Notes under the pieces: generated by a model
Databases searched by the model: none
Told to the model about the DNA's origin: nothing
What the model saw: only the letters and a program-made list of their open reading frames with translations
Position numbers and translations under genes: made by a program
Shown: positions 1 to 54,772 of the stretch, one piece after another
Numbering within the stretch: position 1 is the first letter of the stretch
Layout of the letters: every line of letters begins with the position of its first letter
From: Acidobacteriota bacterium
Lineage (GTDB): Bacteria > Acidobacteriota > Terriglobia > Acidiferrales > UBA7541
Assembly: GCA_013286165.1 (NCBI GenBank)
Contig: JABDGF010000009.1
Span: 1-54,772, forward strand
DNA: 54,772 bases
Direction of reading: 5' to 3'

Positions 1-255
1 ATGCCCCTGAAGAATGACTTCATACCGCCTCCCGAGCGAAACTGAGACGCACGCCCCTACGTATTCAGCACGCCGATGCCGCCATTGAGGTCTCGTCCGG
101 CGATTTTGGGCCCCACCCGCGCCGTGCGATTTGAAATTCTGATAGTCCGTATCACATTAAAGGAACTAACGTCAAGAATTAGCCTCGATGCGTTCGAGTA
201 AATCGGGACGGAAGTTTCCTGGCTCGCACCGGGCGGCGCGAGATTCGGTCTGGGA

Positions 256-1272
256 TCACGGCTGCAGCACGATTCGACCCGCCACTTCGCCACGCCGCAG
301 CTCGCCGAGTACCTCGTTCGCGTCTTCGAGCGGCCGAGTAGCCACGCGGCACTTCAATTTTCCGGCGGCGCCCATCGCCAGCACGTCGCGCAAGTTATCG
401 CGCGACCCCACGGACGACGCTTGCACCCGCACTTCGCGCCCCGCCATCGACAGCGCCGGAAAACAAATCGGATCGGCGGGCAATCCCACCACGAGCAAAG
501 TCCCCAAGCCGCGAACGCAGGAAAACGCCGCGTCGTACGCCGCCTTCGCTCCCGAAGCCACCAGCACCACGTGTGCGCCGCCTTGCTTACGGATTTCCTT
601 CGGTGCATCGCCCGTCGAGGCATTCAGCGAATGAGTCGCGCCATCCTGCCGCGCCTGCTCGAGTTTTTCGTCTGAAAGATCGACCGCCGTCACTTCCGCG
701 CCCATCTCGCGTCCAACCTGCACGGCGAGATGGCCGAGCCCGCCCACTCCAAAAATCGCCAGCCGCTGGCCGGGCTGGATATCCGCCTTCTTCAGTGCGC
801 GATACACCGTCACGCCCGCGCAAAAAAGCGGCGCTGCGTCCGCCGACGAGAGCCCATTCGGAATTTTCGTCGCGTGCGCCGCCGGAGCTTTCACAAATTC
901 CGCGTAACCGCCATCGACGGCCACTCCCGTGATTTTCTGCTTCCCGCACAGAACTTCATTGCCGCTCGCGCAGAACTCGCATTCGCCGCACGACCAGTAA
1001 ATCCACGGAACGCCCACGCGATCGCCCACGCGCAGTTCCGCCACGCCGTCGCCAACGTCCGCCACCGTCCCGGCGATCTCATGCCCCAGAATCAGCGGCT
1101 TTTTCACGATGCGGTTAAGCTGCGGCCAATCGCCGTCCGCCACGTGCGCGTCCGAATGGCACGCGCCGCAAGCCTCGACGCGAATCAGCACTTCGCCCGC
1201 GCCGGGCTGCGGCCGTTCAACATCCTCGATACGCAGCGGGGTCTTGAAATCGTGCAGGACGGCGGCTTTCAT
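256..1272 (-). CDS. Zinc-dependent alcohol dehydrogenase (MDR family)
   Basis: A 338-residue cytosolic medium-chain dehydrogenase that should oxidise primary alcohols or reduce aldehydes with NAD(P). Catalytic-zinc ligands are visible at Cys38, His64 (in GHE) and Cys151. A structural-zinc set, Cys95, Cys98, Cys101 and Cys109, lies in the usual lobe. The Rossmann motif GVGGLG is at about residues 175-180. Length and motif order match the AdhP/AdhA-type enzymes. It lies 54 nt downstream of the TetR gene on the same strand, so it is probably co-transcribed with and controlled by that regulator. The exact alcohol cannot be told from sequence. Confidence 0.93.
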   Translation of the reverse strand: MKAAVLHDFKTPLRIEDVERPQPGAGEVLIRVEACGACHSDAHVADGDWPQLNRIVKKPLILGHEIAGTVADVGDGVAELRVGDRVGVPWIYWSCGECEFCASGNEVLCGKQKITGVAVDGGYAEFVKAPAAHATKIPNGLSSADAAPLFCAGVTVYRALKKADIQPGQRLAIFGVGGLGHLAVQVGREMGAEVTAVDLSDEKLEQARQDGATHSLNASTGDAPKEIRKQGGAHVVLVASGAKAAYDAAFSCVRGLGTLLVVGLPADPICFPALSMAGREVRVQASSVGSRDNLRDVLAMGAAGKLKCRVATRPLEDANEVLGELRRGEVAGRIVLQP

Positions 1273-1326
1273 TCGCGCAACTCCAATCTCAGGCAGGAAT
1301 CCATCCTGGGGAAAACGTGAAGAGCA

Positions 1327-2016
1327 CTAAGCCTTCGCGCCGCGCAGGAAAAATTCCACGGCGTTGTGCGCGCGCTCGGCCAGCTTGTGCGGACCGGTCA
1401 AATCCACGGCCCACTGCCGCACCACGGTATTGAAAAGCCCTTCCATGAATTCCGCGAGATGCACCACAGGAAATTCTTTCGTGATCTCGCCGCGCTGCTG
1501 GCCCTGCTCCAGAATTTCGCGCAGCAGCTTCATCGTCGCCTGCTCCGGAGCGCGCAATTCCGGCGACCTCACCGGATCCATCGCGCCCGCCAGAATCACG
1601 GCCTGCCACAAAGGCCTTCCCGTCTCAGTCACCTTCGCAAGCTGGTCGTAAAATCGCTCCAGTATTTCCGCCGTCGAAGCTTTTGACGAAAGCTCCGACT
1701 TCAAGCTTTCCGCCTGCCGCGCAAACGCCCGCCGCCCGATTTCACGCAGCACCGCATCTTTGCTCGGAAAATATCGGAAGAAAGTCGGCTGGCTGATCTC
1801 CAGCACCTGCACGATGTCGTCAACGCGCGTGTTCTGATATCCGCGCTCGCGAAACAGGCGCAGCGACGTCTCGATAATCTGTCCGCGCAGCTTTTCTTTC
1901 TTTCTCTCGCGCAAGCCGGAGGGCACGCTCGCCGAATGCGATTCGATGGTTTTGCTTTTTCGGGAGGAGTGTTTGGCGGAGCCGGCTCGATGCCGGTTCG
2001 CATTGCGCTTGGCCAC
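1327..2016 (-). CDS. TetR/AcrR family transcriptional regulator
   Basis: A 229-residue one-component repressor. A basic, low-complexity N-terminus of about 35 residues precedes a classic TetR helix-turn-helix at roughly residues 40-88, with the signature GYQNTRVDDI followed by SQPTFFRYFPSKDAVL. The rest is a helical ligand-binding and dimerisation domain. The start used is a GTG, and the ribosome-binding site in front of it is weak, so an internal start nearer the HTH is possible. It is followed at 54 nt by the alcohol dehydrogenase, its most likely target. The inducer is unknown. Confidence 0.9.
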   Translation of the reverse strand: MAKRNANRHRAGSAKHSSRKSKTIESHSASVPSGLRERKKEKLRGQIIETSLRLFRERGYQNTRVDDIVQVLEISQPTFFRYFPSKDAVLREIGRRAFARQAESLKSELSSKASTAEILERFYDQLAKVTETGRPLWQAVILAGAMDPVRSPELRAPEQATMKLLREILEQGQQRGEITKEFPVVHLAEFMEGLFNTVVRQWAVDLTGPHKLAERAHNAVEFFLRGAKA

Positions 2017-2138
2017 GGTTGGGACCTCTTCCCCGCGAGACCGCTCGCAGGTCGTGCGCTTCGCTAAATTTTGATAGCGACTCTAACATTACAGTTACCC
2101 ACGTCAAGCGAGATTCCGTTCCGTGAAACGTGTCGCCC

Positions 2139-2178
2139 AAAAACAGAAACGCCGCGAGCGACCTTCCGCCCGCGGCGT
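2139..2178 (-). terminator. Rho-independent terminator of the xyl operon
   Basis: Read on the minus strand, an 8-bp GC stem (ACGCCGCG at 2149-2156 pairing with CGCGGCGT at 2171-2178) is followed by the T-rich tail TTTCTGTTTTT. It lies just after the xylA stop codon and closes the symporter-galE-xylB-xylA unit. Confidence 0.7.
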
Positions 2179-2197
2179 CAAAAGCCTTACGCGCCGA

Positions 2198-3370
2198 TTA
2201 CCGAACGCCGTAAATAATTTCCATCGTCAACTGATCCAGCCGCTCGTACGGCAAATTCTTCGCCGCCAGCACCGGCCGATCAAACGTGTGCGCCAGCAGC
2301 GCCTGCGCGCCGCTCTTCGAATACTTCCCCACCGTTGGAGCCGCCGCCGATGCAGTCGCGATATCTTTCACGATCGCCTGAATTTCTTTGTCCGCCGCAA
2401 ATCGCGCCGCCTTTTCTTTCATGATCAGATACGAACGCATGCAGCCCCGCGCGAAATCTTTTACGCCCTCGAAGTTCTCAGTACGGTAGGCGTGCGCGTC
2501 GAAATGTCGCGGCCCGTCGTATCCGCTCTCTTCGAGAAATTTCACCAGGAAAAACGCTCCCTTCGCATTCGCTGACGCGAACCGGAAATCCTGGTCGTAC
2601 CGCCCGATCACCTGATCGTTCAGGTCGATGTGAAAGAGCTTCCCGGCTTCGGACGCCTGCGCCACCGCGTGCAGAAAATTCAGCCCCGCCATCGTTTCGT
2701 GCGCAAATTCCGGATTCACGCCAACAAGTTCCGGATTCGCGAGCGTCGGGATCAATCCCAGATAATTTCCCGTAGTCGCCATGTAAATGTCGCCGCGCGG
2801 CTCGTTCGGCTTCGCTTCCATCGCGAACTTGTAGCCGTATTTCTGATCGATCGAATATTCGCAAAGGTAGTCGAGCGCCTCGCGCAGCCGCTTCACCGCA
2901 TCTTCCGGATTCCGGCACGCATCCGTTTCCGTTCCTTCGCGCCCGCCCCACAAAACGAAAATCTTCGCGCCCAGCTCCGCGCCCAAATCCATCGCGCGCA
3001 TCGTCTTCTGCACCGCATACGCGCGCACCGCAGGATCGTTCGCCGTAAACGCTCCGTCGCGAAACACCGGCGCCGTAAACAAATTCACGGTCGCCATCGG
3101 CACCACCAGTCCGCCCGCCGCGCACGCCGCCTTGAAATCCTTCACAATCTTGTCGCGCTCGCTCGGCGTCGCGTCGATCGGCACCAAGTCGTTGTCATGG
3201 AGGTTCACGCCCCACGCGCCCACTTCCGAAAGCAGCCCCGCCAATTCCACCGGCGGTCGCACCGGACGCACCGGCTCGCCAAACGGATCGCGCCCCGGAT
3301 TCCCCACGGTCCACAATCCGAATGAAAATTTGTGCTCAGGTTTCGGTTGATACGCGTCGCTCGCCATCAT
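2198..3370 (-). CDS. xylA: Xylose isomerase
   Basis: A 390-residue class I (actinobacterial-length) xylose isomerase, interconverting D-xylose and D-xylulose in the cytosol. The active-site landmarks are in order: NLHDNDL with the ring-opening base His58, WGGREG at 141-146, Glu185 and Lys187 in [18 protein letters not shown] with Glu221 and His224, HIDLND at 248-252, and FDAH near 290. The last three supply metal ligands. Two in-frame ATG codons open the gene; the GAGG sequence upstream is better spaced for the second (at 3367), giving 389 residues. It is the last gene of the unit, 49 nt after xylB. Confidence 0.96.
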
Positions 3371-3419
3371 TTTCCTCGCACGCCTCTAATTTCTTTGGAA
3401 ACAAATCTCGCCGCGCGCA

Positions 3420-4940
3420 TCACGCCGCTCCCACGTAAACCTCGCGCAGCGCCGGGTACAACCTTCTATACGCCGCATACTGCTTGTTCATTACCGCGAC
3501 GCTCGCCGCATTCGGCTGCACTCGAGACGCCACGCGCACCGCCGCGTCGCACGCATCGTCCACCGTCTTCCACGCGCCCACTCCCACTCCCGCCAGCAGC
3601 GCCGCGCCGTACGCCGGGCCCTCTTCGGCTTCCACAATGTCCACCGGCATCCCGTACACGTCCGCCTGAATCTGCCGCCACAATCCGCCCCGCGCCCCGC
3701 CGCCGCCGAGCCGGATCGATTCCACTGGCAATTTCAAATCCGCGAAAATGGACAACGTGTCTCGCAAACTGTACGCAACGCCTTCCAGAATCGCACGCAC
3801 CACATGCGCCCTGGTGTGCGTGGAAGAAAGCCCCACCAGCGCCGCCCGCGCGTTCGGATCCAGATGCGGCGTGCGCTCGCCCATCAAATACGGCGCCCAA
3901 AGCACGCCATCGCTTCCCGCCGGCGCGTGGCTCGCTTCGTCCTGCAAACGGTCGTACGCATCGCGCGACACTTCGTCACCCACACCGCCTTCGACGCCGA
4001 ACTGGTCCCTGAACCATCGCAGAGAAAATCCCGCCGCCTGCGTGACGCCCATCACGTGCCATCGCTTCGGCACCGCATGGCAAAAAGTGTGAATCCGCCC
4101 CTGCGGATCAAATTCCGGACTTGCCGTCGCCGCGAACACCACGCCCGAAGTTCCAATCGTCGCGCTCACCGCGCCTGGCCGCACAATTCCCATTCCCACC
4201 GCGCCCGCCGCCTGATCGCCCGCGCCCGCCACCACCGGCACACCTACATTCAGTCCCGATGCGGCGGCGCCATCTGCGGAAATTTTCCCGCTCACTTCCT
4301 GCGATTCCAGCACGTTCGGCAGCATTTCCTCAGCGAGCCCAGACGCCGCCATCATTTCCTTCGACCACCGCCGGTTCACCACATCCAGAATCAGCGTGCC
4401 CGACGCATCCGCCACGTCGATCGCATGCGCTCCCGTCAACCGGTACCGCACGTAATCCTTCGGCAACATAATTTTCTTCACGCGCTTCCAGATTTCCGGC
4501 TCGTGTTTTTGCACCCACCAAATCTTCGGCAGCGTGAAGCCGGTCAGCGCCGGATTCGCCGTCAGCTCAATCAGCCGCTTCGCGCCGATCTTCGCCGTAA
4601 TCTCGCGGCACTCTTCTCCGGTTCGCTGGTCGCACCAGATCAACGCCGGCCGCAACACTTTTCCGTCCGCATCGAGCATCACCAGGCCGTGCATCTGCCC
4701 CGTCAGCCCCACGCTCTCCACTTCATCCGCCGTCGCTTTCGCGTTCACGAGGCACGCGGGCACGGCCTTGCACGCCGCCGCCCACCAATCGTCGGGCTGC
4801 TGCTCCGCCCAACCGCGATGCGGCGCCGAAATCGGCTTGTGCTCGGCCGTCGCCGACCCGAGCACGCGGCCGTTCTCGTCGATCAGCACTGCGCGCGTGC
4901 CGCCCGTCCCAATATCAATGCCTAGAAATTTCCGCGCCAT
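3420..4940 (-). CDS. xylB: Xylulokinase
   Basis: A 506-residue FGGY-family sugar kinase, phosphorylating D-xylulose to D-xylulose 5-phosphate for the pentose phosphate pathway. The N-terminal ATPase fold shows FLGIDIGTGGTRAVLID. The xylulokinase-type substrate loop GLTGQMHGLVMLD follows at about residues 79-91. A second phosphate-binding segment (GAGDQAAGAVGMG, then SATIGTSGVV) lies near residues 240-265. Length is normal for XylB. It sits 25 nt after galE and 49 nt before xylA, so the three are one transcript. Confidence 0.96.
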   Translation of the reverse strand: MARKFLGIDIGTGGTRAVLIDENGRVLGSATAEHKPISAPHRGWAEQQPDDWWAAACKAVPACLVNAKATADEVESVGLTGQMHGLVMLDADGKVLRPALIWCDQRTGEECREITAKIGAKRLIELTANPALTGFTLPKIWWVQKHEPEIWKRVKKIMLPKDYVRYRLTGAHAIDVADASGTLILDVVNRRWSKEMMAASGLAEEMLPNVLESQEVSGKISADGAAASGLNVGVPVVAGAGDQAAGAVGMGIVRPGAVSATIGTSGVVFAATASPEFDPQGRIHTFCHAVPKRWHVMGVTQAAGFSLRWFRDQFGVEGGVGDEVSRDAYDRLQDEASHAPAGSDGVLWAPYLMGERTPHLDPNARAALVGLSSTHTRAHVVRAILEGVAYSLRDTLSIFADLKLPVESIRLGGGGARGGLWRQIQADVYGMPVDIVEAEEGPAYGAALLAGVGVGAWKTVDDACDAAVRVASRVQPNAASVAVMNKQYAAYRRLYPALREVYVGAA

Positions 4941-4965
4941 AGAAACTCGTCGCCTCGGCCCCGCT

Positions 4966-5949
4966 CTACGCCTTGAAAGGATTCTCGTTGCGCCGCCGCC
5001 AATCCCACTGCGATTTCAAAATAGACGCGATGTCCGATTGCGTCGCCGTCCAACCGAGCACTTCCTTCGCCTTCCGTGCGTCTGCCACCAGCGTGATCGC
5101 ATCGCCCGCGCGCCGCGGTTCTTTCTTGTACGGAATCGGCTTCCCCGTCACTCTCCGCGCCGTCTCGATCACTTCCAGCACCGAGTAGCCCGTACCGGTC
5201 CCGAGATTGATGAATTCCGATTTCCCGCCCTTCTTCAAATAATCCAGCGCCAGAATGTGCGCGTCCGCCAGATCCGCCACGTGAACGTAATCGCGCACCG
5301 CCGTTCCATCCGGCGTCGGATAGTCGTCCCCAAACACCGCCAATTCCTTGCGCTCACCAGAAGCCGCCATCAACACGCTCGGCACCAGATGCGATTCCGG
5401 CTCGTGCAATTCGCCGAGCTTCTCCGTCGCGCCCGAAGCATTGAAATATCGCAGCGCCACAAATTTCAGCCCATGCCCCACGTCGTACGCCTCGAGCACC
5501 TGCTCGAGCATCAGCTTTGACCAGCCGTACGGATTCTTCGGCCATTGCTTCTCGGTCTCGCGAATCGGAATTTCTTCCGGATCGCCGTATGTCGCGCACG
5601 TGGAAGAAAAAACAATCTTCTTCACGCCCGCCTGCACCAGCGCGCCAAACAGCGCGATCCCCTGCTCCACATTGTTTTCGAAATAGCGCTCCGGCTCTTT
5701 CACCGATTCGCCCACATACGTCAGCGCCGCAAAATGCACGCACGCTTCGATCTTGTGCTCGCGCACGATCCGCGCCACCAGCGACCGGTCACCTACTTTG
5801 CCTTCGTAAAACGGCACGTTCTCGTTCAGCGCCTCGCGATGCCCGCGATACAAATCGTCCAGCACCACCACCTGCGCGCCCTTGCCGAGCAGCCGCTCGA
5901 CCGTCACGCTCCCGATGTATCCCGCTCCGCCCGTCACCAAAATCGACAT
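4966..5949 (-). CDS. galE: UDP-glucose 4-epimerase
   Basis: A 327-residue short-chain dehydrogenase-type epimerase interconverting UDP-glucose and UDP-galactose (possibly also UDP-xylose and UDP-arabinose). The NAD-binding motif TGGAGYIGS starts at residue 6. SSTCATYG (about 115-122) and YGWSK (Tyr141, Lys145) give the catalytic Ser/Thr-Tyr-Lys triad. The frame stays open upstream, but the start at 5949 is chosen because it puts the Rossmann motif at the extreme N-terminus and has GGGAGAG just in front. It lies between the symporter genes and xylB, which suggests joint handling of galactose- and xylose-derived sugars. Confidence 0.93.
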
Positions 5950-6161
5950 ATCTCTCCCGTCGTCATTCAAACTCAAATCTCTATCTCGCCCGCCAGAACG
6001 CCGCACCGCCGGCCGTCCGCACGTGCAGCCGCCCGCAATCCGGCCCTGCGCGTCGAATCCCACCCAAGAGGTAAACGGCGTGCCTGAATCCACTCGTCCG
6101 CGAACACACAGAATCCAGAACCAGCGCGCAGTCCCGGCGTTACGTACTACGCAGCGCTCGC

Positions 6162-6401
6162 TTAATTCTTACTCGCGACCATCGCGCGCGAGGGCACGTA
6201 TCGAATCGTCCAAAAAAGCCCGAGCAGCAGCAAAATCGCGCCCCACCAAATTCCCGCATGCAGTTGGAACAGCACCACCTGCTCCGCTACCGGCGGCGGA
6301 TTCATGTACTGATAAATCCCCGCCGCAAGAATCAGCACGCCATTCACCACCAGCGATACGCCGATGAAAAACCAGATCGAAATCGAATCGTCGCCGTGCA
6401 T
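6162..6401 (-). CDS. Small two-TM membrane protein
   Basis: A 79-residue protein with two hydrophobic segments (about residues 8-30 and 45-66) joined by a short loop, ending in a polar [13 protein letters not shown] tail. No family is recognised. It begins 6 nt after the symporter stop codon, so it is almost certainly co-transcribed and perhaps translationally coupled with the transporter. That placement suggests an accessory role, but no function can be assigned. The 212 nt between it and galE hold no further gene. Confidence 0.8.
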
Positions 6402-6407
6402 TAGTCC

Positions 6408-8111
6408 TCACCAGAAAATGATGTTTAGGATCACGAACACGATGGTCACCACCACCGCCCAGAACGCCGGACGCTGGTAGATCGGCACGTCGCCTTCGGA
6501 CGGAATTTCTGTCGCGCCGTAAACCAGTCCCGCCAGTTCGCTCGCCGGCTTCGGCTTGGTCATGTAACTCACCACCACCGTCACCAGCACGCACACGATC
6601 CAGGACCACAGCGCGCGATACATGTTCTCCGCCATGTCTTTCGCGTTCGGCGAAAGCGCCACGTAGCGTAGCGCCGTGGGATCGGCCTTCACCCACGCCC
6701 ACATTCCGATCGACGACGCCGTGCCCGCAAACAGGCCCCAGAATCCGCCCGCCGCTGTCGCACGTTTCCAAAGCATTCCGAGTACGACCGTGCCGAAGAG
6801 CGGCGCGATGAAGAAACTGAACAACGCCTGCACGTAATCCATGATGCTGGCGAAACTCATCACCAGATACGCCGTGCCGATGCTCACCAGCACGCCGATC
6901 ACGGTGGACCAGCGTCCCATCGAAACGTAGTGCTCGTCCGTTGCGCTCTTCTTAAAAACCGCCTTATAGATGTCGTAGGTCCACACCGTGGAAAACGCGC
7001 TAACGTTGCCCGCCATGCCGGACATGAATCCCGCGATCAACGCCGTGATTCCCAGCCCCAGCAAACCTGGACCGCAATACCGCGCCAGCATCAGCGGCAA
7101 CACTTCGTTGTAGCTATGCCCGCCCGTTGCGATTGCCTGGCTCTCTGGCAGCAGCTTCATCGGCAGCAACGCGATTCCCAGCAAGCCCGGCAGAATCACA
7201 ATCAGTGGCACAAACATTTTGAACGCCGCGCCAATCACCGGCGCCATCTTTGCCGACCGCAAATCCTTCGCCGCCAGTACGCGCTGCACCACCAGGAAGT
7301 CCGTCGTCCAATACCCAAACGAGATGACGAATCCCAGGCCGAATACAATTCCAGTCCAGTGAATTCCCATCGGGTTATCTGTAAACGATCCGAGCGTGGA
7401 CCACATGTGCGTGTATTCCACGGAAGCGTTTTGCGCCACGCGATCGCGCAATTGCCGCCACCCACCAACCTCGATCAAGCCGAGGATCGGAATCAGCAGC
7501 GCGCCGGCCCAGATCAAAATGAATTGGAGCACTTCGTTGAAGATCGCCGAGCGCAATCCGCCCAGCGTCACGTACACCGCCACCGTCAGAGCAGACACCC
7601 AGATGCTCACGTTGATGTTCCAGCCCAAAATCAGCCGCATCACCAGCGCCATCGAGTACATGTTGATGCCGCTCATCAACACCGTCATAAACGCAAAGGA
7701 GATCGCCGAAAGCGCGCGGCTCGACTCTCCGAATCGCAGCTTCAAATATCCCGGCACCGAGTGCGTTTTCGAAATGTAGTAGAACGGCATCATCACCAGC
7801 GCGAGGAACAACATCGCCGGTATCGCGCCGATCCAGTACCAGTGTGCCGCTAAAATCCCATATTGGTACGAAGAAGCCGCCCAGCCCAGCAGCTCCAGCG
7901 CTCCCAAATTTGCCGAAAGGAAACTCAGACCCGCAATCCACGCCGTCATTTCGCGGCCGGCCATGAAAAAATCTTCGCCGGTGTTCGATCGCCCCTTCAG
8001 ATAAAAGCCAATCGCGAGTACCAGGCCAAAGTAGAAGACGATGATGACGAAGTCGGTTGTGGTGAGGTGGACCAGCCGGTCCGTAAACAGGGCTGCGGCC
8101 AACAAACTCAT
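6408..8111 (-). CDS. Sodium/solute symporter (SSS family, SGLT-like)
   Basis: A 567-residue inner-membrane permease of the solute:sodium symporter family, with about 14 hydrophobic helices. Recognisable SGLT-type segments are GRSNTGEDFFMAGREM near the first loop, GALELLGWAASSYQYG (TM2), and FWTTDFLVVQRVLAAKD-like sequence in the middle (FGYWTTDFLVVQRVLAAKD). It probably imports a hexose or pentose with Na+. The frame opens nine codons earlier, but the ATG at 8111 has a good site (GCAGGAGC, 7-nt spacing). It heads the transcription unit with galE, xylB and xylA, so xylose or galactose is the likely substrate (inference from context). Confidence 0.92.
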   Translation of the reverse strand: MSLLAAALFTDRLVHLTTTDFVIIVFYFGLVLAIGFYLKGRSNTGEDFFMAGREMTAWIAGLSFLSANLGALELLGWAASSYQYGILAAHWYWIGAIPAMLFLALVMMPFYYISKTHSVPGYLKLRFGESSRALSAISFAFMTVLMSGINMYSMALVMRLILGWNINVSIWVSALTVAVYVTLGGLRSAIFNEVLQFILIWAGALLIPILGLIEVGGWRQLRDRVAQNASVEYTHMWSTLGSFTDNPMGIHWTGIVFGLGFVISFGYWTTDFLVVQRVLAAKDLRSAKMAPVIGAAFKMFVPLIVILPGLLGIALLPMKLLPESQAIATGGHSYNEVLPLMLARYCGPGLLGLGITALIAGFMSGMAGNVSAFSTVWTYDIYKAVFKKSATDEHYVSMGRWSTVIGVLVSIGTAYLVMSFASIMDYVQALFSFFIAPLFGTVVLGMLWKRATAAGGFWGLFAGTASSIGMWAWVKADPTALRYVALSPNAKDMAENMYRALWSWIVCVLVTVVVSYMTKPKPASELAGLVYGATEIPSEGDVPIYQRPAFWAVVVTIVFVILNIIFW

Positions 8112-8476
8112 CGAGTGGCTCCTGCCACGCTCGCGCAAGTTCTACAGGCCGCAAAATCCAGCCCGCCGAGCCTTGCTCGCGCGCGGAATCGCATTCGGTG
8201 CAACGAAGTGCTATACCTTGATATGGCTGACTTATCTGCCTAAGGTTCCCGCTCTTGGTACCGTATCCGTTTACGGTCCGTAACTGCCCTATTCACTTTG
8301 AGCTGCGGACGCGGGTTTACCTACTTTTGACATCAAGAAGCGCGGGGGTGAGGTTACCATAGGCAGCTGGGAATGCTACCAGATTCGCGCCCGCTGTCCG
8401 TCATCCGGTCGCGGCAGTTTGGCGAAGCGGCTTTGCGCCTGCAGCATCTAACAGGCACCTTCAGGAGGATTTACAA
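8112..8476. promoter_or_regulatory. Divergent intergenic region
   Basis: About 365 nt between the minus-strand symporter operon and the plus-strand ATP-grasp gene. It must hold both promoters, but I cannot fix a -35/-10 pair with confidence. A short inverted repeat, ACCGTA (8260-8265) and TACGGT (8272-8277), could be an operator. AGGAGG at 8463-8468 is the ribosome-binding site of the GTG start at 8477. Confidence 0.45.
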
Positions 8477-9433
8477 GTGTCGTCTGACAGGCCAATCGGC
8501 ATCTTCTACGAGCAGCAACGCTGGTTTGTGCCCGTCTTCGAGGCGCTTGAGCGCCGCGGCGTCCCCTTCGTCAAGCTCAACGCCGCCCGCCACCATTTCG
8601 ACCTCCTGCCCAACGGCAATCAGCAGTTCAGCCTGATCTTCAATCGCATGAGCCCGTCCGCGTGGACGCGTGGCAATGCCAACGCGATCTTCTACACGCT
8701 CAGCTATCTCGCGCATCTGGAAAAACTCGGCACGCGCGTCGTGAACGGCAGTCACGCCTTCCGCGTGGAAACTTCGAAAGCCCTGCAACTCTCGCTGCTT
8801 CAGTCGCTCGGCCTTCCTTATCCGCGCTCGGTCGTCATCAACCACGTTTCCGAAGCGCCAGCCGCCGCACAAGGTTTTCGCTTCCCCATCATCATCAAAC
8901 CCAACATCGGCGGCAGCGGCGCCGGCATCGTCCGCTTCGACACTGCCGAACAACTCGAACGCGCCGCGGCCGCCGAAGCGATCACCCTCGGCCTCGACGG
9001 CGTTGCGCTCGTTCAGGAATACATTCCCGCACGCGGCGGCCACATCACCCGCGTTGAAACCATCGGCTACAAATATCTCTACGGCATCAACGTGTACACG
9101 CCCGGCGATACCTTCGACCTTTGCCCGATGGACATCTGCAAGACCAACGACGGCACCGAGCTCAGCACCACCTGCGTGATCGAAGGGGCAAAAACCGGAC
9201 TGCGCGTGGAAGCCTATCGCCCGCCGGATAGTGTGATCGCGTCGGTTGAAAAAATATTCGCCGAAGCACAGATCGAGGTCGGCGGCGTCGAGTACACCAT
9301 CGACGATCGCGATGGCCAGCTCTACTTCTACGATGCGAACGCGCTTTCGAATTTCGTCGCCGACGCGCCGCGCGTGATCGGCTTCGATCCGTTCGACCGC
9401 CTCGTCGATTACCTCGTGAAGGAACGCCGCTGA
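8477..9433 (+). CDS. RimK-type ATP-grasp ligase
   Basis: A 318-residue ATP-grasp protein. These enzymes activate a carboxylate as acyl phosphate and join it to an amine or thiol. After a divergent N-terminal domain (1-95), the ATP-grasp fold shows FPIIIKPNIGGSGAGI (nucleotide-binding lysine 141 and Gly-rich loop), the hinge VQEYIP at 179-184, and a C-terminal metal/ATP segment YFYDANALSNF (Asp286, Asn288). The start is GTG, supported by a perfect AGGAGG 8 nt upstream. Its stop overlaps the next gene's start (TGATG), so the two are translationally coupled. Substrate unknown; a small peptide-like or amino-acid conjugate is a guess. Confidence 0.88.
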   Translation: MSSDRPIGIFYEQQRWFVPVFEALERRGVPFVKLNAARHHFDLLPNGNQQFSLIFNRMSPSAWTRGNANAIFYTLSYLAHLEKLGTRVVNGSHAFRVETSKALQLSLLQSLGLPYPRSVVINHVSEAPAAAQGFRFPIIIKPNIGGSGAGIVRFDTAEQLERAAAAEAITLGLDGVALVQEYIPARGGHITRVETIGYKYLYGINVYTPGDTFDLCPMDICKTNDGTELSTTCVIEGAKTGLRVEAYRPPDSVIASVEKIFAEAQIEVGGVEYTIDDRDGQLYFYDANALSNFVADAPRVIGFDPFDRLVDYLVKERR

Positions 9434-10479
9434 TGCGCTACGGCTACTGGATGCCCGTTTTTGGGGGCTGGCTGCGCAATGTGGAAGACGAGCGCATGTC
9501 CATTGAGTGGGAGTACATTTCGCGTCTCGCGCGTCGCAGCGAAGATTTCGGCTTCGGCCTCACGCTCGTCGCTGAATTGAACCTCAACGACATTAAAGGC
9601 GTCGATGCGCCGTCTCTCGACGCATGGTCCACCGCCGCCGCTCTCGCCTCAGTGACGAAATCGCTCGAACTGATGGTCGCAGTGCGTCCTACATTCCATC
9701 TGCCCGCGCTTCTTGCCAAACAAGCCGCCAATATCGACCACATCAGCAACGGCCGCGTCTCTCTGAATGTGGTTTCGTCCTGGTGGGCGGAAGAAGCGAA
9801 GAAATACGGCGTTCATTTCGACGAACACGACGATCGCTACGCGCGAACGTCGGAATGGCTCGACGTCGTCGATTCAGCATGGAAGAAAGATCACTTCTCG
9901 TATTCCGGGAAATATTATTCGGTAAACGACCTCGTCCTGCAGCCCAAGCCCGTCTCTAAACCGCGCCCCACGATTTACGCCGGTGGCGAATCTGAAACCG
10001 CGAAAAATCTAATCGCCGAAAAATGCGACGCCTACGTGATGCACGGCGATCCGCCAGATCGCATCGCCGAAAAAATCCGCGATATGCGCGACCGCCGCGA
10101 CAAGAAAAATCTGCCGCCCATGAAATTTGGTGTGGCCGGATATTCGATCGTCCGCGAAACGGAAGTGGAAGCGAAGAAGGAGCTAGCGCGGATCACCGAC
10201 GTCCATCAAAACGCCGCCGGCTACAAAAATTACGAGCAGTGGCTCGCAAACACGCAGCTCGAGCGCCGCGTTTCCCTCGAAGACTATTCCGTATCCAATC
10301 GCGGCCTGCGTTCCGGCTTAGTGGGCACGCCGCAACAAGTCGCCGACCAGGTAGGCGAATTCGAAAAAGCCGGTGCCGACCTGCTCCTACTGCAGTTCAG
10401 CCCCCAGCTAGAAGAAATGGAAAGATTCTCCAGCGAAGTAATCAAGCCGCGCACAGCGCACGCTGCGCGCGTGGAATAA
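9433..10479 (+). CDS. Luciferase-like (LLM) FMN-dependent monooxygenase
   Basis: A 348-residue TIM-barrel protein of the bacterial luciferase/SsuD superfamily, expected to use reduced FMN and O2. It opens with FGYW-like sequence (MRYGYWMPVFGGWL). It has the typical AANIDHISNGRVSLNVVSSW segment (about 97-116), then the DRYARTSEWLDVV and YAGGESETAKNL segments of SsuD/SfnG-type sulfonate and sulfone monooxygenases. It starts inside the stop codon of the ATP-grasp gene. No dedicated flavin reductase is adjacent. Whether it acts on a sulfur compound or on the ATP-grasp product is unknown. Confidence 0.9.
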   Translation: MRYGYWMPVFGGWLRNVEDERMSIEWEYISRLARRSEDFGFGLTLVAELNLNDIKGVDAPSLDAWSTAAALASVTKSLELMVAVRPTFHLPALLAKQAANIDHISNGRVSLNVVSSWWAEEAKKYGVHFDEHDDRYARTSEWLDVVDSAWKKDHFSYSGKYYSVNDLVLQPKPVSKPRPTIYAGGESETAKNLIAEKCDAYVMHGDPPDRIAEKIRDMRDRRDKKNLPPMKFGVAGYSIVRETEVEAKKELARITDVHQNAAGYKNYEQWLANTQLERRVSLEDYSVSNRGLRSGLVGTPQQVADQVGEFEKAGADLLLLQFSPQLEEMERFSSEVIKPRTAHAARVE

Positions 10480-10481
10480 CC

Positions 10482-10532
10482 TGCGAATTTGGGAAGTCCC
10501 AAATTCGCACTGAGGAACGCCAGCGGCATTCC
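10482..10532. terminator. Paired hairpins between convergent genes
   Basis: A perfect 13-bp inverted repeat with a 2-nt loop (TGCGAATTTGGGA at 10482-10494, its complement at 10497-10509) is followed by a second, one-mismatch hairpin (GGAACGCC ... GGCATTCC, 10514-10532). The pair begins 3 nt after the monooxygenase stop and lies between two converging genes, so it probably acts as a two-way terminator. There is no long T-run. Confidence 0.55.
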
Positions 10533-10625
10533 GAATGTGCAGGCGCAGGCTGTTTTCTTACGGCCTTAAGCTTTTTCTGACGGCTCAATCGCCGCCGGAC
10601 TACGACCTCAGCTAACGACGGCCCC

Positions 10626-11282
10626 CTATACCTGCCCCGCCAGCGACTCCCGCAACAACTGTCTCGCTCGCGAAAAACGATTCTTCACCGCCGACCGCGA
10701 CACATTCAAAATCCGCGCCGCCTCTTTCGTCTTCCGTTCCTGCAATCCGACCAAGTGCACCACGTCGCGCGAATTCTCACCCAGCAGCCCTATCGCCGCA
10801 CGCAACGCCCGCTGCTTCTCGCTCCGCTCAAAAAGAAAATCCGGATGGTACCCGTCGCCCGCCGGAATCGCATCGATGATGCTCATCCCATCTTCGGGGT
10901 TCGTGTCGGACTGCTTCCGCTTCTCTTCCAGCTTGCGCTTGCGCACCACCATCAGCGCCTCGTTGATCGCGATCCGCGTAAGCCAAGTGGAAAATCGTGC
11001 GTCGCCTTGAAACTGATCGATGTGCGAGTACGCCTTCAGCAGCGCCTGCTGGCAAGCGTCTTCCGCGTCCTCGCGGTTGCGCGTAATTCGAAACGCGCCG
11101 TGATACACCTTGCCCATATGCGGCTGCACCAATTCCGTAAACGCGCCGTGCTCGCCCGCCTGCGCCCGCGGCACCAGCTCCGATGCGTCGTGCAATTCCC
11201 CGCCCTTCGTTCCCGGTTCCGATGTGGTGGCCTTGAACGGCTTGAATGCCGGCTGCGTGTCTTTCAAGTTTGCGGTGCGCAC
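10626..11282 (-). CDS. RNA polymerase ECF-type sigma factor
   Basis: A 218-residue sigma-70 family protein of the extracytoplasmic-function type. Region 2 spans about residues 45-115, with NREDAEDACQQALLKAYSHI and FSTWLTRIAINEALM (core binding and -10 recognition). Region 4 spans about 160-215, with TKEAARILNVSRSAVKNRFS (-35 recognition helix). The start used is GTG and the N-terminal 30 residues are polar and variable, so an internal start is possible. No anti-sigma factor gene is adjacent, so its control is not visible here. The 180 nt between it and the next gene hold nothing recognisable. Confidence 0.9.
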   Translation of the reverse strand: MRTANLKDTQPAFKPFKATTSEPGTKGGELHDASELVPRAQAGEHGAFTELVQPHMGKVYHGAFRITRNREDAEDACQQALLKAYSHIDQFQGDARFSTWLTRIAINEALMVVRKRKLEEKRKQSDTNPEDGMSIIDAIPAGDGYHPDFLFERSEKQRALRAAIGLLGENSRDVVHLVGLQERKTKEAARILNVSRSAVKNRFSRARQLLRESLAGQV

Positions 11283-11464
11283 GTTTCGCTCTCTTCGACG
11301 GCAAATATGAATGCGTCGTGAATAGATAGTGGTGCGATGACGTGGCGAGCGTACTGGAACGAAATCGACGGGCCTATCCGAGTTATCCCGTAAATCGATG
11401 GGGGTATCGCTGTAGGGTCGGAGCGGTAGCGTATTTAGGCCGAGCTTGAAACGAAACGTCTTAC

Positions 11465-12190
11465 TTACTTCTTCGCTGTCTTTTTTCGCGCGGCCGCTGC
11501 CGGTTTTTCAGCGTTGCCTTTGGCTGCGCTCGCGGATTTCAGCTTCGGTGCCTTTGCCGTTTTCGGTTGCTTCGGCGGCTGCGGATCGCCCGTCGCTGCT
11601 TTCTCGACGTCTCCGTTTCCATCGCGCGCGATATCAATAAGCAGCCGCTTGCTCAAAATCGATTGGGGCTCGCTCACCGTGATGTCGTCCGTCGAAACAA
11701 ATTTGTCTTTGTGTTTGATCAGTAGCCACGTCGGCTTCGAACTCCCGCCGAATCCGCGCGTCTTCACCAGCACCCACGATCCCTTCAGCTTTTTCCCGTG
11801 CAGCGTGAATTTGAAGTCGCCCTTCTCGAGCGCCGCCTGTGGATCGTCCTGCTCCGGCGTCCACGTTCCTGTGTCCCACACCATCACCGTGCCGCCGCCG
11901 TACTCGCCCTCCGGAATCACGCCCTCGAAATTCGCATAGTCGATCGGATGATCTTCCACCTGCATCGCCAGGCGCTTCACCGAAGGATCCGTCGATGGCC
12001 CCTTCGGAACCGCCCACGAAAGCAGCGCGCCATTCCACTCCAGCCGGAAATCGTAGTGCAGCGCCGTCGCGCGATGTTTCTGAATCACGTAAATTCGCTC
12101 GGTTGCGTCCGCGCGCTTCGCCGCCGCTTTTCCAGACGGCTCCGGCGTCACTTTGAAATTTCGCTTTTCGTTGTACGTCTTCAGTGTCAT
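11465..12190 (-). CDS. Stand-alone LigD-type 3'-phosphoesterase domain protein
   Basis: A 241-residue protein equal to the phosphoesterase (PE) module that in LigD trims 3' ends before end joining. His39, His45, Asp47, Arg49, His81 and Tyr85 match, at a constant offset of three, the active-site residues described for Pseudomonas LigD PE (as I recall them). Motifs LHYDFRLE and EDHPIDYANFEGVIPEGEYG are intact. After about residue 160 the chain becomes Lys/Ala/Pro-rich, probably a nucleic-acid-binding tail. The ATG at 12190 has AGGTGAG at good spacing; an upstream in-frame start is less likely. No ligase, polymerase or Ku gene is in the window. Confidence 0.88.
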   Translation of the reverse strand: MTLKTYNEKRNFKVTPEPSGKAAAKRADATERIYVIQKHRATALHYDFRLEWNGALLSWAVPKGPSTDPSVKRLAMQVEDHPIDYANFEGVIPEGEYGGGTVMVWDTGTWTPEQDDPQAALEKGDFKFTLHGKKLKGSWVLVKTRGFGGSSKPTWLLIKHKDKFVSTDDITVSEPQSILSKRLLIDIARDGNGDVEKAATGDPQPPKQPKTAKAPKLKSASAAKGNAEKPAAAARKKTAKK

Positions 12191-12578
12191 CGCAATCTCA
12201 CCTGTAAACGCCAATTCGGTCTGTGGGCCGAGTCTATCTCATCATCTATTAAGGATGCGAGCCGCACCGTTTCGGCCCTGCCCTCTGAATCTTTTTGGAA
12301 CCGAATGCGCTCGCCCGCTGAACTATTTCCGTGAACGGAACAGCAACGATACGGCGCTGTGGGACGTGCGATATTCGCCTCGCCGCAGCGCCCGATGGTC
12401 GGGTCCGCTCCGCAAATAATGCGATAATTCGCATCTGGGGTTGCGAAGCGGACCGGGACCGCCAAACTCCGCGCCACCCGCTCAAGCGCACTCCCGGGCG
12501 AGAGGTTCGCTTCGAGCCGTTTCCAAGGCCAGGCAACCCGCTGCCCTAGTTTCGCTTCCTTTTCGAAGAGATCGCCGA
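12191..12578. promoter_or_regulatory. Divergent intergenic region
   Basis: About 388 nt between the divergent phosphoesterase and receptor genes. It must carry promoters for both. I saw no convincing operator, riboswitch or small gene; open frames here are short and lack ribosome-binding sites. Confidence 0.4.
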
Positions 12579-15500
12579 ATGCATCTGCCGCTCCGCCGAA
12601 AACAGTCTTGGCAAACGTGTCGAGTGTCGCTGCTACTCGCCACAATTTGCCTTCTCGCGTTCGGCGTCGTCCCAAATTCCGCAGAAGCGCAAGACGCAAC
12701 CAGCGCGACCGCCCCATCTCCGGCCGCCACGACGCAACAGCCAACGCAGCAACAGTCCGCGGCGCAAGAGTCGCCGGCTCCGGCAAACTCAGCGTCTGTA
12801 ACCGGCGTCGTAAAAACTTCCGAAGGCACTCCCGTCCCAGGCGCCACCGTTAAACTCTCAGACTCCGCCTCCGGCAAATCCTGGCAAAGTTGGACCGACG
12901 AATCCGGCACATTCCTTTTCCCGCAAATCCCCTACGGTCTCTACAAAATCGAAACCAGCCAGATCGGTTTCTCGCCGTCGTCGATTGAAATGAAAGTTCC
13001 CGTCGTACCCGCCGCGCCGATTCCCCTCGAACTTCGCGTCGCCACTCTCGCCGAACTCGCACCGAAACCAGAAAACGCCGCGCCCGGCAATCATCCGCAT
13101 CACAACGACGGCAACGCGCAAGCGAACAACGCGAATCCCGACGCCAGCCAATCCGCGGCAACTCAGAACGGCAACGCGGCAGGCGGCGCGAGTGGCGGCG
13201 GGCGGCGCGGACAAAATGGTCAAGGCGGCGCACCCGTTCCCGCCGGTGTCGCGAACGCAGTTAACGCCGGCATCGCGAGTGCCGGCTTCCAGCAAACGGA
13301 TCTCACCGGCGAAGGCGTCGCCGGCCTCCAAAACGAAACCGTCACCGGCGGCGCCGCGGGCGAGTCCGCGCAGGCGAGTCTTGTGGTGAATGGAAATGGC
13401 GGCGGCGCCAGCTCCGACTCGTTCCTCATGCAAGGGACTGTTGGCCAGGGATTGATGGCCATGAACGGAGGCCCCGGCGGCTTCGGTCCCGGTGAACTCG
13501 TTCCCAATGCGCCGGGGCAAGGTGGTCGCGGACAAGGCGGCTTCGGTGGTCCGGGCGGCGGTGGTCCCGGTGGACAAGGCGGGATGTTCGGTGGAGGTCC
13601 AGGCGGAGGCGGCTTCGGCGGCCCCGGTGGCGGCGGACCGGGCGGCGGTGGCGCGGGAATGTTTGGCGGCCGCGGTCGTCTTAATAGACAAGCCGTCAAT
13701 CGTATGCGTTTCAGCTTCTATGATCGCTACGACACATCCGCGTGGGACGCGCGTCCCTACTCCGTGAACGGCACGCAAGTCTCGAAGCCGAATTTTTGGG
13801 ACGAGCGCTTCGGCGGCAACATCGGCGGCCCGCTGAAAATTCCGCACATCTACAACGGCTCCGACAAAACTTATTTCTTCCTCAACTATCAGCACGAAAC
13901 TTCGTCCAGTGCGATCGACAATTACTCCACAGTCCCCACCGACGCCGAACGCAGCGGCGATTTCTGCGGCATCGGCGTCACAATCTACAATCCGTTTTCG
14001 AACTTCAGCGGCCCGCGCACGCCGCTCGGCAACGGCTGCCAGATTCCCACGATCAATTCCGCCGCAGCCGGGCTGCTTGCTTTCTACCCCGAACCCAATC
14101 AGCCCGGCACCGTGCAGAACTACCTGCTGCAAACCACCGTGCCCGTGAACAACGACATCGTGAATCTGCACATCATCCACACCATCAATTCGAAGTTCAG
14201 CCTCACCGGCGGCTACAACGTCAGCTGGCAGCGCCAACAGACTTTCGGCAATTTTCAAGATACCGCCGGCTCCAGCAACTCGCTCAGCCAGTCCGCGAAT
14301 CTCGGCCTCACTCACAATTGGTCGCCATACTTGGTGGAAAACACGCAGTTCACCTGGAGCCGCGCGCGCACTCAAATTCTGAGCGACAACTCGTATAACA
14401 ATAACGTCGCCGGCGATCTTGGCATCAACGGCGTCTCCACCGACCCGATCGACTTCGGCATTCCCGCCGTCAGCTTCACAAGTTTTTCGTCACTCAACGA
14501 TCCGATTCCATCGCTCGTCCGCAATCAAACGATTCGCGTTTCGGACAGCCTGAAGTGGATCCACGGCAAGCACACCATGACGTTTGGCGCTGAGCTTCGC
14601 CGCATCGACCTTAATAACGTATCGAGCCCGCAGCCGCGCGGCCAGTTCACTTTCACCGGCGTGCTCACCTCGCAGCTCGACGCAAACGGCCAGCCCATCG
14701 CCAACTCCGCCGCCACCGAGCCGTATTACGAATTCGCCGATTTTCTCCTCGGCCTTCCGTACACCACCTCCGTCCAGTACGGCCCGAATATTTATCTGCG
14801 CAGCTGGGATGCGATCGCCTACGCGCAAGACGATTTCCGCGTGAACAAGCATTTCACTTTTCTCTACGGCGTCCGTTACGAAGCCGCCACGCCCGCCGTC
14901 GATAAGTACGATCGCATCGCGAATCTCGACCTCAATGCAGCCGCGACCGCGGTCTCCGTCGTCACTCCCGGCGCTACGGGCCCATTCAGTGGCGCGTATC
15001 CGCGCGCTTTGATCCATGGCAACTACGGCAACTGGGCGCCGCGCATCGGCTTTGCGTGGCAGCCGCAATTTGTGAAACCAAAAACTGTCGTCCGCGGCGG
15101 CTACTCCATCTTCTACAACGAAGCGATCTACAATTCGCTCGCGCAGCAATATCTTTCCTACGAGCCGCCATTTTCTACCTTCGCCAACCTCTACACCACA
15201 GGCTCGCAAGTCCTCACTCTCCAGAACGGTTTCCCCACCACCGGCTCGAGCACCATCACCAATAAAGGCGGTGTGGATCCTTTCTACAAAAACGGTAACG
15301 CGCAGATCTGGACGCTCGGCACCGAAACTTCTTTCAGCCAGAATTGGATTCTCGATCTCACCTACACCGGCACGAAGGGCACCGATCTCGACCTTCTCCG
15401 CGCGCCCAATCGCGCGCCGCTCGGCACCAGTCCGCTCGATACGCAGGCCGCGCTGCAAATCCCTTACGCCAACAGCTTTTATTTCGATCAGTCCGGCGCG

Positions 15501-16232
15501 AACTCGATCTACAACGGCCTGCAAGTCCGCCTGGTCCACCGCTTCACGAAGGGCCTTCAGATTCAGGCGTTCTACACGTGGTCGAAATCGCTCGATAACG
15601 CCAGCACCATCGGCGGCACATCCGCGATTGTCGTGCAGCAGGACGGCAACTACGCGGCGGAGCGAGGTCTGTCCTCCTTCGACGTTCGCGACCAAGTTCG
15701 CTTCTCGTCGCTCTACGAGCTGCCTTTCGGCGAGCATCACCGCTACGGCAATCACGGTTGGACAGCGAGGGTTTTCAGCAACTGGCGCTGGCAAAACGTT
15801 GTCACCTGGCAGACCGGCAATCCTCTCACTGCGTATCTTGGGGGCACGTCGGCCAACAACGGCACCGGCGCCGCATTCAGCTTGCGCGCGGATCAAATCG
15901 CGAATCCGAACGTTGGAATTTGCGGCGGCGGCCCGTTGAATTTTTTCAATACCAACGCGTTTGCGACACCGGCCGCGACTTCGTACGGCGACGAACATCG
16001 CGGCGCGATCGAAGGGCCGTGCAAGTTCAATTGGAACTCGTCGCTCGGCAAGACTTACCGATTCGGGCCCGGTGAGCGCCATCATCTCGACGTCCGGTGG
16101 GAAGTGCAGAATCTTTCGAACACGCCGAGCTTCTCGGGCGTTTCCACTTTGCTTGGATCGTCGTCGTTTGGCCGTGTCACCAGCGCCGGATCGATGCGTA
16201 CGATGGACATCACGATGAGGTACAACTGGTGA
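12579..16232 (+). CDS. TonB-dependent receptor, Oar-like, with Gly-rich insert
   Basis: A 1217-residue outer-membrane receptor. A signal peptide ends near residue 38 (ICLLAFGVVPNSAEAQ). A Gln/Ala-rich linker and a carboxypeptidase-regulatory-like domain follow (about 60-150, SVTGVVKTSEGTPVPGATVKL). Then comes a degenerate plug region with an unusual Gly/Pro-rich stretch at residues ~295-368. The plug/barrel junction (FGGNIGGPLKIPHIYNGSD) precedes a long beta-barrel ending in an aromatic residue (MDITMRYNW). The start at 12579 is chosen because it begins the signal peptide; the frame is open further upstream. Its stop overlaps the next gene (GTGA). The substrate is unknown; the family imports or handles large ligands. 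Confidence 0.9.
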   Translation: MHLPLRRKQSWQTCRVSLLLATICLLAFGVVPNSAEAQDATSATAPSPAATTQQPTQQQSAAQESPAPANSASVTGVVKTSEGTPVPGATVKLSDSASGKSWQSWTDESGTFLFPQIPYGLYKIETSQIGFSPSSIEMKVPVVPAAPIPLELRVATLAELAPKPENAAPGNHPHHNDGNAQANNANPDASQSAATQNGNAAGGASGGGRRGQNGQGGAPVPAGVANAVNAGIASAGFQQTDLTGEGVAGLQNETVTGGAAGESAQASLVVNGNGGGASSDSFLMQGTVGQGLMAMNGGPGGFGPGELVPNAPGQGGRGQGGFGGPGGGGPGGQGGMFGGGPGGGGFGGPGGGGPGGGGAGMFGGRGRLNRQAVNRMRFSFYDRYDTSAWDARPYSVNGTQVSKPNFWDERFGGNIGGPLKIPHIYNGSDKTYFFLNYQHETSSSAIDNYSTVPTDAERSGDFCGIGVTIYNPFSNFSGPRTPLGNGCQIPTINSAAAGLLAFYPEPNQPGTVQNYLLQTTVPVNNDIVNLHIIHTINSKFSLTGGYNVSWQRQQTFGNFQDTAGSSNSLSQSANLGLTHNWSPYLVENTQFTWSRARTQILSDNSYNNNVAGDLGINGVSTDPIDFGIPAVSFTSFSSLNDPIPSLVRNQTIRVSDSLKWIHGKHTMTFGAELRRIDLNNVSSPQPRGQFTFTGVLTSQLDANGQPIANSAATEPYYEFADFLLGLPYTTSVQYGPNIYLRSWDAIAYAQDDFRVNKHFTFLYGVRYEAATPAVDKYDRIANLDLNAAATAVSVVTPGATGPFSGAYPRALIHGNYGNWAPRIGFAWQPQFVKPKTVVRGGYSIFYNEAIYNSLAQQYLSYEPPFSTFANLYTTGSQVLTLQNGFPTTGSSTITNKGGVDPFYKNGNAQIWTLGTETSFSQNWILDLTYTGTKGTDLDLLRAPNRAPLGTSPLDTQAALQIPYANSFYFDQSGANSIYNGLQVRLVHRFTKGLQIQAFYTWSKSLDNASTIGGTSAIVVQQDGNYAAERGLSSFDVRDQVRFSSLYELPFGEHHRYGNHGWTARVFSNWRWQNVVTWQTGNPLTAYLGGTSANNGTGAAFSLRADQIANPNVGICGGGPLNFFNTNAFATPAATSYGDEHRGAIEGPCKFNWNSSLGKTYRFGPGERHHLDVRWEVQNLSNTPSFSGVSTLLGSSSFGRVTSAGSMRTMDITMRYNW
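13461..13680 (+). repeat. Low-complexity Gly/Pro-rich coding tract
   Basis: About 220 nt of GGC/GGT/GGA codons encoding imperfect GGPGG, GQGG and GGGP units with occasional Phe and Met, inside the receptor gene. The repeat could expand or contract by slippage. It lies where other members of this receptor family have an ordinary plug domain. Confidence 0.8.
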
Positions 16233-18655
16233 CGCTCACGCCGATCGCCACGCTCACTCGCCAACTTCTCGCGCTGGCACTCGCCGTGGCGCTTTTCGAC
16301 GCGCCGCTCTTTGCTGGACAACCTGTCCAGCAGGCAGCGCAGCAATCTAGCCAGCAGCAAGCCCCGCCACCTCAACAACAGGCGCCGTCGCAGCCCATCG
16401 CCGTCCCCGCGCCAGCACAGGCGCCGTCCCAGCAATCGAAGCAGCCCGTCGCGCCCGCCTTGCGATCTTCGTCTGACTTCGTTCGCATCGACGTGGAAGT
16501 CACCGACAAATCCGGCAAGCCCATCAAAGGCCTCGCCGCCGATAAATTCACGGTGTGGGACGACGGCAAGCCGCAGAAAATTTCCAGCTTTTCTTACTTC
16601 GATATCGAGAGCATCGAAACCGCCGCGCCCGATGCGAACGCGAAACCCATCGTCGTCTCCGTCGATAACGAAGGGCAGGACACGCCGAGCGCCGCAAAAG
16701 CCACCGAAGCGCTGCAGAATCGCCGGCTCATCGTTCTCTTTTTCGATCTCACCTCGATGCAGACCGACGATCTGGTTCGCGCGCACGACGCCGCGGACAA
16801 ATTTGTGGATACGCAGATGAAGCCGGCGGACGTGGTCTCCGTAGTAATTTTTTCGACGCGGCTGATGGTTCTCGCGAATTTTACGAACGACAAAACGATC
16901 TTGAAGAAGGCCGTCGCGATGCTCACGCCCACCGGTGAGGAAGCTCTCGCGAGCGGAAGTTACGCTGCGGCGCAGAATGGCGAGTACGACGTGCAGCAGT
17001 ACACCGGCGACGCTTACACCGCGGACGAGACTGAATTCAATGTATTCAACACGGACCAGAAACTCGCGGCGGTCGAAGGGCTCGTGAACGTTCTGGGCGG
17101 AATCACGGGCCGGAAAGCGCTCGTTGAATTCAGCGGCGGCATCACGCAGACGGGTGAAGAAAATCGCGCCGAACTGCGCGCCGCGACGGACGCCGCGAAT
17201 CGCGCGGACGTTTCGATCTACTCGATCGATTCGCGCGGATTGATGGCTGCGCCTCCGGGCGGCGACGCTTCGACGAACGCTGCGACCGGCACGTCGATGT
17301 TCACCGGCGCGTCTGTATTCCATCAAACCGACCAGCGCGAGGATTCGCGCGACACGCTTGCGACGCTTTCCACCGATACGGGCGGCAAAGCTTTCTTCGA
17401 TCTCGGCGACCTGAGCGAAGCGCTGCCGAAAATCCAGCAGGACAACACCGGCTACTACCTGCTCGGCTACAGCCTGGGCCAGAACGTGAAGCGCGACGGA
17501 AGCTGGCGCCAGATTCGCGTGAAGGTCGATTCGCCCGGCGCGAAAATCCGTTTCCGCGACGGCTACTATGCGCCGCGCGATTTCCAGCATCTGCAGAAAG
17601 AAGATCGCGATCAGCAGCTCGCCGACGCGGTGAACTCCGACAATCCTGTGGTCGATCTTCCCGTCGCTGTTGAGACGGCGCTCTTCCGCATCGCGAACGA
17701 TCAGACGTACGTGCCGATCGCCGCGAAGATCTCTTCGACTGCGCTGGATTGGGCGGCGAAGCACGGCAAGCGTCAGGCGGAGTTTGATTTCGCGGTGGAT
17801 GTGCGTGAAGCCGGCAGCGGGCGCATCATCGCGCAGCTCCGCGATACGACCAATATCACGCTTGATCCCGCGAAGTACGACGAGGTGAGCAAGAAGAACC
17901 TGCTCTACCAGGGCGGCGTGGTGCTTTCGCCGGGACGCTACAAAATGAAATTTGTGGCGCGCGAAAATGAGTCCGGAAAAATCGGGACGTTTGAAGAAGA
18001 TTTGATCGTGCCGGCGGCGGCTGCGGGAAAGATGATGCTTTCGAGCGTGCTGCTCTCGAGCCAGCTCGTGAACGTGCAGAAGACGGCTGAGGTGCAGGTG
18101 AAGGGCCAGGGCACGCGCGCGAAACTGGTTGCGTCGCCGCTGGAGATGAATGGGCAAGCGATTGTGCCCAGCGTGACGCGGTTCTTTACGCCGGGGCAGA
18201 CGCTGTACGTTTTCTTCCAGACTTACGCGCCGCCGCATGATGCCGGCAAGGGCGGCGACGCGAAAGCCGGTGATGCTGCGCCGATCGATTTGAATTCGAT
18301 TCGCGCGGGGCTGATTTTTTTTCGCAATGGGCTGCAGGTGAATTCCACGCCGCTGCTGGCGCCGACGGGCGTGGATGAGGCGACGCGTACGGCCTCGTTC
18401 CGGATCAGCTTGCCGCTCGCGAAGCTGCTGACGGGGCGGTACACAGTTCAGGCTGTGGCGATTGCGCCGGGGACGCAGCATTCGGCGTTTGGGCGGGCTT
18501 ACCTTGCGCTGCAAACTCCTCCGGCCGGAGCGGCTCCCGCCGCCAGTTCGCCCGACTCTGGCGCTCCGGCGATTAAGGCGGCGCCGTCGCAAATGCCTCC
18601 GCCGCCTGGTGGAGACGGCCCGCCGCCGGATGGCCCGCCTCCTGGGCAGCGGTAG
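16229..18655 (+). CDS. VWFA-related Acidobacterial domain protein
   Basis: An 808-residue secreted protein. It has a signal peptide (LLALALAVALFDAPLFAG), a Gln/Pro-rich linker (about 35-85), then the DFVRIDVEVTDKSGKPIKGL module typical of this Acidobacterial family. A von Willebrand A domain follows from about residue 168. Its metal site is degenerate: the strand IVLFFDLTSM carries Asp173 but lacks the second serine of DxSxS. A beta-rich C-terminal half ends in a Pro/Gly tail. Translation starts at GTG inside the stop codon of the receptor (4-nt overlap), so the two are coupled and presumably work together at the cell envelope. Plus-strand base skew reverses within this gene. Confidence 0.88.
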   Translation: MTLTPIATLTRQLLALALAVALFDAPLFAGQPVQQAAQQSSQQQAPPPQQQAPSQPIAVPAPAQAPSQQSKQPVAPALRSSSDFVRIDVEVTDKSGKPIKGLAADKFTVWDDGKPQKISSFSYFDIESIETAAPDANAKPIVVSVDNEGQDTPSAAKATEALQNRRLIVLFFDLTSMQTDDLVRAHDAADKFVDTQMKPADVVSVVIFSTRLMVLANFTNDKTILKKAVAMLTPTGEEALASGSYAAAQNGEYDVQQYTGDAYTADETEFNVFNTDQKLAAVEGLVNVLGGITGRKALVEFSGGITQTGEENRAELRAATDAANRADVSIYSIDSRGLMAAPPGGDASTNAATGTSMFTGASVFHQTDQREDSRDTLATLSTDTGGKAFFDLGDLSEALPKIQQDNTGYYLLGYSLGQNVKRDGSWRQIRVKVDSPGAKIRFRDGYYAPRDFQHLQKEDRDQQLADAVNSDNPVVDLPVAVETALFRIANDQTYVPIAAKISSTALDWAAKHGKRQAEFDFAVDVREAGSGRIIAQLRDTTNITLDPAKYDEVSKKNLLYQGGVVLSPGRYKMKFVARENESGKIGTFEEDLIVPAAAAGKMMLSSVLLSSQLVNVQKTAEVQVKGQGTRAKLVASPLEMNGQAIVPSVTRFFTPGQTLYVFFQTYAPPHDAGKGGDAKAGDAAPIDLNSIRAGLIFFRNGLQVNSTPLLAPTGVDEATRTASFRISLPLAKLLTGRYTVQAVAIAPGTQHSAFGRAYLALQTPPAGAAPAASSPDSGAPAIKAAPSQMPPPPGGDGPPPDGPPPGQR

Positions 18656-18705
18656 TAAGGATTCAAATACAACCAGGCTGAGACAGATACGAGACCGGCG
18701 AGCGG

Positions 18706-18723
18706 CGCGGGGATTGCCCCGCG
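18706..18723 (+). terminator. Hairpin after the VWA gene
   Basis: CGCGGGG and CCCCGCG form a 7-bp GC stem with a 4-nt loop about 50 nt after the stop codon. No T-run follows, so it is only a possible terminator. Confidence 0.45.
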
Positions 18724-18731
18724 AGACGAAA

Positions 18732-18934
18732 GCACACAGGCCAACTCCAGCCTGTGCCACTCTCCGTGGTAAGGCACTGCTCGCACAGGGCATGGAGGGG
18801 TGGGCGGCGTTGCGCAGGCACGAATGCCTACCCCACGCACGGTGGGTAAATTTGTGTCGATTAGAAAGGGTGTCGGTCCTTTGTTTTGTGTAAGTTTCGG
18901 GCAGTTCTAATCGCGGATCACTCCGATTAGAAAT
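18732..18934 (+). repeat. Composite repeat unit A
   Basis: It begins with GCACACAGGCCAACTCCAGC, has a GCGCAGGCACGAATGCCTAC block near 18811, and ends with the 79-bp GATTAGAA element (18856-18934). The same three blocks recur in the same order in unit B, so the two are an imperfect tandem duplication about 330 nt apart. Confidence 0.75.
18856..18934 (+). repeat. 79-bp GATTAGAA element, copy A
   Basis: GTCGATTAGAAA (18856-18867), TTTGTTTTGTG in the middle, inverted TTCTAATCG (18905-18913), and direct CGATTAGAA (18924-18932). The second and third motifs form a perfect 9-bp stem with a 10-nt loop; the first motif competes for the second. Confidence 0.8.
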
Positions 18935-19061
18935 TATTAGGTGGAATACAACTGGCTCCGCGATGACCTTTCGGGGAGATTCGAAACGAAAACGGAGAGA
19001 GATCCTTCGGCCCGGAAACGGGCCTCTGGATGACGTCAAAGGCGGAAGGGCAAACGTAACG

Positions 19062-19282
19062 GCACACAGGCCAACTGCAGCCTGCGCCACTCCGAGTGTA
19101 TATGTGGTGCGCGCACAATTCAGCGAGGTGCGGGCGTCGTTGCGCAGCCAAAACTGGCTACCCCACTGCGTACCCCACGTTGTTGGGATTTGTGTCATCT
19201 AGTGCCGATTAGGAAGGGACGGTGGTGTTTGTTTTGTGGAAGTTACGTCACATTCTAATCGTACGAGATGTCGATTAGAATT
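19062..19282 (+). repeat. Composite repeat unit B
   Basis: It begins with GCACACAGGCCAACTGCAGC, has GTTGCGCAGCCAAAACTGGC near 19139, and ends with GATTAGAA element B. It is the imperfect second copy of unit A, slightly longer in the middle. Confidence 0.75.
19204..19282 (+). repeat. 79-bp GATTAGAA element, copy B
   Basis: GCCGATTAGGAA (19204-19215), GTTTGTTTTGTGGAAGTTACG, TTCTAATCG (19253-19261) and CGATTAGAA (19272-19280). Motif offsets are identical to copy A. Confidence 0.8.
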
Positions 19283-19524
19283 TGGGGCTTGAGGGAATTT
19301 GCGGGGAGTACGTAGGTAGAAGTACGGATGCGAAGCTGGGGTGAGGAGTGGGGCCGGGTGGGAGAGTGCTGACTGGCGGCCGCCTCGCATGTGCTGTCCT
19401 CGGTGGGCTGTTAGTGACGCCCGACTAACGTTAACATATCTGCAATAGATTGTAAAGGTAAAAAATCGGGATTTGAGTTGATTTGGGAGGCGGTGCGTCC
19501 AAATCTAGCTGAGCGGAAAGACCC

Positions 19525-19570
19525 AACGCCGGGACCAGGGGGAGAGAGTGCCCCTGGTGCCCGGCGTTTT
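19525..19570 (+). terminator. Strong stem-loop with T-run
   Basis: AACGCCGGG and CCAGGGG pair with CCCCTGG and CCCGGCGTT around a GAGAGAGTG loop, followed by TTTTGCTT. It is a strong intrinsic-terminator shape on the plus strand. The nearest coding stop upstream is nearly 900 nt away, so it may instead end a non-coding transcript starting in the AT-rich stretch just before it. Confidence 0.6.
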
Positions 19571-19641
19571 GCTTGCGGATAGAGCGATGTTCGGAGCAAA
19601 GCACGCAGACTGAAGTTTGCGCCACGGCGGAAAACACATTC

Positions 19642-19688
19642 GAGAGCCCACTGGGCTCTCTCAGTGTGTTTCGCGCTGTAGCGCGAAA
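19642..19688 (-). terminator. Hairpins after the receptor stop codon
   Basis: Two stems lie just downstream of the minus-strand receptor gene: TTCGCGCT/AGCGCGAA (about 19670-19687) and the 9-bp GAGAGCCCA-C-TGGGCTCTC (19642-19660), followed by TCAGTGTG. The second has a close relative at 54729-54747. Confidence 0.55.
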
Positions 19689-22600
19689 TCAGAAGCGGAA
19701 CTTGGCGCCGATTTGGATTTGGCGGGCGCCGGTTGTGCCGTCGGGCTGGCCGACTTGGGCGGTGGAGTACATGAAGTCCGGCGAGCCCTGGATATAGTTG
19801 GGCTTGGCGAACTGGACGCGATTGAACAGGTTGTAAAACTCAAAGCGCAGCTGGAAGTCGACGCGTTCGCCGATCTTGGTGTCTTTGGCGAGGACCGCGT
19901 CCCAATTGTTGATGCCCGGGCCATACCACGCGTTGCGGTGAAGCGGCGACGCAACGCCCCAGGGAATGGGGATCGAGCCATCCTCCGGATTGAACGCGGC
20001 CGGATTGAATCCGGTGAAGACGGGCGCGCTAGGAATACCCTGGTTCGGATTCGACGGTGCGGTGTGAAGCAGCGACGCATCGACGACGGTGACGCGGTCC
20101 GAAATGCCGGTATGCAACGTATCCAGCTGGCCGAAGATGTCGTACGGAAGACCGGTCTGCCAGGCGGCGATGCCGCTGACTTCCCAACCTTCGAGTGCGC
20201 GGCCGACATAGCCATCGGTGAGATGAGATTTTCCGCGGCCGATGTTGGGCGTGTAAACGAAGTTGATTACGCCGCGGTGGCGAGTGTCGAAACCGGAATT
20301 CCCCTTTTCATTGCGAAGGTTGAACGAGTCAACGGGGAAATTTCCGTTGGCGGCTGTGGGTACGAGTCCGTCGGAAGAATCGTCGAGCGCGTGAGCGTAG
20401 GTGTACGCGCCGCCGATTTGCAGGCCGTGCCAGAGACGTTCGTTGACCTGGATCTGCAGGGCGTCGTACCAGGAGTGGCCGCTGGTCTGGTTTACGAACG
20501 CGTGGTAGAAGGCGTTGTTGTTGACGGCATTGAACGGAAGCTGGCCAAAATCGCCGCCGTCGTAGAGTGTGGCGTTCTGAAGGACGGACGGATCGACGCC
20601 CATGCCGAGCAACTGGCTGACGAGATTCGGCTGAGGCGGATTGCCATCGACGACGCGAAGGATGCGAGTGCCGTGGTTGCCGACGTAGTTGGCTTCGAAC
20701 GTGAGGTTTGAATTGACCTGTCGCTGAATGCCAAAATTCCAGGTGACCAGGCGCGGCGGCTTGATATTGGGTTCGAAGACGCCGGGGAAAAGGAACGAGC
20801 CGTCTTGCACCACGGGTGACGGAGTGAGCGTGGGCGCGACGGGCTGATTGGCGAGCTGCGCGCCTGGGACGAAGCCGAGACTTGCGGTGGGAGTGAAGGC
20901 AAAGCTCGGCTGGAACGGAGGATTGCTCCGCTGATTTTCGAACAGGTTGCCGAAGACGCGGTCTGTGAAGACGCCGATGCCGCCGCGGATCGAGGTGCGG
21001 CCGTCTTTGAACGGATCCCAAGCAAAACCGAAGCGCGGTTCGAAGTTGGTGTAGTCGTCTTTGTAGAGCTGCGCGCCGGTGCCGGGACCGACGGGAGTGA
21101 AGGTGAAGGGCGCGGGGCCGCTGGGGTCCTGGAAAAGATTGGAGATGGTGCCGGAGCGTTCGTAAGGAACGCCGTACCACTCGTAACGCACGCCGTAGGT
21201 GATGGAGAGATTCGAGCGGATCTTCCAGACATCTTGCACGTAGCCGGCGACTTCGTGCTGGATGAAGTTGAGTTCATCGTTTGCGACGCGGGCGCCGGAG
21301 CGAGTGAAGAATTGGGTCTGCGAATTTTGTTCGACGAGGCCGAGTAGCGCGGAGACCATGTCTTCGAGTTGCAGCGAATCGACGCCGGGATTGAGCGAGG
21401 CTTGATTCAAGGGCGCGATGCCGAACTGGCTGAAATTGTTGAAGAGGAAATTCTGGCGCGCATTGAAGTCGGTGTAGTTGTTGGAGTAGACGTTGCGGAA
21501 TTCGCCGCCGAATTTTATGGCGTGGTTGCCCCAGACTTTTGTGACGTAATCGCTGACTTGGTAGGTACCTTGCTTGTTGCCGCTGGCGGGCGAGTTGTTG
21601 GGGCCGCAACCGAAGCTCGCGAAGACGGGCAACACGTAGTCGCCGCCCTGCCCTTCGGAATCGACGTTGCCGACACTGTCAAAATCCGGAATGCCGTTGC
21701 AACCGAAGAAAAGGTTCAGGCGGTTGAAGCCGAAGCGAGCTTCGTTGGTGAGAGTGGGAGAAAAGGTGGTGGTGAGGCCTACGGCGAGGCCCTGTGTGCG
21801 CTGGGAAGACGGGATGGCGCCGAGGCCGTTGGGCAGCGTGTCTGTGTGGAACGGGTTCGGATCGTTGAACCAATTGTAGATGTAGCGGACGAAGAGGCTG
21901 TTGTTGGCGTTGATGCGGTGGTCGATTTTGATGGTGGCGTCTTCGTCTTTCTCGCGGGACTCGCTGGGGAAAAATAGAGTGCCGGTGGCGCCATCGCCGC
22001 TGGGGATGGTGGGATTCGGGTAGAACGCGAGTATTTTTTGCATCGCGGTGTCGAGCGCGAGGCCTGTAGCGTTTTGGCCATCGCCGGGGACGTTGTTCAA
22101 CAGATTGATCGTCTGGCTCGCGCCGGTGCCCGGATTGGTGTAGTTGAAGATGCCGGATTTGAAAGCAGCCGTGGGAACGATGGCGGAGTTGGAGAGAACG
22201 GTGACGAAGCGGTCGCCCTGATAGTTAAGGAAGAAAAAAGTTTTGTCTTTCTTGATGGGGCCGCCGATGGAGCCGCCGTAGAGATTGCGGACGTAGGGAT
22301 TCTGCGGCTCGACGAGGCCGGAGTCTGGATCGATGTTGTGGTTGAAGTAATCGCGGGCGCCGAGAGCATTCCAGCGGCCGAAGTAGTAGAGGTTGCCGTG
22401 GAAATCGTTGGTGCCGCTGCGAGTGATCACGTCGATGATGGCGCCGTTGTTGCGGCCGAATTCGGGCGCGAAATTATTGGTGAGAACGCGAAATTCTTCG
22501 GTGGAGTCCGGATTCTGCGTGGTGACGCCGCCGAGAGGGCCGGGGACGTCGGCGTCGTTGTTGTCGGTGCCGTCGAGCATGAAATTGTTGTTGCGCTCAC

Positions 22601-23147
22601 GGCCGCCGTTGACGGAGACGCCGGCTGCGCCGCTGTCGGACTGCGTTACGCCGGGGCCGAGCAGGACGAGTTGATACGGATCGCGGAGGATGAGCGGGAG
22701 CTCGGTCATCTGAGTGTGCTCGATCACGTTGCTGAGCGTGGCGTCTTCGGTGTCGATGGGTACAGCAGCGGCGGCGGAAACTTCGACGGTGGAGGAGATG
22801 GCGCCGGTTTCGAATTTTGCGTCGAGCGTGAGGGGCTGGTCGATGGTGAGAGTGACGGACGCGAAGGTGACGGTCTTGAAGCCGGACTTCGAAATCGAGA
22901 CGGAATAATTTCCGGCGGACAAGGTGGGGAAACGGTAGGTGCCGGCGCCGGTGGTGATCGTGTTGTGCGCTTCGTTGGTGCCGAGATTAGTGGCGACGAC
23001 GTTGGCGTCGGTGACGACTGCTCCGGATGCGTCGGTGACTGTACCGGATATCGAGCCGGTCTGCGCGAATACCGAAGGCGTGGCGACGAAAAGCAGAGCG
23101 AGAGCCAGGGTGAAGAGTGCGGCGCGCAGGCTCTGGAAGATCTTCAT
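19689..23147 (-). CDS. TonB-dependent receptor, Oar-like
   Basis: A 1152-residue outer-membrane receptor. It has a signal peptide (ALALLFVATPSVFAQ), a carboxypeptidase-regulatory-like domain (about 31-115, GSISGTVTDASGAVVTDANV), a plug (about 125-260, with SVNGGRERNNNFMLDGTDNN), and a beta-barrel ending in the aromatic GAKFRF. The start at 23147 has AGGAGA 7 nt upstream. It is not flanked by sugar enzymes or a SusD-like partner, so its ligand cannot be guessed. Upstream, CTTAG (23198-23202) and CTAAG (23209-23213) form a small inverted repeat that might be an operator. Confidence 0.93.
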   Translation of the reverse strand: MKIFQSLRAALFTLALALLFVATPSVFAQTGSISGTVTDASGAVVTDANVVATNLGTNEAHNTITTGAGTYRFPTLSAGNYSVSISKSGFKTVTFASVTLTIDQPLTLDAKFETGAISSTVEVSAAAAVPIDTEDATLSNVIEHTQMTELPLILRDPYQLVLLGPGVTQSDSGAAGVSVNGGRERNNNFMLDGTDNNDADVPGPLGGVTTQNPDSTEEFRVLTNNFAPEFGRNNGAIIDVITRSGTNDFHGNLYYFGRWNALGARDYFNHNIDPDSGLVEPQNPYVRNLYGGSIGGPIKKDKTFFFLNYQGDRFVTVLSNSAIVPTAAFKSGIFNYTNPGTGASQTINLLNNVPGDGQNATGLALDTAMQKILAFYPNPTIPSGDGATGTLFFPSESREKDEDATIKIDHRINANNSLFVRYIYNWFNDPNPFHTDTLPNGLGAIPSSQRTQGLAVGLTTTFSPTLTNEARFGFNRLNLFFGCNGIPDFDSVGNVDSEGQGGDYVLPVFASFGCGPNNSPASGNKQGTYQVSDYVTKVWGNHAIKFGGEFRNVYSNNYTDFNARQNFLFNNFSQFGIAPLNQASLNPGVDSLQLEDMVSALLGLVEQNSQTQFFTRSGARVANDELNFIQHEVAGYVQDVWKIRSNLSITYGVRYEWYGVPYERSGTISNLFQDPSGPAPFTFTPVGPGTGAQLYKDDYTNFEPRFGFAWDPFKDGRTSIRGGIGVFTDRVFGNLFENQRSNPPFQPSFAFTPTASLGFVPGAQLANQPVAPTLTPSPVVQDGSFLFPGVFEPNIKPPRLVTWNFGIQRQVNSNLTFEANYVGNHGTRILRVVDGNPPQPNLVSQLLGMGVDPSVLQNATLYDGGDFGQLPFNAVNNNAFYHAFVNQTSGHSWYDALQIQVNERLWHGLQIGGAYTYAHALDDSSDGLVPTAANGNFPVDSFNLRNEKGNSGFDTRHRGVINFVYTPNIGRGKSHLTDGYVGRALEGWEVSGIAAWQTGLPYDIFGQLDTLHTGISDRVTVVDASLLHTAPSNPNQGIPSAPVFTGFNPAAFNPEDGSIPIPWGVASPLHRNAWYGPGINNWDAVLAKDTKIGERVDFQLRFEFYNLFNRVQFAKPNYIQGSPDFMYSTAQVGQPDGTTGARQIQIGAKFRF

Positions 23148-23602
23148 GTACGTTCTCCTCTGAAAAATTCGAGTGTGGCGTTTGCGTACGAAAATTCCTT
23201 AGGCAGCGCTAAGTTGCATTTTGCAAGCCAGCGAGCGGCGCGCGACCCGAGAGGCGCGACGGAAACGTATGAAATGTTTCTGAAATGGCGCGGGGAGATT
23301 GAAGCGGAAGAAGTTGCGGGAGGCGCGGATGTGGGTGGATTTATTGGCGTTTTGGAACGGTGAGCGGATGCGAAGCGGTGAGCGCGGGAGATTTGCGGGA
23401 ACGGACGCGACACGATTTGGGGGCGTGTGAATTACGGGAGAAACAGGAACGCGGAAATATGGAATGTCGGAGGGTGCTTGAGCGGAGCGGGAGTGGTTGG
23501 TACGAGATCGAGGGTAGATCGCACGGCGATTTTGTGGTCGCAAGCGAACAGCCTGCGCGGCAGGCTATTCCACTCGCTCGGCGCGGAAAAGTTGAGATCA
23601 AA
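23148..23602. other. Intergenic region upstream of receptor
   Basis: About 455 nt between two minus-strand genes. It contains the receptor promoter (not locatable by eye) and, 36 nt after the DinB-like stop, a hairpin AGCCTG-CGCGG-CAGGCT (23550-23566) that may be its terminator. No convincing gene. Confidence 0.4.
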
Positions 23603-24226
23603 TCAGCAGAAGGATTGGGAGATTTTTGACGGTGGTGCGGCGATGGCTACGCCGGGCGAATTGATGTGGCGCGCAGGCGCGGCTAGGCGCGAAGGATTTG
23701 GCGTCTCGCGCGAGGAATCGCGGTCGGATTCGAAGGGGCGTTTGCGCGGCGGATTCTGATGCAACCAGATGGAGAAGTTTTCGCGCATCTGCTGAATGTG
23801 GTCCGGAATGTGGCGTTCCTGACGGCTAAGCCATTCTTCAAAAGTGATTTCGCCGTGCACGGGATGATTGGCGACGATGAGCCAGCAGGCTTCCGGGACG
23901 GATTGCAGAAGTTTCGAGGTGGCGGCCCGGAGGCTGTGGATGATCTTGAGCGCTTCGCGCGTACCCTGATGGAAATAGCCGAGAGTATCCATCCACGGTT
24001 CGACATTGGGCGTGCCAGTGGCGCAGCCGGTGGCGATGATCTGGCGGCAGAAGACGTAATCGACGGCTTCGCTATCGGCGAGATGGAGGATCATCTCGTG
24101 GATGCTGCGGCGGCCGGGAGCGGGCTTGAAGAACCACATGCGGCGCGGGAAATCGCGCATAGCGATACAGAGCGCCGTGGGGGCATAACTGAAAGAATCG
24201 AGAGTCTTGCGGCGGCTCGTTTGCAT
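23603..24226 (-). CDS. DinB-like (DinB_2/YfiT-type) protein
   Basis: A 207-residue four-helix-bundle protein of the DinB superfamily, a group of metal-binding enzymes often acting as thiol-dependent transferases. Likely metal ligands are His48 in ILHLADSE and His139/His143 in ERHIPDH, separated by the usual helices. The ATG at 24226 is supported by AGGAGG at 7-nt spacing. Beyond residue ~155 there is an extra Arg/Pro-rich tail of about 50 residues not needed for the fold. The gene is divergent from the ADOP permease; no functional link is evident. Confidence 0.8.
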   Translation of the reverse strand: MQTSRRKTLDSFSYAPTALCIAMRDFPRRMWFFKPAPGRRSIHEMILHLADSEAVDYVFCRQIIATGCATGTPNVEPWMDTLGYFHQGTREALKIIHSLRAATSKLLQSVPEACWLIVANHPVHGEITFEEWLSRQERHIPDHIQQMRENFSIWLHQNPPRKRPFESDRDSSRETPNPSRLAAPARHINSPGVAIAAPPSKISQSFC

Positions 24227-24509
24227 GTGAAGTCCTCCTTGGAACATAGCTTTCTCTTTGCAAGTTAGTAGGAATTGGGGCTAAAAGGTTGGCTAGGAAA
24301 GGCGTAAATCTGCATAAATTAATCCTAAAATTGGGACGCCGCAGGGCGCAGGACGCGTCGAACAGATCGAGCGACAATTCATTTACATTCGAGGCTCGTC
24401 GCGCGAACGCGAAAATGTCCGGACGCGCGAATCCAGTGTTCGCCAGCGGGCAGATGCGGATGCTGAATATTGGAAAGTTTACGAAGTACTACAGGCAATA
24501 GGAGGCTGC

Positions 24510-26948
24510 GTGGAAACACTCTGGCAGGATTTCCGGTACGGATTCCGGATGATGGCGAAGAATCCGGGATTCGCGGCGATGGCGATTTTGACGCTGGCGC
24601 TGGGGATCGGCGCGTCGGCCGCGATTTTCAGCGTGATCGACGGCGTGCTGCTGAATCCGTTTCCATACGCGCACACCGACCGGCTGGTGGTGCTGCAGAT
24701 TGAGGATGCCGATCAGGGCGGCGATAACGGCGCGCGCGGTGGCGTGACGGCGGAGGAATTCCACGAGTATGCGGCGAAGAACCGAGTGTTTGACCGCGTG
24801 GCGGGCTGGACGGGCGCAGATCTGCTCTACACGACTTCGGAAGGAACGGAGCGATTCAACGGGCAACTGATGGCGCCGGGAACGTTTGAGGCGCTGGGCG
24901 TAGCGCCGATGCTGGGACGAGCGATTACGGCGGAAGACTACAAGCCGGGAGCGCCGCCGGTATTCGCGATGCGCTACAAGCTGTGGGCGACGCGATTTAA
25001 TTCCGATCCGAATGTGGTGGGACAGAACTTTGTGCTGAACGGCGTGCCCCGAACGTTGGTGGCGGTGATGCCGCCGCGATTTGCGCTGGGCAGCGGCGAA
25101 ATGTGGGTACCGGATGCGCTGGATCCGGCGCATGCGTCCGCGGATTTATTTTTTCGCGATTTCTTTTTTGTGGGCGGACTGAAGCCTGGCGTGACCGTGG
25201 CTCAGGCCGAGGCGGACTTGAGTGGCGTGGCGAATCACCTGGCTGCCGTGTATCCGAATCTCTATCCAAAACATTTCCGAATGCATCTGGATCACTTCGT
25301 GGACGCGTGGGTGGAGCAATTCCGCAAGACGCTGTACATCGTGCTGGCGGCTGTGGGATTGCTGCTGCTGATTGGGTGCGCGAATGTGGCGAGCCTGCTG
25401 ATGGCGCGGGCGACGACGCGCGAAAAGGAGTTCGCGGTGCGGGCGGCGCTGGGCGCGAGCCGAGTTCGGCTGGTGCGGCAGATGTTGATCGAGAGCCTCC
25501 TGCTGGCTGGAGGCGGAGCGATTCTAGGCTGCGTGCTGGCGTCACTGGGACTGACGACGCTGGTGGCGATGATTCCTCAACAGATTTTGCCGGACGAAGC
25601 GGTGATCACGATGAACGCGCCCGTGTTGCTATTCGCGCTGGGCGTGGCGGTGGCGACGGCACTGATTTTTGGACTCGCACCGGCGCTGCACATTTCTGGG
25701 AAGAATTTGAATACGCCGCTGCGCGACGGCGGAAAAAGCGTGGCGGGAGGCGTTCGGCAGAATCGCATTCGCGGATTGGTGGTGGCGACGGAAGTGGCGC
25801 TATCGCTGACGCTGTTGATCGGGGCCGGGCTGCTGATGCGCAGTTTTATTGCGCTGCGCGAAGTGAATCTGGGATTGAAGCCGGATCACGTGCTGGTAAC
25901 GCGGCTGCCGCTACCGGAAGCGCAGTACAAAACGGCGGAGCAAGTGAGCGCATTTTTTCGCGTGCTGCTTCCGCGACTTCGCGCTCTGCCGGGCGTGGTG
26001 GACGTGACGGAGACGAGCACGCTGCCGCCGTATGGCGGGCTGCCGAGCGCCGTAGAAATTCCAGGCAAGACGCCGGGAAACGATTGGAAAACTTTTTATC
26101 AACTGGTGAGCACGGGCTACTTCCCTACTCTGCGAATCGCGATTCTGCAGGGGCGCGCATTCAACGAAGCGGAAGAAAATGGCGCGCGTAAAGTGGCGGT
26201 GGTGAATCAAGCGTTCGTGAAACGGTATTTCGCGGGGCAGGATCCGATCGGGCAGACGTTTCGAATTCCCGAGGCGGAGAAATTGCCGGATCCGGTGCAC
26301 GATGCGTCATTTGAAATTGTGGGAGTGGCGGCGGACGCGAAAAATCAGGGGCTCGAGAAGCCGGTGCTGCCCGAAGTGTGGGTGCCGTACACGATCACGG
26401 GATCGGGGCGGCGCGGCGTGCTAGTGCGGACGACGGCGAATCCGATGGCGATGATGCATGCGGTGCAGACCGAAGTGTGGGCGACGGATCGCAACGTGGC
26501 GCTGGCGATGAGCGATTCGCTGGACAACTACATTCACTCGTATTCGTACGCACAGCCGGAGTTTGGATTTTTGTTGATGGCGATTTTCGCGGCGATTGGG
26601 CTGGTGCTCGTGACGATCGGCGTTTACAGCGTGATTGCGTACACGACGGCGCGGAGGACGCAGGAGATTGGGATTCGGATGGCGTTGGGCGCGGAGCCGG
26701 CGTCGATTTGTAGATTGATTTTGCTGCAGGGTGGGGCGATGGCGGGGGTGGGAGTGGTCGCTGGAGTTGTGGCGTCGCTGGCGTTGACGACGTTGCTGAC
26801 GTCGATGCTGTTTGAGGTGAAGGCGAATGATCCGGTGGTATTTGTGGGGGTGTCGGGGTTGCTGCTGGTGGTGACGATGCTGGCGTGTTTTATACCGGCG
26901 CGACGGGCGATGAGGGTGGATCCGATTGTGGCGTTGAGGTATGAGTGA
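24510..26948 (+). CDS. Acidobacterial duplicated orphan permease (ADOP-type, FtsX/MacB fold)
   Basis: An 812-residue membrane protein built as two tandem MacB periplasmic-core plus FtsX modules. The N-terminal TM helix follows FRYGFRMMAKNPGFAAMAIL. The first FtsX block (about 275-400) has GCANVASLLMARATTREKE and AVRAALGASR. The second periplasmic core spans about 430-680. The second FtsX block (690-805) has ARRTQEIGIRMALGAEP and ends PARRAMRVDPIVALRYE. Start is GTG behind GGAGG. No ATPase gene is adjacent, as is usual for this family. Its substrate is unknown; relatives of the fold export macrolides or lipoproteins. Confidence 0.92.
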   Translation: METLWQDFRYGFRMMAKNPGFAAMAILTLALGIGASAAIFSVIDGVLLNPFPYAHTDRLVVLQIEDADQGGDNGARGGVTAEEFHEYAAKNRVFDRVAGWTGADLLYTTSEGTERFNGQLMAPGTFEALGVAPMLGRAITAEDYKPGAPPVFAMRYKLWATRFNSDPNVVGQNFVLNGVPRTLVAVMPPRFALGSGEMWVPDALDPAHASADLFFRDFFFVGGLKPGVTVAQAEADLSGVANHLAAVYPNLYPKHFRMHLDHFVDAWVEQFRKTLYIVLAAVGLLLLIGCANVASLLMARATTREKEFAVRAALGASRVRLVRQMLIESLLLAGGGAILGCVLASLGLTTLVAMIPQQILPDEAVITMNAPVLLFALGVAVATALIFGLAPALHISGKNLNTPLRDGGKSVAGGVRQNRIRGLVVATEVALSLTLLIGAGLLMRSFIALREVNLGLKPDHVLVTRLPLPEAQYKTAEQVSAFFRVLLPRLRALPGVVDVTETSTLPPYGGLPSAVEIPGKTPGNDWKTFYQLVSTGYFPTLRIAILQGRAFNEAEENGARKVAVVNQAFVKRYFAGQDPIGQTFRIPEAEKLPDPVHDASFEIVGVAADAKNQGLEKPVLPEVWVPYTITGSGRRGVLVRTTANPMAMMHAVQTEVWATDRNVALAMSDSLDNYIHSYSYAQPEFGFLLMAIFAAIGLVLVTIGVYSVIAYTTARRTQEIGIRMALGAEPASICRLILLQGGAMAGVGVVAGVVASLALTTLLTSMLFEVKANDPVVFVGVSGLLLVVTMLACFIPARRAMRVDPIVALRYE

Positions 26949-26981
26949 CGGAGTTGTGATCGGCGGCTGAGGTTTGTATCG

Positions 26982-27009
26982 CGCACCTTTTTGAGAGGAA
27001 AAGGGTGCG
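26982..27009. terminator. Two-way hairpin between convergent genes
   Basis: CGCACCTTTT and AAAAGGGTGCG form a stem around a GAGAGG-type loop, with A/T-rich arms that work as terminator in either direction. It sits between the ends of the permease and the TPR regulator. Confidence 0.6.
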
Positions 27010-27067
27010 GCACCCGAAAATTCAACTGCGGCGCAATCCTGCGACACGGGACTACGCTATGCTTTTT

Positions 27068-29152
27068 TTATTTGCCGCGGGGGGAGTCGTCGTCGCGGTG
27101 GGGGAGTTGAGCTACTTTTTGGTCGGCTTGGGCGGCGGGGATGCCGATGTCGGAAATCAGTTGTTTGAATTCGGGCGTGTCGCGCAGGTTGTCGAAGTCT
27201 TCGTCTTCGGATAGGAAGAGCAATTCGGGCGCGCGCTCTTCGTAGGAACGGCGAAGCAGTTTTAGAGCGCCGGGCTTATCGCCCAACTCGCTGTAAACCT
27301 CAGCAAGCGCGTAATCGGAAATCGGGTTGCGCGCGCGCTTCGATTCCAACTCCGAAAGAATGCGTTCGGCGGCGGGCTTTTTTCCGGTGCGCGCGTAGAC
27401 GATTGCGACTTCCGTTTGGAACATCGGCGAGTCGCCGCCTTTTTTCGCGGTGGCAAGCGCCTCGGTGTACGCCTGGCGATAGGAATAGGACGCGGCGAGG
27501 TAATACTCCGCGACGGAGTTATTCGGGCTCTCGTCGAGCGCTTTGCGGCACTGCGGGATCGACTTTTCGTAGTCGCGCGTGATGGTGAGCAGTGTGCAGT
27601 AGTTGATGTCCGTGTCCGTCGGGTCCGGATCGATTTTTTCGGCGAGTTGATATTCGTCCATGGCCTGCTTGAAGCGCTGCGTGGCGGCGAGATACATCGC
27701 GTAAATGCGCATCGTGTGCGCCGAGTTTGGATCTTTGGCGAGCGCGCGATGAAATTCCTGCTCGGCGGCTGGCCAATCCCAATCGGATTCATACAGAACC
27801 ATCGCGAGAGTTTCGTGCGCGTCAGCGAGGGAATCGTCGAGGGCGATGGCCTGCTGCGCGGCCGCTTTCGCGAGAGCGTAGGATGAGCGCCCATCGGTTT
27901 CCGACCATTCGGCGGCGCTGACGTAAGTCTGCGCGAGGCCGACGTAGGGTTCGGCGAATTGCGGATCGAGTTCGATGGCGCGCTTGAATTCCTTGATGCT
28001 ATCGGCGGTGCGGTTCGGGCCGGTTTCGGTGTGGCTCTTCATGTCATAGAGGCCGCGGAGATAGTGATCGTAAGCGTCAGCGTTGACCTGATGCGGGCGG
28101 GCGGATGCTACGGCGAGTGATGAGGGCTTTTCGAAAACGTTGACGTCGAGGACGCGGGCGACGTTGACGGTGACGTCTTCTTCGATCGTGGGAAGATCGT
28201 CGGCGCCGCGATCGTAAGACTGAGCCCAGATAATTTTGCCGTCGCTGGCCTGGAAAAGCTGCGCGGTGACGTGGACGTGATCGTCGTGGCGATTGAGCGT
28301 GCCTTCAACGACGTAGCCGACGTTTTGCTCGCCGGCAATTTTGGCGAGCGGCGCGTGATGATCGCGATATTGCATGGCGGCGGTGCGCGCCACGACGGCG
28401 ACGTGCGCGGGCGAGCGAGCGCCGAGCTGGGTAATCAATTCGGCGGTGACGCCGTCGCTGAGATAGTCGAGCGATGCATCGCCGCTGAGATTTTCGAAAG
28501 GCGCGACGAGAACTTTTGTTTCGGCGTTGTTCCAGGCGTCTGCGCTGGCGTGACCACGGCGAAGATAAAGAAATCCAGCGACCGCAAAAGCGAAAACGAA
28601 TGCGCAGGCAAAAACGGTGAAGGCGGAGCGCGAGGCGCGCTGAAAAAACGGCTGCGCGGAGTGCGCTGCATCGAGATCGATTTCGACGTCTGATTTGGCG
28701 GCCGTGGCGACAGCTTCGGCGATCGCGGTGGTGTTCGCGAGCAGACCGTTTGCAATGGGCGCTTCGGCACCGGCGCTGATTTGCGGAGCCGGAGGCGGCG
28801 GCTCGACGAGCGGGACGGTTTGAACGGGCGCGATGAACCGGTAGCCCTGACGCGGAACGGTTTCGATGTACTGCGGTTTATCGGCGGAGTCGCCGAGCGC
28901 ATGGCGCAGCGTGCTGAGCGCGGTATTCAGGTTGGCGTCGAAATCGACGTAGGTATCGGCAGGCCAGAGACAGGCGCGAATTTCATCGCGGCGAACGATG
29001 CGGCCGGCGCGTTCGAGAAGGACGGCGAGGACTTGAAAGGGCTTCTCGTTGAGCTTGACCTTGACGCCATCGCGGCGCAAATCGCGCTCCGAGAGATCGA
29101 CTTCAAATGCGCCGAAGCGCATGCGTGAAACTGGATGTGGCTCGACTGACAT
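27068..29152 (-). CDS. Winged-helix membrane regulator with TPR repeats (CadC-like)
   Basis: A 694-residue protein. An OmpR/PhoB-type winged helix occupies residues ~11-108 (FGAFEVDLSERDL, LNTALSTLRHALGD, ETVPRQGYRF). A Pro/Ala linker and one TM helix (~176-197, TVFACAFVFAFAVAGFLYL) follow. A TolB-N/FlgO-like domain comes next (VLVAPFENLSGDASLDYLSDG, about 212-340), then some six TPR repeats to about residue 650. The layout implies DNA binding inside and sensing outside the membrane. No phosphoreceiver domain is present. Targets are unknown; it converges on the ADOP permease. Confidence 0.9.
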   Translation of the reverse strand: MSVEPHPVSRMRFGAFEVDLSERDLRRDGVKVKLNEKPFQVLAVLLERAGRIVRRDEIRACLWPADTYVDFDANLNTALSTLRHALGDSADKPQYIETVPRQGYRFIAPVQTVPLVEPPPPAPQISAGAEAPIANGLLANTTAIAEAVATAAKSDVEIDLDAAHSAQPFFQRASRSAFTVFACAFVFAFAVAGFLYLRRGHASADAWNNAETKVLVAPFENLSGDASLDYLSDGVTAELITQLGARSPAHVAVVARTAAMQYRDHHAPLAKIAGEQNVGYVVEGTLNRHDDHVHVTAQLFQASDGKIIWAQSYDRGADDLPTIEEDVTVNVARVLDVNVFEKPSSLAVASARPHQVNADAYDHYLRGLYDMKSHTETGPNRTADSIKEFKRAIELDPQFAEPYVGLAQTYVSAAEWSETDGRSSYALAKAAAQQAIALDDSLADAHETLAMVLYESDWDWPAAEQEFHRALAKDPNSAHTMRIYAMYLAATQRFKQAMDEYQLAEKIDPDPTDTDINYCTLLTITRDYEKSIPQCRKALDESPNNSVAEYYLAASYSYRQAYTEALATAKKGGDSPMFQTEVAIVYARTGKKPAAERILSELESKRARNPISDYALAEVYSELGDKPGALKLLRRSYEERAPELLFLSEDEDFDNLRDTPEFKQLISDIGIPAAQADQKVAQLPHRDDDSPRGK

Positions 29153-29634
29153 GGACGATCACCGCGCTAGTGGTGGTACGCGAGGAGAAGCCGTGATGTT
29201 CCCGGAGCGGAGCAAAAGCTGATGTGTGCGCCGGGGGCAACGGCGAAACCAAAACGCACCACGAAAGTATCGAGTTAGACGACGAAGCGAGAGAGAAGGC
29301 AGCGGCGGACGCACAAGAACACGAAAAAATGCGGCGCGTCGTGATACCCGACTCGGCGCTTCAGCAAAATTGTGTGCAATTGAAACGCCGTTGTTACGAC
29401 GCATGGGACAGGTGGTGGTTTCAGTGGTCTAAATTGTTCATAAACGGGTGTGGGACGACATTTTTACAAGAATCCGGTGGGATGAACTACGGAATTGCGG
29501 ATTCAAAGCGCTTATTTCACGTATTTTTCCGGGGTTGGACGGGCTGCGTGAGGGGGCGGAAACGGATACGGCCGGCGTCGCTCATCCAAAATGGGACGAA
29601 GCGGACGCCGACCGGAATTGGTACGACCTCGGAG
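29153..29634. other. Intergenic region, nothing recognised
   Basis: About 480 nt between two minus-strand genes. It must contain the promoter of the TPR regulator. Open frames here lack ribosome-binding sites and family resemblance. Confidence 0.4.
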
Positions 29635-30156
29635 TTACTGAGCGCGTTTTACTTCAACGGAGTCGCGGCCGCCGTAGAGCAGATAGGTTCCGCCGGACGA
29701 GCCGGCAGCGACCTGGAGCGGCATGGGGCGCTTCATGTCTGCGTCATGCTTGGAATCGACGGTGAAGACATCGTGCGAGCCGAGATCCTGCACGACGAAT
29801 TTCTGGCCGGCGATCCAGCCGATGCCGTAGGCACCGGCGGGAAGTTTCTGGCCGCCGATTTCCAGAGGCACATCGGTGATCAAGTACGCCTGATATTTTT
29901 CGCGGACGCCGCTGGTGTAACCGGAGGTGTCCACCATGGCTGCGAGGAAATATTGGCCGTCGGCAAATTTCACGCCGCCGGAATTGCGGAGCTGGGAGGG
30001 CGCGGTCTGGCCCTTGAAGTAAACGTGGTCGGGAAAGAGCGTGGCGGTGATGTCGCTCGCCTTCAAAACTTTGTCCTGCGCGACGGCCGGCTGAGCGGCG
30101 ACGAAGGTCGTGAGGAAAATCGCGAACAGGGTCAATGCGAATGCGTGAATTTTCAT
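29635..30156 (-). CDS. Secreted protein of unknown function
   Basis: A 173-residue exported protein: signal peptide FALTLFAIFLTTFVAAQPAVA, then a compact beta-rich domain with LPAGAYGIGWIAGQKFVVQD. The LPAGAYG phrase resembles small periplasmic proteins common in Acidobacteriota (DUF2911-like), but I do not assign a family firmly. The ATG at 30156 has GGAGAC 6 nt upstream; the frame is open further upstream without a better start. It is divergent from the amino-acid permease. Confidence 0.75.
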   Translation of the reverse strand: MKIHAFALTLFAIFLTTFVAAQPAVAQDKVLKASDITATLFPDHVYFKGQTAPSQLRNSGGVKFADGQYFLAAMVDTSGYTSGVREKYQAYLITDVPLEIGGQKLPAGAYGIGWIAGQKFVVQDLGSHDVFTVDSKHDADMKRPMPLQVAAGSSGGTYLLYGGRDSVEVKRAQ

Positions 30157-30294
30157 CGGTTGTCTCCGTGGTGGTGCGTGCTTGGTGAACATGCTACTCG
30201 ATTGCGCGAGGAGCGAACAAGCAGGAGATGAATTCGCCGCGTAGTGCATTTGGGTTAGTGGAGAGATACGAGCGTTCTGCTACGATGCGCGGCC

Positions 30295-31722
30295 ATGCGT
30301 GAAGACGAAAAATTGGAGAGCGGCGTGACGTCTGCGGTGGGGACGCTGGCGACGGCGGAAGAAGAAGCGCGGCGTGAATCGGGATTGCGGCGGACTTTGA
30401 ATTCGCTGCAAGTGGCGATGATCGGGATCGGTTGCACGCTGGGCACGGGACTTTTTCTGGGCAGCTCGATCGCGGTGGAGCTGGCAGGGCCTGCGGTGAT
30501 CGTAAGCTTCGCGGCGGGCGCGTTGATTGCGCTGACGGTGATGTGGGCGCTGGCGGAAATGAGTGTGGAGTTGCCGACGGCGGGCGCGTTTGGCGTGCAC
30601 GCGGAAGTTTATTTCAGCCGGTGGGCGGGATTCGCGATTCGATTCACGTACTGGGTGTGCCTGGTGGTAATCATCGGAAGCGAAGTGGTGGCGGCGGCGA
30701 TTTTTTGCCAGCTGTGGCTGCCGAATGTGCCGGCGTGGCTTTGGATCGTGGGATTCTCGCTGGCGATGATTTACATGAACACGCTCGCGGTGGAGAACTT
30801 CGGGACGATCGAATATTGGTTCGCGATGATCAAGGTGGTGACGGTCGCGGCGTTTTTGGTGGTTGGGACGGGAATTATTTTCGCGGGAAAGCTGGGGCAC
30901 GCGGCGACGGCGAATTACACGGCGATCGGCGGATTTCTGCCGCACGGATGGAGCGGCGCGGGACTGGGCGTGACGATCGCGATTTTTAGTTATTTGGGGT
31001 TGGAAGTGGTGGCGTCCACGGCGGGCGAGGCGGTGGATCCTCGGGCGGCGGTACCGCGCGCGTTTCGAAGGACGCTGTTCACGCTGGCGCTTTTTTATGT
31101 GGGCGGGCTCGAGGTGGTGGTGGCGATTGTGCCGTGGACACAGATTGGGCTGGGGGAAAGCCCGTTTGTGCGCGTGTTTGAAATTGCGGGGTTGCCGGCG
31201 GCGAAGCACATCATGAATTTTGTGGTGTTGAGCGCGGCGCTATCGTCGGCGACGTGCAATTTGTATTTTTGTTCGCGGCTGCTGTTTTCACTTTCGCGCG
31301 GGACTTACGCGCCTGCGATTTTCGGGAGACTGAGCAAGCGCGGGATGCCGGTGCCGGCGGTGTTGGCGTCAAGCGTGGGAATGGCGGCGGCGCTGCTGCT
31401 GGAGCATTTTTTTCACAACACGGCGTTTGTGTTCATGATCGGCGTGGCGTTTTTTGGCGGGCCGTTTGTGTGGATCATGACGCTAGTGACGCATGTGGCT
31501 TTTCGACGGAAGATGGCGGCGGCCGGCCGGGAGATATTGAAGTTTGCGCCGTTGGGAATTTGGACTTCGGTGATTGGGGCGGTGGCGTTGCTCGGAGTGC
31601 TCATTTCTACTTGGTGGGTGCCGGCGTTTCATGTGGCGTTGATGGCGGGGCCACCGTGGCTACTTTTTGTTACGGGGCTTTATTGGGTGTGGAAGAGGAA
31701 GGCGGGCGCGAGTGTGAGGTGA
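30295..31722 (+). CDS. APC-superfamily amino-acid permease
   Basis: A 475-residue inner-membrane transporter with about 12 TM helices. The first helix carries the APC signature IGIGCTLGTGLFLGSS. TM3-4 (ELPTAGAFGVHAEVYFSRW) and the TM6 region (AIFSYLGLEVVASTAGEAVDP) fit the amino-acid transporter (AAT, GABA permease-like) branch. It probably imports an amino acid with H+. The first 30 residues are polar and cytoplasmic. The specific substrate is not readable. It converges on the selenoprotein gene. Confidence 0.9.
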   Translation: MREDEKLESGVTSAVGTLATAEEEARRESGLRRTLNSLQVAMIGIGCTLGTGLFLGSSIAVELAGPAVIVSFAAGALIALTVMWALAEMSVELPTAGAFGVHAEVYFSRWAGFAIRFTYWVCLVVIIGSEVVAAAIFCQLWLPNVPAWLWIVGFSLAMIYMNTLAVENFGTIEYWFAMIKVVTVAAFLVVGTGIIFAGKLGHAATANYTAIGGFLPHGWSGAGLGVTIAIFSYLGLEVVASTAGEAVDPRAAVPRAFRRTLFTLALFYVGGLEVVVAIVPWTQIGLGESPFVRVFEIAGLPAAKHIMNFVVLSAALSSATCNLYFCSRLLFSLSRGTYAPAIFGRLSKRGMPVPAVLASSVGMAAALLLEHFFHNTAFVFMIGVAFFGGPFVWIMTLVTHVAFRRKMAAAGREILKFAPLGIWTSVIGAVALLGVLISTWWVPAFHVALMAGPPWLLFVTGLYWVWKRKAGASVR

Positions 31723-31733
31723 TATGCGGGTGG

Positions 31734-31757
31734 GCGCCGCGCTGAAGGCAGCGGCGC
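31734..31757. terminator. Two-way hairpin between convergent genes
   Basis: GCGCCGC (31734-31740) and GCGGCGC (31751-31757) form a 7-bp GC stem in the 46-nt gap between the permease and the deiodinase-like gene. Confidence 0.5.
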
Positions 31758-31768
31758 TACATTTAAAT

Positions 31769-32476
31769 CTACTTCACGTCGGGTAGAAGCTGCTGCAAGG
31801 TGTCAGCTACGCCTTTGGGCTTGAAGCCGAAGGGGCCGGGGCCGGCTTTGTAGGCGATTTTGCCGTCTTTATCGATGACGTAGAGGCGGTCGGGCCAGCC
31901 GGTGTAGTCGCGCTCGGTGGTGTTCTGGAAATTATCGAGCACGGCTGGAAATTTGATGCCGAGCTTCACGACGCAAAGCTTGCCCATCTCATTGCGCTCG
32001 TCCTGATTTTTCGGCGCGGCGAAAATTACATGATCGTCAATATTGTCGGGATCCTGCCAAACGTCCGTGGTGTGCGCTTCGCGAATGTAAACCGCGTAGA
32101 ACGCAACCTGGTCCTTATACTTCGCGTACAGATCGTTGAGGGCGGGAACCTCCCGCCGGAATGGCGGTCAAGTGTAACTGCCGAAGACGAGCACGACGGG
32201 TTTCTGTCCACGGAAGGAAGAAAGCTTGACGTTGCCCTGGTGGTCGATCGTCTCGAGCGAAAAATCCGGTGCCATGTCGCCGACGTTGTGCGAGCCGGCG
32301 CGCGCAACTTTCCAGAGCGGCTTGAACGGAAACACGACGAACGCGGGCCAGGGAACGTAACGCATAACACTGGCGAAGCGGTCCGGCCCTGAAAGCATCA
32401 GGCCGAAGAATGCTGCGGTAAGGACACCGTACACGACGACGAAAACGACGAGGCCCTTAAGAATTTTCTTCACCAT
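31769..32476 (-). CDS. Deiodinase-like thioredoxin-fold selenoprotein (TGA = Sec at residue 103)
   Basis: A 235-residue frame interrupted only by one TGA (32168-32170). A single N-terminal TM anchor (about 5-27) precedes a redoxin domain starting near MAPDFSLETIDHQGNVKLSS. The active-site line reads VVLVFGSYT-U-PPFRREV, matching the FGSCT-U-PPF motif of iodothyronine deiodinases, with TGA exactly at selenocysteine. Past the TGA the same frame continues for 132 residues with deiodinase-like YIREAH (Glu133, His135) and the thioredoxin-fold end RLYVIDKDGKIAYKAGPGPFG. A SECIS-like hairpin follows the TGA. It starts 3 nt after the AhpD-like gene, so the two are co-translated. A peroxidase, reductase or dehalogenase role is possible. 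An ordinary gene caller would split it or call it a pseudogene. Confidence 0.85.
32141..32167 (-). promoter_or_regulatory. Candidate bacterial SECIS element
   Basis: In the mRNA sense, 10 nt after the TGA, GGCGGGA pairs with TCCCGCC around a GGU loop (hairpin 32141-32157). The GGU falls at nucleotides 18-20 after the UGA. This matches the size and loop of known bacterial SECIS hairpins bound by SelB (E. coli fdhF has GGU at about the same distance, from memory). Confidence 0.75.
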
Positions 32477-32479
32477 GCG

Positions 32480-33094
32480 CTATTTGCGATACCCGTGATG
32501 CGCGACGAGCTTGCCGCGCGAGCGATGCCCTTCATCCGAAACGGCGGGAACACCTGAAGCCGTGATCCAGCGATTGTAAAAATTGAACAAAGCACAGACC
32601 GTAATTGTGTAGAAAATCGCGTCGTCGGTCCATCCCAAATCGCGCAAATGTTGCGAATCACCGGCGGTGATGGTGGGCAGCGCGAGCGTGACTTTCGCGA
32701 CGAAGCGGAGCAGCGCTTTTTCTTTGTCGGGGAGGTCGGAGGAATTCGGATCGTTCAAGACGCGGCGGACGAAATCTTCGTCGCCGTAGAGTTCACCGGC
32801 GATCGCGGTGTGGGACTTCATGCAGAACTCGCAGTCATTGAGGCGCGAGGTGTAAGCGGCGATGAGCTCGCGGAGCTTGGGCTCGATGGGAGCGGCGTCA
32901 TGCATGGCGGAGTGGGTGAAGTTCGCCAGGTGCTCGCTCATTTCGGGGCGAAACGCGAGCAGGTGCCAGATTTTCCAATACTCGCCGCCGGATTTCTGCG
33001 CGTTGTGAATGAGGTCTGCGTACGCGCTGGGCTGAGGGTTCTGTTCGACGCCCGGCAGATGCATGGGCTTCATGGCTTGCGAGGTGGTGGGCAT
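32480..33094 (-). CDS. AhpD-like alkylhydroperoxidase / CMD-family protein
   Basis: A 204-residue all-helical protein of the carboxymuconolactone decarboxylase/AhpD superfamily. The AhpD signature E-x11-C-x2-C-x3-H is complete: Glu76, Cys88, Cys91, His95 (CEFCMKSH), so it is likely a thiol-disulfide peroxidase or peroxide-stress reductant. The ATG at 33094 has AAGGA 7 nt upstream; a TTG-type earlier start is less likely. Its stop lies 3 nt before the deiodinase-like start codon, suggesting one redox operon in which a Cys pair and a selenocysteine enzyme may exchange electrons (inference). Confidence 0.88.
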   Translation of the reverse strand: MPTTSQAMKPMHLPGVEQNPQPSAYADLIHNAQKSGGEYWKIWHLLAFRPEMSEHLANFTHSAMHDAAPIEPKLRELIAAYTSRLNDCEFCMKSHTAIAGELYGDEDFVRRVLNDPNSSDLPDKEKALLRFVAKVTLALPTITAGDSQHLRDLGWTDDAIFYTITVCALFNFYNRWITASGVPAVSDEGHRSRGKLVAHHGYRK

Positions 33095-33260
33095 GCGTTT
33101 TTCCTTCGAGAGCAAACTGCCAGTGATTACAGACGTTATAACGCGGACGAATCACAGTCTCTAGTATTTTCCGATTATTGCGGCGGGGCGCGTCCCGTTA
33201 GAAATTACTGCCAATCTCCAAAGCTATGTCTTTGCCACAGTGAAACCTAGGAGCGTATTG

Positions 33261-36200
33261 ATGACGCGAGTTTTTGCTTTCCGCTGCATATTTGTTGCGA
33301 TTTTGTGCGTTTTTGCGGGGATTTCCGCGAAGGCGCAGGCGCCGACGGGCACGATCAACGGAGGCGTGACGGACCCTGGCGGCGCGGTGGTGACCGGCGC
33401 GAATGTGACCGCGACGAACCAGACGACCACAGTGGCGCGCACGACGGTGACGAACTCCGACGGCCTTTACAACTTTCCTGACCTGCCGGCCGGACTGTAC
33501 ACGGTGACGATCAAGGCGACCGGCTTCGCCGAGACGGAATTCAAGGATGTGCAGCTGCTGGTGGGACGCGTGGTGACGGTGGACGCGCAGCTGAAGGTGG
33601 CATCGGCGAACGCGAGCGTGACGGTTGGCGACGCTATCGACACGGTGGACCTGACGACGAATACGATTCAGGGCCAGGTGACCTCGACGACGATTCAGAG
33701 CATCCCGCTCAACGGCAGAAACTTCCTGGAGCTGGCGTATCTGGTGCCGGGCAACCGGCCGGCGCCAAATTTCGACCCGACGAAGACGAACACGCTGGAA
33801 GTAAGTTCGGACGGAAGCGTGGGCCGCGGCGGAAACATCACGGTGGACGGCGGCGACAACAACGACGACGTGGTGGGCGGAACGCTCTCGAACTTCCCGC
33901 AGGATTCGATCGCGGAATTCCAGATCGCGACGGCGCAATTTTCGGCGGAAGCAGGACGCTCCGGAACGAGCATCATCAACATTTTAACGAAGTCCGGTAC
34001 GAACGGCTTTCACGGATCGCTTTTCGACTACGAGCGCAACCGGCATCTAGATGCGCAACCGGGCACACTTTCGGCCGGACAGCCGAAGGCGCCGTTTGAC
34101 CGCGAACAGTTCGGTGGATCGCTGGGCGGACCTTTCAAGGCGAACAAAGCGTGGTGGTTTGGATCGGCGGAATACCGCAATCAGAATGGCGCAGTGGAAA
34201 CGGCCGAGCGCGATTTCACCACAGACTCGATTTTGAATACTTTCGCGCCGGCGCCGTTGCGCGATGCGCTGGTATCTTCGCGCGTGGATTTCCAACTGAC
34301 GCCGCACGACACATTGATGGGCCGGTACTCGTTCAATCGCTCGACGGATACGGCGGGAGCGTCTCCGGCGAGCGCGACGCCTTTCATATCAGATACGGAG
34401 CGGCAGAACTCGCTGAACCGGTTCAACACGGCGGTTGCCGGCTGGACGCGGACGATTTCGTCGAACAAAGTGAACAACCTCCTTTTCACGTTCAACACAT
34501 TCCTGAACAGCATTCCGGAATTTCCGGACAGCTCGCCGACGACGAACCCTCCGGGACTGGCTGCGACGAATGAATTGCTGTTTCCGGATCTCGCGGACGG
34601 CGTGAACTTCAACGTGCCGCAGAGCACGCATCTGAACCAGGCGGAATTGCAGGACACGTTTACGTGGTCGCTCGGCAAACACACGCTGCACCTGGGCGGG
34701 CAATATGAATATTCGCGCGCGTTTGGCGAGATCAACGTGTTTGGCAGCGGCAGCGTGATTTTGACGTCGGATTTCGGCTTCGCGAATTTGAGTGGTACCG
34801 ATGGACCTGGCGGACCGACGGACCTGGATATTCCGATTGCGGTGGCGATTCAGAGTGCGGCGCCGGTGCAACCGGTACCGATTCCGAAAATTTCGAACAG
34901 CTACATTTCCTTTTTCGCGCAGGACGATTGGCGCGTGACCCGGAAACTCACGTTGAATCTCGGTTTGCGCTGGGATTTCGACACGGATGCGACGGGCACC
35001 AGCGGCGCATACGGCCCTTGCCCGAATTTGACCGAGCAACCGACCAATCCGTGCGTGTGGATGGCGAACGTGATCGACCTGCACCACCATCCGGACAAGA
35101 AGAATTTCGGGCCGCGAATCGGATTCGCGTACGACCCGTTTGGACAGGGCAAGACGGTGATCCGGGGCGGATACGGAATTTTCTACGACCGGATTGTGTT
35201 TGAAGTGCCGGGATACGAACGCGTGCAAGACGATCGCGCGTTGACGATCAATCAGTATGCAGGTTCATCGTGCACTTTCCCTGGCGACCCCGCCCCGCCG
35301 GATCTGAACACGTGCTTCGCGCCGATTCCGGGCGTGCAGTTTGCACCGGGCAGCCCGACGCTGGCGAATCCGTTCAGCGGACCGCGGCAGCCGGGCGGCG
35401 TGGGAATTATCGTGGTGGATAAGAACACGCACCATCCGATGTTTCAGCAGTGGTCGATCGGATTCCAGCAGCAGTTGGGATCGGACTGGACGCTAAGCGC
35501 CGATGGACTCTACCTTTTCGGCCAGCGGATGCTGATGGCGCAATATCTGCGGAGCGCGGGCGGTTCCACTTCGCCGTACATCGCGTGCCCGGGCAGCAAC
35601 ATTCCTTGCACGGTGACCGATCCGCTGACGGGAATTTCGGATCAGGTGACGGTGGCTACGTCGAACGGACACTCGTGGTACACGGGCTTGCTGGTGAACC
35701 TGCAGCACAGGCCAGTGAAGCTCGGAAAGTTCACCTACCTTTTCAACGCGAGCTACACGCTTTCGAAGACGCTGGACTACTCGGATGACGATCAGGTTCC
35801 CTCGTACACGACCGTTGAGAACGTGAACTTGATCGAAGGAACCGTGGGACCGCAGACGGAGAAGGGCTACGCGGCGAGCGACGAACGCCACCGGTTGACG
35901 GCGTATGGACAGATTCAGATGCCGTGGGGAATGTCGCTCTCGCCGTTGTACACATTTGGATCGGGAGTGCCGGCGGATCCGATCCTGCCGGATTTGAACC
36001 TGAATGGCCAGTCGCTTCCTGCACGCTTGCCGATCCTAGGACGCAATTCGCTGGGACGCAGCGTGAAGAACAGCAACCAGCTGAACACGATCATCAACGA
36101 ATGGAACGCACTGCCGGCGTGCCCGGCACCGGCTCCGTGCAACGCGGGTGGACCGCTGCAAGATGTGCCGTCGAATATCAACTTCAGCAGCCCGTTTAAT

Positions 36201-36470
36201 TCGCTGGACCTGCGATTCATGAAAGACTTCGCATTCGCTGAGCGCTACCACCTGCAGCTGATCGCGGAGTCGTTCAACTTGTTCAACAGCTTGAACGTTC
36301 GCGGCTTCTACAACACAAGCTACTCGGGCCGCAACACTTCGTTGCTGCCGCAGGGGACGAACCCGGGAAACATCGATCCGGGTTTCTGGCAGCCGGCGAG
36401 CACAGCGGGAGGGTTCTTCGGGACAGGCGGGCCACGCGCGTTCCAGTTTGCGATACGATTTACTTTCTAA
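33261..36470 (+). CDS. TonB-dependent receptor, Oar-like
   Basis: A 1069-residue outer-membrane receptor. It has a signal peptide (CIFVAILCVFAGISAKAQ), a carboxypeptidase-regulatory-like domain (about 25-105, GTINGGVTDPGGAVVTGANV), a plug with PLNGRNFLELAYLVPG and ITVDGGDNNDD, and a barrel ending in FQFAIRFTF. A GTG seven codons earlier is also in frame, but the ATG at 33261 has TAGGAG at 8-nt spacing and begins the signal peptide. It is divergent from the AhpD/selenoprotein operon and followed on its own strand by two AhpD-like genes 62 nt away, so it may belong to the same redox-related locus. Confidence 0.92.
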   Translation: MTRVFAFRCIFVAILCVFAGISAKAQAPTGTINGGVTDPGGAVVTGANVTATNQTTTVARTTVTNSDGLYNFPDLPAGLYTVTIKATGFAETEFKDVQLLVGRVVTVDAQLKVASANASVTVGDAIDTVDLTTNTIQGQVTSTTIQSIPLNGRNFLELAYLVPGNRPAPNFDPTKTNTLEVSSDGSVGRGGNITVDGGDNNDDVVGGTLSNFPQDSIAEFQIATAQFSAEAGRSGTSIINILTKSGTNGFHGSLFDYERNRHLDAQPGTLSAGQPKAPFDREQFGGSLGGPFKANKAWWFGSAEYRNQNGAVETAERDFTTDSILNTFAPAPLRDALVSSRVDFQLTPHDTLMGRYSFNRSTDTAGASPASATPFISDTERQNSLNRFNTAVAGWTRTISSNKVNNLLFTFNTFLNSIPEFPDSSPTTNPPGLAATNELLFPDLADGVNFNVPQSTHLNQAELQDTFTWSLGKHTLHLGGQYEYSRAFGEINVFGSGSVILTSDFGFANLSGTDGPGGPTDLDIPIAVAIQSAAPVQPVPIPKISNSYISFFAQDDWRVTRKLTLNLGLRWDFDTDATGTSGAYGPCPNLTEQPTNPCVWMANVIDLHHHPDKKNFGPRIGFAYDPFGQGKTVIRGGYGIFYDRIVFEVPGYERVQDDRALTINQYAGSSCTFPGDPAPPDLNTCFAPIPGVQFAPGSPTLANPFSGPRQPGGVGIIVVDKNTHHPMFQQWSIGFQQQLGSDWTLSADGLYLFGQRMLMAQYLRSAGGSTSPYIACPGSNIPCTVTDPLTGISDQVTVATSNGHSWYTGLLVNLQHRPVKLGKFTYLFNASYTLSKTLDYSDDDQVPSYTTVENVNLIEGTVGPQTEKGYAASDERHRLTAYGQIQMPWGMSLSPLYTFGSGVPADPILPDLNLNGQSLPARLPILGRNSLGRSVKNSNQLNTIINEWNALPACPAPAPCNAGGPLQDVPSNINFSSPFNSLDLRFMKDFAFAERYHLQLIAESFNLFNSLNVRGFYNTSYSGRNTSLLPQGTNPGNIDPGFWQPASTAGGFFGTGGPRAFQFAIRFTF

Positions 36471-36532
36471 CGCTGGACTGGGCGGAGCGAAGCGCTTCGC
36501 TTGCGGCGGAAACGGAAATCAAGGAGCAGCAC

Positions 36533-37108
36533 ATGGCGCACATCAAATTGGAAGAGGGCGTACCGGGAATTCGCGGACCGATGGTGTTCAGCCCGGAGAC
36601 GACGAAGCCGATGAGAGAGTTCGTCGACGTGCTGCTCCGCGGACCGCATTCGACGTTGACGGCCGCGGAGCGGGAGATGATTGCGACGTATGTATCGTCC
36701 GAGAACGACTGCTACTACTGCCAGCATTCGCACGGGGCGGCAGCCGCCGAGCACTTGAACGGAAATTACGAGCTGATCGATCAAATCAAGCGCGATTACG
36801 CGACCGCGCCGGTGAGCGAGAAGCTCAAGGCGCTGTTTGCGGTGGCGAAGAAGGTGCAGACCGGCGGGAAGAACGTGACGACGGCGGATGTGGAAGCGGC
36901 GCGCGCGAAGGGCGCGACGGATCGTGATATTCACGATACGGTGCTGATTGCGGCGGCGTTCTGCATGTTTAACCGGTACGTGGATGGGCTGGCGACGTGG
37001 CAGCCGGAAGATCCCGAGATGTACAAGACGATGGGGAAAAGGCTTGCGACGACGGGATATTTGACGACGGGTTGGGAGCGGCCGGTGGCGAAGGCGGAAG
37101 CGAAGTAA
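36533..37108 (+). CDS. AhpD-like CMD-family protein, paralogue 1
   Basis: A 191-residue carboxymuconolactone decarboxylase-superfamily protein with the full AhpD peroxidase signature: Glu48, Cys60, Cys63, His67 (CYYCQHSHG). The C-terminal segment DTVLIAAAFCMFNRYVDGLAT is typical of the peroxidase-related branch. AAGGAG lies 6 nt before the ATG. It is 62 nt after the receptor and is followed by a close paralogue, so the three probably share a transcript. The likely role is thiol-based peroxide or disulfide chemistry in the cytosol; the electron donor is unknown. Confidence 0.9.
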   Translation: MAHIKLEEGVPGIRGPMVFSPETTKPMREFVDVLLRGPHSTLTAAEREMIATYVSSENDCYYCQHSHGAAAAEHLNGNYELIDQIKRDYATAPVSEKLKALFAVAKKVQTGGKNVTTADVEAARAKGATDRDIHDTVLIAAAFCMFNRYVDGLATWQPEDPEMYKTMGKRLATTGYLTTGWERPVAKAEAK

Positions 37109-37110
37109 CG

Positions 37111-37260
37111 GCATAAAAGGCAAAAGCAAAGGCCACGTCAAAAGCAAAATCAAAGCCGAAGAGGGGGCCTTCGCTTCGCTCAGGATGACGCGGCTTGTGA
37201 GGCGAGCCGCGCTGAAAAGCAAAAGCAACTGCAACTTCCACCGAGAACTGCGATTGCCAC
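37111..37260 (+). repeat. Low-complexity intercistronic sequence
   Basis: AAAAGCAAAAGC-type repeats flank a GGCCTTCGCTTCGCTCAGGA stretch and a GCGGCTTG...GAGCCGC hairpin. The TTCGCTTCGCTCAGGATGAC phrase resembles short dispersed repeats seen in many soil-bacterial genomes. No coding frame. Confidence 0.45.
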
Positions 37261-37299
37261 AGCGAAGTAAACTTGCCGCGAGCATTTGGAGGCGTAGCG

Positions 37300-37866
37300 A
37301 TGGCGCATATTAATTTGCCGGAAGGGATTCCTGGAATTTTGGGGCCGATGGCGTTCAGCCCGGAGACGGCGGTGCCGCTGAATGCGCTGGCGGAGGTGCT
37401 GCTGCGCGCGCCGAATTCCCTTTCGCAGGGCGACCGCGAAATGATCGCGGCGTATGTGTCGTCGCAGAACGACTGTTTCTTCTGCCAGTCCGTGCACGGA
37501 GCGGCGGCGGCGCACTACTGGGGCGACAAAGAAGATCTGGTGAGGGATTTGAAGCGCGATTTCGAATCGGGACCGGTGTCACCGAAGCTGAAGGCGCTAC
37601 TGGCGATCGCGGGCAAAGTGCAGAAGGGCGGGAAGAACGTGACGGCGGCGGACGTGGAGCGCGCGCGGAAAGAAGGCGCGACGGACAAAGAAATTCACGA
37701 CACGGTGTTGATCGCGGCGGCGTTTTGCATGTTCAACCGCTACGTGGATGGCCTCGCTACCTTTGCGCCGACCGATCCCGAGCGCTACCGCGAGAGCGGC
37801 AAGCGAATCGCGGCCGAAGGCTACATCCACTCCACCGATCACCTGCCGAAGCTCGCGCACGGATAG
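37300..37866 (+). CDS. AhpD-like CMD-family protein, paralogue 2
   Basis: A 188-residue protein clearly duplicated from its upstream neighbour: the two share MAHI-L-EG-PGI-GPM-FSPET and DTVLIAAAFCMFNRYVDGLAT. The AhpD signature is complete with Glu47, Cys59, Cys62 and His66 (CFFCQSVHG). The ATG at 37300 is chosen because GGAGG lies 7 nt upstream; an in-frame codon nine residues earlier lacks this. Function is presumably the same class of thiol peroxidase/disulfide reductase, perhaps with a different partner. Confidence 0.9.
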   Translation: MAHINLPEGIPGILGPMAFSPETAVPLNALAEVLLRAPNSLSQGDREMIAAYVSSQNDCFFCQSVHGAAAAHYWGDKEDLVRDLKRDFESGPVSPKLKALLAIAGKVQKGGKNVTAADVERARKEGATDKEIHDTVLIAAAFCMFNRYVDGLATFAPTDPERYRESGKRIAAEGYIHSTDHLPKLAHG

Positions 37867-37883
37867 TTTGCGCGACTGCGCGA

Positions 37884-38003
37884 TTACAGGTGAACCCACA
37901 AAAAGTGCGCGAGCGCGAACGGCACGTAGAGCGACGCCGCGCAACCTGCAACCACGGTAACGAGTAAAAACAGAGGCGGAGCCCAGTGCGGTTTCTCTTC
38001 CAT
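37884..38003 (-). CDS. 39-residue single-TM protein
   Basis: A very short frame with good initiation signals: ATG at 38003 with GGGGGA 7 nt upstream. The product starts MEEKPHWAPP, then one hydrophobic helix (LFLLVTVVAGCAASLYVPFA), then ALAHFLWVHL. It would be a one-pass inner-membrane microprotein. No family is recognised. It lies downstream of the GH144 genes on their strand, after a 186-nt gap, and converges on the AhpD paralogue. Confidence 0.55.
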   Translation of the reverse strand: MEEKPHWAPPLFLLVTVVAGCAASLYVPFALAHFLWVHL

Positions 38004-38189
38004 AGTTGTATCCCCCAAAGTCGATCCCAACTACATATATAAGGATGGACGAAATTGGACGGATGTCCCGCTCAACGTTTCGATAGGTCCTATTTCATGT
38101 GGTTATCGAAGCGGGCGGGGGCGGGCGGGGCGCGTGTTCGATGGAATTTCGCTTCGTGTTTGTGGGGGCGCTCTGCGGATGATGCGCGA

Positions 38190-39560
38190 TCAGGACATCG
38201 CGTATTCGGCGCGATATTGCTGGAGGACGGCGTGCTGCATGCCGCGCTGCGCTTCGGGATTTTTCATGAAGGTATTCCAAACGAATCGGCTGCGCGCATT
38301 TTCGGCCATGAGAAGGATGATGCCGGTGTCGATGCCGATCACATCTTCGTCGTACCAATTCTGGAGCGGATTGAAGGCATCGACGAAACCGTAACGCGAC
38401 CAAGCGCGCGCGCCATAACGGGATTTGATGTTGTGCAGCACTGGCAGCGTGGCGTGCGGGAGAAATGCAACGGAGCCGCCGGCGGCGCAGGGAGCGATGG
38501 TGCCGTCGAGATGGCCGACGACGGGAGGGCCGCCCCAAATTTCGTAGCCGTTCGGCGAGTCGGACGCGGTGACGCCCCAGAGTTCTTCAGAGAAATCAGG
38601 AAATTCCTTGCGGAGGCTGAGGCAGAAAAGACGGTGCACGTCTGTGGCGACGGCGGAGTTGGTGAAGTAGTCGCAATATTTATCGCGGCGGTCGCGGAAA
38701 TCGAACCAAGCGTGCGAGAACTGGTGCGCGAAGAGCGGCGCGAACGTGCCGATGTACTTGATGCCTTCGAATTCGAAGGTGGGGCGATTCCACGCGTCCC
38801 AAGTTTCATTGGGAAACGGATGCGTGGACGAACCGAGGCCGAGAAGGTAGATGGCCATCATTTCGCTGTAGCTCGACCAGGTGAACGGAATGAATCCGGT
38901 TTCAGGCACCCAGCCGTGCGAGGCGACGCGGCCATTTTGCAGGAGCCACTGCCAGTCGACGCGATTGTAGATTTTTGTGGCGAGGTCGGTGATTTCGTCG
39001 TCGTTGAAATATTGGCGGCAGGTGAGGACGCCGCACATGAGCAGCGCGGTATCGATCGATGAGATCTCAGATTTGAACTGCGAGTAGCGATCGCCGGTGC
39101 GGTAGTTCACGAAGTGGTAGAAGAAGCCGTGCTGCTGCTGGAGTTTCGTCCAGTAGAAACGCAGAGCGACTCGGACGCGATCGCGCGCGACAGCTTCGTC
39201 GATGTAGCCGCGCATCGCGCCGATGCACATCGCCGTAAGCCCGAAGGCGCTGGCGCCGGTGCTACCGACGACGCGGGGATCGTCGGCGCCGTTGGCAAAG
39301 CAGCGATCGCGCACAATGCCCGTGTGCGGGTCCATCTGTTCCCAGAAAAAAGTGAAACTGGCGCGCTCGATTTCGTCGAGCAGGTGGAGATCGTCGTGCG
39401 AATCGACGAGCAGGCCGATGAGCTTGGGATTCGGCGGAGGATGGACGGGTGGGCGAGCGAGCGCGAGATGCGCGAAGGGGCCGAGCGAAGCCGTGCACGC
39501 AGCGCCGAGGGCACCGATGCCGAACAACGCTTCTCGCCGGGTGAGAAGCCGTGAAGTCAT
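38190..39560 (-). CDS. GH144-type glucoamylase-family protein, Tat-exported
   Basis: A 456-residue protein of the 'glucoamylase family' (COG5368) that includes GH144 endo-beta-1,2-glucanases. A twin-arginine signal (TRREALFGIGALGAACTA) suggests folded export. The (alpha/alpha)6 domain shows FFWEQMDPHTGIVRDRC, STGASAFGLTAMCIGAMRGY, WGVTASDSPNGYEIWGG and DAFNPLQNWYDEDVIGIDTG. It lies downstream of a second family member, and a LacI-type operator-like site sits 72 nt before its start, implying its own regulated promoter. Beta-1,2-glucan as substrate is inferred from the family only. Confidence 0.85.
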   Translation of the reverse strand: MTSRLLTRREALFGIGALGAACTASLGPFAHLALARPPVHPPPNPKLIGLLVDSHDDLHLLDEIERASFTFFWEQMDPHTGIVRDRCFANGADDPRVVGSTGASAFGLTAMCIGAMRGYIDEAVARDRVRVALRFYWTKLQQQHGFFYHFVNYRTGDRYSQFKSEISSIDTALLMCGVLTCRQYFNDDEITDLATKIYNRVDWQWLLQNGRVASHGWVPETGFIPFTWSSYSEMMAIYLLGLGSSTHPFPNETWDAWNRPTFEFEGIKYIGTFAPLFAHQFSHAWFDFRDRRDKYCDYFTNSAVATDVHRLFCLSLRKEFPDFSEELWGVTASDSPNGYEIWGGPPVVGHLDGTIAPCAAGGSVAFLPHATLPVLHNIKSRYGARAWSRYGFVDAFNPLQNWYDEDVIGIDTGIILLMAENARSRFVWNTFMKNPEAQRGMQHAVLQQYRAEYAMS

Positions 39561-39631
39561 CGTCGAAACTTTCGATCCGTAGCTGATTTAGACGCAGGAG
39601 AGGACGAAGGGTCGTCTCGAAGCGCCTGGCC

Positions 39632-39643
39632 TAATCGATTAAG
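39632..39643 (-). promoter_or_regulatory. LacI-type operator-like site 1
   Basis: On the minus strand it reads CTTTACTTAATCGATTAG, sharing 16 of 18 bases with the site at 48733-48750. The core TAATCGATTA is a perfect palindrome with the central CG typical of LacI-family sites. It is 72 nt upstream of the GH144 gene. Confidence 0.65.
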
Positions 39644-39723
39644 TAAAGACTATCGGAAAGTTCCCGAAAATTTCAACGGAGAATTGGGAGGGCTGTGCCG
39701 GATTGGGGCGGCGGTTTCGCTTT

Positions 39724-41967
39724 TTATTTTTGTGGCGAAGTAGGGGCCGGCGCGGTGGTATCTGGCACGGGCTGGAAACCGATTTTTGTAAGCATCGGCT
39801 GGATTTCGGGATTGGACATGAAGAGTTTCCAGATTAATCCGGTGCGGTAATTCTCGGTCATCACTACGATCGGCGCCTGATTGAGACCCATATAGATCGG
39901 CGCGAACCAGTTCTGATCCATGTTGAAGGCGTCGCGCGGACCGTACGCGCCCCAAAGGCGGTCGCCCAAGTCGCGGTAAAAATGTTTGAAGGCGAGCATG
40001 GAGAAATCGGGCGTGTAGGGAAACGACGAGAGCGCGCCGGTGGGAGTCATCGTGCCGACGTCGTCATCTTTATCTGGAGCGTTGGGAACGTAGCCTTCGG
40101 GGCCGTCACTGGCGGTGAGTCCCCACGAATCGGGGCCGTAGCCTTTGTGCTTTTCCGGATTTTCGATGCACCATGCGCGATTGATGAGCGCGAGATTGCG
40201 ATTGTTCTCAAAATAGTCGACGTATTTGTCGTGAAGGCCGCGAGGATCGAAAGCCATGTAGGAATAGTGCGTGAAGAAAAGCGGGTTGCCGTATTTAGTG
40301 GCGACATCGAGCTTGATGCCGAAATAAGTGTGGCCGTCGAGGAAATCGTTTTTCGGATTGTTCGCGGCGTTGTCGGTCCAGCCGGTGTAGTAAAGGCCGG
40401 GCGCGACGGAGTGCGTGGGCGACGCGACGGCGAGCAAGTAGGTGATCATGATTTCGTTGAAGCCGGTGAGGCGATGGTTAATCTGCCAATTCCAATCGGG
40501 AGACCAATGCCAGAAAAGCGCGTCGCTTTGCGGCGTGCGCTGATACCAATCCCACTCGACGGTTTCCCAAAGTTTCGAGATGCGCGCGTGGAGAGCTTGT
40601 TCGGGCGCGTCGGCGTGGCTGTAATACTGGCGCGCGACGAGCAGGCCTTGCATGAGGAACGCGGTTTCGACCAGGTCACCGCCGTCGTCAAACATTCCGA
40701 AGACGGGTAGCGTGGCGGCGGTCTGATCGTTCATGAAGTGCGACCACGCGCCGTGATAGCGCGGCGCTTTTTCGAGGAAGGTGACGATTTTTTCGAGGCG
40801 CTCGCGGCCTTCGTCGCGCGTGACGAATCCGCGATCGACGCCGGTGATGAGCGCCATGATACCGAAGCCGCTGGCGCCCGTTGCGACGATGCGATCGTTG
40901 CCGGGAATATTTTCGCGGGACATGCCGGACTTCGGACCGGCTTGGTCCCAGTAATAGTGGAAGCATTCTTCCTGGAGCATGGTGAGGAGTTCGTCGTCCG
41001 TCATCGCGTGAGTGGCTGCGTTGGCGGCGGCAGACATTGCGGACGTGCGGCCGTCCCAGGATTGAGCGGCGACTTTGTAAGAGGCGTTGACGCCGACTTT
41101 GCCGAGGTAATCGGCGTAGCGGTGGATGCCGGGCTCCTGAATGCCGACGGGATCGTAGTGGTTTCCGTCGAGCGAACGGTAAATCACGTAATGCTGCAGG
41201 CTGGCGGATTCGGTGGCGTTCCATGCGACGTCCACGTGACGCTCGAAACCTTTCGCGGAGACTTGCTGCGGCGGCGCGATCGGCGCGAGTGGAGTTTTCG
41301 TCTCGGTGGGCGAGTTGATTTGGATGTCGTCGAGGATCAGCGTGTGCGGCGCGTTGTCGGAGGTGCCTTGGCTGAGGACCAGCGCCTGCAGGCGGTGCGG
41401 ATCGAGTTTGCGGATCGAGGCGGCGGTGAATTGCGTAAGCAGGATGTCCACGCGCGTCCATTTTTTCGCGGGGATGCCGTGAATGAGAGTCGCGAGAGGG
41501 ATTGGCTTTGAGAAGCCGTCGTCGGTGTCTGCGATGCGAACGAGAGGCAAATCGGCGGCGGCGATGGCTTCGGGCGAGTAGAGCCAGAAGGTAAGCGTCG
41601 AGCCTTCGAATTCGTGTTCGCGATTGCGGAAATGCTTGACGTGAACTTCGGCCGTCCAGTTCCCTTCTTGTTTCGAATTCCACTCGATGCGCAGAGCGTT
41701 GGGCGGCGTGTGAACGACGTCGCGCTCGACGGGCAGACGGTCGTTGAGCAGGACGAGCGTGCTCGGCGAGGTCTGGGTGCCGGAGCTATAGAAATAATTG
41801 TCGGGCGCGAGGCTGTTGTCGAAGAAGACGTGGTGGTAGTAGTGCGTGTCCGCGAAGGTAGCGCTCGCGAGGGCGAGCACGACGAGTGCGGCGAATGCGA
41901 TTGTGAGTTGACTACGTACCGGGTGCGGGCGCGACTTTGGGACGAAATGGTTCGAGGGGCTGGGCAT
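39724..41967 (-). CDS. Multidomain GH144-type enzyme with beta-sandwich and FN3 domains
   Basis: A 747-residue secreted enzyme. After a basic N-terminus and signal helix ([19 protein letters not shown]), a carbohydrate-binding-like beta-sandwich occupies about 45-225 ([20 protein letters not shown]). A fibronectin type III-like domain follows at about 235-320. The GH144/glucoamylase-family catalytic domain runs from ~325 to 735 ([68 protein letters not shown]). It is divergent from a TonB receptor across a 238-nt region with an operator-like site, and upstream of the shorter GH144 paralogue. It probably cleaves the polymer outside the cell before uptake. Confidence 0.86.
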
Positions 41968-42138
41968 TTGGGTTCTCGGCGACGGCCGGACAGCTTTGGG
42001 GCTCCCTATCGGGCCGGAACGGGGCCGGCCGGCCGGTCCACCCCGGCTTGGAACAGACAGTGTGGCACAGAAGTCACATCGAAAACACGAATCGTTGACA
42101 GTGAAAAACCGGATGATTATACTCGCGAAACCGCGTAC

Positions 42139-42150
42139 TTAAGCGATTTA
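42139..42150 (+). promoter_or_regulatory. LacI-type operator-like site 2
   Basis: TTAAGCGATTTA, with the central AAnCGnTT of LacI-family operators, 55 nt upstream of the receptor start and within the divergent region shared with the large GH144 gene. Confidence 0.6.
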
Positions 42151-42205
42151 GTTGGCGATGGGGAGAGTCCTAGAATCAACCGCCGCCGACTCAACGGAGC
42201 AACAA

Positions 42206-45200
42206 ATGAAGGCAAGAATTTGGGGGTGGGTTGTTGTCGTAGTGTGCTTCGCATTTTTCCTTCCAGCTGCACAAGCGCAGTACCGAGCAGGTCTTCAGGG
42301 AACAGTTCTCGATCCGCAAGGTAGCGTGGTTTCTGGCGCGACTGTGACGCTCGTTAATCCCGAAACGAACAAGACCGTCGTAGTGACGACGGGCAGCGAC
42401 GGGACCTACGCAATCACGAACCTGCCACCGGGTCCGTATTCACTGACGGTGGAGAAACAAGGGTTCTCGAAGAAAATTTTGGCGAACGTGCAGATTGCTG
42501 GTGAACAGATTCAGTCGATCAACATCAACCTCGAGGTTGGCCAAGTATCGCAGTCGGTGACCGTGGCTGGCGATTCGACGCCGGCGATCGACACTGAAAC
42601 CGGGCAGATAAGCGGCACGCTCGGTGCGAACGAAGTTCAAAAACTTCCTTCTCTTGGCCGCGATCCATTTCAGCTGTTGCGGCTCGCACCAGGCGTCTTC
42701 GGTGACGCGGCGCATGACAACGGCGGCGGTTCGGCGGATACGCCGGGTAGCGCCGGGCCGGGTGGCTCGAGCGCAACAAGCAGCATTTTCCAAACGGAAA
42801 ACCAAGTTCAGATCAACGCGAACGGCCAACGCAACGACGGCAACAACTTCCAGGTGGATGGCGTGAGCGTAAACAGTTTGGACTGGGGCGGTGCGGCAAT
42901 CATCACGCCGAACGAAGAATCGGTGAAAGAAGTCCGTATCACTGCGAACTCGTACGACGCGGAATACGGACGCGGCAACGGTGCGCAGGTGGAAGTGGTG
43001 TCGCAGAGCGGCAGCAACAGCTTCCACGGCAGCGCATTCATCAAACTCGATCGGCCCGGCCTCGACGCGTATCAGCCGTGGAATGGTCCCGGCAGTCCTT
43101 CTCCGGTGCAACGCGTGAGCAACCGATTCAATCAAATGGGCGGCAGCATCGGCGGCCCGATCATTAAAAACAAACTGTTTGCGTTCTTTTCCTACGAAAC
43201 ACTTCGCGACGACTCAGTATCGACGGGAACGGAGTGGGTGGAAACTCCGCAATTTCTGTCGGCGGTGGCCGGACTTACGGGCAACATTTCGAGCATCTAT
43301 GGAGCGTTCCCCGGCGAAGGCGCGTCTTACAGCTCTGTCGTCAGCGGCATTTCTTGCGCCACGGCGAATTTCCCTTCTACGAATTGCCAACAAGTTGGGA
43401 ATGGTCTGGATATCGGGTCGTTTTCGACGGTACCCCGGGGGACGCCGGACCCCACTTTCGGCAACGTTGCCGGCGGTACGCCGTACGGCGTAGGCGGCGG
43501 CCTCGACGGAGTTGCCGACATTCAGTTCGTCAACACCGTTAACCCGACGAATCAGGACTACACCCAATACAACGGACGCCTTGATTTTCAGGCGACCAAT
43601 CACGATCTGTTCACGTTCAGCATCTACTGGGTACCGACTACTCAAACGCAATACAACGGGCTGCCTCGTTCGGCCAATCTGTGGAATCACGATGCGCTGA
43701 ACTATTCTGAGTCGCTAATGTGGTCGCACACATTCGGCCCGAACTGGGTGAACGAAGCGCGCTTCAACGTCGGCCGCTGGTACTACAACGAACTGAACAC
43801 CAACCCGCAAGCACCGTTCGGTCTTCCACAGGACGGCATCAACGGAACGGGCAACGTAAGCGGTATTCAATACGGCGCTCCAGGCCCCAACGTGCTGTAC
43901 AAAACCGGATACAACATCCGCGATATCGCCACGTGGGTGCACGGAACTCACGCGTCGAAGTTCGGCATTGACCTGTACAAAGAGCAGAACACCCAGACAC
44001 AAGACGGAGGCGCGAGGCCGAGCTACAACTTCAATAACCTGTGGGACTTCGCGAACGATGCACCGTCGTCTGAATATGGGCAGTTCAATCCGACGACAGG
44101 CGTTCCGACGAGCCTAACCAGCTACGTACGCGACAACGACTACGCACTGTTCTTCCAGGACGACTGGAAGATCAAGCCGAACTTCACGATCAACCTCGGG
44201 CTTCGATACGAGTACTTCGGGCCGTTTCACGAAAAGTATAACAACCTCTATGTGCCAATCCTCGGGCAGGCTCCGAACCAACTGACCGATCTAGTGCAGC
44301 GCGCCGGAGGCAACTTATACAAAGCGAGCAAGGGTGACTTCGGCCCGATGATCGGTTTTGCGTGGAGTCCGAACGGAGTTCTCGGCCACGACTTCCAAAG
44401 CAAGCTGGTGGTTCGCGGCGGATTCGGAATCGGGTACAACCGCACCGAAAACGGCCCGACGCTCGGCGCTTTGACGAACCCATCGCCGGTGTTTTCCGCG
44501 GGCCCGCTGTTCGGTTCGAACATCCTCTACGCCGTTCCAGCCGACCCGAAGCAATTCGCTCCGTATCCGGCTAACCCGAATGCGGTCTCGACGTTCGATC
44601 CGACGACCAATTTGCCGGTGGGCGGCGCTCCGATTTCGCTGGAAGTGTTCCCGCGAAACCTGACGACGCCTTACACCTACCGTTATTCGCTTGAGACGCA
44701 GTACGATCTTGGGCACAGCTTGGTGGCAACCGTCGGTTATCAGGGCAGCAATACGCACCACTTGCTCCGCTGGGACTACGACGGACAGGTTGTATTCCCG
44801 ATCCAGAACCCGCAAATTCAGGGCGTGAACTACTTCAACGACGACGTCGATTCGAACTACAACGCGTTGCTGACTGAACTCCAGAAACGGTTCTCACACG
44901 GCTTCCAGATCGACGCGCAATATACCTGGAGCCGCGCGATGGACGAAGCTTCGAACAACTACTACTTCGACCAATTTCCCTTCAATGCTGCGGCTGCGTA
45001 CGGACCGTCGGACTTCGATGTGCGCAACGCATTCAAGCTATGGGGCATCTGGTCGCCGGTTTTCTTCTCGGAAGGCTGGAAGCACAAGGTAATCGACGGT
45101 TGGACGATGAGCGGAATCTGGAACGTCCACTCGGGCTTCCCGTGGACGCCGTACTACCAGGTGCAGACCGACGCATCGTCCACAGGATGCGGTCTTGTGT

Positions 45201-45676
45201 TTGAAAACAGCGGTTATTGCCAAGTCCGGCCAGCTGCGTACAACGGCGGCGCGGGCACGGACTACGGCAACAACACATTCAAACAGCCGTTTGGCAACTT
45301 CCCGAATGGCCCAGCGAGCTACTTCACGCCTCCGGACCTTTCAAACACGGGCGTCCCCCCGACTCCTGGAGTGGGGCGCAATTCGTTCCGCGGGCCGCGC
45401 TATTCTTCGGTAGACTTCACTCTGTCCAAGACGTTCGGCCTGCCAAACACCAGAATCCTTGGCGAAAACGCAGGCCTCGAAATACGCGCCAACTTCTACA
45501 ACCTGTTTAATCAACTAAACATCGCGCCACTTAACAACGGGCAGGAGATCGGTTTGATCGAGCTGCAGACGAATGGCACGCAGATCAACCCGACGGGCGG
45601 AAACTCCACTTTCGGCCAAGGCCAGAACGGCCTCGCCGGACGCGTGATCGAGGCACAAGCGCGTTTCAGCTTCTAA
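42206..45676 (+). CDS. TonB-dependent receptor of the glycan locus
   Basis: A 1156-residue Oar-like outer-membrane receptor. It has a signal peptide (WGWVVVVVCFAFFLPAAQAQ), a carboxypeptidase-regulatory-like domain (about 25-110, GLQGTVLDPQGSVVSGATVT), a plug with NANGQRNDGNNFQVDGVSVN and YGRGNGAQVEVVSQSG, and a long barrel ending AQARFSF. ATG 42206 has GGAGC 8 nt upstream; an earlier in-frame start lacks a signal-peptide context. Divergent GH144 genes, the LacI gene downstream and the shared operator-like sites make it the probable import channel for the locus's oligosaccharide. Codons favour AAC, TAC and TTC more than neighbouring genes. Confidence 0.92.
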   Translation: MKARIWGWVVVVVCFAFFLPAAQAQYRAGLQGTVLDPQGSVVSGATVTLVNPETNKTVVVTTGSDGTYAITNLPPGPYSLTVEKQGFSKKILANVQIAGEQIQSININLEVGQVSQSVTVAGDSTPAIDTETGQISGTLGANEVQKLPSLGRDPFQLLRLAPGVFGDAAHDNGGGSADTPGSAGPGGSSATSSIFQTENQVQINANGQRNDGNNFQVDGVSVNSLDWGGAAIITPNEESVKEVRITANSYDAEYGRGNGAQVEVVSQSGSNSFHGSAFIKLDRPGLDAYQPWNGPGSPSPVQRVSNRFNQMGGSIGGPIIKNKLFAFFSYETLRDDSVSTGTEWVETPQFLSAVAGLTGNISSIYGAFPGEGASYSSVVSGISCATANFPSTNCQQVGNGLDIGSFSTVPRGTPDPTFGNVAGGTPYGVGGGLDGVADIQFVNTVNPTNQDYTQYNGRLDFQATNHDLFTFSIYWVPTTQTQYNGLPRSANLWNHDALNYSESLMWSHTFGPNWVNEARFNVGRWYYNELNTNPQAPFGLPQDGINGTGNVSGIQYGAPGPNVLYKTGYNIRDIATWVHGTHASKFGIDLYKEQNTQTQDGGARPSYNFNNLWDFANDAPSSEYGQFNPTTGVPTSLTSYVRDNDYALFFQDDWKIKPNFTINLGLRYEYFGPFHEKYNNLYVPILGQAPNQLTDLVQRAGGNLYKASKGDFGPMIGFAWSPNGVLGHDFQSKLVVRGGFGIGYNRTENGPTLGALTNPSPVFSAGPLFGSNILYAVPADPKQFAPYPANPNAVSTFDPTTNLPVGGAPISLEVFPRNLTTPYTYRYSLETQYDLGHSLVATVGYQGSNTHHLLRWDYDGQVVFPIQNPQIQGVNYFNDDVDSNYNALLTELQKRFSHGFQIDAQYTWSRAMDEASNNYYFDQFPFNAAAAYGPSDFDVRNAFKLWGIWSPVFFSEGWKHKVIDGWTMSGIWNVHSGFPWTPYYQVQTDASSTGCGLVFENSGYCQVRPAAYNGGAGTDYGNNTFKQPFGNFPNGPASYFTPPDLSNTGVPPTPGVGRNSFRGPRYSSVDFTLSKTFGLPNTRILGENAGLEIRANFYNLFNQLNIAPLNNGQEIGLIELQTNGTQINPTGGNSTFGQGQNGLAGRVIEAQARFSF

Positions 45677-45703
45677 AGCTGAGACGCAGTTCGGTAGCTT
45701 ACG

Positions 45704-45738
45704 GAGGGCACGAGAATTTTTCGTGCCCTCTTTTTTTT
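45704..45738 (+). terminator. Rho-independent terminator of receptor gene
   Basis: GAGGGCACGA (45704-45713) pairs perfectly with TCGTGCCCTC (45721-45730), followed by eight T residues. This is a textbook intrinsic terminator 27 nt after the receptor stop codon, so the LacI gene has its own promoter. Confidence 0.95.
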
Positions 45739-45839
45739 GCGCGTGGTTTTTTGTCCGCAGCGGGAGGCGCGCGCAGTGGTGGCGAAGCGGGTAACTTGTA
45801 CGGGGTGGTGCGTTGTGCGAGGATAGGCCGCAACGGACG

Positions 45840-46904
45840 ATGGGACGGACACGCCAAGTGAAAAATGCCGGACCTGCCAGGGCGCCGGAGCACGTGACGC
45901 TAAAAGATCTGGCGCAGACGCTGAATCTTTCGTCGGCGACGGTATCGATGGTGATCAATTCGGCGCCGGCGGCGCGCTCGATCCCCGCCAAGACGCAGGA
46001 GCGCGTGTGGGAAGCCGCGCGGAAGCTCAATTACAAACCGAATTTCATGGCGAAGTCGCTGCGGCAGAAGCGCAGCTATACGATCGGCGTGATCGTGCCG
46101 GAAATCAGCGAAGGCTACGAGGCGCTGGTGCTTTCGGGCATCGAAGACTTCCTGCTGCAGGCTGGATTTTTTTACTACGTGGTGAGCCACCGGCACCGGC
46201 GCGAGCTGATCGAGGAGTACGTGAAACTGCTGCAGCGGCGCGCGGTGGAGGGAATGATCGCCGTCGATACGGCGTGCCCTGAAAATAAATTGATGCACGT
46301 GGTTGCGGTTTCCGGGCACGAAGATGTGCCGGGCACGACGAACATTATTTTGGATCACGAGCTGGCGGCGAAGCTGGCACTGGAACATCTGGCGGAGCTT
46401 GGGCATCGCGAGATCGCGTTCATCAAAGGACAGGCGTTCAGCTCGGATACTGCGGTACGCGCGAAAGCGGTGACGCACTCGGCGAAGAAGCTGGGGTTGC
46501 GAGTGAACGAGGCGCTGGTGGCGCAGCTGGAAGGCGAGAACCCTTCGCCGGAGCTGGGTTACGTGGCGACGCGGAAGCTGCTGGCGACCGGACTGCCGTT
46601 CACGGCGCTATTTGCGTTCAACGACATTTCGGCGATCGGCGCGATCAAGGCGCTGAGCGAAGCTGGGATCAGCGTGCCGAAGGATGTGTCTGTGGTGGGA
46701 TTCGACGACGTGCAGAGCGCGGCGTATCAGAATCCTGCGCTGACGACGGTGCGGCAGCCGCTGCGGGACATGGGCGCGCTTGCGGCGAAGACGCTGCTGA
46801 ACCGGATCAGCCTGGATTTCAACGCGCCGTATCCGAAGTCGATTGTGGTGAAGCCGGAGCTGGTGGTGCGAACGAGCACGGCGCCGGCGCGGAAACTTTC
46901 GTAA
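45840..46904 (+). CDS. LacI family transcriptional regulator
   Basis: A 354-residue sugar-responsive repressor. The N-terminal LacI helix-turn-helix (VTLKDLAQTLNLSSATVSMV, with hinge KLNYKPNFMAKSLR) spans about residues 19-73. A periplasmic-binding-protein-like effector domain follows (YTIGVIVPEIS, FAFNDISAIGAIKALSEAGI, VVGFDDVQSAAYQNPALTTV). A GTG nine codons upstream is also possible. Four operator-like sites occur before the receptor, GH144, GH39 and uncharacterised secreted genes around it, so it most likely represses them until an oligosaccharide or sugar appears. Confidence 0.93.
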   Translation: MGRTRQVKNAGPARAPEHVTLKDLAQTLNLSSATVSMVINSAPAARSIPAKTQERVWEAARKLNYKPNFMAKSLRQKRSYTIGVIVPEISEGYEALVLSGIEDFLLQAGFFYYVVSHRHRRELIEEYVKLLQRRAVEGMIAVDTACPENKLMHVVAVSGHEDVPGTTNIILDHELAAKLALEHLAELGHREIAFIKGQAFSSDTAVRAKAVTHSAKKLGLRVNEALVAQLEGENPSPELGYVATRKLLATGLPFTALFAFNDISAIGAIKALSEAGISVPKDVSVVGFDDVQSAAYQNPALTTVRQPLRDMGALAAKTLLNRISLDFNAPYPKSIVVKPELVVRTSTAPARKLS

Positions 46905-46910
46905 CTCTTC

Positions 46911-46931
46911 TTGCGCGTGCCGGACGCGCAA
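46911..46931. terminator. Two-way hairpin between LacI and GH39 genes
   Basis: TTGCGCGT (46911-46918) and ACGCGCAA (46924-46931) make a perfect 8-bp stem with a GCCGG loop in the 56-nt gap between convergent genes. Confidence 0.6.
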
Positions 46932-46960
46932 TTCCCTACCGGCCTTTTCAACGCAACTCG

Positions 46961-48532
46961 CTAGCGAACTTCGATTAGCAGCAGCGCTTCAGGCTCGAGG
47001 TGCAGCTGGAGGCGTCCGTTTTTCACGGCGACGTTTTCAGGAGGCGGCAGCTGGGCGGCTGCTTTCAGCTGGTCGAGCTGTTCGCGCGTGGGATAAATCG
47101 GGCTGCCCATCGCGGCGTAGGCTTTGAGGAGCGAGCCGTGATCGGCGTCGAGGCGGTAGATCGATGCGTGTTTGGCGCGCGACGAATTGATCTGAAGCGT
47201 GACGTCTTTCGGTTTGGTTTGGTCACGGACGGTGGCGAGATTCCAAAGCGCGATGGCGAGAGTGCCGTCGGCGCGTTTGGTGGCGAGAATGTCGTCGCCG
47301 GTGGCTGAGATTTTCGTGTCGCCGAGCATGTGAAACATTTTGAACGCGTTGAAGGCCGGCTTCGGCAGGTCGTAAGCCGCGATGAGGCCATAGCCGCCGT
47401 AGAACGGCTTTTTCACCACGCCCTGCTCTTCGAATACGTCCGAGAAAGTCCAGTAAGACATCATGTCCACTAGACCGCTGCAGTCGCGGATGGTGCCGGC
47501 CATCCACGGGCCCATGTAAATGGAGTCGGTGATGTCGGTTTCGTTCATGTAGCTGGCGTTGAACTCGCTCCAAATCAGCGGAAGCGTGGGCTTGGCGGAA
47601 GCCTGAATCTGGTCGTGAACTTTTTTCACGGCGCGACAGACCATCTGGGTGCGCGGAATATCTTCGGTGGTGCCGAAGACGTCTTCGGATTTGTCGTTGC
47701 CGTACACGTGCGTGGAGACGAAATCGACCGGCACATTTTGCGCGGCAGTGTGCGCGATGAATTTATCTACCCATGCGGCTTGCGCCGTGGCCGGGCCGCC
47801 GACGCGAATGCGCGGGCTGACTGACTTCAGAGTTTTCGCGGTCTCATCGTAAAGCTGGTAGTAGGTGGATTCGGCCGGCTTGCCCGCCCAGAAATCGAGA
47901 TTGGGCTCGTTCCAAACTTCGAAATACCAGGTGGAGACTTCGTCGATGCCGTAGCGCGCGACGAGATGCTCGGCGAATTTGCGCATCAGCGCGTCCCATT
48001 TCGCGTAATCCTTCGGCGGCGACGAGATGGGGCGATACCAAAAGGCCTGATGAATATCTTCGGCGGCGAGCTTTTGAGGCATGAAACTCAATTCCACGAA
48101 CGGGCGGACGCCGTTCTTCAGCAGGCCGTCGTAAATTTCATCCACATAAGAAAAGTTGTAGATGGGATTGCCGGAGGCGTCTTCGTCGTACACGCCGAGT
48201 TCGTCGTGAAGGATGGCGTGGAAGCGGACGTACTTAAAATCGGTGACGGCTTTCACGGTGCGCAGATCTTCGCGATAGCTTTCGCGCATGGAAAGGACGG
48301 CGCGGCCGGAGCCGAACATTTGTTCCCAATAATGAGGGAACGGCGTGGGTTGCGATGAGGCGTCAACGGTGTCGGTCTCGGTTGCGGGCGCCTGCTGGGC
48401 GCGCGATCCGGCAGCGGCGAAGAAGGCGGCGCTTAGGGCGAGGATCGCGAGTAGTTGTCGCGTGAAACGGAATGGCGAATGCGCATTTGTGGCCATTGGG
48501 TATTGGGGCGCAACGATTCTTTTTTCGGTCAT
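46961..48532 (-). CDS. GH39-family glycoside hydrolase
   Basis: A 523-residue secreted clan-A (TIM-barrel) hydrolase. After the signal peptide (LLAILALSAAFFAAAGSRAQ), the GH39 landmarks appear in order: acid/base Glu209 in FEVWNEPNLDFW, VGGPATAQAAW at about 244-254, STHVYGND at 273-280, and nucleophile Glu323 in LIWSEFNASY. A beta-sandwich C-terminal part ends LEPEALLLIEVR. GH39 enzymes are mainly beta-xylosidases but other activities exist. Ribosome-binding sites before either candidate ATG (48532 or 48496) are weak. An operator-like site lies 20 nt upstream. Confidence 0.88.
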   Translation of the reverse strand: MTEKRIVAPQYPMATNAHSPFRFTRQLLAILALSAAFFAAAGSRAQQAPATETDTVDASSQPTPFPHYWEQMFGSGRAVLSMRESYREDLRTVKAVTDFKYVRFHAILHDELGVYDEDASGNPIYNFSYVDEIYDGLLKNGVRPFVELSFMPQKLAAEDIHQAFWYRPISSPPKDYAKWDALMRKFAEHLVARYGIDEVSTWYFEVWNEPNLDFWAGKPAESTYYQLYDETAKTLKSVSPRIRVGGPATAQAAWVDKFIAHTAAQNVPVDFVSTHVYGNDKSEDVFGTTEDIPRTQMVCRAVKKVHDQIQASAKPTLPLIWSEFNASYMNETDITDSIYMGPWMAGTIRDCSGLVDMMSYWTFSDVFEEQGVVKKPFYGGYGLIAAYDLPKPAFNAFKMFHMLGDTKISATGDDILATKRADGTLAIALWNLATVRDQTKPKDVTLQINSSRAKHASIYRLDADHGSLLKAYAAMGSPIYPTREQLDQLKAAAQLPPPENVAVKNGRLQLHLEPEALLLIEVR

Positions 48533-48551
48533 CGGGTGATGGAGAGCCAGC

Positions 48552-48563
48552 TTAATCGATTCA
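48552..48563 (-). promoter_or_regulatory. LacI-type operator-like site 3
   Basis: TTAATCGATTCA on the plus strand, with palindromic core AATCGATT, only 20 nt upstream of the GH39 start, where a bound repressor would block transcription. Confidence 0.6.
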
Positions 48564-48737
48564 CTATTGGGTGTTTATGTCTATAGCATCGCCGACGGTG
48601 CGGAGTCAAGAATCGGCGCATCTTCTTTATAACATCGTGGGAGGCGGCGGAGGATGTCAAAAGTGGAGCGGGCGGGTGACCAGAGTGGTACATGGCTCCG
48701 TTTTGGAGCAGCAACAAATTGCTTGTTTTGCCTTTAC

Positions 48738-48749
48738 TTAAACGATTAT
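48738..48749 (+). promoter_or_regulatory. LacI-type operator-like site 4
   Basis: TTAAACGATTAT inside CTTTACTTAAACGATTAT (48733-48750). It is 73 nt upstream of the small gene at 48823 and probably governs it together with the large secreted protein gene that follows. Confidence 0.6.
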
Positions 48750-48822
48750 TCTGTGAACGCCGGAAGACGTTCCGGCGGTAAGCAGCGTGCGAGGCACGAG
48801 CGTTTGTGGAGGGACCCACCCC

Positions 48823-49092
48823 GTGATTACGGTCGAGGAATCGGTCGATAACCAGAAGGCCCGCATGACGGCGATGGCGCAAAAAGCGGAGGGCCGGAGG
48901 CAGCTGCAATTTTCCGCACACTCCCACCGGATCAAATTTCGCTTTGTGGGTGCAGACGGGAACGCGCTGACCGAATGGAGCCGCGACTATCGCGCCCGCG
49001 AGATCGCCGAGAAGTCCGATTCGGAAATTGTGCGGATGCTCGATGCGTTTCGCGCGCTCAATTCCCAGCGCCGCAGCGCGCAGTTGGTGTAG
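48823..49092 (+). CDS. Hypothetical 89-residue protein
   Basis: A short frame starting at GTG with GGAGGG 9 nt upstream. The product is charged, without signal or TM segment: VITVEESVDNQKARMTAMAQ at the start, a central HRIKFRFVGADGNALTEWSR, and a helical REIAEKSDSEIVRMLDAF near the end. No family is recognised. It lies 40 nt before the next secreted-protein gene on the same strand, behind operator-like site 4, so it may be co-transcribed. The coding call rests on the ribosome-binding site and protein-like composition. Confidence 0.5.
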   Translation: MITVEESVDNQKARMTAMAQKAEGRRQLQFSAHSHRIKFRFVGADGNALTEWSRDYRAREIAEKSDSEIVRMLDAFRALNSQRRSAQLV

Positions 49093-49132
49093 ATTGGCCT
49101 CGCTTGAATTTCCCTCGCGATAATTACGCGGC

Positions 49133-51190
49133 ATGAAACGTTTGACGCGGCTTGTGAATGCGGCCGTGGCGGTGCTGTTGTGTGCAGTGCTTGTGTTTGC
49201 GCAGCAGCAATCCTTCCCTGTTACCTCCACGCTTACGCCAACCACGATTGCGGGGCGCCCGGTGGCGCTCGATGCTGGCGGAAAACTGCTGCCGTGGCCG
49301 ATTCCGGACGACACGGGATACTCGTACTCCGGATATTTTCTGTCGCAGTGGACGATCGTATGGGACCAGTTCAACCGGCAACGCCTTCCTTATTATTACT
49401 GCTGCTTCGATTTCGACCGCACCACGTTTGAGCTGACTCCCGACAAAAATTGGGTGAATTCGACGGGATACCTGCGCTCGATGATGGAAGGCTTCATCGA
49501 GCGGCTGTATCCATACACGGGCGACGCGAGGACGCTCGTGTTTCTGGAGAATTTCTTCGACTACGAACTGGAGAACGGGCTGACGCCGGAGGGTTACGCC
49601 TGGTCGCGCGTGCCGTATCCTTCGGCGAATCCGGGAAGTGCGCGCTACTCAGGGTGGAGCAGCCACGGTGAGGATTACGTGGAGCCGCACGTGGTCGGCG
49701 AGGACGGCTACGCGTATCTGCGGCTCTATGAGATCACCGGGAACACGAAATATTTGGAGGAGGCGGAGCGCTGCGCCGACGCGCTGGTGAAGAATTACAA
49801 AACGGGCGACGAGAAGAATTCACCGTGGCCGGATCGGTGCCATGCGCACGACTGCAGTTTGCAGGGCGGGACAGGAATGTTTCCGTATTCGGCGAATGTA
49901 GTGGAGCCAATCATGCTGTTTGATGAGCTGATGCGCATCGGACAGGGCGATGTGGCGGGATACAAGCGCGTTCGCGCGGGCTGTTGGGAATGGCTGATGA
50001 AATATCCGATGCGGAACAACGTGTGGGTCGGATATTTCGAAGATGTGCCAGGCGGCATGGAGAACATGAACCAGGTGATTCCGCTGGAGTTTGCGCGGTA
50101 CATCCTGCTGCATCCGGAGAAGGATCCGCAGTGGCGCGAACATGCGCGCGACCTGATCGCATGGGTGAAGACGACGCCGAAGTGGCCGAAATACGAAGTG
50201 CACGGCGCGACGGTGACGACCGAACAAGGCGACGGAAAACAATTCTGCTGCAACGAGCCGAATCAGTGTTGCGACAGCCACAGCGCGCGGCTGGCTGCGG
50301 CGGAAGCGCTGTACTACGCGAAGACGGGCGACGAGGCTTACAAACAGGCGGCGTATCGGACGTACAACTGGGTTTCGTATTTTCAGGGGTTGCCGGCGGG
50401 CGCCCATGCGCCGTATTCGGGCCAGTGGTGGTTCACGGACGAATTCTCGGACGGGCCGCGACGGATGATGGACGCGTTTTGGGCGGTGCCGGAATGGTCG
50501 CCGAAGGGTGAGTCGCACCTGCTCGGATCATCCTCCGTCGTGACAAGGATCACGTACGGGAGCGGGGCGGTGACGTATTCGACGTTTGATAGCGACTCGA
50601 CCGATGTGCTGCATTTGGATTTTGCGCCGGCCGCGGTACGCGTGGGCGGGCGAGCGATCACGACGTCGAAGGATTTGGCGCGCGAGGGATTTACGTTCGA
50701 TGCGGCGACGGGCGTGCTACGTATCCGGCATATGGCTTCGCGGGAGGTGGATGTGCAGGGCGACGGCGGCGCGATTCCGCCAATGTTTGTGACGTTCGAC
50801 GATCCGCATGAGGCGGCGGGGACGGCGCTCGTCGGGCAATACCCTTCTGGCGTGATTGATTGGGGCGATGGTGCGTGGCAGATCGAGACGCCGTTCGGGA
50901 AGTTTGGGACTTTCACTGTGCTGCTGAAGGATCGCGGCGCGACGCACGCTGCGTTTAAGTTTTATGCGCCGCGGATTTTCCTGGGGATCGATGCTTACAA
51001 CGATGGCGACGCGGACGCGACTGTGACGATCCGGTCGGCGGAGACGAGCGATGTGGTGGTGACGCTGAAGCCGAAGGAGCTGCGGCGAATCCGGACTTTG
51101 TGGAATGTGCCGAGTTCGGCGGTGACATTCAACCTTGTGAACGGGCAAGGCCTGCGTTTCGACAATCTTGCTTACGCTTATCCGCAGTGA
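49133..51190 (+). CDS. Secreted (alpha/alpha)-barrel-like protein, putative sugar-active enzyme
   Basis: A 685-residue exported protein: signal peptide AAVAVLLCAVLVFAQ, then a helical domain (about 55-440) rich in hairpin-like repeats (MMEGFIERLYPYTGDARTLV, YAYLRLYEITGNTKYLEEAE, AEALYYAKTGDEAYKQAAYR) as in six-hairpin glycosidases, then a beta-rich C-terminal part. Vicinal cysteines occur at 90-91, 372-373 and 379-380 (FCCNEPNQCCDSHS), plus Cys236/Cys241. The position and surroundings of the Cys cluster faintly recall GH127-type metal sites, but key residues differ and I do not assign a family. It sits between GH39 and GH78 genes. Confidence 0.8.
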   Translation: MKRLTRLVNAAVAVLLCAVLVFAQQQSFPVTSTLTPTTIAGRPVALDAGGKLLPWPIPDDTGYSYSGYFLSQWTIVWDQFNRQRLPYYYCCFDFDRTTFELTPDKNWVNSTGYLRSMMEGFIERLYPYTGDARTLVFLENFFDYELENGLTPEGYAWSRVPYPSANPGSARYSGWSSHGEDYVEPHVVGEDGYAYLRLYEITGNTKYLEEAERCADALVKNYKTGDEKNSPWPDRCHAHDCSLQGGTGMFPYSANVVEPIMLFDELMRIGQGDVAGYKRVRAGCWEWLMKYPMRNNVWVGYFEDVPGGMENMNQVIPLEFARYILLHPEKDPQWREHARDLIAWVKTTPKWPKYEVHGATVTTEQGDGKQFCCNEPNQCCDSHSARLAAAEALYYAKTGDEAYKQAAYRTYNWVSYFQGLPAGAHAPYSGQWWFTDEFSDGPRRMMDAFWAVPEWSPKGESHLLGSSSVVTRITYGSGAVTYSTFDSDSTDVLHLDFAPAAVRVGGRAITTSKDLAREGFTFDAATGVLRIRHMASREVDVQGDGGAIPPMFVTFDDPHEAAGTALVGQYPSGVIDWGDGAWQIETPFGKFGTFTVLLKDRGATHAAFKFYAPRIFLGIDAYNDGDADATVTIRSAETSDVVVTLKPKELRRIRTLWNVPSSAVTFNLVNGQGLRFDNLAYAYPQ

Positions 51191-51232
51191 CGCGCCGTGA
51201 CAATTTCGCGCCGCGATGATTCGCGCGACGCC

Positions 51233-54200
51233 CTAGCGAACTTCAAATTTGTAGTTCCCTGATCCGACCTCCACGACATCCGATCCAGCCGATTCCACCG
51301 GCTTCACTGGCTTGCCGGATTCGAGAATTTTTGCATTGGCGATGTGCGGCAAATAGACTTTCGCGGCAGTGTTCGCCGGAATCTGTACGTTCAAGGTGAA
51401 CGGACCGTCCTTCGTCCCTTTCCAGTCGCTGACAATCTTGCCGTACACGGAATCGTATTCGCCGCGAGCCTGAGTGATGCGGTCGTCGAGGCGCGGATGA
51501 ATCACGACTTGGTGGAAAGCGGGCGAGGTGGAAGTGGTGTCGATGCCCGCGACATACCGGTAAGCCCAGGCGACGACGGAGCCGAAGGCGTAGTGATTGT
51601 AGGAATTCATCGCAGGATCACCGGTGTCTCCATTCCAACGTTCCCACCACGTGGTGGCGCCTTTCGAAAGCATGTAACCCCACGACGGATAGGTTTCATT
51701 CAGCAGAAGTTGATACGCGAGGTCGGTGTGGCCGTGATCGGCAAGGGCGAAAAGGAGAAACGGGGTAGAAAGAAAGCCGGTGGAGAGATGGTTGTTTTTG
51801 GCGGCGATAGCTTTCGCGAGATTATCCGCGAGCACCGGTTCGAGCTTTTCGGGAGCCAAGTGTGCGTAGAGGGTGAGCACGTAAGCGGCTTGCGTGCCGC
51901 TGAGAACATCGCCATTTTCTTTGACGAAGGCTTTTTGGAACGCGGCGCGAATGTTGGCGTTGAGGTCGTCGTATTTTTTCGCGTCGTCGGGCTTGCCGAG
52001 CGCGGTAGCCATGCGCGACATCATTTGCGCGCTGAGCGCCCAGTAGGACGTGTCGATCAGGAGCTTAGAGGTGTTTTGGTCGGGCGCGAGCCAGTCGGCG
52101 AAGTCGAATGCGACGGCGTTTTTGCGGAGATAGTCGGGATTATTTTTGAGAATGAAATCCATGTAGCGCTGCATCGCGGGCCAACTGTCGCGGAGGATTG
52201 CGACGTCTCCATATTGCAGCCACGTGGTGTACGGAACGATCACTCCGGCATCGGCCCAGCCGGGGGCGCCATCGGTGCGAAGGCCGAGGCCAAGATCGGG
52301 AAGTGTGTCGGGCGAGACGTTGGTGAATGCGCCGGCCGGATTTTGCGCGTCGGTGACGTCGTTCATCCATTTCTCGGCGAAGGCATCGACGTCGAAATTG
52401 TAAGTGCCGGTGCGCCAGAAGACTCCGGCGTCGCCCATCCAGCCGAGGCGCTCGTCGCGCTGCGGGCAGTCTGTGGGGACGCTGAGAAAATTTCCGCGCT
52501 GGCCCCAGATGCCGATGGACCACATGCGATTGACGAGATCGCTGGACGTGGTGAGTTTTGCAGTGGGCTCGCCGGAAACGCTGCTCACGACTTCGCCGGT
52601 GATGGAGTCGATCGACGGCGTGCCGGGAAAGCCTGTGACCTCGACGTAGCGAAAACCGTGGAAGGTGAAACGCGGCTCATAGATTTCGGTGCCGCGGCCG
52701 TTGAGGACGTAGATGTCCGTGGCGGCGGCGTTGCGAAGATTGTCTGTGTAGATCGAGCCGTCGGGGCTGAGGCGCTCTGCAAATCTGAGCCGGATGCGCG
52801 TGCCAGCGGCGCCGGAAACGCGAAGGCGCGCCCAGCCGACCATATTCTGGCCGAGGTCGAAGACGTACGAGTTGCCAGATTGGGGCGTTACGGATTTGGG
52901 TTTCAGTTCCGAAGTGATTTGCGGCGGTGCATCGATTTCGCCGGTGAGCAAAGCTGAAGAATCCGCGCCGACTTTGACGGGCGACCATTTTGTGGAGTCG
53001 AACTGCGGCTTGCTCCAGCCGGATTGTTCGAGACGCGCGTCGTACTCTTCGCCGTCATAAATCGAGGAGCGCAGGATCGGCGATTGCGCAGCGGACCAAG
53101 AATCGTCGGTGAGGACCGTGGCGCTGGTGCCGTCTTTGTAGAGCAATTCGAGCTGCGCGCGGAGGCGGTCTGGACCTTTATAGAAGCGCGCGCCGGCCCA
53201 GGTGAGCGGACTTGCGAACCAGCCGTCGCCGAGCACGGCGCCGATTGCGTTGACACCTTGTGTGATTGAGGGCGTGACGTCGTACACCTGATAGAGGACG
53301 CGTTTGTTGAAATCGGTGAAGCCGGGGGTGAGGACGGTTTCGCCGGCCTGGGCGCCGTTGATGTAAGCGCGGTAATTGCCAAGCGCGGTGACGTAAAGGC
53401 GCGCGGACGCGATGGGTTTCTCAACGTGGAACTCTTTGCGGAGCAGCGCCGCGGGCTGCGGCAATGGGCCGGGGTCTGCGCCCATGCGAGCGTCGCCGAG
53501 GTCCGCGACCACAGCGGCGGGCTGGCTTTGACTCGCGCCGGCGGCGGCGCTGGTGGAGAGCTGGACTTGCCAGGATGCGTCGCTGCCGATGCGCTCGAGC
53601 GAGCCGTCTGGCTTCCAGATTTTCAAAAGAGCGGCGAGGGCGGCGGGACGATTTTTCGCTCCGGGGCGGCGCGCGGCGGCCGGAATCGCGGTGACGACGG
53701 CCTTCACTTCGATGGAATTTTTTCCGGCGACGAGGTAACTCGCTACGTCGAGGCGGTCGAAGCTGGACCAGTCGTGCTTTTTCCCGGCGGTGTGGCCGTT
53801 TACGACGAGTGTGTAGTCGCCGGGGAAATAGAGGAAGAAGGCGGCGTTGGCGGGCGGGGTGGAGAGATCGAAGTCGCGATGGAACGTGACGGAGGTTTTG
53901 GCGGGGACGTCCATCGCGTCGCTGCCGGTCGCCCAGATCCAGTGAATTGCGGCGCGATCGCCGGCGTCTTCAGGATTTTCCCAGCCGATCCATTTGGCGG
54001 GCCAGTTCGCCGGCGACATCAGACCTGTTTCCCAGAAAGCGGGAGCGGCCCAATTAGACGGCTTGTCTTCTACATCCCAGACGCGAACGGTCCAGTAGTA
54101 GCGCGTGGTTGGCTTGAGCGCGGGACCGGCGTAGGCGATTGCCACGGATTCGGAGGACGACACTTTGGCGCTGTCCCAGACGTCGGCTTTGCCGGGCGCG

Positions 54201-54424
54201 AGGAGATCGGCGCGGGTAGCGACGAGGATTTCGTAGGCGGACTGGCGCCAGTTGCGTTCTGCGTTGTCGCTTTGCCAGCTGAGCTCCGGGGCGGCGACAT
54301 CAAGGCCTAGGGGATTTTCGCGGTAGGCGGTGCGGAGTTTCGTGGGGTTGGCGGAGGTGGGCGATGCGGCGACGCACGCGGACAGCGCCAAGGTGAGTGC
54401 GAGAGTGGTGGTGCGGAGGTTCAT
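51233..54424 (-). CDS. GH78 alpha-L-rhamnosidase, probable lipoprotein
   Basis: A 1063-residue multidomain rhamnosidase removing terminal alpha-L-rhamnose from plant glycosides or polysaccharides. The ATG at 54424 starts a lipoprotein signal with lipobox LSAC (Cys17). N-terminal beta domains (YRENPLGLDVAAPELSW, YYWTVRVWD, then RLYVTALGNYRAYINGAQAG) precede the (alpha/alpha)6 catalytic domain. That domain carries the GH78 motif DCPQRDERLGWMGDA (about 650-664, general acid Glu), TWLQYGD, TTWWERW and NSYNHYAFGSVVAWAYRYV. A C-terminal beta-sandwich follows. It converges on the uncharacterised secreted gene. A GATTAGAA element lies about 90 nt upstream of its start. Confidence 0.95.
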   Translation of the reverse strand: MNLRTTTLALTLALSACVAASPTSANPTKLRTAYRENPLGLDVAAPELSWQSDNAERNWRQSAYEILVATRADLLAPGKADVWDSAKVSSSESVAIAYAGPALKPTTRYYWTVRVWDVEDKPSNWAAPAFWETGLMSPANWPAKWIGWENPEDAGDRAAIHWIWATGSDAMDVPAKTSVTFHRDFDLSTPPANAAFFLYFPGDYTLVVNGHTAGKKHDWSSFDRLDVASYLVAGKNSIEVKAVVTAIPAAARRPGAKNRPAALAALLKIWKPDGSLERIGSDASWQVQLSTSAAAGASQSQPAAVVADLGDARMGADPGPLPQPAALLRKEFHVEKPIASARLYVTALGNYRAYINGAQAGETVLTPGFTDFNKRVLYQVYDVTPSITQGVNAIGAVLGDGWFASPLTWAGARFYKGPDRLRAQLELLYKDGTSATVLTDDSWSAAQSPILRSSIYDGEEYDARLEQSGWSKPQFDSTKWSPVKVGADSSALLTGEIDAPPQITSELKPKSVTPQSGNSYVFDLGQNMVGWARLRVSGAAGTRIRLRFAERLSPDGSIYTDNLRNAAATDIYVLNGRGTEIYEPRFTFHGFRYVEVTGFPGTPSIDSITGEVVSSVSGEPTAKLTTSSDLVNRMWSIGIWGQRGNFLSVPTDCPQRDERLGWMGDAGVFWRTGTYNFDVDAFAEKWMNDVTDAQNPAGAFTNVSPDTLPDLGLGLRTDGAPGWADAGVIVPYTTWLQYGDVAILRDSWPAMQRYMDFILKNNPDYLRKNAVAFDFADWLAPDQNTSKLLIDTSYWALSAQMMSRMATALGKPDDAKKYDDLNANIRAAFQKAFVKENGDVLSGTQAAYVLTLYAHLAPEKLEPVLADNLAKAIAAKNNHLSTGFLSTPFLLFALADHGHTDLAYQLLLNETYPSWGYMLSKGATTWWERWNGDTGDPAMNSYNHYAFGSVVAWAYRYVAGIDTTSTSPAFHQVVIHPRLDDRITQARGEYDSVYGKIVSDWKGTKDGPFTLNVQIPANTAAKVYLPHIANAKILESGKPVKPVESAGSDVVEVGSGNYKFEVR

Positions 54425-54512
54425 TTTTGGCGTGCCCCTTGGGTGGATTCGTTGGGGGTGAGTTTGGCACAGACGGAGGCTCTTTTTGTAGGCGTGAAGG
54501 GTGATTTTCATT

Positions 54513-54590
54513 GTCGATTAGAAACGGGGCGGGGCTTTGTTTTGAGTGGGTTACGGGGATTTCTAATCCCTTCCATTGTCGATTAGAAAT
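54513..54590 (+). repeat. 78-bp GATTAGAA element, copy C
   Basis: GTCGATTAGAAA (54513-54524), CTTTGTTTTGAG, inverted TTTCTAATC (54560-54568) and direct GATTAGAAA (54581-54589). Same order and spacing as copies A and B, one base shorter; the last two motifs form a 9-bp stem. Confidence 0.8.
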
Positions 54591-54728
54591 CGAGCTGACC
54601 GATACGAAAGTCAAAGGCTGCCGGGTCAGGGCGCTTCGCTGACCCGCCGTTACAAACACTGGGGCGAAGCGATGCGCGCTAGGCGCGTGATCGGTGCGAG
54701 GTGGGGCTGACTTGGGCAGTGCACGTTT

Positions 54729-54747
54729 GAGAGCGCACTGCGCTCTC
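54729..54747. repeat. GAGAGC hairpin, second copy
   Basis: GAGAGCGCA-C-TGCGCTCTC followed by TCAGTGTG, matching the hairpin at 19642-19660 (GAGAGCCCA-C-TGGGCTCTC, also followed by TCAGTGTG). The stem bases co-vary. Confidence 0.6.
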
Positions 54748-54772
54748 TCAGTGTGAACTCGCGGGTGTTCCG

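Follow-up and report, generated by a model that had tools for sequence, protein, structure and literature searches.

Deiodinase-like selenoproteins have been described from both animals and bacteria. In Dio2, the proton relay consists of Ser127, Thr129, Tyr157, Glu160, His162 and His182, with Trp167 near His162 (PMC11592359). In DIO1, Cys124, two residues before the selenocysteine (Sec), is required for re-reduction by glutathione (PMC9141512). Sec- and Cys-containing deiodinase-like proteins were reported from Sargasso Sea bacteria in 2005, with a suggested redox function different from that of the animal deiodinases, and a CMD selenoprotein was listed in the same work (PMC1088965). Reviews list the bacterial family with the motif UxxC (PMC9312934, PMC13188914), and one of them, from 2026, describes the functions of such selenoproteins as largely unclear (PMC13188914). 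For Acidobacteria, four selenoproteins in three families were given in PMC1794560, and deiodinase is not mentioned in its text. A redoxin adjoining an AhpD-like protein, both with Sec, is known from a single read pair, and the redoxin there is not deiodinase-like. The kind of gene presented here has been in print since 2005 (PMC1088965), and the preliminary description of this DNA had already noted that such proteins are reported from bacteria; the present gene adds a member.

The window, meaning the whole stretch of 54,772 nucleotides that was analysed, carries this gene on the minus strand (32476-31769). It starts with ATG at 32476, spans 235 codons (32476-31772) with one TGA read through, and ends in TAG (31771-31769). 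The preliminary description had named no strand; translation of the plus strand of 31769-32476 gave no redoxin. Translation of the minus strand confirmed its main observation, namely that a single TGA separates two frames of the same phase, which give a 235-residue redoxin when joined, with 132 residues downstream of the TGA. This TGA is codon 103 (32170-32168, minus strand), and a codon survey of 72 loci is the basis for proposing it as a Sec codon. From the N-terminus, the read-through product has a hydrophobic segment, then a linker, then the redoxin domain, in which FGSYT-U-PPF is followed by YIREAH, as had been described.

The protein had been called deiodinase-like, and both profile and structure searches agreed. 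PF00837 (T4_deiodinase) was matched with 97.2 bits (cut-off 27). The same profile was matched, at E values up to 0.001, by all 54 rows of our protein alignment, which was chosen to limit length and holds 27 of the 30 loci of the Sec-type family A, 15 of the 22 of the Sec-type family B, and 12 of 13 Cys homologues (L132 omitted). By sequence, the best PDB matches were mouse Dio3 (6.8e-19) and Dio2 (3.9e-17), then ResA (2.3e-8). An AlphaFold2 model built from the 54 aligned sequences had a mean pLDDT of 96.8, and Foldseek ranked Dio2 (3.1e-15) and Dio3 (3.7e-14) first and second in the PDB, followed by ResA-type chains (5.1e-11). Core identity to Dio2/Dio3 averaged 40%/39% for family B, 32%/36% for family A and 30%/31% for the Cys rows. 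The NCBIfam model NF038285 (deiodinase_rel) scored 192.6 bits, below its cut-off of 250, with 165 residues matching only positions 177-341 of the 347 in the profile. PF00578 (AhpC-TSA) reached 58.1 bits (cut-off 26). The active-site motif of peroxiredoxins (AhpC/TSA) is TxxC; despite the PF00578 match, the window protein has S-Y-T-U instead.

The N-terminal membrane anchor of the preliminary description is present as a predicted feature. Hydrophobicity peaked in a 19-residue stretch from residue 9, with a scripted mean hydropathy of 2.51. From hydropathy and charge, the anchor was placed at about residues 9-27 (32396..32452, minus strand), within a helix of residues 2-28 in the model. The residues preceding the anchor carried more positive charge than those following it in 25/27 family A and 11/15 family B rows, which suggests a periplasmic location of the enzyme domain. 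The window protein thus shares with animal Dio1-3 the fold, the Sec site, S-x-T-U-P-P-F, EAH, the Trp and the N-terminal anchor. Like the described bacterial family (PF00837; PMC1088965), it falls into this Pfam family, shows Sec/Cys exchange at the site and has a putative bacterial SECIS; unlike the UxxC given in the reviews, it has UPPF, in a short, membrane-anchored form that adjoins a CMD gene in some genomes. Two Cys-type relatives viewed in full (L125:2005-3702(-) and L122:1623-3269(-)) carried the deiodinase-like domain at the C-terminal end of a TPR-repeat protein.

We consider it highly probable that the gene encodes an iodothyronine-deiodinase-family redox enzyme in which the TGA is decoded as Sec. 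The preliminary description had proposed this translation, and it is supported by TGA/Cys exchange among relatives, by a covarying hairpin, and by tRNA-Sec and selD in the organism's own genome. At the homologous codon, the 72 related loci had TGA in 55 cases and TGC/TGT in 13, one of the latter (L132, counted here and in the hairpin comparison) being the first residue of a weak edge alignment and possibly misplaced; four loci gave no coverage. All 68 loci covering the codon therefore had TGA or Cys, which answers the alignment check proposed earlier. A search of 89 genomes of the taxonomic family returned 47 matches in 45 genomes (E <= 1e-15). Exactly one internal TGA was found in 46 of them, and the remaining match was partial, starting downstream of the site. 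From the class, 125/399 genomes matched (E <= 1e-25), most rows having one TGA; rows without stops either had Cys or were partial matches lying past the site. Extra stops occurred in G170 (four TGA), G156 (TGA, two TAG and TAA), G333 (TGA and TAA) and G398 (TAA, a partial match). From the phylum, 10/396 genomes matched (E <= 1e-40), with TGA in every one and an extra TAG in one. A large clade of bacterial deiodinase-like genes exists in this class, and it is added by the present analysis. A separate contig scan gave 11 loci, one of them a close relative with TGA and hairpin, in a Planctomycetota MAG (L016). The other ten were more general redoxins and were set aside, the aligned place being a Cys codon in eight and ACC/AGC in L022 and L025. 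Two weaker matches (L002, L003) were thioredoxin-like with Cys and were likewise rejected.

If the gene were a pseudogene or contained a sequencing error, translation would really end at the TGA, and both frames would be remnants of a Cys redoxin. Other families of the class do contain broken copies: L133 (G278), L136 (G170) and L137 (G156) have a frameshift or further stops, with TGA kept at the site. For the window gene we regard this explanation as very improbable. The codon is TGA in so many of the surveyed loci, including the complete single-contig genomes G267, G335 and G369, and constraint is kept beyond it. Compared with six orthologues, pN/pS ranged over 0.35-0.50 upstream of the TGA and 0.21-0.37 downstream, the downstream value being the lower one in 6/6 comparisons; judged from these substitution patterns, purifying selection acts on the downstream frame. 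In line with the earlier argument against a random nonsense mutation, the confinement to TGA or Cys and the lower downstream pN/pS are more than chance.

On the minus strand, the sequence that follows the TGA is CCGCCATTCC-GGCGGGA-GGT-TCCCGCC. The putative SECIS hairpin (32141..32157) starts 11 nt after the TGA and has a small, apical, G-containing loop. Its folding energy alone was ordinary (z -0.02 to -0.65 for single-sequence folding around the TGA), and no Rfam family reached its gathering score anywhere in the window. Single-sequence folding being uninformative, the case for the hairpin rests on codon invariance and on pairing in alignments of relatives, where compensatory changes support it. 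All 30 loci of family A had CGG at +13, GAG at +16 and GTT at +19, and 28/30 had CCC at +22; several codons were used for the nearby conserved residues Pro +1, Pro +4 and Phe +7. These invariant hairpin codons also speak against a pseudogene. Among 29 distinct family A sequences, the 7-bp stem was paired in 0.862 of cells, as compared to a mean of 0.586 and a maximum of 0.700 in 1000 synonymous-codon nulls, the stem having been read from the same sequences on which pairing was counted. The two outer pairs were frequently unformed.

Family B (22 loci) has different sequences, of which a single 7-bp register paired 0.789 (synonymous null mean 0.665, maximum 0.741). Two registers fit better than one, although the split into B1 and B2 was made after viewing the sequences. 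Subgroup B1 (12 loci) has a 4-bp core in the family A register, with two G-C to C-G changes. In the joint alignment of A and B1, 99.4% of cells were paired, with a covariation of 0.437 vs 0.114 when shuffled and at most 0.305 when slid. In subgroup B2 (9 distinct sequences from 10 loci), a 7-bp stem lies 4 nt further on and is 100% paired, with a loop beginning GG. Double changes occurred at 4/7 pairs of the B2 stem, and covariation was 0.571 vs 0.179 shuffled and at most 0.190 slid. The number of double-change pairs, a less telling measure, was equalled in 57/500 shuffles for B2 and in 492/500 for A and B1. Pairing at the corresponding positions of the 13 Cys homologues amounted to fractions of 0.44 and 0.275. 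By these alignments, the hairpin is absent from the Cys homologues and follows the TGA only.

The preliminary description had named the sel genes as a check, which came out in favour for tRNA-Sec and selD. The organism's genome is a MAG of 2.19 Mb, 55% complete. It contains a tRNA-Sec with a TCA anticodon (66 bits, cut-off 47) and a selD without in-frame TGA (371 bits, cut-off 125). SelA and selB were not found in this 55% complete MAG, a point that favours the pseudogene reading; both were found in relatives. A SelB match of 193.8 bits (cut-off 242.25) in a 398-residue frame was taken for EF-Tu because of the frame length, and was not counted. Across the taxonomic family, tRNA-Sec was present in 68/89 genomes and SelB in 77/89 at E <= 1e-65, above the cut-off in 75. 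Eight of the 89 had neither, and the deiodinase was found in one of these (G045, 59% complete) vs 44 of the 81 others (P = 0.027). SelA was detected in 6/10 genomes checked, the exceptions being the organism's own, G045, G083 and G084. G083 and G084 also lacked tRNA-Sec and SelB matches, and G085, of the same genus, has both. Two tRNA-Sec matches above the cut-off were seen in each of G009, G028, G043 and G046. The selD genes of G087, G028 and G029 (L075, L077, L078) contain one in-frame TGA each, so that selD may itself encode a selenoprotein there.

An open frame under a changed code says nothing of the meaning of the codon, and a suppressor, or such a code, might place Trp, Gly or Cys at the TGA. 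This alternative is extremely unlikely: Cys codons were the sole alternatives to TGA among the 72 loci, the organism's genome has a tRNA-Sec with the TCA anticodon, and the hairpin accompanies TGA only.

With position 103 read as Sec, the active site could be compared to that of Dio2. Five of the six relay residues were present, Ser127, Thr129, Tyr157, Glu160 and His162 aligning with S100, T102, Y130, E133 and H135; Dio2 His182 aligned with Pro155, so the full relay is not present. Trp167 aligned with W140. The Ser, Tyr, Glu, His and Trp were invariant in 54/54 rows, and the relay Thr was kept in all Sec rows and replaced by Ser in 7/12 Cys rows. At the place of the proximal Cys124 of DIO1, the window protein has Tyr101, and recycling should therefore differ; the Dio2 chain compared here also lacks this Cys. 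Other invariant Cys residues were found at position 168 in 27/27 family A and 12/12 Cys rows, and at position 151 in 15/15 family B rows, which have Phe at 168. From this conservation, Cys168 (families A and Cys) and Cys151 (family B) are candidate resolving residues.

The enzyme could remove halogen from natural organohalogens, as a true bacterial deiodinase or dehalogenase. The invariance of the Dio relay residues and the Trp, and the T4_deiodinase match in every aligned row, are in keeping with this. The missing counterpart of His182, Tyr101 at the place of the proximal Cys, the function unlike that of animal deiodinases suggested in PMC1088965, and the neighbours scanned, among which no halogen-related gene was recognised, count against it. 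On these sequence comparisons, we regard such an activity as possible but rather unlikely. A Sec-containing periplasmic thiol-disulfide oxidoreductase of the ResA/TlpA type would fit the membrane-anchored architecture and the rank of ResA-type structures directly after Dio. We consider it improbable, since U-P-P-F occurs in all 27 family A and 15 family B rows, without CxxC or UxxC, and NF038285 scored 192.6 bits vs 51.8 for ResA.

The gene has a CMD/AhpD-like neighbour with the motif CEFC (32480..33115, minus strand; PF02627 39.9 bits; TIGR01926 94.5 bits, cut-off 81.8), its stop codon being 3 nt upstream of the deiodinase ATG. A same-strand CMD gene with CxxC or CxxU adjoined the deiodinase gene in 9 of 94 loci, which represent 87 distinct places (seven entered twice), some with short flanks. 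It lies upstream in the window, G282, G369, G335, G379, G293, G289 and G210, and downstream in G209. In 7/9, TGA stands in place of the second motif Cys of the CMD gene (five CPYU, two CPFU), giving what look like two selenoprotein genes side by side; the window and G282 have CxxC. The TGA-containing neighbours are L118:4270-4857 and those at L119, L142, L143, L149, L160 and L081. All five CPYU genes have the identical CTTCCTGCGTGTTCAGGGAG, which can fold into a hairpin; hairpins are also seen in both CPFU genes, there with GGTC as the loop. In G267, a TGA-containing CMD gene lies about 6 kb from the deiodinase gene. A literature search that covered few subscription papers found no account of a deiodinase gene adjoining a CMD gene; this linkage, not found in print, is added here.

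Divergent from the CMD gene is a gene for an outer-membrane beta-barrel receptor-like protein (33240..36470, plus strand; PF25183, 350 bits), a possible associate. It is followed by two more CMD genes in tandem (36533-37108 and 37273-37866, plus strand), and similar tandem pairs were seen in G289, G209, G369 and G293. OMP_b-brl_4 relatives, as detected by tblastn, occurred within 1.5 kb in 12/61 loci (6 of the first 21, where the pattern was noticed, and 6 of the next 40), nine on the same strand within 250 nt. The family is abundant, with 39 to at least 44 copies in six larger genomes. Ignoring relatedness, the chance of at least 12 such neighbours was 4.5e-9 (40 copies per 5.7 Mb) or 3.9e-5 (161 per 9.5 Mb). 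Most loci had neither a CMD nor a receptor-like gene adjacent, and no other immediate neighbour recurred beyond a few loci.

We propose that SelB and tRNA-Sec would decode the TGA as Sec, directed by the hairpin starting about 11 nt downstream. The product would be a 235-residue, membrane-anchored thioredoxin-fold enzyme of the deiodinase family, its enzyme domain probably facing the periplasm. The Sec103 selenolate may attack an electrophile, either a peroxide or a carbon-halogen bond. Given the habits of the fold, we lean towards a peroxide over a halogenated substrate; the retained Dio residues leave room for dehalogenation. Recycling of the oxidised selenium would involve Cys168, which is conserved, an external thiol carrier, or both; the leading candidate for such a carrier is the CMD/AhpD-like neighbour. 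AhpD serves AhpC, and by analogy the CMD protein might act as reductant. Its coupling to the deiodinase-like enzyme is a tentative suggestion, and the CMD protein has no evident signal peptide, which counts against direct contact with a periplasmic domain.

More speculatively, and with little probability as a whole, the CMD/AhpD-like protein (CxxC or CxxU) and the anchored deiodinase-type selenoprotein, in some cases with an outer-membrane receptor alongside, might form a selenium-dependent redox module for the uptake and reductive dehalogenation of natural organohalogens, and animal deiodinases might derive from this family. Standard annotation would stop such genes at the catalytic residue, and the Sec enzymes of this clade have therefore probably been overlooked. 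With an active site near that of the animal deiodinases and a linked candidate reductant, the function of the bacterial protein becomes testable, as does the origin of the animal deiodinases.
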